The translations under genes were made by a program, and so were the position numbers. Of a DNA stretch of 64,000 bases, positions 1 through 64,000 are shown one piece after another. Below the pieces are notes generated by a model. It searched no databases. It saw nothing but the letters and a program-made list of their open reading frames with translations, and was not told where the DNA came from. The stretch covers positions 4,092,001-4,156,000 of the forward strand of contig NZ_CP071868.1 in NCBI RefSeq assembly GCF_017569225.1. Direction: 5' to 3'. This DNA is from Pengzhenrongella sicca (GTDB taxonomy: Bacteria > Actinomycetota > Actinomycetes > Actinomycetales > Cellulomonadaceae). The stretch's first letter is position 1, and every line of letters starts with the position of its first letter.

Positions 1-608
1 CCTACATCAGCACCGCCGGCATCTTCGACGGGGAGAAGGAGACGGCGTACACGGAGTTTGACACGCCGAACCCGCTCAACACCTACGGCGCCTCGAAGTA
101 CGAGGGCGAGCTCATCGTCGCCCGGACCGTCGAGCAGCACTTCATCATCCGGGCCGGCTGGATGGTCGGCGGCGGCGCGGCGAAGGACCACAAGTTCGTC
201 TCCCGGATCGTCGACCAGATCCGGGACGGCGCGCGGACCGTGCACGCCGTCACCGACAAGTTCGGGACGCCCACCTACGCGCCGGACTTCTCGCGCTGCC
301 TCCTCGGGCTGTTCGAGTCGGGCGTCTTCGGGCTCTACCACATGGCCTGCGGCGGCGCGGGCACCCGGTACGACGTCACCGCCCGCATCCTCGAGGTGCT
401 CGGCCGCACCGACATCGAGCTCGTGCCCGTCACCAGCGAGTTCTTCGCGGCGGAGTTCCCCTCCGTCCGGCCCCGCTCCGAGATCATGCGCAACATGGTG
501 CTCGACCTCCAGGGCATGAACACGATGCGCCCGTGGCGGGTCGCGGTCGGGGAGTACCTGCTGACCGAGTTCCCCGCCCTGCGCGCGAGCGACCGCATCC
601 CCGCCTAG
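1..608 (+). CDS. RmlD-like sugar-nucleotide reductase/epimerase (5' truncated)
   Basis: C-terminal part of an extended short-chain dehydrogenase/reductase; the start lies upstream of the window and the frame is read from base 3 to the TAG at 606-608. The visible part opens with YISTAGIF and contains the YGASKYEGE segment, which holds the family's YxxxK catalytic Tyr and Lys. Family members such as dTDP-4-dehydrorhamnose reductase (RmlD) or NAD-dependent epimerases act on nucleotide sugars in the cytoplasm. The conserved C-terminal stretch around the TPTYAPDF motif fits RmlD-like proteins. It precedes a GT75-like gene by 67 nt, so it probably supplies a sugar donor to this polysaccharide locus. 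The exact substrate cannot be read from sequence. Confidence 0.8.
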   Translation, partial: YISTAGIFDGEKETAYTEFDTPNPLNTYGASKYEGELIVARTVEQHFIIRAGWMVGGGAAKDHKFVSRIVDQIRDGARTVHAVTDKFGTPTYAPDFSRCLLGLFESGVFGLYHMACGGAGTRYDVTARILEVLGRTDIELVPVTSEFFAAEFPSVRPRSEIMRNMVLDLQGMNTMRPWRVAVGEYLLTEFPALRASDRIPA

Positions 609-675
609 ATCACCGCGGCGTCGTCCATCCCCGCGACAACCTCACCCCCGATCGGCTCACCCCGGAGGACCAGCC

Positions 676-1785
676 ATGACCACCGTGACCGTCCCGTCGC
701 CCGCGGACCAGGTGCCGCGCGGCGCCGACGCCCGCACCGTCTGCGTCGTCGTGCCCATGCCGAACGACCCGCCGTGGGAGCTCTTCGACGCCATCGCGCC
801 GGACATCCCGATCATCGTCAGCGACGACAGCGACGGGCACCTCGCGCCGCCGCCGCGCGAGAACGTGTACTACGTCGACTACGCCGCCCAGGAGGCGTAC
901 GCGGGCCGGCATTACGCCGCGATGCCGCACAAGAGCGCGGCGAGCCGCAACATCGGCCACTACATCGCCTGGAAGGAGGGGTTCGACGTCATCATCGCGC
1001 TGGACTACGACTGCCAGACCCGGCCGGGCTGGCTCGAGACCCACCTCGGCGCGCTCGGCCCGGTCACCGGCGCGCCCGGGGTCCGGCCGGTCGCGGACAA
1101 CGGGTGGGTCAACCCGATCACCAACGCGTTCGGCAACGGCGACGCCGTCTACGCGCGCGGCCTGCCGTACGAGTGGCGCAGCCCCGAGCTCGCCCGCACC
1201 AGCGAGGTGCCCGTGTCGGGCGACGTGCTGCTCAACCTGGGCGTGTGGGACGGCATCCTGGACCTCAACGGCATCGACAAGCTGTACGGCGGCGAGCCTG
1301 GCGACCCCGGGGTGCCGCCGGGCCCCGCGCGGATCGCCCTCGGGAACATCCCGGTCTGCGGCATGAACACGAGCTTCGTCCGGGACCTGACGCCCGCGTA
1401 CTACTTCCTCCCCGACGTGTGGGTCAACGGCTGGCAGCTCAGCCGCCACGACGACATCTGGGGCGGCTACATCACGAAGCGGCTGCTCGACCGCGGCGGC
1501 GACCTGCTGGCGTACGGCGGCCCGGTCGTCGGGCACACGAAGCAGACCCGGCTCGAGCGCGTCGTCGTGCTCGAGCAGTGGATGCACCTGATGTCGATGC
1601 CGTTCTACGATCTCGTCGACGAGGCGGTGGCCCGGGTCGACGACGGCTCGTACGCCCAGATGTTCGACCACTTCGTCGAGGAGTACACCCGCCTCGTCGG
1701 CAAGGCCGCCGTGCCCGCGCACTACCGGGCCGTCTACCGCGAGCTGGGCGACTGGATGGGGCGCTGGGCCCGGGCGTTCCGATGA
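676..1785 (+). CDS. RGP / UDP-arabinopyranose mutase-like protein (GT75-like)
   Basis: 369 aa, ATG start. The protein aligns by eye with the reversibly glycosylated polypeptide family (alpha-1,4-glucan-protein synthase, plant UDP-arabinopyranose mutases): a DDSDG motif near residue 50, an ALDYDC segment matching the family's DDDC acidic motif, a LLNLGVWDGILDLNG segment matching the family's LWLN...D region, then IPVCGMNTSFVRDL, HDDIWGGY and a conserved GHTK. Known members interconvert UDP-arabinopyranose and arabinofuranose or self-glycosylate. It is cytoplasmic, with no signal peptide. The gene overlaps the next start by 4 bp (ATGA), so it is translated with an acyltransferase and a GT4 enzyme. 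Mutase activity is an inference; a sugar-binding or transferase role is also possible. Confidence 0.75.
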   Translation: MTTVTVPSPADQVPRGADARTVCVVVPMPNDPPWELFDAIAPDIPIIVSDDSDGHLAPPPRENVYYVDYAAQEAYAGRHYAAMPHKSAASRNIGHYIAWKEGFDVIIALDYDCQTRPGWLETHLGALGPVTGAPGVRPVADNGWVNPITNAFGNGDAVYARGLPYEWRSPELARTSEVPVSGDVLLNLGVWDGILDLNGIDKLYGGEPGDPGVPPGPARIALGNIPVCGMNTSFVRDLTPAYYFLPDVWVNGWQLSRHDDIWGGYITKRLLDRGGDLLAYGGPVVGHTKQTRLERVVVLEQWMHLMSMPFYDLVDEAVARVDDGSYAQMFDHFVEEYTRLVGKAAVPAHYRAVYRELGDWMGRWARAFR

Positions 1786-2426
1786 CCGCGCGGCCGGCCA
1801 ACCCGCCGCTGTGGGACGCGCTGCGCGCCGACGCCGCGGAGCTCGGCGCCGTCAAGGGCTCGACGGCGCGCGGCTGGGCCGCCGCCGCCGACGTGCTCAC
1901 TCTCCCCGGCTTCTGGGCCGTCCTGCTGTGGCGCGTCGGCAACGCGCTGCACGAGCGCGGGCTGCGTCCGCTGTCCCGGCTCACGTACGTCGCGAACCTC
2001 GTCCTGTTCGGCGCGGACCTGCCGGCGGGCGCCGTCGTCGGCGCGGGCCTGGTCCTCCCGCACCCCGTGGGGGTCGCCCTGGCGAGCGACGTCGTGATCG
2101 GGGCCCGGTGCCGCATCATGCGGGGGGTCGGGGTCGGCGGGAGCGGGCACGCGGGGCGCGTCGGTCACCCCGTGATCGGCGACGACGTCTGGCTGCTGGA
2201 CAGGTCGGCGGTGTTCGGGCCGGTCCGGATCGGCGACCGCGCGGTCATCGGCGCGTCCGCGGTCGTCGGGCAGGACATCGAGGCCGGGATGCTCGTGCTC
2301 GTGAGCCGGGCGAGCACCGAGCTGCGCATCCGGCCCCGGACCGACCTCGCCCCCGACCTCGCCCCGGACCTCGACGCCAGCGAGCTCGTCGTCCCCGACC
2401 TCGACGCCAGCGAGCCGGCGTCGTGA
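1782..2426 (+). CDS. Serine-acetyltransferase-like hexapeptide-repeat acyltransferase
   Basis: 214 aa. The start is the ATG inside the ATGA overlap with the upstream gene. A helical N-terminal part (about residues 1-75) is followed by a left-handed beta-helix region with hexapeptide character (GAVVGAGLVLPHPVGVALASDVVIGARC, then GDDVWLLDRSAVFGPVRIGDRAVIGASAVV). The order matches CysE-like acetyltransferases found in polysaccharide loci. It most likely O-acetylates a sugar using acetyl-CoA in the cytoplasm. A true role in cysteine synthesis is less likely because the neighbours are glycosyltransferases. The last 40 residues are an Asp/Pro-rich tail with an imperfect repeat (DLAPDLAPDLDASELVVPDLDAS) encoded by repeated DNA. 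Confidence 0.78.
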   Translation: MTARPANPPLWDALRADAAELGAVKGSTARGWAAAADVLTLPGFWAVLLWRVGNALHERGLRPLSRLTYVANLVLFGADLPAGAVVGAGLVLPHPVGVALASDVVIGARCRIMRGVGVGGSGHAGRVGHPVIGDDVWLLDRSAVFGPVRIGDRAVIGASAVVGQDIEAGMLVLVSRASTELRIRPRTDLAPDLAPDLDASELVVPDLDASEPAS

Positions 2427-3604
2427 TCATCGCCATCGACGCGACGTCGATCGGGTCGGGCCTCGGCGGCGACGAGACGCTCGCGCGCGGGCTGTTGCGC
2501 GGGCTCGCGCGGGCCGTCCGCGCCGGGGACCAGGTGCTCGTGCTCGCCGCCCACGGCGCCGAGCTACCGCGCGAGGCGCTCGTCGACCCCGCGTTCGCGG
2601 TCGAGCGGGTGACGCGCCGGCCCGGTGCGGTGCACTTCACCCTCACCATGCCGTGGTGGCTGTTCCGGCTCGCTGACCGCGGGCTGCGCCCGGACGTCGT
2701 CGTCGCGACCACCCACGCGCCCGTGCGCTCGCCGGCCCCGGTCGCGCTGCTGGTGACCGACCTGTCGTTCCGGCACGTCCCGGACGCCTACCCGGCCGCG
2801 ACCCGCGCTCGGCTCCGCCTGCTGATCGGGCGGCAGGTCACGACGGCGGCCGCGGTGCTCACGATCAGCGAGTTCTGCCGCCAGGACCTCATCGCCACGT
2901 ACGGGCTCCCGCCGGCCGCCGTGACCGTCGTGCCGCTGTCCGTCGACGAGCCGAGCCCGGTCGACCCGCCGGTGCGGGCCGACCTGCGCCGGCGCGGGGT
3001 CCGCGAGCCCTACCTGCTGTACCTGGGCAACCTGCACCCGCGCAAGAACGTCCCCCGCGCGATCGCCGCGTTCCGCCGGCTGCAGCGCGAGCCCGACGCC
3101 GCGCTCGAAAGCCTGCAGCTCGTGGTCGCGGGCCGGGCGTGGTTCGGCTCCAGCGCCGAGGCGAGCGCCGCGGCCGGCGCCCCGGCCGGGGCCGTGCTCT
3201 TCCTCGACCGGGTCAGCGACGCCGAGCGCGAGGCGCTCCTGCGCGACGCCGTCGGGCTGGTCTACCTGTCGACGTTCGAGGGCTTCGGCCTGCCGCCGCT
3301 CGAGGCGATGGCGCGCGACACGCCGGTCCTCGCCTCGACGGCGACGGCCATCCCCGAGGTGTGCGGCGACGGCGCGCTGCTGGTGGACCCGCGCGACGAC
3401 GGCGCGATCGTGGCGGGAATGCGGCGGCTCGTGGCCGACGGCGACCTGCGCGAGCGCCTCGTGCGCGCCGGCCGGGCCCGCGTCGCGCACTACGGCCCCG
3501 CCGCGACGGGCGCGGCGCTGTACGGGGCCCTGACCGCGGTCGCCGCCCGCGGCGCCACGACCCCCCGCGGCGCCCACAGCCCCCGAACCCGCCTCGCGGG
3601 GTGA
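2423..3604 (+). CDS. GT4-type glycosyltransferase
   Basis: 393 aa, starting at a GTG that overlaps the previous stop (GTGA). Two Rossmann-like halves of the GT-B fold are recognisable. The C-terminal half carries LYLGNLHPRKNVPRAIAAF (donor-domain start, near residue 200) and STFEGFGLPPLEAMARDTPVL, the family's EX7E motif, near residues 284-296. Such enzymes transfer a sugar from a nucleotide donor to a lipid- or sugar-linked acceptor on the cytoplasmic face of the membrane. No signal peptide or membrane helix is seen. It is translationally coupled on both sides, supporting one operon for a surface glycan. Donor and acceptor are unknown. Confidence 0.88.
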   Translation: MIIAIDATSIGSGLGGDETLARGLLRGLARAVRAGDQVLVLAAHGAELPREALVDPAFAVERVTRRPGAVHFTLTMPWWLFRLADRGLRPDVVVATTHAPVRSPAPVALLVTDLSFRHVPDAYPAATRARLRLLIGRQVTTAAAVLTISEFCRQDLIATYGLPPAAVTVVPLSVDEPSPVDPPVRADLRRRGVREPYLLYLGNLHPRKNVPRAIAAFRRLQREPDAALESLQLVVAGRAWFGSSAEASAAAGAPAGAVLFLDRVSDAEREALLRDAVGLVYLSTFEGFGLPPLEAMARDTPVLASTATAIPEVCGDGALLVDPRDDGAIVAGMRRLVADGDLRERLVRAGRARVAHYGPAATGAALYGALTAVAARGATTPRGAHSPRTRLAG

Positions 3605-4638
3605 GGGGGGTGCGCCGGGGTCCCCGCATCGCGCTGGTCACGGTCACGGTCGTCGCCACCGCGGCGATCGTGGCGCTCGGGGTGATCGCCCTGGTGCTGT
3701 CCCGGCTCGGCGGGGATCCCGCCGAGGTGCCCGCCGGGTGGGCGGCGCCGGCCGCGCTGCCGGTCTCGGCGCCGCTGCCCGCCGACCGGCTCGCCTTCGA
3801 CTCCGACCGGACCGGCACCTTCGAGATCTTCGCCGTCGGCACGGACGGCTCGTCGCCCGTCCAGCTCACCGAGGACGACGCCTACGACTCCTGGTCGCCG
3901 CGCCTGTCCCCGGACCGGCGCACGATCCTGGTCCACCGGGCGCCGGCGGGCAAGCACGACCTGGACCCGGCCGCCGTGAGCATCTGGGCGATCGCGGCCG
4001 ACGGCACCGGGCTCGTCGAGCTGCGCCCCGCGGGCCTCGACGGCTGGGTGTTCCAGGGCCACGCCGAGTGGTCGCCCGACGGCGGCTCGCTCGTGCTGTT
4101 CGGGGGCAGCCGCCTCAGCCCGCAGATCCACGTGACCGACGCCCTCGGGCAGCATCCCCGCGCGGTCACGGATCGTGGCGGCACGAACCTCGACCCGTCC
4201 TTCGCGCCGGACGGCGCCGAGATCGTGTTCGTCGGCTGCCCGAGCGCGATCTGCACCGAGCGGGACTACGAGATCTTCCGCATCCCGACCGAAGGCGGCG
4301 AGGCGATCCGGGTGACGACCGACGACCTGCGCGACCACGACCCGTACTGGTCGCCGGACGGCGCCCGGCTGGCGTGGCTCACGGCCTTCGGCGGCCCCGG
4401 CGTGGGCGTGTGGGACGTCCGGATCGCGGCCGCCGACGGCGCCGACCCGGTCCGGCTGTTCGGCGACGCGGGCGTGACAAGCCGGCCGGCGTTTTCGGCG
4501 GACTCCCGCACCGTCTTCGTGCACCGGATCCCCCCGGGGGGCACCACGTTCGGGGTGTTTCGGATCGGCGTCGACGGCGCGGGGCCGGTCGAGGTGACGT
4601 CGGGCCAGCCGGGCAGCAACGAATACCCGTCCCCCTAG
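3601..4638 (+). CDS. Membrane-anchored TolB-like beta-propeller (PD40 repeats)
   Basis: 345 aa, chosen to start at the GTG that forms a GTGA overlap with the upstream glycosyltransferase; a GTG nine bases later is an alternative. Residues about 9-31 are one hydrophobic helix (IALVTVTVVATAAIVALGVI), so the rest is probably outside the cell. The ectodomain has repeated SPDG/FAPDG/SADS blades (SPRLSPDRR, AEWSPDGG, PSFAPDGA, PYWSPDGA, PAFSADSR) typical of the WD40-like PD40/TolB repeat. The fold usually binds protein or carbohydrate partners. Being last in the operon, it may be a scaffold or sensor for the glycan made by the preceding enzymes (inference). Confidence 0.78.
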   Translation: MRGVRRGPRIALVTVTVVATAAIVALGVIALVLSRLGGDPAEVPAGWAAPAALPVSAPLPADRLAFDSDRTGTFEIFAVGTDGSSPVQLTEDDAYDSWSPRLSPDRRTILVHRAPAGKHDLDPAAVSIWAIAADGTGLVELRPAGLDGWVFQGHAEWSPDGGSLVLFGGSRLSPQIHVTDALGQHPRAVTDRGGTNLDPSFAPDGAEIVFVGCPSAICTERDYEIFRIPTEGGEAIRVTTDDLRDHDPYWSPDGARLAWLTAFGGPGVGVWDVRIAAADGADPVRLFGDAGVTSRPAFSADSRTVFVHRIPPGGTTFGVFRIGVDGAGPVEVTSGQPGSNEYPSP

Positions 4639-4647
4639 GAACCGCCG

Positions 4648-4707
4648 CTCCCTCTCTCCCCTCTCCCCTCTCTCCCATCTCCCATCCCCCATCCCCCATC
4701 CCCCATT
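4648..4707. repeat. Polypyrimidine low-complexity tract
   Basis: About 60 bases that are almost only C and T on the plus strand, interrupted by a few A. It begins as CT-rich runs and ends as three to four copies of a 7-base CCCCCAT unit. It sits between the stop of the TolB-like gene and the promoter of the first PQQ-propeller gene. Such homopurine/homopyrimidine stretches can slip during replication or form triplex DNA. No coding function is visible. Confidence 0.85.
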
Positions 4708-4712
4708 AGGGT
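4707..4712 (+). promoter_or_regulatory. -10 box (TAGGGT) of a leaderless transcript
   Basis: TAGGGT lies exactly 6 nt before the GTG at 4719. The same geometry (TANNNT, 6 nt, start codon) occurs before the two paralogous propeller genes and supports the chosen start. The polypyrimidine tract occupies the place of the -35 region. Confidence 0.55.
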
Positions 4713-4718
4713 CGTGGA

Positions 4719-6311
4719 GTGGGGGATCGGCGGGGTGAGTTGCAGGACGTCGAGCTCGTCGAGGTCGACGCGGCGGAGCTGGGCGCGCCTGCGCCAGCCC
4801 GCGGTGCCGACGGCGTGCCGCCCGTCCCCCGACGGGCCCGTGACCCGCGCCGGCGCCGGCGGGCGCTCGCGGCCGTCGGCCTCGTGGTGGCCGCCGTGGT
4901 GGCCAGCTCGGCCGTGACGACCGCGCGGGAGAACGCGCGCCTCGCGCGGCTCGCGGACCTCCCGGGGTTCCTCACCCCGATCAACGGCCCGATGACGGTG
5001 CGGTGGCGGGCGGACGGCTCGACCTTCGGCGGCATGTCAGCGTTCGACGGCACGTTGCTCGGCGCGAGCTTCGGCGAGGGCGGAGCCGCCGAGGTCGTCG
5101 CGCTCGACCCGCGCACCGGCGCCGAGCGGTGGCGCACCGAGATCCGGGCCGCCGGCGTCGACGACTCGTGGCCCGGCTGCTCCTTTCCGTCCGAGCCCGG
5201 CGACCTCGGCGACCTCGGCGACCTTCCCGGGAGCGCCCTGCCCGCGATCGTCTGCGTCGTCGTCGACGAGTCGGTCCCGACCGGCACCATCGAGAACGGG
5301 CAGAGCCTCGTCCCGGTGCGTGCCCACCTGACCGTCCTCGACCCGACGACCGGCGCCGTGCTGGACGAGCGGCCGACGTACGCGACCGCCGGCGTCGCCC
5401 CGCTCGGCACCGACATCGTGCTGACCCACATCGACGATGCCGGGCACCTCCAGGCCGAGCGCTTGGACCCGCTCGGCGGCCAGCCCCGGTGGACCTTTCG
5501 CACCCCGGACCCCGTCAGCATGGACGACTTCGGGTACCCGCAGGGCTGGACCACGACGGCGGAGGGCCTCGTGGTCGTCCGCGCGCCCGCCGAGATCGAT
5601 CCCGCCGTCGGCACCTGGCGCGAGCTGGCGTGGGTGCTCTCGCCCGACGGCGAGGTCCTGCGCTCCCCAGAGCCCACGGCCGCCCCGCAGGCCGACTGGA
5701 CCGAGGCGCTCGCTGGCGGCGCCCTGATCGGCGAGCACCTGAGCACCACCACGGGCGCCGTCGCGACGCGGATCGTCGAGGTCACGACCGGCCGGACCTT
5801 CACCATCGACGGCTACCCCGTGGCGGCCGGCCCCGACGACGGCTCGCTGCCCGGCCTGCTCCTGGCCATGACCGAGAACGACCGGTCCCTGCGCGCCTAC
5901 GACCTCGCGACGGGGGAGCCTGCCTGGACCAGCTCCCGGTCGGGCGGGAACGACCTCACGCGATCGGGCTCCACCAGCACTCCCGTGGCCCTGGACGGGC
6001 GGCTCATCCAGATCGAGTCGAAGGCGCTGACCGCGATCGACGGGCGTACCGGCGAGACGGTCTGGTCCACGCCGCTGGAGCGCCCGCCGGACAGCTACGG
6101 CGGCAACGCCGCGACCGGCCAGCTCGCCACCGACGGCCGGCTGATCCTGCTGAGCGAACCCGACCCGGACGGGGGCGCGGCGCTCGTCGCGTACGCCGTC
6201 GCCGACGGTCGGCGGCTGTGGGCGGCTGACCTGCCCGGGGACCTGTACCTCCTGCCGATCGGCGGCGCGTTGTACGGCTGGTCCGGTTCCGGGGTCGTCG
6301 CGCTGGGGTAG
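4719..6311 (+). CDS. PQQ-type beta-propeller membrane protein, paralogue 1
   Basis: 530 aa from GTG 4719, supported by the leaderless -10 box. A short acidic N-terminus carrying DVELVEVDAAEL is followed by basic residues and one membrane helix at about residues 49-66. The ectodomain then starts with the shared LTPINGPMTVRWR block and contains PQQ/quinoprotein-like propeller blades: VVALDPRTGAERWR, LTVLDPTTGAV, LRAYDLATGEPAWT, LTAIDGRTGETVWS and DGRRLWAADL. Two cysteines (PGCSFP and CVVVDE) are kept in all three paralogues and could form a disulfide. The protein probably faces the cell exterior. The fold usually binds partners and is not necessarily an enzyme; function unknown. It is about 40 residues longer than paralogues 2 (15189) and 3 (20760). 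Confidence 0.75.
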   Translation: MGDRRGELQDVELVEVDAAELGAPAPARGADGVPPVPRRARDPRRRRRALAAVGLVVAAVVASSAVTTARENARLARLADLPGFLTPINGPMTVRWRADGSTFGGMSAFDGTLLGASFGEGGAAEVVALDPRTGAERWRTEIRAAGVDDSWPGCSFPSEPGDLGDLGDLPGSALPAIVCVVVDESVPTGTIENGQSLVPVRAHLTVLDPTTGAVLDERPTYATAGVAPLGTDIVLTHIDDAGHLQAERLDPLGGQPRWTFRTPDPVSMDDFGYPQGWTTTAEGLVVVRAPAEIDPAVGTWRELAWVLSPDGEVLRSPEPTAAPQADWTEALAGGALIGEHLSTTTGAVATRIVEVTTGRTFTIDGYPVAAGPDDGSLPGLLLAMTENDRSLRAYDLATGEPAWTSSRSGGNDLTRSGSTSTPVALDGRLIQIESKALTAIDGRTGETVWSTPLERPPDSYGGNAATGQLATDGRLILLSEPDPDGGAALVAYAVADGRRLWAADLPGDLYLLPIGGALYGWSGSGVVALG

Positions 6312-6332
6312 CAGCCCGGCGGGCGGGCGCGT

Positions 6333-6338
6333 TAAGGT
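6333..6338 (+). promoter_or_regulatory. Likely -10 box (TAAGGT) of the riboswitch transcript
   Basis: TAAGGT lies about 45 nt upstream of the first conserved riboswitch base and 22 nt after the stop of the preceding gene. A start near 6345 would place the whole riboswitch in the leader. Confidence 0.4.
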
Positions 6339-6378
6339 CGGCTGTCCCCGGTCCACCGGGGCCACCCGGGGCGGACCG

Positions 6379-6550
6379 CCGAGTCCTGTCACCGCCGCGG
6401 GTCAGCGCGTCTTTCGCTGGCAGGAGCGGGGGAACCAGGTAGTCCGGGCACCGGTGACGGTGCCCTTGGGGTGAAGCCGATCGTGACGATCGGCCGGGCG
6501 AACTCCCGCCCGAATCCGACAGCTCACCCCGCAGGCGACCGGAGAGGTCC
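6379..6550 (+). promoter_or_regulatory. Cyclic di-AMP riboswitch (ydaO/yuaA class)
   Basis: The leader of the NlpC/P60 gene carries the conserved blocks of the ydaO-yuaA family in order: GAGTCCTGTC, CAGGAGCGGGGGAACCAGG near 6421, TTGGGGTGAAGCCG near 6466, the variable hairpin CGATCGTGACGATCG, then CCGCCCGAATCCGACAGC near 6507 and ACCCCGCAGGCG followed by GGAGAGG. This RNA binds cyclic di-AMP and normally turns expression off when the ligand is high. In actinobacteria it typically precedes cell-wall hydrolase genes, as it does here. The GGAGAGG at its 3' end is also the ribosome binding site, so control could act on translation or elongation. Confidence 0.88.
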
Positions 6551-6553
6551 CCC

Positions 6554-7336
6554 ATGCCCGAGAGCTCGTCGCCCGCCCGCCATCGCTCGGCCGCCCGGCC
6601 GACCACCTCCCTGACCGACCTGACCGCGGGCGCCACCGGCGCCATCGCCCTGGTGGGCCGCCGTTCGGCCGTCGCGCTCGCCTCGTCCGGGCTCGTGCTC
6701 TCGGCGTTTGCCGCGCCGGCCGCCGCCGCCCCGCTCGCCACGAGCCCGCACGCGAGCTCCGCGGGCCTGCCCGGCGTGGACACGACCGGCGTCACGGCCT
6801 CCGCGCGCGCGCTGCTGGAGACCTCGGCGACCGTGTCGGTCCCGGCCGACACCGCGTGGTCGCTCGACGTGCCCGCGCTCACGGCCGTCGTCGACCCGCC
6901 GCCGGAGCCCGAGCCCGAGCGGGTCGTCACGACCGCCGCGTCCGACGACGCCGCCTCCGACGCGGAGTCCGCGAGCGACGCCGACGCCGCCGTGCCCGCC
7001 GGCGCCGTCGGGAGCGCCGTCATCGAGATCGCGTCCCGGTACGTCGGGGTCCCGTACCTGTGGGGCGGCGGCACCCCCGGCGGCTTCGACTGCTCCGGGT
7101 TCACCTCGTACGTGTACGCCCAGCTCGGCATCACCCTGCCGCACTCCTCGGCGTCCCAGCGCAACGTCGGCACGGTCGTCTCGGAGGCCGACGCCCAGGC
7201 GGGCGACCTCATCGTCACCCCCGGCCACGTCGCGCTGTACGCGGGCGACGGCATGCTCATCGACGCGACCCCCGGCGACTCGATCAAGTTCCACGAGGTG
7301 TACCAGTCCAACCCGGTCTACATCCGCGTCGGCTGA
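6554..7336 (+). CDS. Secreted NlpC/P60 peptidoglycan hydrolase
   Basis: 260 aa. An unusually long N-terminal segment ends in a hydrophobic stretch and an Ala-rich cleavage-like site (SAFAAPAAAAPLA, about residues 50-60), giving a plausible signal peptide. A Pro/Glu/Asp-rich spacer leads to a C-terminal NlpC/P60 domain (about residues 150-260): YVGVPYLWGG, catalytic Cys180 in FDCSGF, and His225 in PGHVALY. These cysteine peptidases cut gamma-D-Glu/diamino-acid bonds in peptide stems. It has no LysM or SH3 wall-binding domain, so it is a compact RipB-like enzyme. The c-di-AMP riboswitch directly upstream implies control by cell-wall or osmotic state. Confidence 0.9.
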   Translation: MPESSSPARHRSAARPTTSLTDLTAGATGAIALVGRRSAVALASSGLVLSAFAAPAAAAPLATSPHASSAGLPGVDTTGVTASARALLETSATVSVPADTAWSLDVPALTAVVDPPPEPEPERVVTTAASDDAASDAESASDADAAVPAGAVGSAVIEIASRYVGVPYLWGGGTPGGFDCSGFTSYVYAQLGITLPHSSASQRNVGTVVSEADAQAGDLIVTPGHVALYAGDGMLIDATPGDSIKFHEVYQSNPVYIRVG

Positions 7337-7387
7337 CGCTCGCCCGGCGCCACGTCCGGGTGACGGCGCGCTGATCCGAACGGGGGA

Positions 7388-7409
7388 ACCCGCGCCCATC
7401 TGCGCGGGT
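7388..7409 (+). terminator. Hairpin after the NlpC/P60 gene
   Basis: Perfect 8-bp stem ACCCGCGC / GCGCGGGT with a 6-nt loop, about 50 nt after the stop codon and 70 nt before the GGDEF-EAL gene. There is no T run, which is common for actinobacterial terminators. It could instead be a leader hairpin of the downstream gene. Confidence 0.45.
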
Positions 7410-7480
7410 GACGGTCCCGCCCCCAGGCACGGGCCGGGGCCGCGCCTCAACTCGGCGGCCGGGCCGACGATGGGTCCGGT

Positions 7481-9805
7481 ATGGACAGCTGGCTCCGGTC
7501 TCCGGCGCTGCCGACCGGCCCGCGCCGGTGCGTGCGCGTCGGCCTCTGGCTGCTCGCCGCCTTGGTTGCGGCGGGGCTCGCCGTCTGCGCCCCGCCCCTG
7601 CGCGGCCGCCTCGACGGCTCGCTGGTCGGACCGGGACTCCAGTCGGCGGTCGCCGTCGTCGGCGCCGCGCTGATCTTCGTGCGGGTGCGCTGGGTCCCGC
7701 ACGCGCGCCTGGCGTGGTCCCTGATCGGGACGGCGCTGCTGCTGAACGTCGCGGCCGGGCTGTACGACGCGACTGTCGTGCAGGCGCAGTCCCCGGCTCC
7801 GTCGCCGTCGTGGGCCGACGTCGGCTGGCTCGCGTTCTACCCGCTCGCCTTCGGGTGCGTCGCGCTGCTGCTGAAGGCGAAGGTCGTCCGCTGGCACGCC
7901 TCGATCTGGCTGGACGGTCTGGTCGCCGCCTGCGGGCTGGGCGCCCTGGCCGTCGCGTTCGTGTTCACCCGGCTGCTCACCCCTGGTCTGGGCACGACCG
8001 CCCAGGTCGCGACGGCGCTCGCCTACCCCGCCGCCGACCTGCTGCTGGCGATCCTGCTGGTCGGGTCGCTGGGCGTGATGGGCTGGCGGGCCGGCCCGAC
8101 CTGGTGGCTGCTGATCGCCGCGCTGAGCTGGACGATCCTCGGCGACACCCTCTACCTCGCGCAGTCGGCCGCCGGCACGTACCAACCCGGCGGCTGGCTC
8201 GAGACCACCTGGCTCATCGGTTCGGCGCTCGGCGCCGTCGCGGCCTGGGGGGACGACACCGAGCGCCCGCCCCGAGAGCTCGGCGACTGGGCCCTGATCG
8301 CGGTCCCGATGCTGTTCGCCACCACGTCCGTCGGGCTGCTGGTCATCGAGCGCCCCGACGGTCGCGGCACGAGCGACGCCGTCGTCGTCCTCGCCGGTGC
8401 GGCGATCCTCCTGGCGCTCACGCGCACCACCCTCACGCTGCGCGAGCTGCGCAGCCTCGCGCAGGCCCGGCGCGAGGCCCGCACGGACGAGCTGACCGAG
8501 CTGCCCAACCGGCGCGCGCTGCTCGAGCTGCTGACGGCGAGCATCGACGCCGGGGCGGGCGGGGCGCGCCACGCGCTGCTGCTCATCGACCTCGACCGGT
8601 TCAAGGAGATCAACGACAGCCTCGGCCACCTCGTGGGCGACCAGCTGCTGCGCCTGGTCGGGCCGCGCCTGGCGAGCGTCCTGCCCGCGGGCGCCGTGCT
8701 CGCCCGCCTGGGCGGCGACGAGTTCGGCGTCGTGCTGCCGGGCGCCGGCAAGGCGGCCGCGAGCCGGGTCGCGCACGCGATGGGGACCGCGCTCGGCGGA
8801 CCCTTCGCCCTCGACGGCATGCCGATGCACATCGCGGCGAGCGTCGGCATCGCGCTGTGCCCGGCGCACGGCACGACCTCGACCGTGCTGCTCCAGTGCG
8901 CCGACCTCGCGATGTACAAGGCCAAGCGCGCCGGCTCGGGCTTCACCATCTACGAGGCGGGCGACGCCAGCGGGGCCCTCGAACGCCAGCGCATGGTCGA
9001 GGACCTGCGGGTCGGGCTGAGCACCGGGCAGCTCGTCGTGCACTTCCAGCCCAAGCTCGAGCTCGCGACCGGCCGGATCGCGGGCGCGGAGGCCCTCGTG
9101 CGCTGGCAGCACCCCACCCGCGGGCTGGTCTACCCCGACAGCTTCCTGCCGCATGCCGAGCAGGCCGGCCTGATGCGGGTGATCGCGCACCAGGTGCTCG
9201 AGCAGTCCCTCGCGGCGGCGGCGACCTGGCGCGCGCGCGGGTACGACATGCACGTCGCGGTCAACCTCTCGGCCTCCGACCTGCACGACGCGGCGCTGCC
9301 CGACGAGGTCGCGGCCGCCCTGCGCCGGTTCGCGCTGCCGCCGGACGCCCTGGTCATCGAGATCACCGAGCACGTCCTGATGGTCGACGCCGCTCTCACC
9401 GGGCAGGTGCTCGCGGCGCTGCGCGCCCTCGGGGTCCTGCTCGCCGTCGACGACTACGGCACGGGATACAGCTCGCTCGCGTACCTGCACGACCTGCCCG
9501 TCGACGAGCTCAAGCTCGACCGGCGGTTCGTCACGCCGCTGCGCGCCGATGCGCGAGCCGCCGCGATCGTGCGCAGCACCGTGGCGCTGAGCCACGCGCT
9601 CGGCATGGCGATGCTCGCTGAGGGCGTCGAGGACCAGTTCGTCCTGGACGCCCTCACGGCCTGGGGCTGCGACCTCGCGCAGGGGTACCACATCGCCCCC
9701 CCGATGAGCTCGGCCGACCTGGACCTGTGGTTGGCCCGCCGCGCCCAGCCCGCCGCCGCGGCCGCGATCGCCGCCGCGGCAGGCGGCCCGCCGCCGGGCG
9801 TGTGA
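7481..9805 (+). CDS. Membrane GGDEF-EAL cyclic di-GMP protein
   Basis: 774 aa. The first about 310 residues hold eight or more hydrophobic helices in an uncharacterised membrane sensor region. Next is a GGDEF domain (about residues 325-490) with TDELTELPNRR, LLLIDLDRFKEIND and an intact GGDEF at residues 411-415. A C-terminal EAL domain (about 505-755) has EALVRW at residues 537-542, VNLSASDL, DDYGTGYSS, KLDR and the QGYHIAPP ending. All sequence signatures of both diguanylate cyclase and phosphodiesterase activity are present, so either activity is possible, and which one dominates cannot be told. It starts at ATG 7481; no obvious Shine-Dalgarno sequence is seen. The next gene begins 13 nt after its stop. 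Confidence 0.92.
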   Translation: MDSWLRSPALPTGPRRCVRVGLWLLAALVAAGLAVCAPPLRGRLDGSLVGPGLQSAVAVVGAALIFVRVRWVPHARLAWSLIGTALLLNVAAGLYDATVVQAQSPAPSPSWADVGWLAFYPLAFGCVALLLKAKVVRWHASIWLDGLVAACGLGALAVAFVFTRLLTPGLGTTAQVATALAYPAADLLLAILLVGSLGVMGWRAGPTWWLLIAALSWTILGDTLYLAQSAAGTYQPGGWLETTWLIGSALGAVAAWGDDTERPPRELGDWALIAVPMLFATTSVGLLVIERPDGRGTSDAVVVLAGAAILLALTRTTLTLRELRSLAQARREARTDELTELPNRRALLELLTASIDAGAGGARHALLLIDLDRFKEINDSLGHLVGDQLLRLVGPRLASVLPAGAVLARLGGDEFGVVLPGAGKAAASRVAHAMGTALGGPFALDGMPMHIAASVGIALCPAHGTTSTVLLQCADLAMYKAKRAGSGFTIYEAGDASGALERQRMVEDLRVGLSTGQLVVHFQPKLELATGRIAGAEALVRWQHPTRGLVYPDSFLPHAEQAGLMRVIAHQVLEQSLAAAATWRARGYDMHVAVNLSASDLHDAALPDEVAAALRRFALPPDALVIEITEHVLMVDAALTGQVLAALRALGVLLAVDDYGTGYSSLAYLHDLPVDELKLDRRFVTPLRADARAAAIVRSTVALSHALGMAMLAEGVEDQFVLDALTAWGCDLAQGYHIAPPMSSADLDLWLARRAQPAAAAAIAAAAGGPPPGV

Positions 9806-9818
9806 TAGGCCTGACCCA

Positions 9819-12800
9819 ATGACGACGACGTCCACGTCCGGCCGCGCGAGCCAGCCGCACCCGGGGAACCAGCCGCCCGAGCGGCGCGTCCGCTCCGCCG
9901 CCGGGGTCGAGGCGCAGTTCACGGCCGCCGCGCAGCTGCGCCGGCTCGACGCCGGCGGGCGCAGCATCCTGATGTACCCGGCGGACGACGTCGAGTCCGG
10001 CCCCGCGAACCTGTACCTGCGCGCGCACGGCCGCGACGGGATCGAGGCGGCGGCGCTGCTCGGGCCCGCGAGCGCCGGGGTCGTGACGTGGACGGCGGCG
10101 GGGCCCGACGTCGTCGGCCGCTGGCGCGACCTGACCTACCGCGTGCGGTTCCGGCTGGCGGAGCGGGCCGCGGCCTGGTTCTGGCACGTCGAAGTCACCA
10201 ACGACGGCGCGGCCGCGGTCACGGTCGACGTCGTGCACACCCAGGACGTCGCGCTCACCCCGTACGCGGCGCTGCGCACGAACGAGTACTACGCCGCGCA
10301 GTACCTCGACCTCAGCCCCGTCGCGGTCGGCGGAGGAACCGCGCTGGCCGTCCGGCAGAACATGCCCGGCGTGAGCGCGCCGTGGGTCGTGCTCGGCTCG
10401 CTGCGCGGCGCGGTCGGGTGGGGCACCGACGCACTGCAGCTGACCGGCCGCGACCTGCCGGGCGGCGGCGGCGTCCCGCTCGGCCTGCTCGCCGAGCGGC
10501 TGCCGAGCCGCCGGCTCCAGCACGAGCACACGCTCGCGATGCTCCAGGACCGCCCGCTCGAGCTCGCGCCGGGCGAGTCCCGGTCGACGGGCTTCTTCGG
10601 GCACTACCGCGCCGACCATCCCGCCGCCACGGCCCCGGCCGACGCCGCCGCCGTCGACGCCGTGCTCGCCCTCGCCGAGGCCCGCCCGCCGGAGCGCGGC
10701 GCGGCCGGCCCCGGCGGCGCTCCCGTCGTCGGGTCGCTGTTCGCCACCGCGCCGACCCTCGCGCCGCTCCCGCTCGACGCCACGACCCTGACGGCGCTCG
10801 CCGGCCCGGGCCGCCACCACGTCGAGACTGCGGACGCCGAGCTGCTCGCGTACTTCACCGCCGATGGGACCCACGTCGTCACGGCCGCCAAGGAGCGGCG
10901 CGTGCTGCGCCCGCACGGGCACATCCTGCGCACGGGCACGGCCCTCGTGCCGGACGAGTCCAGCCTGACCTCGACCGCCTGGCTCGCGGGCGTGTTCGCG
11001 TCGCAGCTCACGCAGGGGCACGCGAGCCGCGACCCCGTGCTGTCGGTCCGGCGCGGGTACCTGGGGCTGCGCCGCGCGTACGGGCTGCGCATCTTCGCGG
11101 ACCTGGGCGCCGGGTGGACGCTGCTCGACGTCCCGAGCGCCTGGGCGCAGGCGCCGGACGCGTGCCGCTGGTGGTACCGCCACGCGGGCGGCCTGCTCGA
11201 GGTCGAGACGGTCGTGGCTGCGGAATCCCACGCGGTGCGCGTCCGGCTGCGCGTCGTGGCCGGCCCCCCGGCCCGCGTGCTCGTGGCCGCGCACGTCGCG
11301 TTCGGCGGCGACGACGGCGCCGACCCCGTACCCCCGGTGCTCGCCGTCGACGGCGCGGGGGTCACGGTCGGCGTGCCGGTCGGGGCCGAGCTCGCCGCGC
11401 GCTCGCCGGGCGCCTCGTTCCGCCTCGCGTGGGGCGACCGGGGCGACTCGGGCGACTCGGGCGACGACGATGGCGACGGGGCGGCGGTCGCCGTCGGCCG
11501 CGACGAGGCCCTGTTCGCGGACGGCGCGTCGCGCGACCTGCCGTGGCTGACCCTGACGACCGGGCCGCGGCTGCGGCTCGACCTCACGCTGACGCTCGAC
11601 CTCGCACGGTCGCCGGACCTAGCGACGGCCGTCGCGGCGACGCCGCCGCCCGCGCCCTGGCCGGAGTTCTGGGCCGGTCTCGGCGCATCGATCCGGCTGC
11701 GCGCGCCCGCGGGCAGCCCGCTCGCGACCGAGGTCGCGCAGCTCGACGCGGTGCTGCCGTCGTTCGCCCACGACGCCGTCATCCACTACCTCGCCCCACG
11801 CGGCCTCGAGCAGTTCACGGGCGGCGCCTGGGGCACGCGCGACGCATGCCAGGGCCCGGTCGGGCTGCTGGTCGCGCTCGGGCAGCCGGCGCCGCTGCGC
11901 GACCTCGTCCTGCGGATCCTGCGCGCGCAGCACGCGCGCGGCGACTGGCCCCAGTGGTTCGAGTTCTGGGACCGGGCGACCCCGACGACCTCCCCCGGGG
12001 CGCACGGCGACGTCGTGTACTGGCCGCTGCTCGCCGTCGGCGAGTACCTCGCCATGACCGGCGACGCGAGCCTGCTCGCCGAGGCCGTTCCCTTCGTGGG
12101 CGACGACGGGCGCACCGCCGCCGAGCCGGTGCTCGAGCACTTGCGGCGCGCCCTCGCGCACATCCGGGCGACCACCGTGCCCGGCAGCCCGCTGCCCGCG
12201 TACGGGCACGGCGACTGGAACGACTCGCTCCAGCCCGTCGATACCCAGCTCGCGGCCCGGCTCTGCTCAACCTGGACCGTCACGCTCCAGGTGCACGCGC
12301 TGCGGACGCTCGCGGGCGCGCTGCGCGGGCTCGCCGGCGCGCACGCGCCCGCCGAGGCGGCCGGCCGCGCCTGGGCGGCGGGCCGTGACTGGGCGGCGGA
12401 CGCCGAGGCGATCGCCGACCGCAGCGCCGCGGCGCTCGACACCACGCTCGTGCGCGACGGGCTGCTGTGCGGGTACGGGCTCTTCGGCGCCGACGGCACG
12501 GTCGAGCACCTGGTCCATCCGAGTGACACCCGCACGGGGCTGCACCACAGCCTGCTGCCGACGATCCACGCGATCTCCGGCGACCTGCTCAGCCCCGAGT
12601 CGGCGCGCACCCACCTCGCGGCGCTCGAGGCGAACCTGCTCGGCCCCGACGGCGCGCGCCTGTTCGACCGGCCCGCGCGATACCAGGGCGGGCCCCTGGA
12701 GGTGTTCCAGCGCGCCGAGGCCGCGACGTTCTTCGGCCGCGAGATCGGGGTCATGTACACGCACGCGCACCTGCGCTACGCCGAGGCGCTGGCCCGGCAC

Positions 12801-13334
12801 GGGGATGCGGACGCGCTGCTGCCCGCGCTGCTGCTGGCCGACCCGATCGGGCTCACCGAGCGTGTCCCCGCCGCCGCGCCGCGGCAGTCCACCGCCTACT
12901 TCTCCTCGTCCGACGCCGTGTTCGCGGACCGGTACGACGCGGCCGAGCACTACGACCGGATCGGCCGGGGCGAGGTCGCGCTCGAGGGCGGCTGGCGCGT
13001 CTACTCCTCCGGCCCCGGCCTGTTCCTGCGGCTCGTGGTCGAGTCCTTGCTGGGGGTCCGCCGGCGCGGCGCGCTGCTCGAGCTCGACCCGGTGCTGACC
13101 GGGTCGCTCGACGGCCTCACGGCCACCGTCCCGCTGGACGGCCGGGCGCTGCAGCTGACCTACGCCGTCGGGCCCCGCGGCTGCGGGCCGACCGCGGTCT
13201 TCCTGGACGGCATCGAGCTCCAGACGACGGCGCTCGCCAACCCGTACCGCGCGGCCGGGGTCGCCGTGGAGCTGGAGCCCGTCCTTGCCGCGCTGCGCGC
13301 GGGCCGCGGCGCGCTGCGGGTCGAGGTCGGCTGA
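9819..13334 (+). CDS. Long GH94 glycoside phosphorylase, possibly a beta-oligoglucan phosphorylase
   Basis: 1171 aa, cytoplasmic (no signal peptide). The protein has a beta-sandwich-rich first half (NEYYAAQYLDL near residue 155) and a C-terminal (alpha/alpha)6 barrel holding YGHGDWNDS; Asp799 and Asp802 lie in the GDWND motif that carries the GH94 catalytic acid. GH94 enzymes cleave beta-glucosidic bonds with phosphate and release a sugar 1-phosphate. Cellobiose phosphorylases are about 820 aa; the 1100-1200 aa size and extra N-terminal half are closer to 1,2-beta-oligoglucan (sophoro-oligosaccharide) phosphorylases. Substrate is therefore uncertain. The last bases of the gene, including the stop, are repeated in tandem (13321-13360). 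Confidence 0.8.
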   Translation: MTTTSTSGRASQPHPGNQPPERRVRSAAGVEAQFTAAAQLRRLDAGGRSILMYPADDVESGPANLYLRAHGRDGIEAAALLGPASAGVVTWTAAGPDVVGRWRDLTYRVRFRLAERAAAWFWHVEVTNDGAAAVTVDVVHTQDVALTPYAALRTNEYYAAQYLDLSPVAVGGGTALAVRQNMPGVSAPWVVLGSLRGAVGWGTDALQLTGRDLPGGGGVPLGLLAERLPSRRLQHEHTLAMLQDRPLELAPGESRSTGFFGHYRADHPAATAPADAAAVDAVLALAEARPPERGAAGPGGAPVVGSLFATAPTLAPLPLDATTLTALAGPGRHHVETADAELLAYFTADGTHVVTAAKERRVLRPHGHILRTGTALVPDESSLTSTAWLAGVFASQLTQGHASRDPVLSVRRGYLGLRRAYGLRIFADLGAGWTLLDVPSAWAQAPDACRWWYRHAGGLLEVETVVAAESHAVRVRLRVVAGPPARVLVAAHVAFGGDDGADPVPPVLAVDGAGVTVGVPVGAELAARSPGASFRLAWGDRGDSGDSGDDDGDGAAVAVGRDEALFADGASRDLPWLTLTTGPRLRLDLTLTLDLARSPDLATAVAATPPPAPWPEFWAGLGASIRLRAPAGSPLATEVAQLDAVLPSFAHDAVIHYLAPRGLEQFTGGAWGTRDACQGPVGLLVALGQPAPLRDLVLRILRAQHARGDWPQWFEFWDRATPTTSPGAHGDVVYWPLLAVGEYLAMTGDASLLAEAVPFVGDDGRTAAEPVLEHLRRALAHIRATTVPGSPLPAYGHGDWNDSLQPVDTQLAARLCSTWTVTLQVHALRTLAGALRGLAGAHAPAEAAGRAWAAGRDWAADAEAIADRSAAALDTTLVRDGLLCGYGLFGADGTVEHLVHPSDTRTGLHHSLLPTIHAISGDLLSPESARTHLAALEANLLGPDGARLFDRPARYQGGPLEVFQRAEAATFFGREIGVMYTHAHLRYAEALARHGDADALLPALLLADPIGLTERVPAAAPRQSTAYFSSSDAVFADRYDAAEHYDRIGRGEVALEGGWRVYSSGPGLFLRLVVESLLGVRRRGALLELDPVLTGSLDGLTATVPLDGRALQLTYAVGPRGCGPTAVFLDGIELQTTALANPYRAAGVAVELEPVLAALRAGRGALRVEVG

Positions 13335-13360
13335 CCGGCGTCGAGGTCGGCTGACCGGTG
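13321..13360. repeat. 20-bp tandem duplication over a stop codon
   Basis: Two 20-bp copies (13321-13340 and 13341-13360) differ at one base. Each holds GTCGGCTGACCGG, so the TGA of the GH94 gene at 13332-13334 recurs 20 bp later in another frame. It lies between convergent genes. Confidence 0.9.
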
Positions 13361-13372
13361 CGACTCGCGCCG

Positions 13373-13912
13373 TCAGTCGTCGACGGCCGACCGGCTCGCC
13401 CACAGGCGCCAGCAGCGCGCGCCGAGCGCGAAGGCCAGCCCGACGGAGCCCACGAACGCCAGCACCCCGAGCCAGGTGACCTGGGACTCGACGCTGAGGC
13501 TCGCGGATGTGCCCGTCACGGTCATCGGCGCGCCGAGGTAGGTGAGCTCGACGACCCCGCCGCCGCCGGCGAGCAGCGTGTCCGCCGCTCCGGCCGCGTA
13601 GCTGAAGAAGCACAGGGCCAGCAGCAGCCCGAACAGGCCGGCGACGACCGCGCCGTCCCAGTACCGCGGGCGGGGCCGGCCCAGCTCGCCGTAGTAGCCG
13701 GCCGCGAGCCGCGCCGGGGTGCCGAGGTCCGCGAGGGCCCGGGCCATGCCGACGTCGGCCGCCGCGGCGTCGATCCCCGCGCGCAGGTCCGCCCCGATCT
13801 GGCGATACTCCCGCGCCGGGTAGTCCTGCATCGCGAGGGAGAACCGCGTGAGGTACCAGCTGCGCCGCGCCCGGTCGGCGGGGCGCGGGCGCGTGGTCGA
13901 GGACGTGGTCAT
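13373..13912 (-). CDS. HAAS-type membrane protein partnered with PadR
   Basis: 179 aa. The N-terminal half is soluble and helical (YLTRFSLAMQDYPAREYRQIGADLRAGIDAA...LGTPARLAAGYYGELG), matching the HAAS signalling domain that usually follows PadR-like genes. The C-terminal half has two membrane helices (AVVAGLFGLLLALCFFSYAAG and WLGVLAFVGSVGLAFALGA) flanking a short extracellular loop. Its ATG overlaps the PadR stop by 4 bp, so both are made from one mRNA. In known pairs the PadR-like repressor and the HAAS protein work together in stress or envelope signalling; the exact role here is not visible. Confidence 0.72.
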   Translation of the reverse strand: MTTSSTTRPRPADRARRSWYLTRFSLAMQDYPAREYRQIGADLRAGIDAAAADVGMARALADLGTPARLAAGYYGELGRPRPRYWDGAVVAGLFGLLLALCFFSYAAGAADTLLAGGGGVVELTYLGAPMTVTGTSASLSVESQVTWLGVLAFVGSVGLAFALGARCWRLWASRSAVDD

Positions 13913-14298
13913 GCGAGCTCCTCCGGGTGGGACGGGGTGGGACTGGCTGCTCCGAACGAGGCCGGGACCGCCCGCCCGAGCGTCGCCGCGACCGTCGCGG
14001 TGAGCGCCCGCCATGCGGCGACGGTCTGCGCGAGCTCGGCGGCGCCGAGCTCGGTGGGCAGGTAGTACTTGCGGGCGGGTCCGGCCGACGACGCGACCAG
14101 CCGCGACGCGACGTGGCCGTCCCGCTCGAGCCGGGCGAGCACGGGGTAGACGGTGCCCGCGGCGATGTCGGCCAGCCCGTCGGCCTCCAGCCGCGTCACG
14201 AGCTCGTAGCCGTACGACTCCCGCTCCGTCAGCAGCGCGATCACGAGCATGGGCAGCACGCCCTTGAGCAGCTGGGGGTCCCGCGCGGGTGCTCGCAT
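13909..14298 (-). CDS. PadR-family transcriptional repressor
   Basis: 129 aa. It carries the winged-helix signature of PadR proteins: LLKGVLPMLVIALLTERESYGYELVTRLEADGL..IAAGTVYPVLARLERDGHVASR, then a short C-terminal dimerisation helix. PadR proteins repress their own operon and are released by a ligand. The gene starts at ATG 14298, 6 nt after a TAACCT -10 box, and directly upstream lies an 18-bp palindrome (14310-14327) that is the obvious operator. The stop overlaps the HAAS gene. The ligand is unknown. Confidence 0.88.
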   Translation of the reverse strand: MRAPARDPQLLKGVLPMLVIALLTERESYGYELVTRLEADGLADIAAGTVYPVLARLERDGHVASRLVASSAGPARKYYLPTELGAAELAQTVAAWRALTATVAATLGRAVPASFGAASPTPSHPEELA

Positions 14299-14304
14299 GG
14301 CGGT

Positions 14305-14310
14305 AGGTTA
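14305..14310 (-). promoter_or_regulatory. -10 box of the padR transcript
   Basis: On the minus strand TAACCT lies exactly 6 nt before the padR ATG, the leaderless geometry seen at other genes in this window. It abuts the palindromic operator. Confidence 0.5.
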
Positions 14311-14327
14311 TACCCACTAGTCGGTAT
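14310..14327. promoter_or_regulatory. Palindromic operator for PadR
   Basis: ATACCcACTAGTcGGTAT: an 18-bp inverted repeat with only one mismatched pair (capital letters pair). It covers the spacer of the padR promoter and ends at its -10 box, the place where an autorepressor should bind. It also lies about 35 bp from the -10 box of the divergent sirtuin gene, so it could affect both. Confidence 0.65.
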
Positions 14328-14375
14328 CGCCTAGTAGTGCAGCCCCGTCGCCCCGGCGGGCGTACCGTCGCAACC

Positions 14376-15179
14376 GTGAACCCCGCTGGCGGCGCCGCGC
14401 CCGTCGAACCCCTCGCCCCCGCCGAACCTCTCGACCCGGCGGCGCCCCGCGCACCCTGGGTCACCGTCCTGACCGGGGCCGGGATCTCGACGGGCTCGGG
14501 GATCCCCGACTTCCGCGGGCCGGACGGCGTCTGGACCCGCGACCCCCTCGCCTCGCGCCTGCTCGAGCACCACTACTACGTCGCCGACGGCGCGATCCGC
14601 CGGCGCACCTGGCAGATGTGGCGCGAGAGCCCCGTCTGGCAGGCCGCGCCGACGCCGGCCCACCGCAGCCTCGTGCAGCTCGAGCGCGCCGGCGCCCTGC
14701 GCGCCGTCTGCACGCAGAACTTCGACGGCCTGCACCAGCTGGCCGGGTCGAGCCCCGCGCTCGTGCTCGAGCTGCACGGCAGCCTGCCGCAGTCGCGCTG
14801 CCTGGACTGCGGGGCGGCCGAGCCCACCGCGCAGATCCTCGCGCGGCTCGACACCGACCCCGACCCGCACTGCGCGATCTGCGACGGCCCGCTCGCGACC
14901 GACGTCGTCATGTTCGGCGAGGCGCTGCCCGGCGCCGCCCTCGACGCCGCCGTGAGCGCGGCGCGCACGTGCGAGGTGTTCCTCGTCGTGGGCTCGACCC
15001 TGACGGTCGAGCCGGTCGCGAGCCTGACCGCGATGGCCGCGAACGCCGGGGCGCGCGTCGTCATCGTCAACGCCGAGCCGACGCCGTACGACGAGCTCGC
15101 CGAGCGCGTCGACCGGCGGCCGATCCAGGACGCGCTGCCCGAGATCGTCGGCGAGCTCGTGGCCGAGCACGCGGGCTAA
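14376..15179 (+). CDS. Sir2-family NAD-dependent protein deacylase (sirtuin 1)
   Basis: 267 aa from GTG 14376; a TACCGT box 7 nt upstream favours this start over GTG 14337. Sirtuin motifs run in order: TGAGISTGSGIPDFRG (NAD site), TQNFDGLHQ (catalytic-site region), LHG with the catalytic His, CLDC and CAIC zinc cysteines, and VVGSTLTVEPVA. It removes acyl groups from lysines, using NAD, in the cytoplasm. It lies divergent from padR and its stop codon TAA is part of the -10 box of the next gene. The window encodes a second, distinct sirtuin (43878). Confidence 0.88.
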   Translation: MNPAGGAAPVEPLAPAEPLDPAAPRAPWVTVLTGAGISTGSGIPDFRGPDGVWTRDPLASRLLEHHYYVADGAIRRRTWQMWRESPVWQAAPTPAHRSLVQLERAGALRAVCTQNFDGLHQLAGSSPALVLELHGSLPQSRCLDCGAAEPTAQILARLDTDPDPHCAICDGPLATDVVMFGEALPGAALDAAVSAARTCEVFLVVGSTLTVEPVASLTAMAANAGARVVIVNAEPTPYDELAERVDRRPIQDALPEIVGELVAEHAG

Positions 15180-15182
15180 CAT
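15177..15182 (+). promoter_or_regulatory. -10 box (TAACAT) overlapping a stop codon
   Basis: TAACAT lies 6 nt before the ATG at 15189; its first three bases are the TAA stop of the sirtuin gene. It gives the downstream propeller gene its own leaderless start although only 9 nt separate the genes. Confidence 0.5.
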
Positions 15183-15188
15183 CGCGGC

Positions 15189-16658
15189 ATGGGCGCCTCG
15201 CGTCGCGTGAGCGGTCCGGGTCGCACGATGCAGGACGTCGTCCTGATCGATGCCGACGCGGCCGGCGACTCGGCGCGCGCCGCCGGGGACGCAGCGGACG
15301 CGCCGGGCCGGGCGGCGCTGCGGCCGGCCCGGCGCTGGTGGCGCCTGACCGCCGTCCTCACGCTCGTCGTCGTCGTCATCGCCTCGCTCGTGGTCGATCG
15401 CCGCGAGGCCGCCCGGCTCGCCGCGCTCGAGGAGGTCGACGGCGTGCTCGCGCCCGTCAACGGCCCGCTGGAGCCCCGCTGGCGCGCCGCGGACCTGCGC
15501 TGGCTCGCCCCGGCGGAGGTCGACGGTCGGATCGTCGGGCTCGAGAGCCGGCAGGACGGCAGCGCCGACGTCGTCGCGCTCGACCCCGCGACGGGCGAGC
15601 CGCGCTGGCGCACCCCCGCCCGCGAGCCCGGGCCGATCCGGGGCCGGGTCCGCTGCGCGCTCCCGGCCGGGCCCGCGGTCGTGGCGTGCGTCGTCGTCGA
15701 CGAGGTCGTGATCACCGCCGAGAGCACGACCGGGTACTCGTTCGCACCGACGCGGGCCCGGCTGCTCGTCGCCGATGCGAGGACCGGCGAGGTCGTGTCC
15801 GACAGCCCGATCGCCCCGAGCACGTCGATCGCGGCCCTGCGCGAGGACCTCGTGCTCGCGCGCGTCGACGCCGCCGGCCGGCTGCGGGTCGAGCGCACCG
15901 ACACCCGCGGCCAGGACCGGCGCTGGGGCTACACGAGCCCCGAGCCGCTCCCCGTCGACGACTTCCGCCAGCGCTCCGTCTCGGTCGAGGTCGTGGGCGA
16001 CCTCGTGTTCATCGGCCGGGGCGCGGCGTCGTGGGTGCTCGCGCCGGACGGCGAGCTGCTCGACGCGTGGGAGCCGGCCCCCGACATCGAGCTGGGCCGG
16101 CGCGTCGAGGCGCTGCCGGGGGCGCTGCTCGCGCAGCCGGCGCTGACGGCCGACGACGTCTCGCGCACCCGGGTGCTCGACGTCCTGACGGGCCATTCGT
16201 TCACGGCGGTCGGCACGCCGATCGCCCCGTCGCTGACCGACGAGTCGCTCGCGCAGCTGGTGTTCCTGCAGTCGGCGGACCGTCGCGAGCTCCTGGCCTA
16301 CGACCGGACGTCGGGCCAGCGCCGGTGGGCGGCGGCAGGCCTCGCGGACGAGCTGCTCACGATCGACGGCCGCGTGCTCCGCGCCGGCGACGGCCAGCTC
16401 CAGGCGATCGAGGGCCGCACCGGGAAGCTGCTGTGGACGACGCCGGTCGACCGGGTCACGGAGGGCCCGCCGGTCACCGACGGTCGGGTCGTCGTGCTCA
16501 CGCACCACGCCTTCGACGTCGGCGTCGTGCTCGCCGCCTACTCGCTCAGCGACGGCCGCCCGCAGTGGCGGGTCGAGGTCGACGAGAACCTCGACCTCGT
16601 CGCGGTCGCGGGCCGGCTCTACGGCTGGAGCGTCCCGGGACTCCTCGCGCTCAGGTGA
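15189..16658 (+). CDS. PQQ-type beta-propeller membrane protein, paralogue 2
   Basis: 489 aa. It has the same plan as the proteins at 4719 and 20760: an acidic N-terminus (MQDVVLIDADA), then RRWWRL, one membrane helix at about residues 52-69, the block LAPVNGPLEPRWR, and a propeller with VVALDPATGEPRWR, LLVADARTGEVV, LLAYDRTSGQRRW, LQAIEGRTGKLLW and LSDGRPQWR repeats. The shared cysteines occur in RCALPAG and CVVVDE. The conserved final LYGWSVPGLLAL matches the ends of the others. An alternative ATG at 15228 would start at MQDVV. Probably exported and membrane-tethered; function unknown. Confidence 0.75.
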   Translation: MGASRRVSGPGRTMQDVVLIDADAAGDSARAAGDAADAPGRAALRPARRWWRLTAVLTLVVVVIASLVVDRREAARLAALEEVDGVLAPVNGPLEPRWRAADLRWLAPAEVDGRIVGLESRQDGSADVVALDPATGEPRWRTPAREPGPIRGRVRCALPAGPAVVACVVVDEVVITAESTTGYSFAPTRARLLVADARTGEVVSDSPIAPSTSIAALREDLVLARVDAAGRLRVERTDTRGQDRRWGYTSPEPLPVDDFRQRSVSVEVVGDLVFIGRGAASWVLAPDGELLDAWEPAPDIELGRRVEALPGALLAQPALTADDVSRTRVLDVLTGHSFTAVGTPIAPSLTDESLAQLVFLQSADRRELLAYDRTSGQRRWAAAGLADELLTIDGRVLRAGDGQLQAIEGRTGKLLWTTPVDRVTEGPPVTDGRVVVLTHHAFDVGVVLAAYSLSDGRPQWRVEVDENLDLVAVAGRLYGWSVPGLLALR

Positions 16659-16695
16659 GACGCGCTGGGCGCGCGAGGTCGACTCGCGCCCGCGC

Positions 16696-16711
16696 GGGTC
16701 AGCGGGTCAGC
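16696..16711. repeat. 8-bp tandem duplication over the photolyase stop codon
   Basis: GGGTCAGC occurs twice in tandem (16696-16703, 16704-16711). On the minus strand each copy carries a TGA; the second is the stop of the photolyase gene and the first lies in another frame. The genes on either side converge here. Confidence 0.8.
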
Positions 16712-18251
16712 GGGCGGCCTTGACGACGCTGTACCGCGCGAGCGTGCGGGCCCGCGCCTCGTCGTGGCGCACCACGGGCAGCGGGTAGTCCCGCCCGAGC
16801 TCGACGTCCGCGAGCGCGAGGTCGAGCGGGGCCGCGTCCCAGGGCGCGTGGATCGCGCGGTCGGGCAGCGCCGCGAGCTGCGGCAGGTACCGGCGGATGA
16901 ACCGGCCGCCCGGGTCGAACTTCTCGCTCTGGCTCACGGGGTTGAAGATCCGGAAGTAGGGCTGCGCGTCGCAGCCGGTCGAGGCCGCCCACTGCCAGCC
17001 CCCGTTGTTGGCCGCGAGGTCGAAGTCGTTGAGCTGGCGCGCGAAGTAGGCCTCGCCCCAGCGCCAGTCGATGCCGAGGTCCTTGGTCAGGAAGCTGGCC
17101 ACGACCATCCGCAGCCGGTTGTGCATGTACCCGGTCTGGTTGATCTGCGCCATCGCCGCGTCGACCAGGGGGTAGCCCGTGCGCCCCTCGCACCAGGCCG
17201 CGAACAGCTCCCGCGCGACGGGGCCGGACTCCCACGCGACGGCGTCGTACTCCGGCTTGAAGCTCGCGCCGACCACCCGCGGGTGGTGGTGCAGGACCTG
17301 GTGGTAGAAGTCGCGCCAGATGAGCTCCGACAGCCAGACCTGCGCGCCGCGCGCGCCAGCCGGGCCGGGAGCCAGGGTGCGCTCCCAGGAGACCCGCGCG
17401 AGCTCGCGGATCGAGACCGTGCCGAAGCGCAGGTGCACCGACAGGTAGCTCGGACCCTTGACGGCCGGGAAGTTGCGGGCGTCCTCGTAGTCGTCGATGC
17501 GGTCGAGGAAGTCGGCGAGCAGGTGCTGGCCGCCGCTGCTTCCGGTCGCGATGCCGAGCTCGCCGAGGTTTGTCCGCTCGAAGCCCAGCGACTCGAGCGG
17601 CGGGACGCCCGCGGCGAACGCGGCGGGCAGGCGGTCCGGGAGCGGGGCGAGGACGCCCGCGTGCGGCCGGACCGCGTGGGCCCGCAGGTCGGCCGGCGCG
17701 AGCTTCTTGAGCCAGGCGTTCTTGTAGGGCGTGAAGACGCTGTACGGCGTGCGGGTCGCCGTGAGCACCTCGCTGCGCTCGAACACCACGTGATCCTTGG
17801 ACGTGAGCAGTCGCGTCCCGCCGAGCGCCGCGGCGACCGCGGCGTCGCGCGCGAGCGCCGCGGGGTCGTCGTCGTGATTGGCGAAGACCGCCTCGACCCC
17901 GAGCGCCGCCGCCAGCTCCGGGATCGCCGCGACCGGCCGCCCGTGCCCGACGATCAGCCGGACCCCGGCGCGGCCGTGCTCCGCCGCGAGCGCCGCGAGG
18001 TCGCGGTCGAGCTCGGCGACGCTCTCGTGGATGAACTCGACGCGGCGGTCGGCCGCCGGCAGGTCGTCGAGGATGTCCCGGTCGAACAGGAAGACGCACC
18101 AGACCTCGCGCGCGGCGACGAGCGCGCGGTGCAGCGCGGCGTTGTCGTCCACGCGCAGGTCCCGGCGCAACCACACGAGAGCCCGTCCGGCGCCGGAGCC
18201 TGCCGAAGTCGCCGCGTCCGCAGGAGTCGTCACGTCCGCAGGTGTCGTCAC
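16707..18251 (-). CDS. phr: Class I CPD photolyase
   Basis: 514 aa, GTG start. The N-terminal alpha/beta photolyase domain begins after a 22-residue extension (ALVWLRRDLRVDDNAAL). The helical FAD-binding domain carries WLSELIWRDFYHQVL, GYPLVDAAMAQINQTGYMHNRLRM, FLTKDLGIDWRWGE and NNGGWQWAASTGCDAQPYFRIFNP, which include the flavin- and lesion-binding residues and the Trp electron-transfer chain. The enzyme splits cyclobutane pyrimidine dimers with blue light. Length fits class I enzymes. It converges with the propeller gene. No photolyase partner genes lie nearby. Confidence 0.92.
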   Translation of the reverse strand: MTTPADVTTPADAATSAGSGAGRALVWLRRDLRVDDNAALHRALVAAREVWCVFLFDRDILDDLPAADRRVEFIHESVAELDRDLAALAAEHGRAGVRLIVGHGRPVAAIPELAAALGVEAVFANHDDDPAALARDAAVAAALGGTRLLTSKDHVVFERSEVLTATRTPYSVFTPYKNAWLKKLAPADLRAHAVRPHAGVLAPLPDRLPAAFAAGVPPLESLGFERTNLGELGIATGSSGGQHLLADFLDRIDDYEDARNFPAVKGPSYLSVHLRFGTVSIRELARVSWERTLAPGPAGARGAQVWLSELIWRDFYHQVLHHHPRVVGASFKPEYDAVAWESGPVARELFAAWCEGRTGYPLVDAAMAQINQTGYMHNRLRMVVASFLTKDLGIDWRWGEAYFARQLNDFDLAANNGGWQWAASTGCDAQPYFRIFNPVSQSEKFDPGGRFIRRYLPQLAALPDRAIHAPWDAAPLDLALADVELGRDYPLPVVRHDEARARTLARYSVVKAAR

Positions 18252-18473
18252 CCGACCAGTCTCTCCCAGCCGCCGGAACTCGGCCCGATCGACCGATGGC
18301 GAGCTCGCCAGAATCGGTCGAATACGTCATTTCGGATAAGCGAACTCGACCGAGATTGTCGCATTCGCCGGCTGCTCTTTCGCAGGTCAGAAATGGTCTT
18401 CGCGAGAGAAAAGCGGGTGCAGCGGCAGCAAATGTCGGATCTGGCCGGGCGTCGCGAAGATTGTGTGCCTAGG

Positions 18474-18499
18474 GTGGGTGTGATTCCTATCACACCCAC
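18474..18499. promoter_or_regulatory. CRP/FNR-type palindrome
   Basis: GTGGGTGTGA, 6 nt, TCACACCCAC: a perfect 10-bp inverted repeat whose core TGTGA-N6-TCACA is the CRP-family consensus (GlxR-like in actinobacteria). A TAGGGT box at 18470-18475 overlaps its left arm, so a bound regulator would cover the promoter of the gene at 18540. Confidence 0.6.
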
Positions 18500-18515
18500 G
18501 AGTCACACCCACGAG
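18490..18515. repeat. 13-bp direct repeat next to the CRP-type site
   Basis: TCACACCCACGAG occurs twice in tandem (18490-18502 and 18503-18515). The first copy is the right arm of the CRP-type palindrome; the second duplicates it about 25 bp before the start codon. Confidence 0.85.
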
Positions 18516-18539
18516 CCCGGTCGGGCACCAGGGAGAGTC

Positions 18540-19358
18540 ATGAGCCAGCAGGCAGCGAGCAGCGCGGCATGCGCGCGCTCCAGCTTGTCTGCCTGGACCC
18601 GCCGCACGATCCTCGCCGCGGGCGGCGCGGTCGTGCTCGGCGCCGCGGCCCTCGCGCTCGCGGCTCACGCCTCCGCGTCGGTCGACCTCCCGAACCTTCC
18701 CGAGCTGCCGGCGCCGCCGGCCGCGGTCGTGCCCGTCGCCCCGCCCGCCACCGCGGCGGTCGCCGTGCCCGCCACCGACGCAGCCTCAGCCGCGACCGAC
18801 GTCGTCGCGGTCCCGGTGGTCGCGGTCCCGGTCCCGGTGGTCGCGCACGTTGTCGCCGCGGCCGATGCCGTCACAGCCGTCGTCGCAGCTCCGGTCGTCA
18901 CCGCTGTCACCCTCGCCGCTGTCGACGCGGTCGCCGTCGTACCGGTGAGCCCGGAGCTCGCGGGCCTCGCCACCGCGCTCACGGCAACCTCGGTGCCGCT
19001 CGCCGCGTCGCCGTCGCCGTCGCCGTACCAGTCGCGGTACGGGTCGCCGTACGAGCTCGCCTTCGCGCCCGTGCCGTCAGTCGTCGACCGCGCCACGCCG
19101 GTCGCGCGCACCGCACCGACCGCCGACGGGATCGTCGAGAAGCCCGCCGGAACGACACCCCGGCCCTCCGGCCCGGGCGCGCCGGCTGCTGCCAGCGCCG
19201 CAGCCTCCGCCACCGGCGCGCGCGGTTCGAGCGCGACCGACGTGGGCGTCTGCGCTGCCGCACGCGCCCCCCTCGCCCCTTCTCCCGAGACCCCGACGGG
19301 TTCCGACGACCGCGACCTGCGCAGTCGAGCCCGCGAGATCCCCCTCACCCCTGCCTGA
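18540..19358 (+). CDS. Ala/Val/Pro-rich secreted protein, unknown function
   Basis: 272 aa, ATG preceded by AGGGAGAG. A twin-Arg/hydrophobic N-terminus (TRRTILAAGGAVVLGAAALALAAHASA) looks like a signal peptide or anchor. The mature part is low complexity: alternating Ala/Val/Pro runs (residues about 55-150), then Ser/Pro- and Ala-rich sequence with one Cys. No domain is recognised. It may be a wall-spanning or surface structural protein, and it is followed 81 nt later by another such protein. The reading frame is biased, so wrong assignment is possible, but the ribosome site, signal peptide and promoter-like palindrome support it. Confidence 0.55.
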   Translation: MSQQAASSAACARSSLSAWTRRTILAAGGAVVLGAAALALAAHASASVDLPNLPELPAPPAAVVPVAPPATAAVAVPATDAASAATDVVAVPVVAVPVPVVAHVVAAADAVTAVVAAPVVTAVTLAAVDAVAVVPVSPELAGLATALTATSVPLAASPSPSPYQSRYGSPYELAFAPVPSVVDRATPVARTAPTADGIVEKPAGTTPRPSGPGAPAAASAAASATGARGSSATDVGVCAAARAPLAPSPETPTGSDDRDLRSRAREIPLTPA

Positions 19359-19439
19359 GCGGACCCTGCCGACGGCGACGTCGGCACCGGTCCACGCGCC
19401 CGTCTGGGCGCACCCTCACTCATTGGCAGGAGAACGACC

Positions 19440-20468
19440 ATGAACGTATTCCTCAAACGAGCGCTGCGCACGGCGCTGCTCGCCGGCGGGCTGCTCGTCG
19501 CCGGAACCGGCGCGGCACAGGCCGCGGACGAGCTCGTCGTCGTCGAGTCCGACCTCGGCGCACCCGTGACCGCGACCGTCGACGCGACCGGCACCCCGCC
19601 GGTGGCGGCGGTCGTGACGATCGATGGGGGCACCGATACCGCCACCGGGCCAGAAGCCGACGCGACGGTCGACATCCAGCTCCCGCCGACCGCCGCAGCC
19701 GCGGAACCCGTGGCGGCCGTGGTCGACGTCCAGGTCGCGGCAGCCGATGTGGCCGCCGAGCCTGTGACCGCGGTCGTCGCGGTGAACGCGGCCGCGACCA
19801 CCGACGCGGCCGCGGACATCTCGCTCGCGACCACCCCGGTCCCGACAGACGCGGGCACGACGGCAACCGTCACCATCGGGACGGCAACCGGCACGACGAC
19901 GCCGGAGCAGTCGGCTGACCTGTTCGTGCAGGTCGGCGCCGCACCGACCGTCGTGACCCCCTCAGCCGAGCCGGCTGCGGCGATGGCCTCCGCGCGACTC
20001 CTGAACGGCGCACCGACCGGCACGAGCACCACGGTGACCGTCAACAGCTCGACCCCGAGCGCCGTCGTTGACCTCGGCCTCGGCGAGACCCGCACCGGCG
20101 GACTTCTCGACGGCGGCACCACCGTCGTCGCGCTCGTCGAGCCGGCGACCACGCCGGAGTCCCGTCAGCAGGCCGGGACCTCGACGGTCTCGACCGGAGT
20201 GAGCCCGTCGTCGGCGGGCGCTCGGGCACGGACTGGATCGGTCGCCACGCTCGCTCCTGCGGCGACGTCCAGCACCGCGACGGCGACCCGCGCCGCGGCG
20301 TCCGCGACGACGGGCACGAGGTCCATGGCCTCGGCCGCCTCGTCCCTCGCGTCCTCCGGGCTGAACGCCGCGCTGCTCGCCGGGCTGGGGCTGCTGCTCC
20401 TGACCGCGGGCACGGCGCTGCGCACGGCTCGACGTCGTGACCCGCACACGGTCGGCGCGCTCGCCTAG
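19440..20468 (+). CDS. Secreted Ala/Thr-rich surface protein with sorting-signal-like C-terminus
   Basis: 342 aa, ATG preceded by GGCAGGAG. A clear signal peptide (MNVFLKRALRTALLAGG...GAAQAADE, cleavage near residue 29). The mature protein is built from Val/Thr/Ala-rich segments, including TATVDATGTPPVAAVVTIDGG and PVAAVVDVQVAAADVAAEPV, suggesting imperfect beta repeats. The C-terminus has LASSG at about residues 303-307, a hydrophobic helix (LNAALLAGLGLLLLTAGTAL) and RTARRR: the layout of a cell-wall sorting signal with LASSG instead of the LAxTG seen for class E sortases. A sortase gene lies at 30311. Likely a wall-linked surface protein; exact role unknown. Confidence 0.65.
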   Translation: MNVFLKRALRTALLAGGLLVAGTGAAQAADELVVVESDLGAPVTATVDATGTPPVAAVVTIDGGTDTATGPEADATVDIQLPPTAAAAEPVAAVVDVQVAAADVAAEPVTAVVAVNAAATTDAAADISLATTPVPTDAGTTATVTIGTATGTTTPEQSADLFVQVGAAPTVVTPSAEPAAAMASARLLNGAPTGTSTTVTVNSSTPSAVVDLGLGETRTGGLLDGGTTVVALVEPATTPESRQQAGTSTVSTGVSPSSAGARARTGSVATLAPAATSSTATATRAAASATTGTRSMASAASSLASSGLNAALLAGLGLLLLTAGTALRTARRRDPHTVGALA

Positions 20469-20488
20469 ACCGCCGCAGGCGCTACCCG

Positions 20489-20527
20489 CCCCGATCCCGT
20501 TCGGCCCACGGCCGTGCGGGGTCGGGG
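20489..20527 (+). terminator. Long interrupted hairpin terminator
   Basis: Outer stem CCCCGATCCCG / CGGGGTCGGGG (11 pairs, one G-U), a small internal loop, then inner stem CGGCC / GGCCG with a CAC loop. It begins about 20 nt after the surface-protein stop. The rest of 20528-20747 shows no gene; I see only GC-rich sequence up to the next promoter. Confidence 0.6.
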
Positions 20528-20747
20528 CATCGGCGGGTCACGCGGTGGCCGGCGGACTACTAGCCCGAACGGGCGAACCTCGTCGCGCCCGCGGGTGCTC
20601 GCGCGGATTCACCGCCCGCGTCGGCCGGGTATGACCCAGGGTGGCGATGTGTCCCGCGCCGGGGCACCGGGCGACACCGCAGCGTCGCGGGGTCGCCCGT
20701 CAACCGCGCGGCCGGGTGACCGCAGTCGCGCTCGCGTGAGCGCTCGG

Positions 20748-20753
20748 TAGGGT
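20748..20753 (+). promoter_or_regulatory. -10 box (TAGGGT) of a leaderless transcript
   Basis: Identical hexamer and identical 6-nt distance to the start codon as for the first propeller paralogue at 4707, although the rest of the two upstream regions differ. Confidence 0.55.
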
Positions 20754-20759
20754 CGGCCC

Positions 20760-22241
20760 ATGGCCGCGCAGCGACGCGTCAGGCGAGACCCGCCCCTGGT
20801 CGAGGTCGTCCTCGAGGGCGACGACGACGCCGTCGGCGCGCCGGCTCCCAGCGACCCCTCCCACCCCACCGACCACGCCGGCACCGGCCGGCCCGCGCCG
20901 CGGCGCTGGTGGCTGATCGCGGCCGGCGTCGCCCTCGCGCTCGCCGCCGCGGCCGTGGCGCTCGACCGCCGCGAGGCCGCCGAGCAGGCGGAGCTCGCCG
21001 CTGTCCCGGGCATCCTCACGCCGCTGGCCGGGCCGGTCGTCGAGCGGTGGCGCACCGACGTCGCGCTCCGGCCGGGCCTGGTCGAGGTCGCCGGTCGCCT
21101 CGTGGGCGTCGAGAGCCGGGCGGACGGGAGCGTCGCCGTCGTCGCCCTCGACCCCGGGACCGGGCGGGAGCTCTGGCGCGCGCCCGCCCGGGCGCCCGGC
21201 GCCGTCGACGTCCAGACCCGCTGCGCGCTGCCTTCCCCCGGCACGGCGCTGGTCGCGTGCGTCGTCGTCGACGAGGTCGCCGTGGCCGAGGTGGCCGGCG
21301 CCGGGCGGCTGACCTATCCCCCGCGCACGCGCGTAGTCGTGGTCGACGCCGCGACGGAAGAGATCGTGCACGACGGGCCGGTCGAGCCCCGCACGTCGGT
21401 CGCGACGCTCGGCGCCGACCTCGTCCTGGGTGACGTCGGCGCCGACGGCCGCGTGCGGGTCCGGCGCACGGACGCGCGCGCCGGCGCCGAGCGGTGGACG
21501 TTCACGAGCCCCGAGCCGCTGCCGCTGAACGCCTTCCGCCGCCGCGACGCCACGGTGACGGTCGCGGGCGGGCTCGTCGTCGTCGACGGCGGGTCGATCT
21601 GGGTCCTGTCGGCCGCGGGCGACGTGCTGCGCGCCTGGGCCGCGCCCGCGGGCTCGCCGACCCGGGGCCGGGTCGAGGTGCTGCGCGCCGGCCGGCTGCT
21701 GTACGAGCAGGCGGCCGCCGACGACGGCACCCACGCCGAGATCGTGGACCTGGCGACCGGGCGCGCGTTCGCCGTCGACGGGTCGCCGGTCGTGGCCGTG
21801 CCCGACGACGGCTCGCTCGCCGAGGTCGTGCTCGTGCAGTCCCCGGACGGCGAGCTGATCGCCTACGAGCTCGCTTCCGGCCGGCGGCGCTGGGCGATCT
21901 CGAGCGCGGGCGGCGGCGGCACGGTGATCCGGGCGGGACGGGTCGTCCGCGGCGAGGGCGACGAGCTGCAGTCGATCGACGGCCGCACGGGCGAGCTCGT
22001 CTGGGCCGTCCCGGCCGGGCAGGCCGCCTTCAGTCCGCTCGCCAGCGACGGGCACGCCGTCCTGGTCACCGGCCCGGCCGCCGGCCGGGGGCTGGTCCTG
22101 ACCGCGTTCGGGCTCGACGACGGCCGGCGCCTGTGGGCGGCCGACGTGCCGGACGGCCTGTACGCGCTGGTCGGGCTCGGTGGGCGCCTGTATGGCCGCG
22201 GCGGCCAGCTGGTCGCGTTCGGCCCGAGCGCCGGAGGGTGA
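20760..22241 (+). CDS. PQQ-type beta-propeller membrane protein, paralogue 3
   Basis: 493 aa, ATG. Same architecture as the proteins at 4719 and 15189: acidic N-terminus (LVEVVLEGDDDA), RRWWLI, one membrane helix at about residues 51-68, the block LTPLAGPVVERWR, and blades VVALDPGTGRELWR, VVVDAATEEIV, LIAYELASGRRRW, LQSIDGRTGELVW and LDDGRRLWAADV. The conserved cysteines are in RCALPS and CVVVDE, and the end LYGRGGQLVAFG matches its paralogues. It is closest by eye to paralogue 2. The stop codon lies in a 14-bp tandem repeat, and pgi starts 74 nt later. Function unknown. Confidence 0.75.
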   Translation: MAAQRRVRRDPPLVEVVLEGDDDAVGAPAPSDPSHPTDHAGTGRPAPRRWWLIAAGVALALAAAAVALDRREAAEQAELAAVPGILTPLAGPVVERWRTDVALRPGLVEVAGRLVGVESRADGSVAVVALDPGTGRELWRAPARAPGAVDVQTRCALPSPGTALVACVVVDEVAVAEVAGAGRLTYPPRTRVVVVDAATEEIVHDGPVEPRTSVATLGADLVLGDVGADGRVRVRRTDARAGAERWTFTSPEPLPLNAFRRRDATVTVAGGLVVVDGGSIWVLSAAGDVLRAWAAPAGSPTRGRVEVLRAGRLLYEQAAADDGTHAEIVDLATGRAFAVDGSPVVAVPDDGSLAEVVLVQSPDGELIAYELASGRRRWAISSAGGGGTVIRAGRVVRGEGDELQSIDGRTGELVWAVPAGQAAFSPLASDGHAVLVTGPAAGRGLVLTAFGLDDGRRLWAADVPDGLYALVGLGGRLYGRGGQLVAFGPSAGG

Positions 22242-22261
22242 GCGCGGGAGGGTGAGCGCGG
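22234..22261. repeat. 14-bp tandem duplication over a stop codon
   Basis: Two perfect 14-bp copies of GAGGGTGAGCGCGG (22234-22247 and 22248-22261). The TGA of the propeller gene (22239-22241) is repeated 14 bp later in another frame. Confidence 0.9.
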
Positions 22262-22315
22262 CACCCCCGCGAGGGCAATACGGTGATCCCTGGCACCGCC
22301 GCGAGAAGGAGACCC

Positions 22316-24013
22316 GTGAACACCACACCGATCGACGCCACCACCACCTCCGCCTGGACAGCCCTGGGCGCGCACCGCACCACGCTCGAGCCCGACCTGC
22401 GCGCCTGGTTCGCCGCCGACGCGGGCCGTGCGAGCCGGCTGACGCACGTCGTCGGCGACCTGCACGTGGACCTGTCGAAGAACCTGATCACCGACGAGAC
22501 GCTCGAGCTGCTGGTCCGGCTCGCGGACGAGGTCGGGCTCGCCGAGCGCCTCGGGGCGATGTTCGCGGGCGAGCACATCAACGTGACCGAGGACCGCGCG
22601 GTGCTGCACACGGCGCTGCGCCGCCCGCCGTCGGCCTCGCCCGCCCTCGTCGTCGACGGCCAGGACGTCGATGTCGACGTGCAGGCCGTGCTCGCCAAGG
22701 TCGCCGCGTTCGCGACGAAGGTCCGCAGCGGGCAGTGGACCGGCGTGACCGGCGAGCGCGTCGCGACCGTCGTCAACATCGGAATCGGCGGCTCCGACCT
22801 CGGCCCCGTCATGGCCTACGAGGCGCTCAAGCCGTACGTCCAGGCCGGCCTCGAGGTGCGGTTCGTCTCCAACATCGACCCGACCGACGTCGCGGAGACG
22901 CTCGCCGGGCTCGACCCCGCGACCACGCTGTTCATCGTCGCCTCGAAGACGTTCGGCACGCTCGAGACCCTGACCAACGCGCGCCTGGCTCGCGCGTGGC
23001 TGTGGGACGAGCTGCTGGCCGCGGGCGCGATCGCGGACACCGACGCCGCGCGCACCGAGGCCGTCGCCCGGCACTTCGTCGCCGTCTCGACCGCGCTCGA
23101 CAAGGTCGCGGCCTTCGGCATCGACCCGGCGAACGCGTTCGGGTTCTGGGACTGGGTCGGGGGCCGGTACTCGTTGCCGTCCGCCATCGGCACGTCGCTC
23201 GCCATCGCGATCGGCCCGGACGCGTTCCGCGAGCTCCTGGGCGGGTTCCACACCGTCGACGAGCACTTCCGGACCGCGCCGTTCACGCAGAACGTGCCCG
23301 TGCTCATGGGCCTGCTCAACGTCTGGAACGTCAACTTCCTGGGCGCGCACACGCACGCCGTGCTCCCGTACGCCCAGCACCTGCACCGGTTCGCGGCGTA
23401 CCTGCAGCAGCTCACGATGGAATCCAACGGCAAGTCCGTGCGCTGGGACGGCACGCCCGTGACGACCCAGACGGGCGAGATCTTCTGGGGCGAGCCGGGC
23501 ACGAACGGCCAGCACGCGTTCTACCAGCTGATCCACCAGGGCACCCGGCTGATCCCGGCCGACTTCATCGCCGTCGCGACGCCGTCGCACCCGCTGCGCG
23601 ACGCGGGCTCCCCCGGCGGCGAGGCCGACGTGCACGAGCTGTTCCTGGCGAACTTCTTCGCCCAGACCAAGGCGCTCGCGTTCGGCAAGACGGCGGACGA
23701 GGTGCGCGCCGACGGCGTCGCCGAGCCGGTCGTGCCAGCGCGTGTGTTCGCGGGGAACCGGCCGACGACGTCGATCATGGCGCCCGCCCTGACCCCCGCC
23801 GTGCTCGGCCAGCTCATCGCGCTGTACGAGCACATCACCTTCGTGCAGGGCGTGGTGTGGGGCATCGACAGCTTCGACCAGTGGGGCGTCGAGCTCGGCA
23901 AGAAGCTGGCCGTCGAGATCGCTCCGGCTGTCGCCGGCGACGCCGCGACGCTGGCCGCGCAGGACCCCTCGACCCGGGGGCTGATCGAGTACTACCTGGC
24001 GCACCGGGCCTGA
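22316..24013 (+). CDS. pgi: Glucose-6-phosphate isomerase
   Basis: 565 aa. The GTG start is preceded by GAGAAGGAGA, and a TACGGT box lies about 31 nt upstream, so this gene has a normal leader. Family motifs are present: [27 protein letters not shown], the [16 protein letters not shown] signature and [15 protein letters not shown]. The length fits long bacterial PGI proteins. It interconverts glucose 6-phosphate and fructose 6-phosphate in glycolysis and gluconeogenesis. It stands alone, converging with the HtrA-like gene; a weak GCCTGA / TCAGGC hairpin at 24008-24031 separates them. Confidence 0.96.
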
Positions 24014-24038
24014 CCGCAGCGGGGCTCAGGCGTCGGTC

Positions 24039-25382
24039 TCAGGCGGCCGGGCCGGCGATCAGGGTGACCGTTGCGGTCTGGGTCGCCCCGGTCGCCGCGA
24101 CCGTCCACGTGAGGCTCACCTGGTCGCCGGGCTCGTAGCCGCCGAGCAGCGCGGCGAGGGTGTCGCCCGAGTCGACCGCGACGCCGTCGACGGCGGTGAT
24201 CGCGTCACCCGCGACGAGCCCGGCGCCCGCCGCCGGGGTGTCCTCGTACACCCCGGCGAGCACGGCGCCGCCGGTCGTCGACGTCGCGGCCTGCAGGCCG
24301 ACGCCCAGGAACGCCGGGTACCCGATCGTCACGGTGTCGGTCTCGACCCCCGAGGTGATCTGCGCCGCGACCTCGAGCGCGGTGTCGATCTCGATCGCGA
24401 ACCCGGTGATGTCGCTCGAGCCCGACGACGCCGCCGTCGTCATCCCCACGACCTCGCCGTCGGCGTCGAGCACCGCGCCGCCCGAGTCGCCCGAGACGAC
24501 GTCGGCGTCGAGCTGGATGAGGCCCATGAGGTCCTGGCCCTGGGTCGACGCCTCGCTCTGGGTCGTGATCGCCTGGTCGAGCGCGGTGATCGTGCCCGCC
24601 GCGGCGAGCAGGTCGCCGCCGCCCTCGGCGTTGCCGATCGCGGTGATCGCCTCGCCCACGGTCGCGCCGTCGGCGTCGAGGGGAGCCGTCGCCAGGCCGC
24701 TCGCGCCGTCGAGCTGGAGCACCGCGACGTCGGCGGTCGCGTCCGTGCCGACGACCGTCGCGGCGTAGACCTCGCCGGTGGACTCGACGGTCACCTGGAT
24801 CTCGGTCGATCCCTCGATGACGTGGTTGTTCGTGAGGATCTCGCCGTCCGCGGTGAGCACGATGCCCGTCCCGGCGGCCTCCGCGCCGTCGTACCCGAGC
24901 ACGGTCGTGATGGTCACGATGCCGACCTGCTGCGCCGCCGACGCCGCCGTCGCGTCCGTCGTGCTCGTCCCGCCGAGCGTCGTCGGGCGCGAAGGCAGGG
25001 TGTCGGTGTCGGAGCCCGGGTACGGGGAGGTGCCCGAGCCGGGGCCGAAGCCCTCGCTCGGCGCGGGCTCCGCCGTGCGGGCCGCGGCCGAGTCCTGGTC
25101 GGTGCTCGCGGCCGCGGAGGTGCTCGCGGCCGCGGAGGTGCTCGCGGCGTCCCCCCATCCGCCCGCCCACGCGACGCCGCCGGCGAACAGCCCGACCGCG
25201 AGCGCGAGCCCGGCCGCCCCGGCGGCGAACACCCGCCGACGCCGTGCGGGCCGATCGGTCCCGGCGGTACGGGCTGTCGCGGCGGTGGGGGCTGTCGCCG
25301 TGGCGGACGCCGGGTCGGTGGGCAGGCCCAGCGCGTGGCCGTTGACCTCAGGGACCGGGATCCGGTCGTCGTTGTCGTCCAT
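24039..25382 (-). CDS. Membrane-anchored HtrA/DegP-like serine protease with PDZ domain
   Basis: 447 aa. About 45 cytoplasmic residues, RRRR, then one membrane helix (about residues 51-73), followed by a Ser/Ala/Thr linker that contains a 6-residue repeat encoded by an 18-bp DNA repeat near 25101-25147. The trypsin-like domain has His187 (TNNHVIE), Asp218 (TADVAVLQLD) and Ser300 (GDSGGAVL), a complete triad. A PDZ domain fills about residues 345-440 (DTPAAGAGLVAGDAITAVDG). HtrA proteins degrade misfolded exported proteins. Shortly after the stop the 13-bp segment with the TGA is imperfectly repeated on the minus strand. No sensor genes lie beside it. Confidence 0.9.
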   Translation of the reverse strand: MDDNDDRIPVPEVNGHALGLPTDPASATATAPTAATARTAGTDRPARRRRVFAAGAAGLALAVGLFAGGVAWAGGWGDAASTSAAASTSAAASTDQDSAAARTAEPAPSEGFGPGSGTSPYPGSDTDTLPSRPTTLGGTSTTDATAASAAQQVGIVTITTVLGYDGAEAAGTGIVLTADGEILTNNHVIEGSTEIQVTVESTGEVYAATVVGTDATADVAVLQLDGASGLATAPLDADGATVGEAITAIGNAEGGGDLLAAAGTITALDQAITTQSEASTQGQDLMGLIQLDADVVSGDSGGAVLDADGEVVGMTTAASSGSSDITGFAIEIDTALEVAAQITSGVETDTVTIGYPAFLGVGLQAATSTTGGAVLAGVYEDTPAAGAGLVAGDAITAVDGVAVDSGDTLAALLGGYEPGDQVSLTWTVAATGATQTATVTLIAGPAA

Positions 25383-25568
25383 GAGAATCCTCCAGCTGAC
25401 CCGGCCCCGCGGTGGTGCCGGTAGGACGAGTCAACGGCGCCAGTCCGGGAGTCGGCTGTGAGGGGGCTGGGCAGAGCGCACGGATTCGCGCGCCGCGCGA
25501 GACCCGGCCGCGTGGTGCCGGATCGGGTCGAGCCGCGCGCGGGTGACCCGGCCGCGCGCGCCGACGCC

Positions 25569-25574
25569 TACGCT
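25569..25574 (+). promoter_or_regulatory. -10 box (TACGCT) of a leaderless transcript
   Basis: TACGCT, 6 nt, then GTG at 25581. The same hexamer with the same spacing stands before the second sirtuin gene (43866). The rest of the 198-nt divergent region 25383-25580 shows no other clear element. Confidence 0.5.
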
Positions 25575-25580
25575 CGTCCC

Positions 25581-25985
25581 GTGACCACAGCCGGTGCCCC
25601 CGCGACCACCCGGGTCGACCGCTGGGTCTGGGTGGTCCGGCTGACCCGAACCCGCGCGCAGGCGGCGGCCGCCTGCCGCGCCGGTCACATCCGCGTCAAC
25701 GGCGACCGGGCCAAGCCCGCGACCGCCGTCCACGTCGGCGACGAGGTGCGGGTCCGCGGCGACGGGCCCGAGCGGATCGTCGAGGTCGCCCGTGTCATCG
25801 AGAAGCGGGTCGGCGCGGTCGCCGCCGCCGAGTGCTTCGTCGACCACACCCCGCCGCCGCCCCCGCGCGAGCACGTCGCGCTCGCCGCCCAGCGTGAGCG
25901 GGGCGCCGGCCGGCCCACCAAGCGCGAACGCCGCGACATCGACAAGCTCCGCGGCCGAGACCCCCACCCCGAACCCCGCGACTAA
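25581..25985 (+). CDS. S4-domain RNA-binding protein (Hsp15/RqcP-like)
   Basis: 134 aa from the leaderless GTG. The S4 fold covers about residues 10-75: VDRWVWVVRLTRTRAQAAAACRAGHIRVNGDRAKPATAVHVGDEV, a good match to Hsp15/RqcP proteins that bind 23S rRNA on stalled 50S subunits. The C-terminal tail is Pro-rich then strongly basic (GRPTKRERRDIDKLRGRD), as expected for rRNA contact. It probably acts in ribosome quality control or heat stress. It is a single gene converging with the GntR-type regulator. Confidence 0.82.
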   Translation: MTTAGAPATTRVDRWVWVVRLTRTRAQAAAACRAGHIRVNGDRAKPATAVHVGDEVRVRGDGPERIVEVARVIEKRVGAVAAAECFVDHTPPPPPREHVALAAQRERGAGRPTKRERRDIDKLRGRDPHPEPRD

Positions 25986-26017
25986 CCGCGTTCCCGCGCA
26001 CGGCCCGGGGGGCGGCG

Positions 26018-26737
26018 TCAGAACGTGGGGAACGCCGCCGCCATCGCCTGCTGGGCCTCGTCGACGATCGCCTTCATCGCCCGGCCCGCCCCCGCCGCGT
26101 CCCCCGACGCGACCGCCTCCGCGATGTCGGCGTGCAGCCGGATCGCCGCGGGCTCGGGGTGCGCCGGCATGAGGTCGTGATGCGTCCGGCCCGCCAGGAC
26201 CTCCCCGACGACGCCCGCGAGCGCCGCGAACATGTCGTTCCCCGAGGCGGCGAGCAGCGTGCGGTGGAACGCCATGTCGTACTGCAGATACTCCTCGAGC
26301 GCGCCGCGGCGGCCGGTCACGGACATCCCGATCACGGCCGCGGTCAGCGCGCCGCACTGCTCGGGGCTCGCGTTCGCGGCGGCGAGCGACGCGGCGATCG
26401 GCTCGACGCCGTGCCGCAGCTCGCTCAGCGTGCGCAGCTGCAGCGCGCGATCGGGCCCGGCGAGCCGCCAGCGGATCAGGCGCGGGTCGAACACGTTCCA
26501 CTGCGCCCGGGGCCGGACCGTGACGCCGATCCGGCGGCGCGTCGAGACGAGCTGCAGCGACTCGAGCACCTTGACGACGTCGCGGGCGACCGTTCGCGAG
26601 ACGCCGTGCCCGGCGGCGATCTCGTCGATGGTCAGCACCGCGCCCTCGGCCGGCTCGCCGGCCACGATCGCGGGCCCGAGCTGCGCCAGCACACGCTCGT
26701 GTAGGCCGCTCTGCGACTCGTCGACCTGGGTTCTCAC
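26018..26737 (-). CDS. GntR/FadR-family regulator of gluconate use
   Basis: 239 aa from GTG 26737; GTG 26770 would add 11 residues. I prefer 26737 because CAAGAT stands 6 nt upstream. The N-terminal winged helix reads VLTIDEIAAGHGVSRTVARDVVKVLESLQLVSTRRRIGVTV; the C-terminal all-helical FCD ligand domain includes DMAFHRTLLAASGNDMF, where the conserved Asp/His bind a metal. It faces gntK-gntP across a low-GC region with two matching repeats, so it very probably represses that operon until gluconate or gluconate 6-phosphate is present (inference from synteny). Confidence 0.85.
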   Translation of the reverse strand: MRTQVDESQSGLHERVLAQLGPAIVAGEPAEGAVLTIDEIAAGHGVSRTVARDVVKVLESLQLVSTRRRIGVTVRPRAQWNVFDPRLIRWRLAGPDRALQLRTLSELRHGVEPIAASLAAANASPEQCGALTAAVIGMSVTGRRGALEEYLQYDMAFHRTLLAASGNDMFAALAGVVGEVLAGRTHHDLMPAHPEPAAIRLHADIAEAVASGDAAGAGRAMKAIVDEAQQAMAAAFPTF

Positions 26738-26774
26738 CCGGCTATCTTGCCCCACAGCGGCCCGGTTCACCCGG

Positions 26775-26818
26775 TTACATCACATCAAAAGAAGCTTCAA
26801 CTTGCTTTCATCACATGA
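26775..26818. promoter_or_regulatory. Paired operator repeats upstream of gntK
   Basis: TTACATCACATCA (26775-26787) and TTTCATCACATGA (26806-26818) share TYATCACAT-like cores in the same direction, 31 bp apart, close to three helical turns. They lie in the AT-rich gap between the divergent GntR-type gene and gntK, where the repressor should bind. A palindrome GAAGCTTC lies between them. Confidence 0.55.
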
Positions 26819-26886
26819 TTGGCTCATGGTGGACGGGGCCACCGCTGGCCTGCCCCTCAGGGGACCTCATTGCCGAGGAGAGTCAC

Positions 26887-27417
26887 ATGAGCAACCACGC
26901 GAATGACCAACGACCACTGGTCGTCGTCATGGGTGTGTCGGGATCGGGCAAGACGACCGTCGGCCAGGCGCTCGCCGACCGCCTCGGCGTCCCCTACGCC
27001 GACGCCGACACGTTCCACAGCGAGGCGAGCGTCGCCAAGATGGCGTCGGGCCACCCGCTCGACGACGACGACCGGGCGCCTTGGCTCCTGGCGATCGGCG
27101 CCTGGCTGGCCGAGCACGACGCGACCGGCGCCGTCGTCGGCTGCTCCGCGCTGCGGCGGCGCTACCGCGACGTGCTGCGGTCCGCCGCGCCCCGCCTCGA
27201 GCTCCTGCACCTGGCCGGCGATCCCGCCGTGCTCACCCAGCGCGTCGCCGAGCGGCCCGGGCACTTCATGCCCGCGTCCCTCATCACGTCCCAGCTCGAG
27301 ACCCTCGAGGCGCTCGAGGCGGACGAGCGCGGCCGGGTTCTCGACCTGACCGCACCCGTGGACGAGATCGTCGCCTCCTTCGCCGCCTCGCTCACGAATC
27401 CCGGAGCCCGCCCATGA
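26887..27417 (+). CDS. gntK: Gluconokinase
   Basis: 176 aa from the ATG preceded by GAGGAGAG; the frame is open further upstream but that stretch is the operator region. Walker A GVSGSGKTT is at about residues 18-26, followed by DADTFHSEASVAKMASGHPLDDDDRAPWL, the substrate-binding signature of GntK, and GHFMPASLITSQLETLE near the end. It phosphorylates D-gluconate to 6-phosphogluconate with ATP, feeding the pentose phosphate or Entner-Doudoroff pathway. The stop overlaps the gntP start (ATGA), so kinase and permease are coupled. Confidence 0.95.
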   Translation: MSNHANDQRPLVVVMGVSGSGKTTVGQALADRLGVPYADADTFHSEASVAKMASGHPLDDDDRAPWLLAIGAWLAEHDATGAVVGCSALRRRYRDVLRSAAPRLELLHLAGDPAVLTQRVAERPGHFMPASLITSQLETLEALEADERGRVLDLTAPVDEIVASFAASLTNPGARP

Positions 27418-28895
27418 GCACGACCTTGAGCACCACCCTGAACTCGACCGTGCAGGCTGCCACCGAGGCGCTCAGCAGCGCCGGCAGCACCCAGCTCATC
27501 GTCGCGGCGCTCGTGGGCATCGCGGTCATCGTGCTGCTCATCACCCAGCTCAAGCTGCATCCGTTCCTCGCCCTGACGGTCGGCTCCATCACCGTCGGCG
27601 CGCTCGGCGGCATGGAGCTCAAGGACGCGCTCGCGAGCTACAGCACGGGCGTGGGCGCGACCGTCGCCAGCGTCGGCACGCTGATCGCGCTCGGCGCGAT
27701 GTTCGGGCGGCTGCTCGCCGACTCGGGCGGCGCCGACCAGATCGCCGACACCATCATCAACCGCGCCACGCCGCGCACGCTGCCGTGGGCCATGGCGCTC
27801 GTCGGCGCGCTCATCGGCCTGCCGATGTTCTTCGAGATCGGGCTCGTGCTGCTGATCCCGATCATCCTGGTCGTCGCGCGCCGCTCGGGCCTGCCGCTCA
27901 TGCGGATCGGCCTGCCCGCCCTCGCGGGCCTGTCCGTCATGCACGGGCTCGTCCCGCCGCACCCCGGCCCGCTCGTCGCGATCGCCGCGCTCGACGCCAA
28001 CCTCGGCGTCACCATGGCCCTCGGCGTGCTCATCGCAATCCCGGTCGTCGCCCTCGCCGGTCCCGTCCTCGCGAAGTACGTCGGCCGCTGGGTCCCGGTC
28101 TCCGCGCCGGCGCTGTTCGTGCCCGCGGGCGCCCCGGCGGCCGTCGCCCCGATGTCCTCGGCCACCGCCACGACGACAGGCGCCGGCACTGACGCCACCA
28201 GCGCCGACGCGACCGACGCCGGCACGCGCCGCCCGTCGTTCACGACGACGCTCGCCACGGTCCTGCTCCCGGTCGTGCTCATGATGGGCAAGGCGCTCGT
28301 CGACATCTTCCTCGCCGAGGGCAGCAGCGTCCGCGCCGCCCTCGACTTCCTCGGGACGCCGCTCATCGCGCTGCTGCTCGCCGTGTTCGTCGCGATGTTC
28401 ACGTTCGGGCGCGGCTCGGGCATGAAGCTCGGCGAGATCGCCACCTCGATCGAGAAGTCGCTGCCGCCGATCGCCGGCATCCTGCTCATCGTCGCCGCCG
28501 GCGGCGGGTTCAAGCAGACGCTGGTCGACACCGGCATCGGCGGCGTGCTCGCCGACGCGATCGCGGGCAGCAGCGTCTCTCCGCTCCTGCTGGCCTGGGT
28601 CGTCGCGGTGCTCATCCGCCTCGCGACCGGATCGGCCACCGTCGCGACCGTGACGGCGTCGGGCATCCTCGCGCCGCTCGCGCTCACGCTGTCGACGGGT
28701 GAGACCTCGCTCCTCGTGCTCGCCATCGGCTCCGGGTCGCTGTTCTTCAGCCACGTCAACGACGCCGGCTTCTGGCTCGTCAAGGAGTACTTCGGCCTGT
28801 CGGTCGGCGAGACGATCAAGAGCTGGTCCGTGATGGAGACCGTCATCTCGGTCGCCGGCCTGCTGCTCGTGATGGTGCTCGGGATCTTCATCTGA
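27414..28895 (+). CDS. gntP: Gluconate:H+ symporter (GntP family)
   Basis: 493 aa. Twelve or more membrane helices; the first is at about residues 25-45 after a Ser/Thr-rich N-terminus. GntP signatures are present: LKLHPFLALTVGSITVGALGG, GLPMFFEIGLVLLIPI, MHGLVPPHPGPL, GGGFKQTLVDTGIGGVL and FFSHVNDAGFWLVKEYFGLSVGETIKSW. A hydrophilic Thr/Ala-rich loop (about residues 240-275) replaces the usual central loop. It imports gluconate for the coupled kinase. Transcription ends at the hairpin 28907-28943. Confidence 0.94.
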   Translation: MSTTLSTTLNSTVQAATEALSSAGSTQLIVAALVGIAVIVLLITQLKLHPFLALTVGSITVGALGGMELKDALASYSTGVGATVASVGTLIALGAMFGRLLADSGGADQIADTIINRATPRTLPWAMALVGALIGLPMFFEIGLVLLIPIILVVARRSGLPLMRIGLPALAGLSVMHGLVPPHPGPLVAIAALDANLGVTMALGVLIAIPVVALAGPVLAKYVGRWVPVSAPALFVPAGAPAAVAPMSSATATTTGAGTDATSADATDAGTRRPSFTTTLATVLLPVVLMMGKALVDIFLAEGSSVRAALDFLGTPLIALLLAVFVAMFTFGRGSGMKLGEIATSIEKSLPPIAGILLIVAAGGGFKQTLVDTGIGGVLADAIAGSSVSPLLLAWVVAVLIRLATGSATVATVTASGILAPLALTLSTGETSLLVLAIGSGSLFFSHVNDAGFWLVKEYFGLSVGETIKSWSVMETVISVAGLLLVMVLGIFI

Positions 28896-28906
28896 CCCGA
28901 GTGGCG

Positions 28907-28943
28907 CTGACCCCGCGCGCCCGACGGCGGTGCGCGGGGTCAG
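28907..28943. terminator. Bidirectional terminator between gntP and the anti-sigma gene
   Basis: Perfect 12-bp stem CTGACCCCGCGC / GCGCGGGGTCAG with a 13-nt loop. It follows the gntP stop by 11 nt and its right arm contains the stop codon of the minus-strand anti-sigma gene, so it can serve both convergent units. Confidence 0.75.
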
Positions 28944-29689
28944 GCCCCCAGGACCCCGCGCACCACGCTGTCGCCCGAGTGCGCCGGATCCCCGTCCAAC
29001 GCCTCCTCCGAGACGTCGACGACGGGCAGGGCGGCGAGGTCGAGCCCGTCCGGCACGGTGAACCGGCCCTCGGAACCCTGCAGGATCCCGAGGCTCACGA
29101 GCTGCGTGACGTCGGGGTCGAGCAGCCACACCTCGCGGAAGTCGCCGGCCTTCGCCGCGCCGTCGACCGTGACGACGAGCACCCGGCTCCCGTCCGCCGC
29201 GCGCTCGACGCTCGCCGTGCCGCTCGCGTCCCAGCCGGGCAGCGGGTCGAGCTCCGCCCGCGCGACGACGGCGGGCGTCGTCTCGTCGCGATCCGGCCCG
29301 GTCGCCCACCACGTGCCCGCCGCGCCGCCGATGACGAGCCCGGCGGCAGCCGCGGCCGTGGCGATCCAGGGCCGCCGACGGCGCAGCGGCACGACCGGCG
29401 CGAGCGCCGGCTCCGGCGCCGCCTCGGCCTCCTCGCCCGGGCGCCCGCTCTCGGGGTCGAGCCCCGCGGACAGCTCGAGCTCGGCGCGGATGCGGTCCCA
29501 CACCACGGCCGACGGCGCGACGAGCAACCCGGCGGCGGGCGCGGACCGGCCCGCCGCCACGACGGCGCTGAGCGAGGCCACCTCGGCGGCGCACGTCGCG
29601 CACACGGCGAGATGGTCCCGTGCGACGTCGGCGACGGGCTCGCCGAGCGCGGCGAGCGCGAGGACCTCCGGGTCAACGTGCTCCACCAT
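28940..29689 (-). CDS. Zinc anti-sigma factor (RskA-like)
   Basis: 249 aa. The N-terminal anti-sigma domain has the ZAS zinc motif in [12 protein letters not shown] (HxxxCxxC, about residues 26-33). One membrane helix follows LRRRRP at about residues 107-127 ([21 protein letters not shown]). The exported C-terminal part ([30 protein letters not shown]...[15 protein letters not shown]) matches the RskA C-terminal domain. It should hold the cognate sigma factor at the membrane until its outer part is cut. Its start lies 17 nt inside the sigma gene, so the two are coupled. Confidence 0.85.
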
Positions 29690-30314
29690 CCACCTCCAAC
29701 CGGTCGCGCAGGCGCAGCAGGCTTCGCCTGATGTGGCTCTTGACTGTCCCGAGCGGCAGCTCCAGCCGCGCGGAGATCTGATCGTGCGTGAGGTCCTCGT
29801 AGAACGCCAGCGCCAGGATCGTGCGCTGCGGCTCGCCCAGCCGGGCCAGCTCCTCGGTCACGGTCACACGGTCGGCCACCGCGACGGCCTCGAGCTCCGG
29901 CTCGGCCGGGGCGGCGGCCGCCGCGGCGAGCGCGCCCCGGCGCTCCCTGGCCCGCCGGACGTGGGCGTCCGCGATCGCGTGCCGCGCGATCCCGGTCAGC
30001 CACGCCGGCAGCGGCGCGCGGCCGGGGTCGAACCCGGTGCGCCCGCGCCACGCGTTCACGAACACCTGCTGGGTCACGTCCTCGGCCTCCGCGACGTCGC
30101 GCAGCGACCGCAGCGCGAGCGTGTGCACGTACGCCGACCAGCGCCGGTACGCCTCGGCGAGAGCCAGCTCGTCCCCCGCCACGAGCGCGGCGCCGAGCGC
30201 CTCCTCGGTCCACGTAGCGGGCCGTGGGAGCGATCCGCGGGACGCCAAGGTCGACAGGTGGCTCCTCCTCGGCGGGGCGGGTGCGGCGGGCGTCGAGCTG
30301 AGCAGCGCATTCAT
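29673..30314 (-). CDS. ECF RNA polymerase sigma factor (SigK-like)
   Basis: 213 aa. Sigma region 2 is at about residues 45-115 ([37 protein letters not shown], then [19 protein letters not shown]); region 4 at about 150-205 ([48 protein letters not shown]). The partner is the overlapping RskA-like gene. The start codon overlaps the sortase stop by 4 bp, so sigma, anti-sigma, sortase and DUF4397 protein probably share one mRNA. A SigK-like promoter before the DUF4397 gene suggests autoregulation. Confidence 0.88.
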
Positions 30315-31012
30315 CGCTGGCCGGCCGGTTCGCTCGTGACGATGACATTATCGGAATAGCGACCCGCGTCACGCGCGAACGTGCCGCCGCAGGTGACGAG
30401 GATCAGCCGCGCCGATCCGTCCCGGCGGAACACGTCGGCCCAGGCGACGGCGGGCTTCGCCATGCGCTCGACGGCAGTCACGGTGTAGCGAAGCGTCGAG
30501 CCGTCCGCGAGGACGACGTCGACGGCGTCGCCCGGCGCCGCGTCCCCGAGCCGGGCGAACGGGCCGAGGCCCGCGGACGCGACCGAGTCGACGTGCGCCG
30601 CGATCACCGCAGTGCCGGCGGGCTCGCCCGGCGCGGCCCCGAACCGGTACCACCCGGCGCGCTCGGCGAGCGGCGGGATCTCCATCTGCCCGTCGGGCGC
30701 GACGCCGACCGGGTCGACCGGGACCTCGAGGCCGAGCGCCGCGATCGTCAGGGCGACGGGCGCGACGGTGCCCGGCGCCGCGGCGGCGGCGAGGTCAGCG
30801 CGAACGACGGCGACGGGCGTCGGCTCGGGTCCGTCGGGAGGTGACGGGGACGGCGTCGGCGTCGGCGTCGCGGGTGTGGCTGCGGGCGGGGAGCCAGGTG
30901 CGGGCGCCGGGCCGGCGCCGCAGGCCCCGAGCCCGCCGGTGAGAGCGGCGGCGAGCAGGACCGCGACGGCAGCCCGGCAGCCGCGCCGCCGGGCGGGGCT
31001 GCCGGGTGCCAT
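30311..31012 (-). CDS. Lipoprotein class E/F-type sortase
   Basis: 233 aa. An N-terminal signal with lipobox LGAC (Cys31) implies a lipid anchor. A Pro/Thr-rich spacer (residues 40-65) leads to the sortase fold. The catalytic residues His140 (AAHVDS), Cys208 (LVTCGG) and Arg218 (GRYSDN) are all present. Sortases of this type are small and actinobacterial; they cut sorting signals and link surface proteins to the wall. The lipobox anchor instead of a membrane helix is unusual. The likely substrate is the DUF4397 protein directly upstream, and possibly the surface protein at 19440. Confidence 0.85.
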
Positions 31013-31046
31013 CGCGTCCGCTCCTACCGTCCCGCTGCCGCGCCCG

Positions 31047-31877
31047 TCAGCCCCGGGCCCCCGTGGCCGCGACGCGCCGCCGACCGGCGAGCGCCGCGCC
31101 GGCGGCCGCCACGAGCAGCGCCGCGCCGAGCAGGACCGGGGCCGACGACGTCGGCGTGGCCGCGAGGCCCAGCTCGCCGGACGGCACGCCCCCCGGGGCT
31201 GAGTGCAGCCCCGAGATCGTCTGCACCGCGAGCTGCAGGTTGCCGGCTTCGAGGCTGCCCCACGCGTAGACGATCGTGTTGACGCCCTCGGCGACGTTGA
31301 CGTCGGCCGGCCCGATGACCGGCGCGGTCGTGCCGGCGGCGGCGACGGCCGCCGAGATGGTGCCGGCGGGCAGGTTGAGCACCTCCTCCTGCGGGTTGAC
31401 GAGCCCGGAGATCACGGGCGAGCCGCCCGCGAGCACGTCCACGGCGGGCGCCGCGGCGGTGTGCCGGGCCGTGAGCCGACCCTGGCCGGCCGCGGTGGTC
31501 GAGATGTCGTTGGTGAACAGCGTCGCGGTCGGCGCGCCGGCGGCGTCGAGGTGGGCGACGGCGGTGTAGTTCATGTCGGCGGCGAGCGGCAGGTCGATCG
31601 GGCCGATCGCGGGGGCGCTCGCGTCGGCGGCGTCGGCCGCGGTGATCGCGACCGTGTACGTCCCGGGCGGCAGGTCGAGCGGCCCGGCAAGACTGCCCGG
31701 CGTGAAGTCGTCGAGCGTCCGCTCACCGTTGACGTACACGTCGACGGTGAGGCCGGGCACGGCGTGCAGCACGGACAGCGAGGCGTTGCCCGCGGTCGCG
31801 GCCCCGGCCGGGACCGCCCCGGCGAGGGCGAGCATGAGGCCGGCGGCGCCGCCGGCGATGATGAGTCGAGTGCGCAT
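31047..31877 (-). CDS. Secreted DUF4397 surface protein
   Basis: 276 aa, ATG preceded by AGGAGA. Signal peptide (RTRLIIAGGAAGLMLALAGAVPAGAATA, cleavage near residue 27). Two related beta-rich halves follow: LSVLHAVPGLTVDVYVNGERTLDDFTPGSLAGPLDLPPGTYTVAITAA and LTARHTAAAPAVDVLAGGSPVISGLVNPQEEVLNLPAGTISAAV, typical of DUF4397 repeats. The C-terminus has LAATP at about residues 238-242, a hydrophobic helix and RRR, the layout of a sorting signal with a non-canonical motif. It is first in the sortase/sigma/anti-sigma operon and is probably both the sortase substrate and the sigma target. Confidence 0.8.
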   Translation of the reverse strand: MRTRLIIAGGAAGLMLALAGAVPAGAATAGNASLSVLHAVPGLTVDVYVNGERTLDDFTPGSLAGPLDLPPGTYTVAITAADAADASAPAIGPIDLPLAADMNYTAVAHLDAAGAPTATLFTNDISTTAAGQGRLTARHTAAAPAVDVLAGGSPVISGLVNPQEEVLNLPAGTISAAVAAAGTTAPVIGPADVNVAEGVNTIVYAWGSLEAGNLQLAVQTISGLHSAPGGVPSGELGLAATPTSSAPVLLGAALLVAAAGAALAGRRRVAATGARG

Positions 31878-31941
31878 GGCTTTCTCCTGTGACCTGCCCC
31901 GGGCTGTCCCGCCCGCGGCCTCGGAACTGCTGACACCCCCT

Positions 31942-31969
31942 CTACGGCCGGCCGGGCGCGCACGGATGC
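31942..31969 (-). promoter_or_regulatory. SigK-like ECF promoter for the DUF4397-sortase-sigma operon
   Basis: On the minus strand GCATCC (31964-31969), a 16-nt spacer, then CCGTAG (31942-31947), 64 nt before the DUF4397 start. It resembles the mycobacterial SigK promoter (CCATCC, about 16 nt, CCGAAT), one base off at -35 and two or three off at -10. Confidence 0.5.
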
Positions 31970-32019
31970 ACCGGCGCGCGACGTCGTCGGCCGGGCCTGT
32001 GACAATAGGGACCGCAATG

Positions 32020-32035
32020 CTCCAGTAATCTGGAG
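32020..32035 (+). promoter_or_regulatory. Hairpin covering the RNase J ribosome binding site
   Basis: CTCCAG-TAAT-CTGGAG, a perfect 6-bp stem ending 3 nt before the ATG; its right arm includes GGAG. TAATCT inside it also reads as a -10 box 7 nt before the start, so the element may be promoter, ribosome-site lock, or both. Confidence 0.45.
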
Positions 32036-32038
32036 TTC

Positions 32039-33724
32039 ATGAGCCCCACCCAAACCGACCTCAAGACGCCGCCCCCTCTCCCGAAGGGGGGGCTTCGCAT
32101 CGTCCCCCTCGGCGGACTCGGCGAGATCGGTCGCAACATGACCGTCTTCGAGCACGAGGGCCGTCTCCTCATCGTCGACTGCGGCGTCCTGTTCCCCGAG
32201 GAGCACCAGCCGGGCGTCGACGTCATCCTCGCCGACTTCACGTGGATCCGGGACCGCCTCGACAAGATCGAGGCCGTCGTCCTGACGCACGGCCACGAGG
32301 ACCACATCGGCGGCGTGCCGTACCTGCTCAAGGAGCGCGCGGACATCCCCGTCGTCGGCTCCGAGCTGACCTTGGCCTTCATCGAGGCCAAGCTCAAGGA
32401 GCACCGGATCCGCCCGAAGACCGTCCAGGTCAAGGAGGGCGACCGGCGCAAGTTCGGGCCCTTCGACATCGAGTTCATCGCGGTGAACCACTCGATCCCC
32501 GACGGCCTCGCGGTCGCCATCCGCACCAAGGCCGGCCTCGTGCTCGGCACCGGCGACTTCAAGATGGACCAGTTCCCGCTCGACGGCCGGATCACCGACC
32601 TGCGCGCGTTCGCGCGCCTGGGTGCGGAGGGCGTCGACCTGTTCATGGCCGACTCGACCAACGCCGAGGTCCCCGGCTTCGTCGCGTCCGAGCAGGACCT
32701 CGGCCCGGCCATCGAGGCGGCCTTCCGCAACGCCCCGCGCCGGATCATCGTCTCGAGCTTCGCGAGCCACGTGCACCGGATCCAGCAGGTGCTCGACGCC
32801 GCCCACGCCAACGGCCGCAAGGTCGCGTTCGTCGGGCGCTCGATGGTCCGCAACATGGGCATCGCGCGCGACCTCGGCTACCTCAACGTGCCGCGCGGGC
32901 TGGTCGTCGACTTCAAGGCGCTCGACGGCATGCCCGACAAGAAGGTCACGCTCATCGCGACCGGCTCGCAGGGCGAGCCGATGGCCGCGCTCGCCCGGAT
33001 GGCGAACGGCGACCACGTCATCCGCATCGGCGAGGGCGACACCGTCCTGCTCGCGAGCTCGCTCATCCCCGGCAACGAGAACGCCATCTACCGGGTCATC
33101 AACGGGCTGGTCAGCCTCGGCGCCAACGTCGTGCACAAGGGCAACGCCAAGGTGCACGTCTCCGGCCACGCCGCCGCTGGCGAGCTTGTGTACTGCTACA
33201 ACATCATCAAGCCGCGCCACGCGCTGCCGATCCACGGCGAGTCCCGCCACCTGCGGGCCAACGCGGACCTCGCGATCTCCACCGGAGTCAAGCCCGAGAA
33301 CGCGTTCATCGCCGAGGACGGCACCGTGCTCGACCTCGTCAACGGCAAGGTCTCGGTCGTCGGCAAGGTCCCGGCCGGGCTCGTGTACGTCGACGGCATG
33401 ACCGTCGGCACCGTCACAGAGACCTCCCTCAGCGACCGCCGCGCCCTGGCCGAGGACGGCGTCGTCACGATCGTCGTGCTGATCGACCCGCAGTCCGGCA
33501 AGCTCAGCGAGGAGCCCGACTTCCTCACCCGCGGGTTCGTTCACGACGCCTCGTCGTTCGACGCCCTCGTGCCCGTGATCCGGGAGGCGCTCGTCAAGGC
33601 GGCCGCAGACGGGGTCCGCGAGTTCAGCGACCTCGAGCGGCTCATCGACCGCGCCGTGAGCCGGTGGTTCCAGCGCACGAGCCGCCGGACGCCCGTCATC
33701 ATCCCGGTCGTGATCGAGGCCTGA
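32039..33724 (+). CDS. rnj: Ribonuclease J
   Basis: 561 aa. The metallo-beta-lactamase/beta-CASP fold starts with LRIVPLGGLGEIGRNMTVFEHEG; zinc ligands lie in LTHGHEDHIGG (about residues 83-93) and GTGDFKMD; the beta-CASP part has SSFASHVHRIQQ and FVGRSMVRN; PIHGESRHLRANADLA closes the catalytic core. The C-terminal domain is complete (VVTIVVLIDPQSGK to the end). RNase J is both a 5' exonuclease and an endonuclease in mRNA turnover and rRNA maturation. It is usually next to dapA in actinobacteria; dapA is not its neighbour here. A hairpin covers its ribosome site and a strong terminator follows. Confidence 0.95.
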   Translation: MSPTQTDLKTPPPLPKGGLRIVPLGGLGEIGRNMTVFEHEGRLLIVDCGVLFPEEHQPGVDVILADFTWIRDRLDKIEAVVLTHGHEDHIGGVPYLLKERADIPVVGSELTLAFIEAKLKEHRIRPKTVQVKEGDRRKFGPFDIEFIAVNHSIPDGLAVAIRTKAGLVLGTGDFKMDQFPLDGRITDLRAFARLGAEGVDLFMADSTNAEVPGFVASEQDLGPAIEAAFRNAPRRIIVSSFASHVHRIQQVLDAAHANGRKVAFVGRSMVRNMGIARDLGYLNVPRGLVVDFKALDGMPDKKVTLIATGSQGEPMAALARMANGDHVIRIGEGDTVLLASSLIPGNENAIYRVINGLVSLGANVVHKGNAKVHVSGHAAAGELVYCYNIIKPRHALPIHGESRHLRANADLAISTGVKPENAFIAEDGTVLDLVNGKVSVVGKVPAGLVYVDGMTVGTVTETSLSDRRALAEDGVVTIVVLIDPQSGKLSEEPDFLTRGFVHDASSFDALVPVIREALVKAAADGVREFSDLERLIDRAVSRWFQRTSRRTPVIIPVVIEA

Positions 33725-33743
33725 GACGGCGCCATCCGAACGA

Positions 33744-33778
33744 GCGGTGACGGTGGTCACAACGGCCACCGTCACCGC
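33744..33778 (+). terminator. Terminator of the RNase J gene
   Basis: Perfect 13-bp stem GCGGTGACGGTGG / CCACCGTCACCGC with a 9-nt loop, 20 nt after the stop codon. No T run follows. Confidence 0.75.
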
Positions 33779-33789
33779 CTGGCAGTCAG

Positions 33790-33805
33790 GTGACGCGCGT
33801 GTCAC
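33790..33805. promoter_or_regulatory. Palindrome upstream of the 98-aa gene
   Basis: GTGACgCGCGtGTCAC: 16-bp inverted repeat with one mismatched pair, 26 bp before a TACACT box (33832-33837) that stands 7 nt ahead of the GTG at 33845. Possible operator; the regulator is unknown. Confidence 0.4.
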
Positions 33806-33844
33806 ATGACGCAATGACCCGCGTCTCGATCTACACTGACCGGC

Positions 33845-34141
33845 GTGATCTTCAAGGCCGTGGGCGAAGGGCGCCCGTACCCCGACCATGGCCTCGTGAC
33901 GCCCAAGCAGTGGGCCCAGGTGTCACCGCGCCAGGTCCGGCTCGATGAGCTCGTCACGACCAAGAAGACGCTGAACCTCGACAGCCTGCTGTCGGACGAC
34001 TCGACGTTCTACGGGGACCTGTTCGCGCACGTCGTGCAGTACAAGGGCGTCCTGTACCTCGAGGACGGGCTGCACCGCGCGGTCCGCGCCGCCCTGCACC
34101 AGCGACCTATCCTGCACGCCCGTGTGCTCGTCATCACGTAG
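33845..34141 (+). CDS. Small conserved actinobacterial protein with ParB-like DGLHR motif
   Basis: 98 aa, GTG start with a TACACT box 7 nt before it. Sequence highlights: GRPYPDHGL at the N-terminus, RQVRLDELVTTKKTLNLDSLL, DSTFYGDLFAHVVQYKGVLYLEDGLHRAVRAAL. From memory of the group it is a widely conserved actinobacterial protein often labelled VapB-like antitoxin; I see no DNA-binding motif typical of VapB. The DGLHRAVRAA element resembles the DGxHR motif of ParB/sulfiredoxin-fold proteins (inference). It precedes a LytR_C gene by 63 nt, each with its own promoter. Function unknown. Confidence 0.7.
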   Translation: MIFKAVGEGRPYPDHGLVTPKQWAQVSPRQVRLDELVTTKKTLNLDSLLSDDSTFYGDLFAHVVQYKGVLYLEDGLHRAVRAALHQRPILHARVLVIT

Positions 34142-34192
34142 CGGGCGGCGCGCCCGCGCGGCAGACCGGTCGGGGCGCGCGCCGCGATCCGC

Positions 34193-34198
34193 TAAGTT
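34193..34198 (+). promoter_or_regulatory. -10 box (TAAGTT) of a leaderless transcript
   Basis: TAAGTT, 6 nt, then GTG at 34205; same geometry as the propeller genes and supports this start. Confidence 0.5.
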
Positions 34199-34204
34199 CA
34201 GCGA

Positions 34205-34840
34205 GTGAACGCACAGGCGATCGATCGCGACCGGGCCCTGCGGCGTCGGCACCGGCGCGAACGCCAGGCCGTGCTGTTCGGCGGGCTCGTCGCGGGTCTG
34301 GCCGTGGCCGCCCTCGGCGGGATCGCCGTCTTCACCGGCGCCGTCGGCTCGCCCTTCTCCCGCGGGTTCAGCACCGCGGAGCCCGACCCCGAGTCCAGCG
34401 TCGCCGCCGCGCCATGCCCGCCGGAGGGCACGCTGCCGGTCGCGTACGGCAGCGTCCAGGTCAACGTCCTCAACGGCACCTCGCGCGCGGGCCTCGCCAC
34501 CGAGACCTCGACCGCCCTGACCGAGCGCGGGTTCGTCGTGCTCGGCACCGGCAACTCCCCGACCTCGGTCAGCGGGACCGCGCGGATCAGCTTCGGCGCC
34601 GCGGGGATCGGCGCCGCCTACACCCTGGCCGCCCAGCTCGACGGGCCAGTCCTGGTGCTCGACGCCCGCGAGGACGCGACGGTCGACCTCGCCGTCGGCG
34701 CCGACTACCTCAACCTGCTCGACCCCGCCGCCGTCGTGCTCGACCCGGCCGCTCCGCTCACCGGCTCGGCGAACTGCATCGCGCTGTCCGACGCCGTCCC
34801 GGCCCCCGCGCCGGTCGCGGCGACCGAGCCCGCCGCCTGA
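34205..34840 (+). CDS. Membrane-anchored LytR_C-domain protein
   Basis: 211 aa. A basic N-terminus (RRRHRRERQ) precedes one membrane helix at about residues 23-45. The exported part has the LytR_C fold at about residues 80-175: VQVNVLNGTSRAGLATETSTALTERGFVVLGTGNSP. This domain is found alone or at the end of LytR-CpsA-Psr wall-polymer ligases and may bind wall polymers. The protein lacks the catalytic LCP domain. The C-terminal tail is Ala/Pro-rich. The stop codon is the first of three TGA codons in a 16-bp tandem repeat. Likely a wall-associated accessory protein. Confidence 0.78.
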   Translation: MNAQAIDRDRALRRRHRRERQAVLFGGLVAGLAVAALGGIAVFTGAVGSPFSRGFSTAEPDPESSVAAAPCPPEGTLPVAYGSVQVNVLNGTSRAGLATETSTALTERGFVVLGTGNSPTSVSGTARISFGAAGIGAAYTLAAQLDGPVLVLDAREDATVDLAVGADYLNLLDPAAVVLDPAAPLTGSANCIALSDAVPAPAPVAATEPAA

Positions 34841-34884
34841 CCAAGCAGTCGCCTGACCAAGCGGCCGGCTGACCAGGCAGCCGA
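34837..34884. repeat. Three 16-bp tandem copies over a stop codon
   Basis: CTGACCAAGCAGTCGC (34837-34852), CTGACCAAGCGGCCGG (34853-34868), CTGACCAGGCAGCCGA (34869-34884). Each has a TGA; because the period is 16 the three stops fall in all three frames. The first is the stop of the LytR_C gene; uraA converges 16 nt further on. Confidence 0.9.
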
Positions 34885-34899
34885 CTCAGCACCGGCCGG

Positions 34900-36210
34900 C
34901 TACCCGTCGAGGCGCGCCGCGCCGGCGACGTAGTCGGGGCTGGCAGGCTCCTGGCTCGTCCCGCGCCAGCGCGAGATCGACCGCATCACGTGGTAGATAC
35001 CGATCGCCGCGGCCGTGCCGAGCGCGATGCCCTCGAACGCCAGGTCACCGGCCGTGAAGGTGAAGTTCGCGACGCCGACCACGAGCGCGACCGCCGCGGT
35101 GGTGAGGTTGACCGGGTCCGAGAAGTCGACCCGCGCCTGCACCCAGATGCGCGCGCCGAGCACGCCGATCATGCCGTAGAGCATCGTGGTCGCGCCGCCG
35201 AGCACGCCCGCGGGGATCGTCGCGACGAGCTCGCCGAACTTCGGCGACAGGCTCAGCACGAGGGCCCCGCCCGCCGCGACCCAGTACGCCGCCGTGGAGT
35301 ACACCCGGGTCGCGGCCATCACGCCGATGTTCTCGGCGTAGGTCGTGGTGCCCGAACCGCCGCCCAGGCCGGCGAGCGTCGTCGCGATGCCGTCGGCGAA
35401 CAGCGCGCGCCCGATGACCGGGTCCAGCTCCTTGCCCGTCATCGCCGCGACCGACTTCACGTGCCCCACGTTCTCGGCGATCAGGACGAAGACGACCGGC
35501 AGGAACAGCCCGAGGACCGAAAGGTCGAAGCTCGGGGCGGTGAACTCCGGCAGGCCCACCCAGTCGGCCGCACGCACGAGCGCGTAGTCGACCTCGCCGC
35601 GCACCGAGGCGACCGCGTAGCCGACGACGACGCCGACCAGGATCGCGAGGCGCCCGAGCATCCCGCGGAAGAACACGCTCGCGCCGATGATCACGGCAAG
35701 CGTGATGAGCGCCGTGACCGGCGCCTTCTCGACGTTCCCCCACGCCGACGGCGCGAGGTTCAGGCCGATCAACGCGACGATCGTCCCGGTCACCACGGGC
35801 GGCATGACGAGGTCGATCCAGCGTGACCCGGCGACGTGCACGAGCAGGCCGACGAGCGCGAGCAGCACCCCGGTCATGAGCACCCCGCCGAGCGCGACGG
35901 ACTCGCCGCCGGAGGCCATCGCGGCGCTGATCGGGGCGATGAACGCGAAGCTTGAGCCGAGGTAGCTCGGCAGCTTGTTGCCGGTGATGAGCAGGAAAGC
36001 GACCGTGCCGACGGCCGAGAAGAAGAGGGTCGTCGCGGGTGAGAACCCGGTGAGGATCGGGACGAGGAACGTCGCCCCGAACATGGCGACGACGTGCTGG
36101 AGGCCGATGCCGACAGTGCGCGGCCAGCTCAGGCGCTCGTCGGGCCCGACCACCTCGCCCGGGGAGATCGTGCGACCGTTGCCGTGCAGACGCCATCCGA
36201 AGCGGCTCAT
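34900..36210 (-). CDS. uraA: Uracil permease (nucleobase:cation symporter-2 family)
   Basis: 436 aa with about 14 membrane segments. NCS2/UraA signatures: LQHVVAMFGATFLVPILTG, KLPSYLGSSFAFIAP (substrate half-helix region), VLIAENVGHVKSV with the key Glu, and GGGSGTTTYAENIGVMAATRVYS, where the second conserved Glu sits. It imports uracil with protons. The gene is alone and convergent with the LytR_C gene; upp, which uses the imported uracil, is about 9 kb away. A hairpin sits right before its ribosome site. Confidence 0.93.
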   Translation of the reverse strand: MSRFGWRLHGNGRTISPGEVVGPDERLSWPRTVGIGLQHVVAMFGATFLVPILTGFSPATTLFFSAVGTVAFLLITGNKLPSYLGSSFAFIAPISAAMASGGESVALGGVLMTGVLLALVGLLVHVAGSRWIDLVMPPVVTGTIVALIGLNLAPSAWGNVEKAPVTALITLAVIIGASVFFRGMLGRLAILVGVVVGYAVASVRGEVDYALVRAADWVGLPEFTAPSFDLSVLGLFLPVVFVLIAENVGHVKSVAAMTGKELDPVIGRALFADGIATTLAGLGGGSGTTTYAENIGVMAATRVYSTAAYWVAAGGALVLSLSPKFGELVATIPAGVLGGATTMLYGMIGVLGARIWVQARVDFSDPVNLTTAAVALVVGVANFTFTAGDLAFEGIALGTAAAIGIYHVMRSISRWRGTSQEPASPDYVAGAARLDG

Positions 36211-36223
36211 CCGAAAACTCCCT

Positions 36224-36243
36224 GCTCGCCGATCGCGGCGAGC
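36224..36243 (-). promoter_or_regulatory. Hairpin just upstream of the uraA ribosome binding site
   Basis: GCTCGCCG / CGGCGAGC, perfect 8-bp stem with a 4-nt loop, directly followed on the minus strand by AGGGAG and, 13 nt after the hairpin, the ATG. It could control uraA translation; it does not show the PyrR-binding loop consensus. Confidence 0.4.
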
Positions 36244-36403
36244 GGGGTGCGCGCCGGACGGGCCGCCGAATGCGGGCGAGAGCGACCAGAGGAAGGGTAG
36301 CGACCCGCCATGGCGGGCCGCGCCGCTGTGTCATGCTCGGGTCATGCTCCGGGTCACGCTCGGGCGAGAACCGCACCTGTGGGCATCGCGAAAGGCACTC
36401 GAC

Positions 36404-36688
36404 ATGACCGATCCGCCCCCCGCCGCGCCCCCGCCCGCCCGGACCAACCCGCTCGCCGTGATCTCGCTGGTCGCGGGCCTGTGCGGGTTCAGCCTCGTGC
36501 CGTTCTTCGGGTCGGTCGCCGCGGTCGTCACCGGGCATCTCGCGCTCCGGCAGCTGCGCACCTCGGGCGAGGACGGCACGGGCTTCGCGCGGGCCGGCCT
36601 CTGGCTCGGGTACCTCGCGCTCGGCCTCACGCTCGTGCTCGCGGTCGCCTTCCTCGGGCTGGTCGTCGTCAGAAGCGGCACCGCCTAG
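36404..36688 (+). CDS. Small DUF4190 membrane protein
   Basis: 94 aa from ATG 36404; an upstream in-frame ATG at 36344 is possible. A Pro-rich N-terminus (PPPAAPPPARTNPLAVISLVAGLCGFSLVPFFGSVAAVVTGHLALRQLR) leads to two membrane helices with the GHLALRQLRTSGEDGTGFARAGLWLGYLALGL core of DUF4190. Function is unknown for the family. The next gene's ATG directly follows its TAG, suggesting coupled translation. Confidence 0.75.
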   Translation: MTDPPPAAPPPARTNPLAVISLVAGLCGFSLVPFFGSVAAVVTGHLALRQLRTSGEDGTGFARAGLWLGYLALGLTLVLAVAFLGLVVVRSGTA

Positions 36689-38056
36689 ATGACCGAGGCA
36701 GGGGGCCCTGGCGGCGGGCGCCGTCCGGGGGTGCGGCGCTGGGCCGGTGCGCCGCGCTGGGCGGACGGCGCGCTCTGGCCCGCGTTCTTCGCGGTGCACG
36801 CCTGGCTCGCGTACGTGGGGGTGGCGCTGATCCCCGCGCGCGCGTTCTACGACGTCGACCTCTACCGGTACTGGGTCGCGCTCGGCCTCGCTGGCGGCGG
36901 CTGGCCCGTGCTCGACGGGCCCTGGGTCTACCCAGCCGGGGCCCTGCTCCCGATGCTGGTGCCGGCGGCGATCAGCACGACGTCCACCGTCGGGTACGCG
37001 CTCGGATGGTCCGCGCTGGTCACCGCGCTCGACGCCGCGGCCGTCGCGCTGCTGCTGCACGGGGCCCGGGCGGCCGAGCGGCGGCGACCCGGCGCCGACC
37101 TGCCGGGCGGTCGCCGCGCGGCCTGGTGGTGGCTCGCGTTCCTCGTGCTGCTCGGGCCGGTCGCGATGGGACGCATCGACGCGATCCTCGCGCCGATCGT
37201 CGTCGTGGCGCTGCTTGTCGCGGCGCGCCGACCGCGGGTCGCCGCGGCGCTGCTGACGGCCGGCGCGTGGATCAAGGTCGCGCCCGGGGTCCTGCTCGTG
37301 CCGCTCCTGCTCACGGTCCGCCGGCCCGTCCGCGACGTCGTCGTGCCCGCGGCGCTTATGTGCGCCGGCGTCGTCGGCGCGGTCGCGGCGGGCGGCGGGC
37401 TGCGCCACGTGGCCAGCTTCCTGTTCACCCAGGACGCCCGCGGCCTCCAGGTCGAGGCCGTGGCGGCGACCGGGTGGGTGCTGGCCTCCCTCGTGCGCGA
37501 CGACGTCGCCGTCGTTCTCAACGACGAGCTCATCACCTGGGAGATCGTCGGGCCGGGCACGGCCGCGGCGGCGCGCGCGCTCGACGTCGCACTGCCGCTG
37601 GCCGTGCTGGCGCTCGGCGCGCTGCTCTGGCGGGCGAGGGCGCGACCCCTGGACGTCGTCCTGTGGGGGTCGCTCGCGCTCGCGACGCTGCTGATCGTGG
37701 TCAACAAGGTCGGCAGCCCGCAGTACATCGGCTGGCTCGCGCCGCCGATCGTCGTCGCGCTGGCGGCCCGCGGGGCCCACGCGGGCGGCGCGGACCCTGA
37801 CGGCGCGGACGCCAGCGGCGGCCTGACCTCGAGCCCCGCGGCGCTGCGCCGGGTCGCGGCGGGCGTGCTCGTGATCGCCGCGCTCACGCAGGTCGTCTTC
37901 CCGACGGCCTACCCGGCGCTGCTCGCGGGCAGCCCCGCGGTGACGGCGGTCCTCGCGCTGCGCAACGTCGGCCTCGTCGCGCTGCTGGCGGGCGTGTGCG
38001 TCCTGCTCGCGCGTTCCCCGGCGCGCCGGGCGCAGGTCACGCCAGCGCCGGCATGA
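36689..38056 (+). CDS. GT87-like polyprenol-dependent mannosyltransferase
   Basis: 455 aa, about 11 membrane helices. After the first helix an acidic pair appears in AFYDVDLYRYW, as in GT-C enzymes that bind polyprenyl-phosphate sugars. GRIDAILAPIVVVALL and LTAGAWIKVAPGVLLVPLLL are typical of the DUF2029/GT87 family, whose mycobacterial members add mannose to lipomannan and arabinomannan. It begins at the base after the DUF4190 stop. Its last 20 bp overlap the end of the convergent LLM oxidoreductase gene. Donor and acceptor remain unproven. Confidence 0.75.
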   Translation: MTEAGGPGGGRRPGVRRWAGAPRWADGALWPAFFAVHAWLAYVGVALIPARAFYDVDLYRYWVALGLAGGGWPVLDGPWVYPAGALLPMLVPAAISTTSTVGYALGWSALVTALDAAAVALLLHGARAAERRRPGADLPGGRRAAWWWLAFLVLLGPVAMGRIDAILAPIVVVALLVAARRPRVAAALLTAGAWIKVAPGVLLVPLLLTVRRPVRDVVVPAALMCAGVVGAVAAGGGLRHVASFLFTQDARGLQVEAVAATGWVLASLVRDDVAVVLNDELITWEIVGPGTAAAARALDVALPLAVLALGALLWRARARPLDVVLWGSLALATLLIVVNKVGSPQYIGWLAPPIVVALAARGAHAGGADPDGADASGGLTSSPAALRRVAAGVLVIAALTQVVFPTAYPALLAGSPAVTAVLALRNVGLVALLAGVCVLLARSPARRAQVTPAPA

Positions 38057-38984
38057 CCTCGCGCGCCACCAGGTCGAGGTGGTCGAGGTCGTGCAGGTCG
38101 AGCACCTGCAGGTACACCCGGGACGCGCCCAGCTCGCCGAGGGCCCCGAGGGTGTCGACCACCTCCGCGGTGGTCCCGGCGACGCCGTTCGCGCGCAGCT
38201 CGGCCGGCTCCCGTCCGATCGCCGCCGCCCGGCGCGCGACCTCGGCATCGGTCGCCCCCGCGCACAGCACGAGCGCGACCGAGTAGACGAGCGAGTCGGG
38301 GTCGCGGCCGATGCTCTCGCACGCCGCGCGCACGGTCGCGAACCGCGTCGCGATGTCGGCCTTGGCCGGGAACGCCGCGTTGTACTCGGCGGCGAACCGG
38401 GCCGCGAGCGCGGGCGTGCGCTTCGGTCCGTTGCCCCCGACGATGATCGGGACGCCCGCCCGCGCCGGGTCGAGCGGCGATGCCTGCACGGGCTTGGGCA
38501 GCGCCGGGGAGTCGGTCAGCGTGTAGTGCTCGCCCGCGTGGTCGAAGCGCTCGCCGACCGGGGTGCCCCACAGCCCGGTGAGCACCTCGAGCTGCTCGGT
38601 GAGCAGGCCGAACCGCTTCGCGGGGAACGGGATGCCGTAGGCGGCGTGCTCGGCGGCGAACCAGCCGGCCCCGAGCCCGAGCTCGACCCGGCCGCCGGAC
38701 ATCTGGTCGACCTGCGCGACCTGGACCGCGAGCACGCCCGGGTGGCGAAAGGTCGCCGAGGTGACGAGGGTGCCGAGCCGGATCCGCGACGTCTCGCGCG
38801 CGAGCCCGGCGAGGGTCGTCCATGCGTCCGTCGGGCCAGGCAGCGGGTCGCCGTCGCCCATCCGCTGGAAGTGGTCGGAGCGGAAGAAGGCGTCGAAGCC
38901 GAGCGTCTCGGTCGCGCGCGCGACGGCGAGCAGGTCGTCGTAGCTCGCGCCCTGCTGGGGCTCGGTGAAGATGCGGAGGTCCAT
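38037..38984 (-). CDS. F420-dependent LLM-class oxidoreductase
   Basis: 315 aa. Luciferase-like TIM barrel: LRIFTEPQQGASYDDLLAVARATETLGFDAFFRSDHF at the start, RIRLGTLVTSATFRHPGVLA, VELGLGAGWFAAEHAAYGIPF, PIIVGGNGPKRTPALAARFAAEYN. This set fits actinobacterial LLM oxidoreductases, which use F420 or FMN; the F420 group is more likely here but not proved. Substrate unknown. ATG 38984 was chosen because the family begins with MDLRIF-like sequence. It converges with and overlaps the GT87-like gene and diverges from the DUF1684 gene. Confidence 0.85.
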   Translation of the reverse strand: MDLRIFTEPQQGASYDDLLAVARATETLGFDAFFRSDHFQRMGDGDPLPGPTDAWTTLAGLARETSRIRLGTLVTSATFRHPGVLAVQVAQVDQMSGGRVELGLGAGWFAAEHAAYGIPFPAKRFGLLTEQLEVLTGLWGTPVGERFDHAGEHYTLTDSPALPKPVQASPLDPARAGVPIIVGGNGPKRTPALAARFAAEYNAAFPAKADIATRFATVRAACESIGRDPDSLVYSVALVLCAGATDAEVARRAAAIGREPAELRANGVAGTTAEVVDTLGALGELGASRVYLQVLDLHDLDHLDLVAREVMPALA

Positions 38985-39057
38985 GTGGGCAACCCTTCCA
39001 CGCCGGAGCCGGTACCGCCGCCGGGCCGCCGGACCGTCCGGGTGGCAGCCTGGAAGG

Positions 39058-39738
39058 GTGACCACTCCCCCAGCCCGCCTTCCCGCGGCACCCCTTCCCG
39101 CGGCACCCCTACCGGCAGCCACGGTGCTCGAGGTGCTCGACTGGCGCCGTCGGACCGCGCAGAGCTACCGCGAGGTCCGCCGCCTCGCGGCGCGGGACCC
39201 CGCCGGGGCGCACCGCGCCTGGGTGCAGGCCCGCGACGAGCTGTTCGCGACCCACCCGGCGTCGCCGCTGCTGGCGGACGACCGCGCCCGCTTCACCGGG
39301 CTGCCCGTGCCCGCGTACGACCCGGCCTTCCGGTTCGAGGTAGCCGTCGAGCCGGCCCCGCCCGCGCGGTTCGAGGCCGAGACCGGCACGGACGGGCTCG
39401 TGCCGTTCGAGCGGATCGGCCTCGTCCGGCTCGGGGCGCTCGGGGCGCTCGACGTCTGGCGGCTGCGCAGCTACGGCGGCGGAGTCTTCGTGCCGGTGAA
39501 GGACGCGCTCGCGGGCACCGACGGCGGCACGTACGGGGGCGGCCGGTACGTGCTCGACACGATCAAGGGGGCCGACCTCGGCCCGGTCCCGCCGGACGGC
39601 CTCGTCGTCGACCTGAACTTCGCGTACAACCCGTCGTGCGCCTACGACCCGCAGTGGGCGTGCCCGCTCGCGCCGCGCGGCAACGTGCTCGCGGCGGCGG
39701 TCCCGGTCGGGGAACGGGTCGCCCCGGCCGTCGACTAG
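39058..39738 (+). CDS. DUF1684 protein
   Basis: 226 aa from GTG 39058. After a repeated LPAAPLPAAPLPAA N-terminus, DUF1684 motifs follow: VLDWRRRTAQSYREVRRL, HRAWVQARDELFATHPASPL, YGGGVFVPVKDALAGTDGGTYGGGRYVLDTIKGAD and LNFAYNPSCAYDPQWACPLAPRGNVL. The last segment has two cysteines and is the most conserved part of the family. No signal peptide. Biochemical role unknown. The start lies 73 nt from the divergent LLM gene. Confidence 0.82.
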   Translation: MTTPPARLPAAPLPAAPLPAATVLEVLDWRRRTAQSYREVRRLAARDPAGAHRAWVQARDELFATHPASPLLADDRARFTGLPVPAYDPAFRFEVAVEPAPPARFEAETGTDGLVPFERIGLVRLGALGALDVWRLRSYGGGVFVPVKDALAGTDGGTYGGGRYVLDTIKGADLGPVPPDGLVVDLNFAYNPSCAYDPQWACPLAPRGNVLAAAVPVGERVAPAVD

Positions 39739-39749
39739 CCCGCTCCCGC

Positions 39750-39865
39750 CGAGTGTGGGCGATCTGCTCACAGACGCCCGCGTGTGGGCAATCTGCGGGT
39801 CCGCGGCCCGTTCGGGGGACCGTTCGCCCACACGAGCGCCGCTGGGAGCCGAACGCCCACACTCG
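39750..39865. repeat. Nested inverted repeats between convergent genes
   Basis: Outer arms CGAGTGTGGGCG (39750-39761) and CGCCCACACTCG (39854-39865) pair perfectly over 12 bp; inner arms CGTGTGGGC (39781-39789) and GCCCACACG (39826-39834) pair over 9 bp. The left half also contains the direct repeat GTGTGGGCRATCTGC at 39753 and 39782. It may terminate both convergent genes, or be a dispersed palindromic element. Confidence 0.7.
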
Positions 39866-39943
39866 CGCTTGCACGACTCGCGCCAGCAGTCCCACGCCCG
39901 CCCACCCACCCGCGCCCTGCGGGTCGGGTCGGGTCGCGGGCGG

Positions 39944-41011
39944 CTACTCGCAGCCGACGCCGTCGCCGTCGCCGTCCAGGTGGCTCGCGTAGCCGGGGTC
40001 GCCGCTGCGCACGGGCGCGACGCCGGCGGCCCGCGCCGCGGCGCAGCTGGCGAAGGGACCGGCAGCGGGGTCGGCCGCGGGGGCAGCGGCGGGAGGCACG
40101 ACCTCCGCAGGATCCTCGGCGTCCGCCGGCGGCTCAGCGTCGGCCGGCGGAGCCGCGGCGGGCTCCGGCGCAGCGCCGCCCGCCGTCGCGACGCCGTCGG
40201 GCAGCGGCTGGTCCGGGCAGCCCGAGAGGATGCGCACCATCGCCGCCTGTTCCGCCGCCGTGACCCACAGCCCGAAGCCAGCCTTGACCCCGACCTGTCG
40301 CGCGACGTACTCGCAGCGGTACGCGACGTTGGGCGGCAGCCACGTCGCGGCGTCGCCGGCGCCCTTCTGGGAGTTCAGCGGCCCGTCGACCGCGAGCAGG
40401 TTCACGGCGCTCGTCGCGAAGGCCTCTCGCGTGCCCGCGTCCCACCCCTGGGCACCCTTGACCCACGCGTCGGCCAGGGCCACGACGTGGTCGATCTGCA
40501 CCGCGGACGACGTCGTCTCGCCACGCTGGAAGGCAATGTCGCGCCCGCTGTACGGGTCCGCGAGGGTGCCGGTGAGCACGACGCAGTCCCGCGTCCCCGC
40601 CCGGAAGCCCACGCCGGTCAGGTCCCGGCGCAGCACGTCGTTGCGCTGGTCGCAGCCGTTGCGGTCGGTGTCCGCCCAGGCCGGGCCGAACTGGTCGCGC
40701 GAGTAGCCCGTCATCGGCGCGCGGCCCTTGACCTCGAGCGCGAGCGCTGCGGCCAGCGCCCCGGCGGCGGGCGCGGCAGGCGCTGCAGACGCTGCGGCAG
40801 GGGTCGGCGTCGCGGTGCCGGCCGGGTCCGCGGGCGTGCCGGCGGTGGCGGCCGGGGTCGCGGACTGCTGCCCGCCGGCGGCCGGGCCGGCGCAGCCCGC
40901 GACGCCGAGCCCGAGCACGACGACGAGCGCCCAGCCGCCGGCCAATCGGCGGCCGCGCCGACGCCGTGGCGCTGGCCGTCGGGTCGCGTTCTGCACCGGC
41001 ACGTCGCTCAT
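39944..41011 (-). CDS. Lipoprotein HNH-type nuclease with Excalibur domain
   Basis: 355 aa. A basic start (RRRRGRR), hydrophobic helix and lipobox VAGC (about residues 38-41) predict a lipoprotein. A Thr/Ala/Pro spacer precedes a DUF1524/GmrSD-C-like HNH domain: DTDRNGCDQRNDVLRRDL, IDHVVALADAWVKGAQGW (catalytic His) and LAVDGPLNSQKGAGDAATWLPP. A second Ala/Pro/Glu spacer leads to the C-terminal Excalibur calcium-binding motif (DGDGDGVGCE). The layout implies a cell-surface, calcium-assisted nuclease; uses could include nutrient DNA breakdown or DNA uptake. Downstream is the nested inverted repeat. Region 41012-41197 upstream shows no convincing gene. Confidence 0.85.
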   Translation of the reverse strand: MSDVPVQNATRRPAPRRRRGRRLAGGWALVVVLGLGVAGCAGPAAGGQQSATPAATAGTPADPAGTATPTPAAASAAPAAPAAGALAAALALEVKGRAPMTGYSRDQFGPAWADTDRNGCDQRNDVLRRDLTGVGFRAGTRDCVVLTGTLADPYSGRDIAFQRGETTSSAVQIDHVVALADAWVKGAQGWDAGTREAFATSAVNLLAVDGPLNSQKGAGDAATWLPPNVAYRCEYVARQVGVKAGFGLWVTAAEQAAMVRILSGCPDQPLPDGVATAGGAAPEPAAAPPADAEPPADAEDPAEVVPPAAAPAADPAAGPFASCAAARAAGVAPVRSGDPGYASHLDGDGDGVGCE

Positions 41012-41197
41012 GCCGTGCCTATCGGCACGAACGACGTGCGCGGTGAGGACTAGTCGTGGCTGGCGACCCGGCGAGCAGGTAGCTGCGCGAGTCGCCGTCG
41101 TCGATGAACTCGTCCCCGAGCGTCGCGACCCCGGCGCGTGCCGCGGCGGGATCCGCGAGCGCGAGGCACATCTCGGCGCACCTGCGTGCACCGCGGC

Positions 41198-42412
41198 TCA
41201 CCGCGCGCGCAGCGCCTCCCGGATGCGCATCCGGCCGCCCGTGTGCAGCACGCCCCGCTGGTAGACCCGGGCGGCGAGCCACACGAGGCCGGGGATCGTG
41301 ACCACGGCGATCGCGATCGCCAGGGGCATCTCCCAGGGCTCGAGCACCCCGAACGCCTCCCGGACGGGCATCATGAACGGCGCGAAGACGGGGATCTGGG
41401 ACAGCACCCGCACGAGCGTGCTCTCGGGGTCGTTCGGGACCAGGAACATCGTCGCGTAGAACGGGATGAACAGCAGGAAGAGCAGCGGCGTCGTCACGGA
41501 GCCGATGTCCTCCTGGCGCGAGACGAGCGCCGCGAACCCGCCGAACAGCAGGGCGAAGATCGTGTAGCCGAGCAGGAACCACACCACGAGCCACACCAGC
41601 GCGGAGCCGACGTCGATGTCGAGGCTCGCCACGCCGAGCGAGTACGCCGCGGCGGCCAGCGCGACGCCGAGCACGAGCACCTGGAAGAGCCCGTACACCC
41701 CGATGCCAAGCACCTTGCCCGCAAGCAGCTGGCTCGGCCGGATCGTCGCGAGCAGGATCTCCACCACGCGCGAGGTCTTCTCCTCGACGACGCCCATCGC
41801 GATCATCGACCCGGTGCCGATGAGGGCCCCGAAGAGCAGCGAGATCATGCCCATCGCGACGCCGAACGCCGCGCCGTAAAACTCCTCGCCGTCGGTCGCC
41901 TCGACCGCCTCGACCCGCGGGACGGCCTGGGCCATCGCTTGCGCGAAGGCGTCGGGGTCCCCGCCCAGCGCACCGACCTGCTCCGCGTTGGCGTAGGCCT
42001 CCGTGGCCTCGCTCACGATCGCGAGCACGTCGGCGTCCGGCGTGGCGGCCACGAGCATGCGGGGAGCGGCGGGCTCGCCGTCCACGTACGCGTCCGGCGC
42101 GGCCTCGCCGTCGTCGCCCTCGCCGTCGAGCGCGGCCCGCGCGTCCTCGGCGGTCATCGTCGTGAGCTCGAGCCGGACGTCGCGGTCCGCCGCGGCGGCC
42201 TCGAGCAGGGGCTCCAGCGCGGAGGTCTCGCGCGCGACGGCGACGGTGGTCGTCGGGGGCTCGTCGTTGCGGTTGATGAAGTAGTTGCCGACGACGGCGC
42301 CGATCGCGATCAGCACGACCATGATGCTCATCGAGACGATGTTTGCCTTGGTCAGCATGCGGGTCTTGATCTCGCGCTTGGCCACCATCCACACCACGCG
42401 GGGCCCGCTCAT
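41198..42412 (-). CDS. ABC-2 type permease (NatB-like)
   Basis: 404 aa. One membrane helix near residues 22-45 (NIVSMSIMVVLIAIGAVVGNYF), a large external domain (about 50-170), then five helices in the C-terminal half with VVEEKTSRVVEILLATIRPSQLLAGKVLGIG, the hallmark of NatB-like sodium or drug export permeases. The start overlaps the stop of the ATPase gene (ATGA), giving a complete two-gene exporter. The substrate is not known. Confidence 0.87.
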   Translation of the reverse strand: MSGPRVVWMVAKREIKTRMLTKANIVSMSIMVVLIAIGAVVGNYFINRNDEPPTTTVAVARETSALEPLLEAAAADRDVRLELTTMTAEDARAALDGEGDDGEAAPDAYVDGEPAAPRMLVAATPDADVLAIVSEATEAYANAEQVGALGGDPDAFAQAMAQAVPRVEAVEATDGEEFYGAAFGVAMGMISLLFGALIGTGSMIAMGVVEEKTSRVVEILLATIRPSQLLAGKVLGIGVYGLFQVLVLGVALAAAAYSLGVASLDIDVGSALVWLVVWFLLGYTIFALLFGGFAALVSRQEDIGSVTTPLLFLLFIPFYATMFLVPNDPESTLVRVLSQIPVFAPFMMPVREAFGVLEPWEMPLAIAIAVVTIPGLVWLAARVYQRGVLHTGGRMRIREALRAR

Positions 42413-43407
42413 GCCAGCGCCCCCGCCCGGTCGGGTTCGGTTCGCGCGGGGTCGGCGCCGCCCGCGGCCGCCGCGGCGTCGGCGTCGGCGTCGGCCGAGA
42501 CGACGTCGCGGAAGAGGTCGGTCAGGCTCGGGCGGATCGGACTGAACCCGCGCACGGGTCCGTGGGCGAGCGCCGCGCGCAGCACGTCCTGCTCGGCCCC
42601 GGGCGCGGCCGTGGCCGACAGCTCGACGACGACGGCGTCGGTCCGGCCGGGCGCCACGTGCGCGAGGACGCCCGGCAGCGCCCGCGCGGCGGCGACGACG
42701 GCGAGCGGCTCCGCGCCGACCTCGAGCAGCCACTGCGGCCGGTCGGTGGTGCGCAGCTCGTCGATCGTGCCCATGGCCTGCATGCGGCCGGACTGGACGA
42801 TCCCGACCCGGTCGCACAACCGCTCGACGAGGTCGAGCTGGTGGGAGGAGAAGATGACCGGGACGCCCGCGTCGGCGCGCTCGCGCAGCACCGCGCTCAT
42901 GATGTCGACCGCCACCGGGTCGAGGCCGGAGAACGGCTCGTCGAGCACGAGCACGTCCGGGTTGTGCACCAGCGCGGCCGCGAGCTGCACGCGCTGCTGG
43001 TTGCCGAGCGACAGCTTCTCGACGTTGTCGCCGCGGCGGTCCCCGACCCCGAGCCGGTCCGTCCAGCGCTCGACCGCACCGGTCGCGTCGGCGGGGCTCA
43101 TCCCGTGCAACCCCGCGAGGAAGCGCAGCTGCTCGCCGACCTTCATCTTCGGGTAGAGGCCGCGCTCCTCGGGCATGTACCCGACCCGCCGGCGACTGTC
43201 CAGGTCGAGCTCGGCCCCGTCCCAGCGCACCGACCCGGAGTCGGCGGCGAGCACGCCGAGCATGATCCGCATGGTCGTCGTCTTGCCGGCGCCGTTCGAT
43301 CCGACGAAGCCGAAGATCTCCCCCGCGCGGACCTCGAACGTCATGTCCTGCAACGCCCGGACGGAGCCGTAGGCCTTGAAGAGATGGTCGATCTCGAGCA
43401 CGCTCAT
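42409..43407 (-). CDS. ABC transporter ATP-binding protein (NatA-like)
   Basis: 332 aa. Walker A GSNGAGKTTTM at about residues 38-48, Q-loop region YMPEERGLYPKM, signature LSLGNQQRVQLAAAL, Walker B VLVLDEPFSGLDP and the H-loop FSSHQLDLVERL. The C-terminal about 100 residues form the extra domain of DrrA/NatA-type exporters, with a Asp/Ala-rich tail. It energises the adjacent permease. The ATG is followed by MSVLEIDHLFKAYGSVRAL, a typical start. Confidence 0.92.
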   Translation of the reverse strand: MSVLEIDHLFKAYGSVRALQDMTFEVRAGEIFGFVGSNGAGKTTTMRIMLGVLAADSGSVRWDGAELDLDSRRRVGYMPEERGLYPKMKVGEQLRFLAGLHGMSPADATGAVERWTDRLGVGDRRGDNVEKLSLGNQQRVQLAAALVHNPDVLVLDEPFSGLDPVAVDIMSAVLRERADAGVPVIFSSHQLDLVERLCDRVGIVQSGRMQAMGTIDELRTTDRPQWLLEVGAEPLAVVAAARALPGVLAHVAPGRTDAVVVELSATAAPGAEQDVLRAALAHGPVRGFSPIRPSLTDLFRDVVSADADADAAAAAGGADPARTEPDRAGALA

Positions 43408-43628
43408 GCGCGATGCCTCCTGCGGTGGATCGGCGCCTGCGTCCGGGTTGCGGCAACCCCGGAGCGACCGGCCGACGGTGGGCGATCTGGTTTCTTTGTG
43501 TCGGGCCAAACCTACCGACGGGCGCCGGGCGGCGCGACGGCGCGCGGCGGGCGACACGCGGTGGCGCGCGGGCGGGCGGCCGGCCGGCGCCGGGGCAGCC
43601 CGGTGCCGGGCGCTCGGTGGAAACGAAA
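43408..43628. other. Non-coding gap upstream of the ABC operon
   Basis: No supported gene. It should hold the minus-strand ABC promoter; a GT-rich stretch near 43485-43515 (GGTTTCTTTGTGTCGGG on the plus strand) is the only lower-GC part. The remainder is G/C-rich and ends at the tRNA terminator. Confidence 0.4.
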
Positions 43629-43666
43629 GACCCCTCGACCGGCGCCTGGGCGCCCGTCGAGGGGTC
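43629..43666 (-). terminator. Terminator of tRNA-Ser
   Basis: Perfect 11-bp stem GACCCCTCGAC / GTCGAGGGGTC with an inner GGCGCC-type stem. Read on the minus strand it is followed by CTTTCGTTTCC, a T-rich tail, and it lies 42 nt after the tRNA. Confidence 0.8.
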
Positions 43667-43707
43667 TCGTGCACAGCTGGGCCTCGCATCGTGCGGGACC
43701 GTGTGGC

Positions 43708-43793
43708 GGTAGCGGTGGGATTTGAACCCACGGTGGAGTCTCCCCCACACACGCTTTCGAGGCGTGCTCCTTAGGCCGCTCGGACACGCTACC
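43708..43793 (-). tRNA. tRNA-Ser (anticodon CGA)
   Basis: On the minus strand an 86-nt cloverleaf: acceptor GGTAGCG with CGCTACC, D arm TGTCCGAGCGGCCTAAGG, anticodon stem CACGC/GCGTG with loop CTCGAAA (anticodon CGA, plus-strand bases 43757-43759), a long variable arm (GTGGGGGAGACTCCACC region) and T arm GGTTCAAATCC. The long variable arm is typical of serine tRNAs. CCA is not encoded. It reads UCG codons, frequent in this GC-rich DNA. Confidence 0.95.
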
Positions 43794-43865
43794 TCGGCGA
43801 ACGATACCGGGTCCGGGCCCGTGCTCCGAACCGGCACCCGCCCGGCCGACGTCGCGGGGCCGCCG

Positions 43866-43871
43866 TACGCT
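43866..43871 (+). promoter_or_regulatory. -10 box (TACGCT) of a leaderless transcript
   Basis: TACGCT, 6 nt, then GTG at 43878; identical hexamer and spacing to the S4-protein gene. Confidence 0.5.
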
Positions 43872-43877
43872 CGTTCC

Positions 43878-44801
43878 GTGACCCTCCCGGCCCAGTCGCG
43901 CGCTGATGAGTGCCCCGACGATCTCGACCGCGTCGTCGACCTCCTCGCGGGGCGCCGGCTCGCCGTCCTGACCGGCGCGGGCCTGTCGACGGACTCCGGC
44001 ATCCCCGACTACCGCGGCCCCGACTCCCCGCCTCGCACGCCGATGACCTACCAGCAGTTCGTCGGCGACGCCGCGTTCCGCCGGCACTACTGGGCCCGCA
44101 ACCACGTCGGCTGGTCGCACGTGCGCCGCGCCGAGCCCAACGCCGGGCACCGGGCGCTGGTCGCGCTCGAGGCGAGGGGCGTCGTCGTCGGCGTGATCAC
44201 CCAGAACGTCGACCTGCTGCACGAAGACGCGGGTTCGCGGCACGTGATCGACCTGCACGGCCGCTACGACCGCGTGATCTGCCTGAGCTGCGCGACGGTG
44301 ATCAGCCGCGCCGCGCTCGCCGAGCGGCTGGACGCGCTGAACCCCGGCTTCACCGAGTCGATCGGCGACGTCGGCGACGTCGAGATCGCGCCGGACGCCG
44401 ACGCCGTCATCGAGGCGACCGCCCACTTCGTCGTCGCGCCCTGCGAGCGCTGCGGCGGGCTGCTCAAGCCGGAGATCGTCTACTTCGGGGAGAACGTGCC
44501 GCGCGAGCGGGTCGCGCGCGCGTTCGCGCTGGTCGATGCCGCCGACGCGCTGGTCGTCGCGGGCTCGTCCCTGACCGTGATGTCGGGGCTGCGGTTCGTG
44601 CGGCACGCCGCCAAGGCCGGTCAGCCGGTTGTGATCATCAACCGCGGGCCCACACGCGGCGACGCGTTGGCGACGGCCAAGCTCGACGCGGGCACGTCCG
44701 AGACCCTCCGGGCCCTCGACGCCCGACTGCGGTCGCCGCGCCCGGACCAGGCGGCGGCAGCAGCGCCGGAGCTATCGCCGGGGAGCGAAGAAGTCGCGTA
44801 G
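43878..44801 (+). CDS. Sir2-family NAD-dependent deacylase (sirtuin 2, class II-like)
   Basis: 307 aa from the leaderless GTG; the frame is open upstream through the tRNA but that part is not coding. Motifs: TGAGLSTDSGIPDYRGPDSPPRTP, TQNVDLLHEDAGSRHVIDLHGRY (catalytic His), zinc pairs CLSC and CERC separated by a long insertion, KPEIVYFGENVP and VVAGSSLTVMSGLRF. The long zinc-module insertion and the PDYRG form match SIRT4/class II-like bacterial sirtuins, unlike the sirtuin at 14376. It removes acyl groups from lysine. Its 3' end overlaps tadA tail-to-tail by 30 bp. Confidence 0.88.
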   Translation: MTLPAQSRADECPDDLDRVVDLLAGRRLAVLTGAGLSTDSGIPDYRGPDSPPRTPMTYQQFVGDAAFRRHYWARNHVGWSHVRRAEPNAGHRALVALEARGVVVGVITQNVDLLHEDAGSRHVIDLHGRYDRVICLSCATVISRAALAERLDALNPGFTESIGDVGDVEIAPDADAVIEATAHFVVAPCERCGGLLKPEIVYFGENVPRERVARAFALVDAADALVVAGSSLTVMSGLRFVRHAAKAGQPVVIINRGPTRGDALATAKLDAGTSETLRALDARLRSPRPDQAAAAAPELSPGSEEVA

Positions 44802-45227
44802 GAGGTCCGCGCACTCGGGCTCCCGCACGCCGCCGACGACCTCGACCCGGTGCGTCGAGCGGCGGTCCCGCACGACGTCCCACTGGGAGCCGCAGGCGCC
44901 CGCCTTCGGGTCCCACGCGCCCAGCACGAGCCGCAGGACGCGCGCGAGCACGGTCGCGCCGGCGCACATCACGCACGGCTCGAGCGTCACGACGAGGGTG
45001 CAGCCGTCGAGGCGCCAGCTCCCGAGCGCGGCGGCCGCGGCGCGCAGCGCGAGCACCTCGGCGTGCGCCGTCGGATCCCCCGTGGCCTCGCGCTCGTTGC
45101 GCCCGACCCCCAGCACCGCGCCGTCGGGGCCGACGACGACGGCGCCCACCGGCACGTCCCCGGAGCCCAGGGCGAGCCGCGCCTGCGCGAGCGCCAACCC
45201 CATCCACCGAGAGTCGTCCTCCGTCAC
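44772..45227 (-). CDS. tadA: tRNA-specific adenosine deaminase
   Basis: 151 aa from GTG 45227, with AGGA 8-9 nt upstream; GTG 45257 would add ten residues. Zinc-dependent deaminase motifs: HAE at residues 55-57 (metal His and catalytic Glu) and PCVMC with Cys85 and Cys88. GDVPVGAVVV and NEREATGDPTAHAEVLAL are typical of TadA. It converts A34 to inosine in tRNA-Arg(ACG). The 3' end overlaps the convergent sirtuin gene by 30 bp. Confidence 0.9.
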   Translation of the reverse strand: MTEDDSRWMGLALAQARLALGSGDVPVGAVVVGPDGAVLGVGRNEREATGDPTAHAEVLALRAAAAALGSWRLDGCTLVVTLEPCVMCAGATVLARVLRLVLGAWDPKAGACGSQWDVVRDRRSTHRVEVVGGVREPECADLLRDFFAPRR

Positions 45228-45261
45228 CGCCCCATCCTCCCCCACCCCCTCCTCCACCCCA

Positions 45262-45316
45262 CCCGGTTTTCAGGGGAATCGGGGCGCGGGGCGCACCACT
45301 TCCTCTGAAAACCGGG
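45262..45316. repeat. 17-bp inverted repeat between divergent tadA and upp
   Basis: Arms CCCGGTTTTCAGGGGAA (45262-45278) and TTCCTCTGAAAACCGGG (45300-45316) pair over 17 positions with one G-T type mismatch; loop 21 nt. It lies 34 bp from the tadA start and 58 bp from the upp -10 box, so it could be an operator or transcript hairpin for either gene. Confidence 0.75.
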
Positions 45317-45373
45317 CGTGGCGGGGCGGGGCGGGCGGGGCTGGCGGGGGTTCGGGGGGTCGGTTGCGGGCCG

Positions 45374-45379
45374 TAGGGT
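45374..45379 (+). promoter_or_regulatory. -10 box (TAGGGT) of a leaderless transcript
   Basis: TAGGGT followed by six G residues and the upp ATG at 45386; same 6-nt spacing as in the other leaderless genes. Confidence 0.5.
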
Positions 45380-45385
45380 GGGGGG

Positions 45386-46021
45386 ATGCGCTTGCATGTC
45401 GCGGACCACCCGCTCGTTGCCCACAAGCTGACCGTCCTGCGTGATCAGGACACGGCCTCCCCCACGTTCCGGCTGCTCGTCGACGAGCTCGTCACGCTGC
45501 TCGCGTACGAGGCGACCCGCGAGGTGCGCACCGAGGCGCACACGATCACGACGCCGGTCGCCGAGACCGTCGGCACGAAGATCGCCGACCCGCGCCCGAT
45601 CGTCGTCCCGATCCTGCGCGCCGGGCTCGGCATGCTCGACGGCATGATCCGGCTGCTCCCGACGGCCGAGGTCGGCTTCCTCGGGATGAAGCGCGACGAG
45701 GAGACCCTCGAGGCGATCACGTACGCGAACCGGCTGCCCGACGACCTCTCCGGGCGCCAGTGCTTCCTGCTCGACCCGATGCTCGCGACCGGCGGGACGC
45801 TCGTCGCGGCGATCGACTACCTGTTCGCGCTCGGCGCGCGCGACGTCACCGCGGTCTGTTTGCTCGCCGCGCCCGAGGGCCTCAAGGCCGTCGAGGAGTC
45901 CGTGGGCGACCGCGTGGACGTGAAGATCGTCGTCGCCGCCGTGGACGAGCGCCTGAACGAGAAGGCGTACATCGTGCCCGGCCTCGGCGACGCAGGCGAC
46001 CGCCTCTACGGCATCGTCTGA
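45386..46021 (+). CDS. upp: Uracil phosphoribosyltransferase
   Basis: 211 aa. Starts [20 protein letters not shown] and carries the full family set: [30 protein letters not shown], the PRPP-binding loop [20 protein letters not shown] and the uracil-binding end [14 protein letters not shown]. It makes UMP from uracil and PRPP (pyrimidine salvage) and so works with the uraA permease at 34900. Single gene, leaderless, ended by the hairpin at 46036. Confidence 0.97.
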
Positions 46022-46035
46022 CCACCTGGTTCGAC

Positions 46036-46064
46036 CCGGGGTTCTCAGTGCGTGAGAACCCCGG
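46036..46064 (+). terminator. Terminator of upp
   Basis: Perfect 12-bp stem CCGGGGTTCTCA / TGAGAACCCCGG with a 5-nt loop, 14 nt after the stop codon. Confidence 0.8.
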
Positions 46065-46266
46065 ACATCGGCCTAGGTAACTGCGCACCCGGCTGCGACA
46101 CTGGGCGTATGACCTCCTGGCAGCGAACGCCCGACGCCCCTGTGGCGTCCCGGGGTGCCTTCGCCGCGCGTGTCATGCGCTGTCGGTCCTGACTGCACCC
46201 AGTCCGATCGACCCCCGCCGGCCCCCGCATGTTCGGGCAGCGCCGGCCCGCTGATGGAGACCTGTC

Positions 46267-46521
46267 ATGACCGCACCCACGCACGCCCGCCCCCTCGCCC
46301 AGCAGCTCGCCCGGCAGGACGAACCGGCCGACCCGGCCGAGCTCCCGACGGGAGCCGGCTTCGTGCTGTACGTCGGCGTCGACGCTTCGTTCGGGCACGG
46401 CCCGCAGGCCCTCGCCGCGCTCGTCGAGGCGGCCGAGACGCTGCAGGAGCTCGCCCGCGACCTGCTGCCGCAGGCCGACACCCACACGACGCTCGCGCTC
46501 ACACCGCCCGCCGCGGGCTGA
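46267..46521 (+). CDS. Small hypothetical protein
   Basis: 84 aa, ATG preceded by TGGAGA. Sequence features: a hydrophilic start (AQQLARQDEPADPAELPTG), a short beta-like core (GFVLYVGVDASFG), then a helix (ALAALVEAAETLQELARDLLPQ) and TTLALTPP. No known domain. It stands alone between upp and nrdAB. Codon bias and the ribosome site favour a real gene, but it may be a lineage-specific orphan. Confidence 0.5.
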   Translation: MTAPTHARPLAQQLARQDEPADPAELPTGAGFVLYVGVDASFGHGPQALAALVEAAETLQELARDLLPQADTHTTLALTPPAAG

Positions 46522-46648
46522 CCCCGACCGGGCCCGGACCCGGCGGACGACCGGGCGGACGGCGCATGTCAGACCCTCGCGCGACGATAGATCTGTGCAC
46601 AGCGCCGGGCGGTTTCTCCACCGCCATCCACAGGCTCGTGCACATAGA

Positions 46649-46696
46649 TGCGCACATCTAGGGGTACGTACGCAATTGGACCACTACATCTAGCGC
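46649..46696 (+). promoter_or_regulatory. Pair of NrdR-box-like sites upstream of nrdAB
   Basis: Two 16-bp sites, TGCGCACATCTAGGGG (46649-46664) and CCACTACATCTAGCGC (46681-46696), match the NrdR-box pattern (ACACTA-N4-TAGTGT), the second best, and start exactly 32 bp apart, the three-turn spacing typical of NrdR operators. The first overlaps a perfect palindrome TAGATG-CGCA-CATCTA. NrdR would repress nrdAB when dATP is high. The rest of 46522-46835 shows no gene. Confidence 0.65.
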
Positions 46697-46835
46697 CAAG
46701 CCGTTGCTTCAGGGCGTTCGACGGGCTAGCGTCGTGACCCAACGTTGGCCCGGCGTTCGCGAGGTCGGGTCCACAACTTCAGCCCAGTCGGCCTGTGGGC
46801 CGTCCACCTCCCAGCAGTCGCGAGGTTCCAGCGCC

Positions 46836-49757
46836 GTGACCATCACGCACCCGACTCAGGACGTATCAGCCGCCAACCGCGCCACGGGCGGCGAGCCCCG
46901 GCCGGGGTCACCGCTCGGCCAGGCAGCGAGCGGCCAGATCCACGTCACCAAGCGCGACGGCACCCGCGAGCTCTACAACGCGGACAAGATCAACCAGGCG
47001 GTCGTGAAGGCGGCCGCGGGCCTGGAGGACCACATCGCCAAGGCGATGCAGGTCGCGGCCGAGCTCGCGATCACCCTCTTCGACGGGATCACGACCGAGC
47101 AGCTCGACGAGGCCGCGATCGGCGTGGCCGTGCAGAACGTGAAGGACGACCCGGACTTCGACACGATCGCCGCGCGCCTGCTGCGCAAGGTCATCAACAA
47201 GCGGGTGCTCGGCAACTACGAGAGCGACCTCGAGCTCGCCCTGCTGCACCAGGCCCGGTTCCCGGGATACATCCGCGAGGCGGTCGAGCAGGGCCTGCTC
47301 GACACCCGCCTGGTGACGTTGTTCGACCTCGACGCCCTGGCCGCCGCGATCGACCCGGCGCGCGACGACCTGCTGCGCTACATCGGCACGGTCACCATGC
47401 GCAACCGCTACATGATCAACGACCGGCGCGGGCGCGCCCTCGAGGTGCCCCAGTACTTCTGGATGCGCGTGTCGATGGGGCTGTCGCTCAACGAGGCGAA
47501 CCCGACCGAGTACGCGATCCGGTTCTACGACAAGATCTCCCGCCTGGACTACCTCCCGGCCGGCTCGACGCTCGTGAACGCGGGCACCTCCTACCCGCAG
47601 CTGTCCAACTGCTTCGTGATGCAGATGGAAGACGACATCGAGCACATCGCGAAGTCGATCAGCGACGTCATGTGGCTGACCAAGGGCACGGGCGGCATCG
47701 GGCTGTCGGTCACGAAGCTGCGCTCCGAGGGCTCCCCGATCCGGAGCAACAACACGACGTCGACGGGTCCGATCCCGTTCATGCACACGATCGACTCGAC
47801 GCTGCGCGCCGTCTCCCGCGGGGGCAAGAAGTTCGGTGCGCTGTGCTTCTACCTCGAGAACTGGCACCTCGACTTCGACCAGTTCCTCGACCTGCGGCAG
47901 AACTCGGGCGATCCGTACCGCCGCACCCGCACGGCGAACACCGCCGTGTGGATTTCCGACGAGTTCATGAAGCGCGTCGCCGACGACGCCGACTGGTACC
48001 TGTTCGACCCGGCCGAGACCGCCGATCTCGTCGAGCTCGTCGGCTCGGAGTTCTCAGAGCGGTACGCGTACTACGTGTCCCAGGCGGAGGCCGGCCGGCT
48101 GCGCGCCTTCCGGCGGATCAAGGCCCGCGAGCAGTACAACGCCATCCTCATGTCCCTCCAGACCACCTCCCACCCGTGGCTGACCTGGAAGGACACGATC
48201 AACCTTCGGGCGCTCAACACGAACACCGGGACGATCCACCTGTCCAACCTGTGCACCGAGATCTGCCTGCCGCAGGACCGCGACAACATCGCGGTGTGCA
48301 ACCTGGCGTCGATCAACCTGTCCGAGCACCTCGTTCCGGCCGACGACGGCGGCGCGAGCCTGGCCTTCGACTGGGACCGCATGCGGGCGTCCGTCGAGCT
48401 CGCGGTGCGCCAGCTCGACAACCTCGTCGACATCACACTGTCGTCGGTCTCCGAGTCGGAGCACGCGAACACCCAGAACCGCGCGATCGGCCTGGGGGTC
48501 ATGGGGTTCACCGACGTCACCGAGCGGCTCGGCTACGCGTACGAGTCGGACGAGGCGTACGACCTCATCGACACCGTGGTCGAGTTCATCAGCTTCCACG
48601 CGATCAGCACGAGCGCTGACCTCGCCCGCGAGCGCGGCTCGTACGCGAACTTCGAGGGCTCGGGCTGGTCCCAGGGCCTCGTGCCGTTCGACACGATCGC
48701 CCTGGTCGAGAAGGACCGCGGCATCCCCGTGCTCGTCGACCGCACGACCCGGCTCGACTGGGACTCGCTGCGCGCGAAGGTCCGCGGCGGGATCCGCAAC
48801 GCGACGCTCATGGCCATCGCGCCGACGGCGTCGATCGGCCTGGTCGCGGGCACGACGCCGGGCCTCGACCCGCAGTTCTCGCAGATCTTCTCCCGGACCA
48901 CGAGCTCGGGGAAGTTCCTCGAGGTGAACCGGAACCTCGTGCACGACCTGCAGAAGCTCGGGCTCTGGGAGCAGGTGCGCGGCAACCTCCTCGGCGCACA
49001 GGGCGACCTGTCCGCGGTCCCCGGCATCCCCGACCACCTGCGCGAGGTCTACAAGACGTCGTTCCAGCTCACGCCGTTCGCGTTCATCGAGGTGGCCGCG
49101 CGCGCGCAGAAGTGGATCGACCAGGCCATCAGCCGAAACATCTACCTGCAGTCGCGCGACGTCTCCGAGATGGCCCGGCTGTACTCCGCGGCGTGGGAGC
49201 GCGGGGTGAAGACGACGTACTACCTGCACGTCAAGCCAAGGCACACGGCGGAGCAGTCGACGGTGCGCGTGAACAAGTCGGAGGCCCGGCCGGTCACGCC
49301 CACGACGCCTCCGGCGGGTCAGGCGCCCGTCGCCGGTCCCCCGGCGGCGCCCCGGCGAGGTTTCGGCTTCGGCCGGTCCGCCGGCACGCCCGCCGCTCCT
49401 ACCGCTCCTGTCCCACTGGAGCAGGAGCAGGAGCCGACGGCAGCGGCTTCGACGCCGACGCCCCCGCCACCAGCTCCGGCGTCAGCAGCCGCGGCGCCAC
49501 CAACTGCGGCGCCACCAGCTGCGGCGCCACCAGCTGCCACGCCGCTGGCTCCCCCGCGACTCTCGTCCCCGCTGCCACCGCCGCCGGCGCAGCCGGCCTG
49601 GAGCGCTCCGCTCCCGCCGATCACGCCCCGATCCCCGATCCCCGTCGCGGCGCCGGTCGCCGTCGCCGACCCGACCGACGAGAACCTCGACGTGGTGGAC
49701 GGCGTCGCCTGCCCCGTCGACCCGATGGAACGCCTCCAGTGCGAGTCCTGCCAGTAG
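46836..49757 (+). CDS. nrdA: Class I ribonucleotide reductase alpha subunit
   Basis: 973 aa from GTG 46836 (GCGAGG upstream); the frame extends to TTG 46704. An ATP-cone (IHVTKRDGTRELYNADKINQAVVKAAAG...) regulates activity. Catalytic residues: SNCFVM and CNLASINL supply the active-site disulfide Cys pair, NLCTEI the thiyl-radical Cys and Glu, and TTYYLHVK the twin Tyr of the radical path. After about residue 810 comes an unusual Ala/Pro-rich linker of about 145 residues, partly encoded by 15-bp repeats near 49490-49537, and then the redox tail LQCESCQ. The linker may tether the swinging Cys tail. It reduces ribonucleoside diphosphates together with the beta subunit 70 nt downstream. Confidence 0.92.
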   Translation: MTITHPTQDVSAANRATGGEPRPGSPLGQAASGQIHVTKRDGTRELYNADKINQAVVKAAAGLEDHIAKAMQVAAELAITLFDGITTEQLDEAAIGVAVQNVKDDPDFDTIAARLLRKVINKRVLGNYESDLELALLHQARFPGYIREAVEQGLLDTRLVTLFDLDALAAAIDPARDDLLRYIGTVTMRNRYMINDRRGRALEVPQYFWMRVSMGLSLNEANPTEYAIRFYDKISRLDYLPAGSTLVNAGTSYPQLSNCFVMQMEDDIEHIAKSISDVMWLTKGTGGIGLSVTKLRSEGSPIRSNNTTSTGPIPFMHTIDSTLRAVSRGGKKFGALCFYLENWHLDFDQFLDLRQNSGDPYRRTRTANTAVWISDEFMKRVADDADWYLFDPAETADLVELVGSEFSERYAYYVSQAEAGRLRAFRRIKAREQYNAILMSLQTTSHPWLTWKDTINLRALNTNTGTIHLSNLCTEICLPQDRDNIAVCNLASINLSEHLVPADDGGASLAFDWDRMRASVELAVRQLDNLVDITLSSVSESEHANTQNRAIGLGVMGFTDVTERLGYAYESDEAYDLIDTVVEFISFHAISTSADLARERGSYANFEGSGWSQGLVPFDTIALVEKDRGIPVLVDRTTRLDWDSLRAKVRGGIRNATLMAIAPTASIGLVAGTTPGLDPQFSQIFSRTTSSGKFLEVNRNLVHDLQKLGLWEQVRGNLLGAQGDLSAVPGIPDHLREVYKTSFQLTPFAFIEVAARAQKWIDQAISRNIYLQSRDVSEMARLYSAAWERGVKTTYYLHVKPRHTAEQSTVRVNKSEARPVTPTTPPAGQAPVAGPPAAPRRGFGFGRSAGTPAAPTAPVPLEQEQEPTAAASTPTPPPPAPASAAAAPPTAAPPAAAPPAATPLAPPRLSSPLPPPPAQPAWSAPLPPITPRSPIPVAAPVAVADPTDENLDVVDGVACPVDPMERLQCESCQ

Positions 49758-49827
49758 CGCACTGAACCCCAGACCCGCCGAACCCCAGACCAGAAGCCCG
49801 CCGAACCACCGAAGGAGCGCGCGCCAC

Positions 49828-50820
49828 ATGGGCGACCATCAGATACTCGGCACCGGGATCTCCGAGGGCCTCCTGCTCAAGCCGGTCCGCTACCAGTGGG
49901 CGATGGACCTGTACCAGCAGGCGGTCGCGAACACCTGGTTCCCGAACGAGATCCAGCTCGGCGAGGACCTCGCGGACTTCAAGCGGATGACCGCGGAGGA
50001 GAAGCACGCGGTCACGTTCCTGATGTCGTACTTCAACCCGAACGAGCTGCTGGTCAACAAGGCCCTCGCCTTCGGCGTGTACCCCTACATCAACGCCCCA
50101 GAGGCGCACCTGTACCTCGCCAAGCAGATGTGGGAGGAGGCCAACCACTGCATGGCGTTCGAGTACGTGCTCGAGACGTTCCCGATCGACCGCGCCGAGG
50201 CGTACGACTCGCACATCACCGTGCCGTCGATGGCCGCGAAGGAGGCCTTCCAGGTCACCTACATCAAGCGCATGACCGAGCAGCGCCTCGACATCACGAC
50301 CACAGCGGGCAAGCGCGACTTCGTGCGCAACCTCGTGGCCTACAACATCATCCTCGAGGGCATCTGGTTCTACTCGGGCTTCATGGTCGCGCTGAGCTTC
50401 CGGCAGCGGAACCTGCTGCGGAACTTCGGCTCGCTGATGGACTGGGTCGTGCGCGACGAGTCGCTGCACCTGAAGTTCGGCATCAACCTGATCCTCACGG
50501 TGCTCGACGAGAACGAGGACCTGCAGACGGCCGAGTTCGCCGACGAGATCCGCGGGATGATCCTCGAGGCCGTCGAGATGGAGGAGCAGTACAACCGCGA
50601 CCTGCTGCCCTCGGGCATCCTCGGGCTGAACGCCGACTACGTGAACCAGTACGTCAAGTACCTGGCCGACCGGCGCCTCGAGGAGCTCGGGTTCGAGCCG
50701 CACTACAACGTCTCCAACCCCGCCAAGTGGATGGCCGCGGCGAACGACACCCTCCAGCTCGTGAACTTTTTCGAGGCCACGAACACGTCGTACGAGGTCA
50801 ACGCGCGATCCGGAAGCTGA
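49828..50820 (+). CDS. nrdB: Class Ic-type ribonucleotide reductase beta subunit (Phe at the radical site)
   Basis: 330 aa, ATG preceded by GAAGGAG. Metal ligands: Glu73 (PNELLV), Glu104 and His107 (EEANH), Glu177 (ILEGIWFYSGF), Glu211 and His214 (RDESLH). Four residues after His107, where Tyr122 of E. coli sits, is Phe111 (codon TTC 50158-50160). This, Glu73 instead of Asp and blocks such as LPSGILGLNADYVNQYVKYLADRRLE match chlamydial class Ic R2, which uses a Mn(IV)/Fe(III) centre and no tyrosyl radical. I infer class Ic. It pairs with the alpha subunit 70 nt upstream. Whether another Tyr takes over cannot be seen. Confidence 0.92.
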   Translation: MGDHQILGTGISEGLLLKPVRYQWAMDLYQQAVANTWFPNEIQLGEDLADFKRMTAEEKHAVTFLMSYFNPNELLVNKALAFGVYPYINAPEAHLYLAKQMWEEANHCMAFEYVLETFPIDRAEAYDSHITVPSMAAKEAFQVTYIKRMTEQRLDITTTAGKRDFVRNLVAYNIILEGIWFYSGFMVALSFRQRNLLRNFGSLMDWVVRDESLHLKFGINLILTVLDENEDLQTAEFADEIRGMILEAVEMEEQYNRDLLPSGILGLNADYVNQYVKYLADRRLEELGFEPHYNVSNPAKWMAAANDTLQLVNFFEATNTSYEVNARSGS

Positions 50821-50863
50821 TCGCCCGCCCGCCGCTCGCCATGCGGGACCGCGGCGCGCTCCG

Positions 50864-50869
50864 TACGGT
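50864..50869 (+). promoter_or_regulatory. -10 box (TACGGT) of a leaderless transcript
   Basis: TACGGT, 6 nt, then ATG at 50876. Gives the next gene its own start after nrdB. Confidence 0.5.
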
Positions 50870-50875
50870 GGACCC

Positions 50876-51538
50876 ATGAGAATCGTCATCGCCGGTGGGC
50901 ATGGACAGATCGCGATGCGCCTGGCACGGCTGCTGGTCGCCCGCGGGGACGAGACGGTCGCGCTCGTGCGCAACCCGGATCACGTCCTGGACGTGCTCGC
51001 GGCCGGTGCGCACGCCGTGCTGGCCGACCTGGAGCACGACGACGCGCCGACGCTCGCGGCGCACCTCGCCGACGCCGACGCGGTCGTCTTCGCTGCCGGG
51101 GCCGGCCCCGGCAGCGGCGACGCGCGCAAGGACTCCGTGGACCGCGGCGGCGCGGCTCTCCTGGCGGACGCCGCGGCGCTCGCCGGGGTGAATCGCTACG
51201 TGCTCGTGTCGTCGATGGGCGCGGGCGCACCGCCGCCGGCCGGAACCGACGACGCGTTCGCGGCCTACCTCGTCGCGAAGACCCAGGCCGAGGACGACCT
51301 CCGCGCCCGCGACCTGGACTGGACGATCCTGCGGCCGGGCGGGCTGACCAACGCCACCGGGTCCGGGCGGGTACGGCTCGACGCGCACGTCCCGGGTGGC
51401 CGCATCCCGCGCGACGACGTCGCGGCGGTCATCATCGCCTTGCTGACCTCCCCGCGGACGGCGGGGCTGACGCTCGAGCTCGTCGAGGGTGATGTGCCCG
51501 TCGACGCCGCGATCGAGGCGATCGTCGGCCCGGCCTAG
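50876..51538 (+). CDS. NAD(P)-binding short-chain dehydrogenase-like protein
   Basis: 220 aa. It opens with MRIVIAGGHGQIAMRLARLLVARGD, a GxxGxxxxxL nucleotide-binding loop of the atypical SDR (NmrA/YwnB-like) type. VLADLEHDD, VFAAGAGPGSGDARKDSVDRGGA, YVLVSSMGAG and LDWTILRPGGLTN are usual in this group. The YxxxK element (AAYLVAKTQAEDDL) is present as Tyr-x3-Lys. Such proteins are reductases or redox sensors; substrate unknown. Leaderless start. It converges with the sigma/anti-sigma fusion gene, 28 nt apart. Confidence 0.82.
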   Translation: MRIVIAGGHGQIAMRLARLLVARGDETVALVRNPDHVLDVLAAGAHAVLADLEHDDAPTLAAHLADADAVVFAAGAGPGSGDARKDSVDRGGAALLADAAALAGVNRYVLVSSMGAGAPPPAGTDDAFAAYLVAKTQAEDDLRARDLDWTILRPGGLTNATGSGRVRLDAHVPGGRIPRDDVAAVIIALLTSPRTAGLTLELVEGDVPVDAAIEAIVGPA

Positions 51539-51566
51539 CTCGTCCGGACCAGGTCGCAGACGCGAG

Positions 51567-54116
51567 TCAGACCGCCGGAGGCGCGTCGAGCACCTCGACC
51601 GGCACAGAGTGGTTCACCGCGCTCGCGGCGTCGGCGAAGCTCGCCGAGATCTCGATGCTCCCCGGTCGGGAGCCCGTGCTCCCGTCCGCCAGCAGCCGCA
51701 GGGTCAGGGGGTTCGTCCCGTGCGCCTCGAGCGTCGTCGCCGTGCACACGAGCCGCCCCGGCTCGCTGTCGCCGGCGCACTCCCAGGCGCCGGGGGCGAT
51801 CGGGGCGCCGTCGACACCGCTCGGCAGCCGGACGTCGACCCGCACCGCGCGGGCCTCGAGCCCGCCGTCGTTGCGCACGGGGAGCGTGAGAGTGGCGGCG
51901 ATCGCTACGGTCAGCTGCACGAGCGCGGGCACCTCCACCGCGAGCGCCGCGGGGGCCGCCGCGATCGACACCGTCGTGGCCAGGGAGGTCTGGGTCGAGT
52001 CGCTGACGACGAGCAGGCCGAGCGTGGCCACTCCGTCCGCCTCGAGCGACTCGTCGACGTCGACCCGGATCGCGAGCTCGAGCGAGGTCGCCCCGGCCAG
52101 CTCGGGTGCCGTGCAGGTCGCGCCGCCGTCCACGGCCGCGCACGACCAGGCCTGCGAGTCGGAGCCCGCTGGGCCGACGTACTGGACACCCGTCGGCAGC
52201 GTGATCGTCGCGCTCACGTTCGCCGCGGCCGACTCGCCGGAGTTCGTGATGACGAACGCGAGCGTGCCCGCACGCCCGGCCGTCAGGCTCAGCCCGCCTG
52301 CGGTGGCGCCGAGCGCGGCGGCCGTCGGCGGGGCCACCGGCTCGGGGTCCGGCGTCGGGGTCGGGGTCGGGGTGGGGGTCGGGGTGGGAGCGGAGCCGGC
52401 GGCGGCGCCGCTCGCGGGCGCCTGGGCCGCTGGGGACGTGGCGCCGGCGGCGGCCGCAGGCGTGGAGGTGGTTCCGCTCGGTGCCGGCGATCCGGTTGCG
52501 CCGTCGGCCGGCACGATCGGAACGCTCAGGGTCGGCACGTCGAGCGCCGGCAGGTCGGTCGGCCCGGGGCTCGGTGCTGCGTCCGACGTCGTGGCCGCGG
52601 CCGTCGGGGCCTGCGTCTGCGTCGCGAAGACCTGGCCCGAGGTGCCGCTGTCGGTGAACGCGCCGGACGCGCCGGCGACCGCCAGCGACGTGCCCACGAG
52701 GCCGGCCATGACCGCGCTCGCGATGCTCAGCGGGGTCGCGGCGGCCACCGCTGCCACCCCACCGGTCGCCGCCGCGGCCCCGGCGGCGATGGCCGTCGTC
52801 GTCGCCACGGCACCAGTGACAGCGCCGACGCCGACGCCGCCCGCGACCGCGCCGGCGACCGCGCTCGTGGCGCCCGCGCCGACCGCGACCCCCGCACCGG
52901 TCGCGGTCGCGGCGCCGGCGGCCGCCGTGCTGACCGCCGCCGTGCCCGCAGCCGCGGTACTGGCAGCGGCCGTGCCCGCACCCGCGGCCACTCCCGCGCT
53001 CGCCGCCGCACCGGTTCCGGCGGCCGACGCCGCTGCGCCCGTCCCCGCGGCGGCTGCGCCCGTCCCCGCGGCGGCTGCGCCCGTCCCCGCGGCGGCTGCG
53101 CCCGTCCCCGCGGCGGCCGCGCCGGCCCCCGCCGTCCCCGCCGCAGCCCCGGTCGTCACGCCTGTCGTCACTCCGGTCGTCACGCCCGTCGTCACTCCGG
53201 TGGTCACGCCCGCAGTGCCGGCGGCCGCCCCCGCGGCCACGCCCGTGCTGGCGGCACCGGCTCCGCTGGCGCCGACGGCCAGGCCGATGCCGATGCCGAT
53301 CCCGCCGACGGGCAGCGGGTGCGCGAGCGCACCCATGCCGATGAGGCCGAGAACGAGCGGGGCGACGACGGCCCGCATGCCGTGGTTGACGTCCCCGAGC
53401 TCGAGCACGAGGCCCTGGCACTCGACGCACCCGGCGAGATGCGTCGCCACCTGGGTCGACTCGCGCTTGGCCAGGCCGCCGCGGACGTACGCGCCGAGCT
53501 TCAGGTTGACCGAGAGGCAGCCGTCGCTGCGCGGCGTCGCCAGGTGCTGCTGCAGGTAGGCCTGGCGAAGCCCCTCGCGTGCGCGGTAGGAGAGCGCCGC
53601 GACTCCGTTCGGGGTCAGCCCGAGCAGCGGCGCGATCTGCGCGGCCGTCAGGCCCTCGACCTCGGTGTACCAGAGCGCGGCCTGCCAGCGTTCGGGCAGC
53701 GAGGAGTAGGCCTTGGCCACGACGTCGCGCTCGAACCCGGCCAGCGCCGGGTCCTCGACCGAGCCCTTCGACCCGAACGCGTTCTCGAACACCACCATGT
53801 CGTCGGTCGGTTCGACCCGGCGCCCGCTCACCTTGCCCGCGTAGGCGAGCCGGCGGACGACGGTGAACAGGTACGCGCGGAACGCGACGTCGGGCCCGCC
53901 GCCCGCCTGCACCACGGTGAACACGCGCGCGAACGCGTCGGCGGTGACGTCGTCGGCGTCGGCCGGCGAGGTGGTGTACTGCCGCGCGACCGACCGCGCG
54001 GCGGCGCTGTGGCGCTCGTACAGCAGCCCGAAGGCCGCCGTGTCCCCGCCCCGAGCAGCGGTGATCAACTCGGCGTCGCTGGAGGACTCGCTCCAGAGGT
54101 CCGCCCTGTCGACCAT
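51567..54116 (-). CDS. Fused ECF sigma factor / zinc anti-sigma / membrane / DUF11 protein
   Basis: 849 aa from ATG 54116. Residues about 10-95 are sigma region 2 (AFGLLYERHSAAARSVARQY...DVTADAFARVFTVV) and about 140-190 region 4 (LPERWQAALWYTEVEGLTAAQIAPLLGLTPNGVAALSYRAR). A zinc anti-sigma motif follows: Cys200, His226, Cys230 and Cys233 (THLAGCVECQ). Residues about 250-280 are hydrophobic; 290-450 are Ala/Gly/Thr repeats (five TGVT units, four AAAAGTG units); a second hydrophobic stretch is near 490-515; then a Pro/Thr stalk (PTPTPTPTP) and two DUF11-like adhesin-type domains to the end. The sigma part would be tethered to the membrane with the outer part as sensor. No separate anti-sigma gene lies nearby. 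Confidence 0.85.
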   Translation of the reverse strand: MVDRADLWSESSSDAELITAARGGDTAAFGLLYERHSAAARSVARQYTTSPADADDVTADAFARVFTVVQAGGGPDVAFRAYLFTVVRRLAYAGKVSGRRVEPTDDMVVFENAFGSKGSVEDPALAGFERDVVAKAYSSLPERWQAALWYTEVEGLTAAQIAPLLGLTPNGVAALSYRAREGLRQAYLQQHLATPRSDGCLSVNLKLGAYVRGGLAKRESTQVATHLAGCVECQGLVLELGDVNHGMRAVVAPLVLGLIGMGALAHPLPVGGIGIGIGLAVGASGAGAASTGVAAGAAAGTAGVTTGVTTGVTTGVTTGVTTGAAAGTAGAGAAAAGTGAAAAGTGAAAAGTGAAAAGTGAAASAAGTGAAASAGVAAGAGTAAASTAAAGTAAVSTAAAGAATATGAGVAVGAGATSAVAGAVAGGVGVGAVTGAVATTTAIAAGAAAATGGVAAVAAATPLSIASAVMAGLVGTSLAVAGASGAFTDSGTSGQVFATQTQAPTAAATTSDAAPSPGPTDLPALDVPTLSVPIVPADGATGSPAPSGTTSTPAAAAGATSPAAQAPASGAAAGSAPTPTPTPTPTPTPDPEPVAPPTAAALGATAGGLSLTAGRAGTLAFVITNSGESAAANVSATITLPTGVQYVGPAGSDSQAWSCAAVDGGATCTAPELAGATSLELAIRVDVDESLEADGVATLGLLVVSDSTQTSLATTVSIAAAPAALAVEVPALVQLTVAIAATLTLPVRNDGGLEARAVRVDVRLPSGVDGAPIAPGAWECAGDSEPGRLVCTATTLEAHGTNPLTLRLLADGSTGSRPGSIEISASFADAASAVNHSVPVEVLDAPPAV
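52351..52392. repeat. 6-bp repeat encoding a Thr-Pro stalk
   Basis: Tandem GGGGTC/GGGGTG-type hexamers encode alternating Pro-Thr residues of the fusion protein on the minus strand. Likely length-variable by slippage. Confidence 0.7.
53041..53119. repeat. 21-bp tandem repeat in the fusion gene
   Basis: About four near-perfect 21-bp copies (starting 53041, 53062, 53083, 53104) encode repeated AAAAGTG on the minus strand, in the repeat stalk. Confidence 0.85.
53154..53211. repeat. 12-bp tandem repeat in the fusion gene
   Basis: About five 12-bp copies (GTCACGCCYGTC / GTCACTCCGGTC alternating) encode repeated TGVT units on the minus strand. In-frame copy-number change would lengthen the stalk without a frameshift. 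Confidence 0.85.
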
Positions 54117-54180
54117 GTGTGCAGTCCCTTGTCGAGGCGTAGGTATACCGGAGGCATAGCCTGACACGGATCGCGCGATC

Positions 54181-55017
54181 GTGGTATCACCAGATCGGTT
54201 AGGCAATGTCGCGTCATCGCGGACCCACCCGGCACTCTCATCCCATGTGACCGGTTCCTACGAGGCTGCTGCGACGCTGCCCCCCCACCCGCGGGAGCTC
54301 TGGCGAAGCGTCAGCGCCGAGTCCGTGTGGCTCAGGCCCGCCGACTGGTATCACCCGGCGGTGGACGCGATCGTCGAGGCCCTGCAGAACGATGCTGACC
54401 CGACCCCGGCGGCGCTGCGCCTCGGCACGGCCCGCGGCGAGTCCGGCGTCGGCATCTCCGAGGCGATCAACGACCTCGCCTGCCTGTACCGGTCGATGGG
54501 GCGCGGCGAGACCCCGCTAGCGTCCGTCCGCGCGCTCTGCGAGGGCTGGGTCGCCGCGCAGGACGCCGTCCCGGTGCACGCGCAGTGCGTCGACCCCGAG
54601 ACGGGGCTGCCGACGTCGGAATACCTGCGGGTGCGGCTCGCCGAGACCTACGCGCTCGCCGCGCGCGCCGGCACGACCGCCAGCCGGACGCACGGCCTGC
54701 TCATCGTCGACGTCGCGGTCGCGGGGCTCGACCCGTGGTCGAGGATCGCGCGGTCCGCCGTGGTCGGCCAGGCCCTCGACGTCGCGTTCGGCGCCGGGCA
54801 CCCGATGGCCTCGCTCGGCGAGGGCGTGTTCGCGGTGCTGGTCGCGCGCGACCAGCACGTCGGGACCGACGCGACCCGGCTCCGCCACCACATCGGCACG
54901 CACGCCGAGCAGCTCCAGGTCGACAGCCTGCTGCGCCAGCCGCCCCGGGTGTGGCTCGAGCCCCTGCCCGAGACCCACGCGGCCGCCCTCGAGCTCCTGG
55001 CCCACGTCGGGCGCTGA
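54181..55017 (+). CDS. Degenerate GGDEF-like protein
   Basis: 278 aa from GTG 54181; GTG 54247 (V23) is an equally plausible start. The N-terminal half is unrecognised (YHPAVDAIVEAL..GVGISEAINDLACLYRSMGRG). The C-terminal half looks like a worn GGDEF domain: DPETGLPTSEYLRVRLAETYALA where GLPNR is expected, HGLLIVDVAVAG in place of the metal-binding LLLIDLDRFK strand, and LGEGVFAVL in place of LGGDEFAVL. The active-site Gly-Gly-Asp-Glu are lost, so it should not make cyclic di-GMP but may bind a nucleotide or protein. It is divergent from the sigma fusion gene by 64 nt and may be functionally linked. Low certainty on fold. Confidence 0.55.
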   Translation: MVSPDRLGNVASSRTHPALSSHVTGSYEAAATLPPHPRELWRSVSAESVWLRPADWYHPAVDAIVEALQNDADPTPAALRLGTARGESGVGISEAINDLACLYRSMGRGETPLASVRALCEGWVAAQDAVPVHAQCVDPETGLPTSEYLRVRLAETYALAARAGTTASRTHGLLIVDVAVAGLDPWSRIARSAVVGQALDVAFGAGHPMASLGEGVFAVLVARDQHVGTDATRLRHHIGTHAEQLQVDSLLRQPPRVWLEPLPETHAAALELLAHVGR

Positions 55018-55052
55018 TCGCCTCTGGCTGGGTGATACCGGCGCGACCGGGA

Positions 55053-55058
55053 TACCGT
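55053..55058 (+). promoter_or_regulatory. -10 box (TACCGT) of a leaderless transcript
   Basis: TACCGT, 6 nt, then ATG at 55065; supports this start over in-frame upstream codons. Confidence 0.5.
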
Positions 55059-55064
55059 CGAAGC

Positions 55065-55787
55065 ATGACTCCCACCGGCTCCGCTGGCGACGCTGCCGAT
55101 TCGCCGTACGTCCTCAACGCCGGGACGACCGCCGACATCCTGCTCGTCGACGACGAGCGGGTGATGCGCCGCTACCACGATGCGCACGACATCGCGACCG
55201 AGGCCGCGCTCATGCGCCACGTCGCGGCGCACGGTTTCCCCGTCCCGACGCTGTTCAGCGCCGAGGGCGCGGACCTCGTGATGGAGCGGTTGCACGGACC
55301 CACGCTCCTGCAGGCGCTCGCCGCCGGCGAGCTGAACCTGCACGACGGCGCCGAGATCATGATGGACCTGCACCGCCAGCTGCACGCGATCCCGGCGCCC
55401 AAGGGATCCCCGGAGGGCGACGTCGTCGTGCACCTCGACCTGCAGCCCGCGAACATCCTGCTCAGCGAGAGCCACGGCCCGGCCCTGGTCGACTGGGCCA
55501 ACGCGCGCACCGGCCCGGCCGACCTCGATCTGGCGCTGAGCGCCGTCATCCTCGGCGAGGTCGCGGCCGACGCCGGCGGCGACTACTCGCGCGCGGCGCG
55601 CGCCATGCTCGTCGCCTTCCTCGCGATCACCGAAGGCGACCCGCTCGCGCAGCTCGACGAGGCGATCGCCGCGCGGCTCTCCGACCCGGCGCTTATCCCG
55701 GGCGAGGAGGCGCTCGTCCAGCCGGCCGCCGAGCTCGTGCGGCGGTACGCGCCCACCGACCTCATCATCGGCGCCCGCGTGCCGCCG

Positions 55788-55796
<9 letters not shown>
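55065..55796 (+). CDS. APH-type small-molecule kinase-like protein
   Basis: 243 aa. The protein-kinase-like fold of aminoglycoside phosphotransferases: DILLVDDERVMRRYHD (start of N lobe), a conserved Glu in IATEAALMRHVAAHGFPVP, and the catalytic loop VVHLDLQPANILL (HxDxxxxN) with PALVDWANARTG (metal Asp) after it. A Gly-rich loop is not clear. Substrates of unassigned members include aminoglycosides, choline and other small alcohols; nothing here points to resistance. The stop lies in the first of three 17-bp repeats that also carry the stop of the converging nrdF. Confidence 0.8.
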
Positions 55797-56852
<1,056 letters not shown>

Positions 56853-56875
56853 TCACCGTCGTGCGTTTGTGCAGG

Positions 56876-59020
56876 TCACAGCATGCAGCTGACGCAACCC
56901 TCAACCTCGGTGCCCTCCAGGGCCATCTGCCGCAGGCGAATGTAGTAGATCGTCTTGATGCCCTTGCGCCACGCGTAGATCTGGGCCTTGTTGATGTCAC
57001 GCGTCGTGGCGGTGTCCTTGAAGAACAGCGTCAGCGACAGGCCCTGGTCCACGTGCTGGGTGGCCGCGGCGTAGGTGTCGATGATCTTCTCGTAGCCGAT
57101 CTCGTACGCGTCCGCGTAGTACTCGAGGTTGTCGTTCGTCAGGAACGGCGCCGGGTAGTAGACGCGCCCGATCTTGCCCTCCTTGCGAATCTCGATCTTC
57201 GAGGCGACCGGGTGGATCGACGACGTCGAGTTGTTGATGTACGAGATCGAGCCCGTCGGCGGCACGGCCTGCAGGTTCTGGTTGTAGAGCCCGTGCGCCA
57301 TGACCGACGCCGCAAGCTCGCGCCAGTCGTCGGCCGTCGGGATCGCGATGCCCGAGGTGTCGAACAGCTCCCGCACGCGGGCCGTGGCCGGCTCCCACGT
57401 CTGGTCGATGTACTTCGTGAAGTACGCGCCGCTCGCGTAGGTCGAGTCCGCGAACCCGTCGAACGACTTCCCGCGCTCGATCGCGAGCAGGTTCGACGCG
57501 CGGATCGCGTGGAACGCGACCGTGTAGAAGTAGATGTTCGTGAAGTCGAGGCCCTCGGCGGAGCCGTAGTGGATCCGCTCGCGCGCGAGGTACCCGTGCA
57601 GGTTCATCTGGCCGAGGCCGATGGCGTGCCCGCCCTCGTTCGCACGCTTGACCGACGGGACCGACTCGATGCTCGTCTGGTCGGAGACCGCGGTGAGCGC
57701 GCGGATCGCCGTCTCGACCGTGAGGGCGAAGTCCGGGGAGTCCATCGCGAGCGCGATGTTGAGCGAGCCGAGGTTGCAGGAGATGTCCTTGCCGACGTGG
57801 CTGTAGGACAGGTCCTCGTTGAACGTCGACGGCGTCGCGACCTGGAGGATCTCCGAGCACAGGTTCGAGTGCGTGATCTTGCCGGCGATCGGGTTCGCCC
57901 GGTTCACCGTGTCCTCGAACATCAGGTACGGGTAGCCGGACTCGAACTGGATCTCGGCGAGGATCTGGAAGAAGTCGCGCGCCTTGATCTTCGACTTCTT
58001 GATGCGGCCGTCGTCGACCATCTCCGCGTACTTCTCGGTCACGTTGATGTCGGCGAAGGGCACGCCGTAGACGCGCTCGACGTCGTACGGCGAGAACAGG
58101 TACATGTCCTCGTTGTTCTTCGCGAGCTCGAACGTGATGTCGGGGATGACGACGCCGAGGGACAGCGTCTTGATCCGGACCTTCTCGTCGGCGTTCTCGC
58201 GCTTGGTGTCGAGGAACCGCAGGATGTCGGGGTGGTGCGCGTGCAGGTACACCGCGCCCGCACCCTGGCGGGCGCCGAGCTGGTTGGCGTAGGAGAACGA
58301 GTCTTCGAGCAGCTTCATCACGGGGATGACGCCGGACGACTGGTTCTCGATGTGCTTGATCGGCGCGCCGTGCTCGCGCAGGTTGCTCAGCAGCAGCGCG
58401 ACGCCGCCGCCGCGCTTGGACAGCTGGAGCGCGGAGTTGATGCCGCGCGCGATCGACTCCATGTTGTCCTCGATGCGCAGCAGGAAGCAGGACACGGACT
58501 CGCCGCGCTGCGCCTTGCCGGAGTTGAGGAACGTCGGGGTCGCGGGCTGGAAGCGCCCGGCGATGATCTCGTCGACGACGTGCTCGGCGAAGGCCTCGTT
58601 GCCGTCCGCGAGCGTGAGCGCGACCATGCACACGCGGTCCTCGAACCGCTCGAGGTACCGCTTTCCGTCGAACGTCTTCAGCGTGTACGACGTGTAGTAC
58701 TTGAACGCGCCGAGGAACGTCTGGAAGCGGAACTTCGCGCCGTAGGCGCGCTTGAACAGCGACTTGATGAACGCCGGGTCGTACTTGGCCAGGATGCCCG
58801 GCTCGTAGTACTTGTTCTCGACCAGGTAGTCGAGCTTCTCCGTGAGGTTGTGGAAGAAGACCGTGTTCTGGTTGACGTGCTGCAGGAAGTACTGGTGCGC
58901 CGCAGCCTTGTCCTTGTCGAACTGGATCTCGCCGTTCGGGCCGTAGAGATTCAGCATCGCGTTGAGGGAGTGGTAGTCGAGCTCCGCGTCTACGCCGGGA
59001 TCTGTCGTTGCCTGAGCCAA
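56876..59020 (-). CDS. nrdE: Class Ib ribonucleotide reductase alpha subunit
   Basis: 714 aa, the usual NrdE length. No ATP-cone, as in class Ib. Active-site features: [14 protein letters not shown] and [12 protein letters not shown] (disulfide Cys pair), NLCSEI (thiyl-radical Cys and Glu), [11 protein letters not shown] (twin Tyr) and the C-terminal redox tail CVSCML. It is the catalytic subunit for dNDP synthesis. Its start lies 31 nt inside nrdI. Confidence 0.97.
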
Positions 59021-59412
59021 AACTGGTCCAATCCATCGCGGACGCCGATGACGTCCTCAGGGGTGCCGAGCAGCTCGAAGCCGTACAGGTACGGGACGTT
59101 GCACTTGGCAGAGATGATTGATCCGGCGATGCAGTACGCGGCGCCGAAGTTGGTGTTACCCGCCGCGATCACGCCGCGGATCAACGACCGGTTGTGCGCG
59201 TCGTTCAGGAACTTAATGACCTGACGCGGGACGGCGCCGGCCTCGGTGCCGCCGCCGTAGGTCGGGACGATGAGTACGTACGGCGCCTCGACCCGCAGGG
59301 GCGCGTCCGCGGCGCGCAACGGGATGCGGTCGGCCGGGAGGCCGAGCCGCTGCACGAAGCGATGGGTGTTCTCCGACGAACTGGAGAAGTAGACGAGGGA
59401 GCTCACGACCAC
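58990..59412 (-). CDS. nrdI: Flavodoxin-like NrdI
   Basis: 140 aa, GTG start (GTG 59406 is also possible). FMN-binding flavodoxin fold: [18 protein letters not shown] phosphate loop, [43 protein letters not shown] and [17 protein letters not shown]. NrdI supplies the oxidant for assembling the NrdF Mn2-tyrosyl cofactor. The gene lies between nrdH (28 nt upstream) and nrdE (31-bp overlap). Confidence 0.95.
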
Positions 59413-59440
59413 CGAACCGGGAAGAGACGGAGAGGAGGGT

Positions 59441-59683
59441 TCAGGCTACTGCGGCGGCGAGCGGCGCGAGCGAGCTGATCCGGTCCGGGCGGTAGCCCGA
59501 CCAGTGCTCGGAGCCGGCGATCACGACGGGTGCCTGCAGGTAGCCGAGGTCACGCACCATCTCGAGCGCCGCGGCGTCCTCGGTGATGTCGACCGAGGTG
59601 TAGACGACCCCGTGCTTGTCGAGTGCGCGGTAGGTGGCGTCGCACTGGACGCAGGACGGCTTGCTGAAAACGGTGACGGTCAT
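59441..59683 (-). CDS. nrdH: Glutaredoxin-like NrdH redoxin
   Basis: 80 aa, ATG. Starts [28 protein letters not shown] with the CVQC redox pair (typical NrdH CxxC), and has [19 protein letters not shown], the NrdH signature replacing the glutathione site. It is the electron donor to NrdE, itself reduced by thioredoxin reductase. First gene of the operon; NrdR-box pair upstream. Confidence 0.96.
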
Positions 59684-59758
59684 GCGTTCCAGGGCTCCTC
59701 TCGGGCGATGATCGACGACCGCGGGCGGCGTGATGCCTCGCGATCTGGCGATGTGAAA

Positions 59759-59806
59759 ACACTACACCTTGTGGTCGATGAGCGCATCAACCACTACACG
59801 TGGTGT
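59759..59806 (-). promoter_or_regulatory. Pair of NrdR-box-like sites in the nrdH promoter
   Basis: Plus-strand sites ACACTACACCTTGTGG (59759-59774) and CCACTACACGTGGTGT (59791-59806) start 32 bp apart, as before nrdAB. On the minus strand TTGATG (-35, 59785-59790) and TGTAGT (-10, 59761-59766) are 18 nt apart, with one box over the -10 and the other just upstream of -35. NrdR binding would block RNA polymerase. Confidence 0.75.
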
Positions 59807-59888
59807 TGCATACGTGTGATTTCCCTCGCTGGGTCTTGACAACGGCGGCCGGTGGCCGCCGCAATCGGCGCCCTGCCATGCTGTCCCG

Positions 59889-62800
59889 GTGCAGATCACC
59901 ACGCTCGGGCCGCTGGCGGTCGACGGGCGCGTGGTCGAGGGGTCCCGGCTGCCGGCGCTCCTGCGGCGACTGCTGCTCGCGCGGGGCCGGATCGTGCCGG
60001 CGGCCGACCTCGTCGACGCGGTGTGGGACGGCGCGCCGCCGGCCGACGCGAGCGGCGCGCTCCAGGCGCTCGTCACGCGCACCCGCCGGCTCGGCCTGTC
60101 CGTGACGGCCACGGCGGGCGGCTACCGCCTCGACGCGACCGGGCTCGAGGTCGACGCGCTGATCGCGCAGGACCGCCTGGGCGCGGCGCGCGCCGCGACG
60201 GCCGCCGGCGACCACGCGCGCGCGGCCAGCCTCGCCGCGCAAGGCCTCGCGCTCTGGCCCGACGACGACGCCCGCGCCACCGGGCCCGCCGGGCGCCTGT
60301 ACACCGACCTGCTCGCGCTCCGGGTCGAGGCCGCCCTGGCGGCAGGCCCGGCCCGCGACGCCGAGCTCGGCCGGGGCGTCGGCCTCCTCGACGCCCTGCG
60401 CGACGCCGTCGGCCAACGCCCCACGGACGAGCCGCTCACCGACCTGCTGATGCGGGCACTCGCGGCGCACGGGCGCGACGGCGAGGCCCTCGCCGCGTAC
60501 GCCCGGCTGCGCGACGAGCTCGCCCAGACCTACGGCACCGACCCGTCGGCTGCCGTCGGCCGCACGCACGTCGCTCTCCTGCGCGGCGAGCTCACCGCGC
60601 CTGCGCAGACGCCGTCTGGCCCCCCGGCAGGCGCGCCGGCCAGCGCGCCGGCGCGCCCGGCCTGGCGTCGGCCGACGACGCCGATGCTCGGCCGCGCGGC
60701 GGACGTCGCGGCGCTCGAGCGCGCCCTCGCCACCGCCCCGCTGGTCACGGTGATCGCCGTCGGCGGCGCGGGCAAGACGCGGCTGGCCGTCGAGGTCGCG
60801 CGCCGGGCGAGCGAACGCGGCGAGGCGGTGCACGCCGTTGAGCTCGCCAGCGTGCGTGACCCCGCCGAGATCCTGCCGGCGCTGCTCACCGCACTCGGCG
60901 CCGCGGAGACGGCGGCCGATGCCGACGGCCCGCTCGAGCGGCGCGTCCTCGCGCCGCGCGAGCGGATGATCCGCGCCGTGGCCACGCTGGAGGGCCTGCT
61001 CGTGCTCGACAACTGCGAGCACCTCCTGGCACCGGTCGCGGACATCGCGACGCAGGTCCTGGCCGCGGCGGGCCCCGGCCTGCGCGTGCTCGCCACCAGC
61101 CGCGCCGCGCTCGGCGTCGTCGGCGAGGCGGTGCACCCCGTGCATACCCTCGCCGACGACGCCGCGCTCGCCCTGCTCGAGTCCCGCGCCCGGGCGCTCC
61201 GGCCGGCCCTGGCGTGGGATCGGGTCGTCGCGCTCGAGCTGTGCCACCGCCTCGACAACCTGCCGCTCGCGCTCGAGCTCGCGGCGGCGCGGCTGCGGTC
61301 GATGCCACTCACGGACGTGCTGGCCGGGGTGGAGCACCGGTTCGCCCTGCTGGACCACGCGCTGCGCGGCCTGCCGGACCGGCACGCGGGGCTGTGGGCG
61401 ATGGTCGACTGGAGCTGGGCGCTGCTCGAGCCCGCCGCCCGGGCGCTGCTGCGCGACCTCGCCGTCGTGCCCGCGCCGTTCACGGCGGACCTGGCCGCCG
61501 CGGTTGGCCGCGTCGCGGGACCCGACGGCGCGGGCTCCGGGCTCGCCGTCCTGGTCGACCAGTCGCTGCTCACGCTCGAGGAGCCCGGCGGCGGCCGGCC
61601 CGCCCGGTACCGGATGCTCGAGACGGTGCGCGAGTACGGCGAGGCGCGGCTGGCCCTCGACGGCGCGCGGGACGAGGTGATGGAGCGGCTCGCCGACTGG
61701 GCGGCCGTCCGCGCACGCTCGCTGCGAGCCGGGTACGTCGGCCCCGGCCAGCTCGCCGCGCTCGCCGCGACGACCGACGAGCACGACACGCTCGTCGCGG
61801 CGCTGCGGTGGTCCGTCGACCGTGAGCGCGCCCGCCCGGCGTTCGCCGTCGCAGGGGCGCTACTGACGCTCTGGACCATGCGCGGCCTGCACCTGGAGGT
61901 CCTGTCGTGGTCGCGGCAGCTGCTGCGCGCCGACGAGCCGGTCGGGCGCCGCGCGCACCTGGACCCGGCGCACGGGCCGGACCCCGCCGACGCCGACGAC
62001 GTCGCGTCGGTCGCCGCGATGGTGACGGTGAACGGCGGGATCGGCAACGACCTGCGGGTCGCCGCGCTCGCGGTGCGACTCGCCGGCCACGTGCGCGAGG
62101 CGCGCGACGGCGCCCTGTCACCCCGCGCGGCGGCCCTGGTCCGCCTGACCGCGCAGTTCGGCATCGCCGACGACGCCGTCCACCTCGCGGCCGCGGCGGA
62201 GCTGATCGCGGCGGCCGACCCGTACTTGCACGGCGTCGGCCTGTTCATCCGGGCCAGCCTGCGCGAGAACGGCGGGGACGTCGACGACTCCTTCGCGGAC
62301 GTGCGCGCCGCGTACGCGTTCTTCGAGCTGGCCGGCGACCACTGGGGCATGGGGATGGCCGCCATGGCGGTCGGCCGGGCCGGGGTCTCGCTCGACAGCG
62401 CGGAGGCCGACGACTGGCTCACGCTCGCGATGACGAACCTGAGCCTCGTGGGCGCGGTGCAGGACACCCGCACGCTCGGCGTCTACCGGGAGATGCGCCG
62501 GGCGCTCGATGGCTCGGCAGAGGCCGCTGCCGGCCTCGCGACCACGGCGACGGCGGCGTCGTCGACCGGCGCCGAGCGCAGCCACGCGCTCATCGGCCTG
62601 GCGATCCTCGCGGCGCAGGGCGAGCGGTGGGACGAGGCGACCGAGCGCGGCGACGCCGCGGTTTCCGCGGCCCGCGCCGACGAGCAGTCCTCCCCGCAGG
62701 GCCGGATCGTCACCGAGGTCGCGGCGGCCGTGCTGCGCCTGCGGGCCGGCCGGGACGCCGAGGGGCTGCTCGCGGTCGCGGGCCACGGCGCGCTGTCGAC

Positions 62801-63062
62801 CTCGGACATGCCCGTCCTCGGCGCCGTCGCGCTCGGCTACGCCGAGCTCGCCCACAGCCGGGACGAGCCCGCGCGCGCGGACGAGCTCTGGGCGCTCGGC
62901 ATGCGGCTCGGCGCCAACTTCGCCACCATGTTCGGCCCGCCCGCCGCGGGCCTGTTCGAGCTCGCCCCGAACGATGCCCGCACCGCCCTGCTCGAGCGGG
63001 CGCGCGCGAGCAGCGCCGCCGACACGGTCGCCCGCATCGCGGCGCTGATCGCGCCGAGCTGA
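59889..63062 (+). CDS. AfsR/SARP-like regulator with BTAD and ATPase domains
   Basis: 1057 aa, GTG start. An N-terminal OmpR-type winged helix (about residues 1-90: ITTLGPLAVDGRVVEGSRLPALLRRLLLARGRIVPAADLVDAVWDGAPP) and a BTAD domain (about 95-240, ending DPSAAVGRTHVALLRGEL) form a SARP. A STAND-type ATPase follows: Walker A GGAGKT at about residues 292-297, Walker B LLVLDNCEHLL and CHRLDNLPLALELAAARLRSM. The C-terminal third is helical and TPR-like. Such proteins activate secondary-metabolism or stress genes. The nearest candidate target is the exporter downstream, but those genes converge with it, so the target is unknown. Confidence 0.87.
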   Translation: MQITTLGPLAVDGRVVEGSRLPALLRRLLLARGRIVPAADLVDAVWDGAPPADASGALQALVTRTRRLGLSVTATAGGYRLDATGLEVDALIAQDRLGAARAATAAGDHARAASLAAQGLALWPDDDARATGPAGRLYTDLLALRVEAALAAGPARDAELGRGVGLLDALRDAVGQRPTDEPLTDLLMRALAAHGRDGEALAAYARLRDELAQTYGTDPSAAVGRTHVALLRGELTAPAQTPSGPPAGAPASAPARPAWRRPTTPMLGRAADVAALERALATAPLVTVIAVGGAGKTRLAVEVARRASERGEAVHAVELASVRDPAEILPALLTALGAAETAADADGPLERRVLAPRERMIRAVATLEGLLVLDNCEHLLAPVADIATQVLAAAGPGLRVLATSRAALGVVGEAVHPVHTLADDAALALLESRARALRPALAWDRVVALELCHRLDNLPLALELAAARLRSMPLTDVLAGVEHRFALLDHALRGLPDRHAGLWAMVDWSWALLEPAARALLRDLAVVPAPFTADLAAAVGRVAGPDGAGSGLAVLVDQSLLTLEEPGGGRPARYRMLETVREYGEARLALDGARDEVMERLADWAAVRARSLRAGYVGPGQLAALAATTDEHDTLVAALRWSVDRERARPAFAVAGALLTLWTMRGLHLEVLSWSRQLLRADEPVGRRAHLDPAHGPDPADADDVASVAAMVTVNGGIGNDLRVAALAVRLAGHVREARDGALSPRAAALVRLTAQFGIADDAVHLAAAAELIAAADPYLHGVGLFIRASLRENGGDVDDSFADVRAAYAFFELAGDHWGMGMAAMAVGRAGVSLDSAEADDWLTLAMTNLSLVGAVQDTRTLGVYREMRRALDGSAEAAAGLATTATAASSTGAERSHALIGLAILAAQGERWDEATERGDAAVSAARADEQSSPQGRIVTEVAAAVLRLRAGRDAEGLLAVAGHGALSTSDMPVLGAVALGYAELAHSRDEPARADELWALGMRLGANFATMFGPPAAGLFELAPNDARTALLERARASSAADTVARIAALIAPS

Positions 63063-63065
63063 CTG

Positions 63066-63914
63066 CTAGACCTTGCGGCGGTACGCCCGCATGGCCAGCG
63101 GCAGGAACACGACGACCAGGCCGACGCACCAGGCGAGCGTCCACCAGACGCTGCTGCCGACCGGCGTGCCGTCGAACAGCCCGCGCATCGCGTTGACGAG
63201 GTGCGTGAGGGGGTTGACGTTGACGAACCCCTGCATCCAGCCCGGGAGCGTCGAGGTCGGCACGAGCGCGCTCGAGGCGAACGAGAGCGGCATGATGATG
63301 AGGAACATGATGCCCTGGACGGCGCCTGAGGTGCGGACCTTCATCCCCACGAAGACCGACACCCACGAGAGCGACAGGGCGAACAGCACCGCGAGCAGGC
63401 ACCCGGCGACCGCGGCCAGGATCCCACCGTGGATGCGGAACCCCATGACGTAGCCGGTGGCGAGCGTCGTGATCGTGACGATGACGTACCGGACCACGTC
63501 GCCGAGCACGGCGCCGATCAGCGGCGCCGACCGGGCGATGGGCAGCGACCGGAACCGGTCGAAGATCCCCTTCTCGAGGTCGGTGTTGAGGTTCACGCCG
63601 ATCGCGATGGCGCCGGTCGCGATGGTCTGCGCCAGGATCCCCGGGAGCAGGAACTGCAGGTACTCGGTCGTCGAGCCGGCGATCGCGCCCCCGAAGATGT
63701 AGACGAAGATCACGAGGAAGATCACCGGCTGGAGCGTGACATCGATGAGCGCCTCGGGCGTGCGCGCCGTCTTGATCAGGCTCCGCTTGGCGAGGGTCAG
63801 CGAGTGGCGCAGGAGCGGGAAGGGCCGGGGCGGCGCGCCGGTCGCGGCGCCGCCCGAGGCGCCGACGGTGGGGCGGTTGGTCATACGGGCGGCTGCGGCA
63901 GTGTTCGCGGGCAT
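63066..63914 (-). CDS. ABC-2 permease, DrrB-like drug exporter subunit
   Basis: 282 aa, starting at the ATG that shares one base with the upstream stop (TGATG). About 35 hydrophilic residues precede six membrane helices. ARTPEALIDVTLQPVIFLVIFVYIFGGAIAG, LPGILAQTIATGAIAIGVNLNTDLEKGIFDRFRSLPIARSAPL and NPLTHLVNAMRGL are typical of the DrrB/ABC2 daunorubicin-type family. With the ATPase at the window edge it forms a likely drug or lipid exporter. The end lies 4 bp from the AfsR-like gene. Confidence 0.88.
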   Translation of the reverse strand: MPANTAAAARMTNRPTVGASGGAATGAPPRPFPLLRHSLTLAKRSLIKTARTPEALIDVTLQPVIFLVIFVYIFGGAIAGSTTEYLQFLLPGILAQTIATGAIAIGVNLNTDLEKGIFDRFRSLPIARSAPLIGAVLGDVVRYVIVTITTLATGYVMGFRIHGGILAAVAGCLLAVLFALSLSWVSVFVGMKVRTSGAVQGIMFLIIMPLSFASSALVPTSTLPGWMQGFVNVNPLTHLVNAMRGLFDGTPVGSSVWWTLAWCVGLVVVFLPLAMRAYRRKV

Positions 63915-64000
63915 CAGGCCACCTCCTCCTGGGTATCGGACGACGTTCGCCCGGTGAGGGTGAAGAACACCTCGTCGAGGCTCGGCAGATGCAGGGACAG
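63914..64000 (-). CDS. DrrA-like ABC ATPase (3' fragment)
   Basis: The last 28 codons and the stop of a gene that runs out of the window. The sequence LPSLDEVFFTLTGRTSSDTQEEVA matches the C-terminal end of daunorubicin-resistance-type ATPases (the SLDEVFxxLTG motif). The stop overlaps the permease start by one base, confirming a DrrAB-type pair. The nucleotide-binding motifs lie outside the window. Confidence 0.8.
   Translation of the reverse strand: MSLHLPSLDEVFFTLTGRTSSDTQEEVA

Follow-up and report, generated by a model that had tools for sequence, protein, structure and literature searches.

The window, a 64,000-nucleotide stretch of the Pengzhenrongella sicca genome, encodes a ribonucleotide reductase (RNR) beta subunit, NrdB, with the class Ic-like residue pair Phe111/Glu73. 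It is fairly likely that nrdAB forms a working aerobic class I RNR with a metal-centred Mn/Fe oxidant, a second, interchangeable RNR beside a class Ib enzyme. We consider it quite likely that the thiol arm of NrdA has become a free protein acting in trans in Saccharibacteria, Microbacteriaceae and phages, that this state changed at least twice, and that the RNR passed from one phylum to another, possibly carried by phages; the window has the fused form.

The RNR genes of the window were as follows:

49828..50820, plus strand: nrdB, class I RNR beta subunit with Phe111/Glu73 (class Ic-like) and Trp206; ATG start, 330 aa
46836..49757, plus strand: nrdA, the partner alpha subunit, with ATP cone, barrel, Pro/Ala-rich linker and fused C-terminal redox tail ending ...VDPMERLQCESCQ (profiles)
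55827..56816, minus strand: nrdF, class Ib beta subunit, Asp/Tyr type (TIGR04171, 484.6 bits; cut-off 355)
56876..59020, minus strand: nrdE, class Ib alpha subunit (above the NCBIfam cut-off)
58990..59412, minus strand: nrdI, flavoprotein (above the NCBIfam cut-off)
59441..59683, minus strand: nrdH, redoxin (above the NCBIfam cut-off)

The gene order was upp, nrdAB, SDR, ... nrdHIEF, with the SDR-like gene (weak matches) directly after nrdB. As the first-pass annotation had stated, a full Tyr-type nrdHIEF is present in the same region; it is complete, lies about 5 kb downstream of nrdB on the opposite strand, and its NrdF is of the Asp/Tyr type. The start of nrdA is presumably GTG 46836; the mechanical ORF opens at TTG 46704, from which NrdA residue numbers were counted. 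All nine E. coli R1 positions that were checked are kept in the window NrdA (C303, N515, C517, E519, C532, Y839, Y840, C1013 and C1016). The genome (4.395 Mb, one contig) contains two PF02867 genes, two R2 genes, one NrdD, one NrdR and one Nramp, and thus three RNRs, the anaerobic NrdD included. A class II RNR was rejected for this genome, as PF02867 matched nrdA and nrdE only.

NrdB matched the Pfam profile PF00268 at 1.1e-73 and NF007186 with 397 bits (cut-off 237). Alignment to the Chlamydia trachomatis R2 structure 1syy showed a one-to-one match of the six metal ligands (E73=E89, E104=E120, H107=H123, E177=E193, E211=E227 and H214=H230) and further pairs at F111=F127, W37=W51, D210=D226 and Y322=Y338; the seven residues named earlier (the six ligands and Phe111) and the assignment of Glu as first ligand were correct. 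W37, D210 and Y322 of the radical route are present, as is F181 of the pocket (F197 in C. trachomatis). The protein has the features of a class I RNR beta subunit, namely a ferritin-like R2 fold, four carboxylates, two histidines, the radical-transfer Tyr near the C-terminus (Y322) and, upstream, nrdA as the gene of its R1 partner. The top PDB matches by sequence were 1syy (E 3e-69) and 4d8f (E 4e-69), and the top fold matches of the predicted model (mean pLDDT 72) were 1syy and 4m1i.

A genome scan confirmed at least 564 relatives, of which the best 80, 73–88% identical to the window NrdB, were analysed. E73, F111 and W206 were present in 80/80 of these best relatives, one of which is cut before Y322, and E73/F111 in 28/28 full-length phage NrdB, where five duplicate others. 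Phe111 is therefore no lone mutation; a lone Phe change in a Tyr-type NrdB was what the first-pass annotation had named as refuting its proposal. Class Ic is marked by the Phe/Glu pair and class Id by Tyr/Glu (PMC8463856). In the window NrdB, F111 lies four residues after the EXXH histidine and E73 is the first ligand, so that the pair is neither the Tyr/Glu of class Id nor the Tyr/Asp of class Ia/Ib, and the class Ic-like pairing proposed earlier extends across the clade. Y222, a relay for cofactor assembly, is described as conserved among R2c proteins (PMC4118035); the window NrdB and 80/80 of the best of at least 564 relatives have Trp206 there. At this position, the 11 Glu/Phe rows that belong neither to the window clade nor to L019/L021 have Tyr (8) or Phe (3). 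The Glu/Phe and Asp/Tyr rows were separated cleanly at columns 73 and 111 only, and partially at 170 and 190.

The actinobacterial families among the best 80 of at least 564 relatives were Microbacteriaceae, Demequinaceae, Nocardioidaceae, Jiangellaceae, Dermacoccaceae and Propionibacteriaceae; the rest came from contigs titled Saccharibacteria, Saccharimonadia or Patescibacteria, with 44–52% G+C. On these Saccharibacteria-type contigs nrdA lies upstream of nrdB wherever the contig extends far enough, and some are about genome-sized (971 kb and 1.16 Mb), so that contamination can hardly be the general cause. L087 and L110, whose contigs are titled ‘bacterium’ and ‘Ktedonobacteraceae’, have an NrdB inside the Saccharibacteria clade of the tree, probably through mis-binning. 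Of 396 genomes from the window's phylum, 57 matched the family model at 1e-45 or better, 11 of the matches being above the cut-off, and among the loci inspected from this set the window type was found only in G000 and G253. It was also found in 7/59 relatives and in 2/5 genomes of the genus, the window's own genome being included in both counts. Screening of 286 genomes from the phylum of L129 gave 31 above the cut-off; of 32 inspected (30 above the cut-off and 2 weaker), 12 belonged to the window clade (66–84% identical), and the remaining 20 comprised 9 other Glu/Phe, 10 Asp/Tyr and 1 Glu/Tyr. L175 (G705), from the same phylum, has a Glu/Tyr R2 (class Id-like pair), 20% identical.

The window-type nrdA was the sole PF02867 gene, and hence the only RNR found by the R1 model, in 12/12 Saccharibacteria genomes; NrdD was present in 1/12. 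No close relative of NrdB was found on plasmids or isolated phages, where all matches (1258 plasmid and 2957 phage) were below 60% identity. In titles and abstract openings of the literature on Saccharibacteria RNR and on mntH, nrdB and class Ic, the enzyme, the linkage and the transfer were unreported. Tropheryma whipplei is an actinobacterium. Its listing as class Ic (PMC4009431) means that class Ic in Actinomycetota is not new. Class Ic is described as occurring primarily in extremophiles and pathogens (PMC4118035); here a Glu/Phe enzyme was found in several families of ordinary actinobacteria and on phage contigs.

To place the window NrdB we built a careful R2 tree of 50 proteins from which columns 73 and 111 had been removed. 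The window clade joined L019/L021 (94/93) and then actinobacterial Asp/Tyr NrdB (93/86, below the decisive-branch threshold), and 1syy with chlamydial R2c was located elsewhere, together with Pseudomonas-type Asp/Tyr, haloarchaeal and Patescibacteria Glu/Phe proteins and 6y2n; several long branches were flagged. A single clade of all Glu/Phe rows was rejected at the borderline (p-AU 0.0495, for a group defined after the tree was seen), and a tree uniting the window clade with the chlamydia/Pseudomonas-type group was not rejected (p-AU 0.196). Gain or loss of the Glu/Phe state has therefore probably occurred more than once. The tree position (93/86) and W206 in place of Y222 indicate that the window NrdB probably lies outside the chlamydial R2c lineage. 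The chlamydial likeness claimed earlier stands, C. trachomatis R2c being the top match in both sequence and fold; shared descent is not supported by the best tree, which places 1syy elsewhere.

The C. trachomatis class Ic R2 (1syy, 4d8f and 4m1i) shares with the window NrdB all metal ligands, the Phe/Glu pair and the equivalents of W51, D226, F197 and Y338 at 36–37% identity; it differs in having Tyr222 for Trp206 and in its branch of the best R2 tree, and relatives of the window protein partly have mntH nearby and in many cases a detached NrdA tail. The R2 of Saccharopolyspora erythraea (6y2n; source in PMC7467353) and the haloarchaeal and Patescibacteria Glu/Phe R2 proteins share the Glu/Phe pair, but at no more than 37% identity, in another clade, and with Tyr or (L161-L163) Phe at the Trp206 position. 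The nearest clade (93/86), actinobacterial Asp/Tyr NrdB (L011, L034, L044, L036 and a Georgenia plasmid), shares Trp206, in agreement with the tree, and differs in the Asp/Tyr pair and, presumably, a tyrosyl radical. With an Asp/Tyr clade as nearest neighbour and just two positions that divide the types cleanly, the change of R2 cofactor becomes testable by swaps between relatives. Another pair, Glu/Leu at the first-ligand and radical-Tyr positions, was seen in the Actinomycetota R2 proteins L028, L029, L030 and L033; R2c proteins with Leu have been described before (PMC3824934). Next to one R2 of the Glu/Leu group (L235), the NrdA lacks a Cys pair at its end.

We clustered the ORFs in the neighbourhood of the 80 loci (best 80 of at least 564) without prior hypothesis and considered the 40 largest of those clusters that spanned 6 or more loci. 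Shadow ORFs aside, the non-nrd clusters present in both phyla were an ABC-ATPase (22 loci), an ArgS-like protein (7 loci, named by eye) and an Nramp protein (9 loci), the last on the nrdB strand every time. The Saccharibacteria Nramp protein matched PF01566 and the MntH model NF001923 (451 bits, cut-off 430). We counted mntH when it shared the strand of nrdB and followed nrdB by no more than 2 kb; a locus had enough room if 2.5 kb or more of sequence lay after nrdB. The gene was found in 9/69 roomy loci from the best 80 of at least 564 and in 1/5 roomy loci from 6 further ones, i.e. in 10/74 clade loci, as against 0/59 control loci with room (60 controls in all: 20 NrdF, 20 Asp/Tyr NrdB and 20 others). 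The Fisher p of 0.0023 for this comparison overstates the linkage, since the mntH loci are related and represent about four family-level lineages (Jiangella; Flexivirga and G058; Aeromicrobium; Saccharibacteria). The linked genes were:

mntH-type Nramp at most 2 kb behind nrdB: L095:10185-11396, L118, L125, L129, L096, L105, L114, L115, L116, L155

In Saccharibacteria a CYTH-domain gene lies between nrdB and mntH. No mntH was found behind nrdB in 64/74 clade loci or in the window, and the one Nramp gene of the window's genome lies elsewhere (G000:C1:3717739). The linked MntH proteins formed no single clade in the best tree, and a single clade was not rejected (p-AU 0.162); they may have one origin or several, and the tree neither backs nor rejects mntH and nrdAB travelling as one cassette. 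Whatever the number of MntH origins, the nrdB-mntH pairing points to a Mn-using RNR and provides genomic evidence for the metal.

We infer that NrdB would bind a metal pair, with Mn as the likeliest occupant of site 1 and Fe of site 2, and that its reaction with O2 would leave an oxidising equivalent on a Mn(IV)/Fe(III) centre, tyrosine not being used. This equivalent would travel via H107-D210-W37 and Y322 and reach NrdA at Y839/Y840 and C517, and the assembly electron would probably enter via W37, with Trp206 standing where the chlamydial Tyr222 sits. A dimanganese Mn(IV)/Mn(III) oxidant made with superoxide, as in class Id, appears unlikely: class Id has Tyr/Glu (PMC8463856), whereas the window NrdB has Phe/Glu, and the class Id structures 8dq3 and 5olk ranked 31st or lower in the fold search with the NrdB model. 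The Glu first ligand is nevertheless as in class Id, and the mntH linkage would suit Mn/Mn equally to Mn/Fe. The same linkage argues against a diiron centre without a tyrosyl radical, its oxidant on iron or another residue, and we know of no characterised RNR of that kind. This alternative, which we hold to be very improbable, could draw on the tree-nearest clade, which is Asp/Tyr and presumably diiron, and on the ligand set, which does not fix the metal, its specificity not being set by the first ligand alone (PMC4118035).

An R2lox oxidase instead of an RNR subunit can practically be discounted: Glu is the first ligand there too (PMC4118035), but nrdA adjoins nrdB, the C-terminal Tyr that R2lox lacks is retained (Y322), F181 (Ct F197) is retained where R2lox has Ala (PMC4118035), and the five matching R2lox models all scored below their cut-offs. 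A decaying Tyr-type NrdB or pseudogene with a lone Tyr-to-Phe change, conceivable insofar as the genome has a second aerobic RNR, is ruled out by E73/F111 in 80/80 of the best of at least 564 relatives and in 28/28 phage copies, and runs against the clade nrdA being the only PF02867 gene in the 12 Saccharibacteria genomes.

Regulation was examined with the NrdR-box consensus taken from PMC4009431, which gave the following sites:

46681..46696, plus strand: NrdR-box-like site upstream of nrdA, 11/16 matches; partner site weak
59759..59774, minus strand: NrdR-box-like site 1 upstream of nrdH, 12/16
59791..59806, minus strand: NrdR-box-like site 2 upstream of nrdH, 11/16; 32 bp from site 1

Thus the window's nrdH promoter has a strong NrdR-box-like pair (23), and its nrdA has one strong site and no strong pair. 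Paired sites about three helical turns apart were found upstream of nrdA in 53/67 loci (pair score at least 21), with 14/67 below this threshold; the window nrdA is outside the 67. The controls gave 38 pairs in 3350 first-order Markov resamplings and none in 62 downstream stretches. The pattern of sites suggests that both aerobic RNRs are probably under NrdR.

Both nrdAB and nrdHIEF are kept in G001 and G016. G004 has ABC transporter ORFs where nrdAB would be (by eye), and in G011, G035 and G044 nrdAB follows upp and no NrdF was found. Together with G058, these three have nrdAB and no further R2 (NF007186, E 0.001); second PF02867 genes, presumably of class II, occur in G011, G035, G058 and G253. 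The earlier suggestion that the cell switches between cofactors under stress found no support, as relatives keep nrdAB, nrdHIEF or both, and NrdR-box-like sites are present at nrdH as well as nrdA. The pattern resembles a pair of interchangeable aerobic enzymes, one or the other lost in particular lineages, and not a switch.

The tails of R1 proteins act across the dimer; they are recycled by thioredoxin, and tyrosines serve in radical transfer. In class I R1 the C-terminal tail is disordered, and its Cys pair reduces the active site (PMC9669993). The window NrdA has this redox tail fused behind a Pro/Ala-rich linker. Tails were counted in 68 of the 80 loci (best 80 of at least 564) with an NrdA ORF above 900 bits, 12 being dropped; the NrdA of one dropped Saccharibacteria locus, L084, reads as two pieces. 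Among the 68, 17 were fused, 49 were split and 2 had no tail behind NrdA. In one of these two, L134, the tail gene lies behind nrdB (open frame from about 9446). L106 showed no tail gene within its 17 kb. The split was present in 17/17 Saccharibacteria-clade loci (L087 and L110 included) and 33/51 actinobacterial loci from the best 80 of at least 564. Split NrdA ends soon after a GFGF/GFGG motif, and the tail follows as a separate ORF:

Saccharibacteria tail gene between nrdA and nrdB: L078, L095, L118, L126, L129
Actinobacterial tail genes: L057-L133, Microbacteriaceae and a few other actinobacterial loci

The predicted separate tail proteins are about 20–60 aa long and typically end in DPMDxLQCDSCQ or DPADLTMCEGCQ. 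Those of Saccharibacteria are mostly 57 aa, with the conserved start MNAxxIIxDxMTLEEKLAAID; the actinobacterial ones are mostly 20–37 aa and directly follow nrdA, often overlapping or near its stop. The same split was found in seven more Saccharibacteria-type loci (L139-L145), three of which are genomes already counted. A Shine-Dalgarno-like site precedes 14/16 Saccharibacteria and 23/33 actinobacterial tail genes and is missing from 2/16 and 10/33. Median pN/pS of the tail genes, a rough measure here as pS (0.56–0.70) is near saturation, was 0.30 in Saccharibacteria (pN<pS in 120/120 pairs) and 0.44 in actinobacteria (509/528, the other 19/528 not having pN<pS), suggesting purifying selection. 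In Saccharibacteria loci L085, L125, L126 and L132, tiny Cys-rich ORFs, e.g. one ending CTCDCCKDCKSCTTK, lie beside the tail gene between nrdA and nrdB.

In the controls the Cys pair was at the end of the same ORF in 20/20 NrdE, 20/20 Asp/Tyr NrdA, 7/7 whole NrdA of other Glu/Phe type (9 loci), 3/4 Glu/Leu, and 2/3 and 3/4 Patescibacteria NrdA. Tail-type short ORFs seldom arise by chance: 20 were found in 292 kb, whereas 764 kb of control sequence yielded 1 and 1463 kb of shuffled sequence 4. The single control case was L238, a Glu/Phe Patescibacteria locus from another clade, in which a tail-less NrdA is followed by an ORF ending NLNVCESCQ. Four tail proteins showed no convincing family in Pfam/NCBIfam, and one searched against plasmids had no match.

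On the NrdB tree (44 rows with known state) the split and fused states needed 2 changes, suggesting at least two events, either two splits or a split and a re-fusion. In L150 (G016) the NrdA body and Cys tail are in different frames, either because the Pro-rich linker contains a sequencing error or because the gene is genuinely split. Programmed frameshifting or stop read-through was rejected as a general route to full NrdA, because tail genes occur in all three frames relative to nrdA and some lie behind nrdB or before nrdA. The active-site cysteines of the NrdA body are kept (15/15 and 24/24 rows), which makes a tail acting in trans the simplest reading: the tail protein would reduce the NrdA active-site disulfide, perhaps docking by its own N-terminal part. 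If so, the action of an R1 tail in trans could be studied with a natural, separately addable component. The split class II NrdJa/NrdJb is similar in that one R1 polypeptide is encoded as two pieces, but its second chain is large and has folded domains (PMC9669993), whereas the window relatives are class I with only a short redox tail separate, and the window itself is fused.

The enzyme is common to Actinomycetota and Saccharibacteria at 73–88% identity (best 80 of at least 564). In the NrdA tree (44 rows, with even-numbered actinobacterial loci only) Saccharibacteria and Actinomycetota each formed a clade of their own, with supports of 99 and 83. The NrdB tree united Saccharibacteria and L158-L160 in one clade (94) but gave the actinobacterial side only 41. 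The Patescibacteria rows L146 and L157 branched first in one tree, an arrangement that shifted once phages were added.

A scan of IMG/VR gave 34 loci (L264-L297) with NrdB 68–82% identical to that of the window. Each of the 28 full-length phage NrdB (23 distinct) carries Trp206 together with the complete residue set; 26 grouped with the Microbacteriaceae/Micrococcales rows L121 and L133 (SH-aLRT 99) and 2 with a Patescibacteria row. In INPHARED, no phage was at least 60% identical for NrdB, and a phage NrdA had no match of at least 60% among the 5000 records listed. A separate tail gene was found within 5 kb in 20/34 viral loci, before nrdA, before nrdB or after nrdB, and none in 14/34 within the 5 kb fetched on each side; whole phage NrdA lacked the tail in 3/3 cases. 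L274 is flanked by a protein with weak tail-protein similarity, ThyX, dCMP deaminase and polynucleotide kinase, and L285 by an endolysin-like peptidase. Phages are a possible carrier of the window-type RNR. Intein/Hint-like by eye, and with no Pfam or PHROG match, are L274:4043-4975 and L285:1586-2533 beside the nrd genes, and the NrdA of L290 contains an intein-like insert just under the Pfam cut-off.
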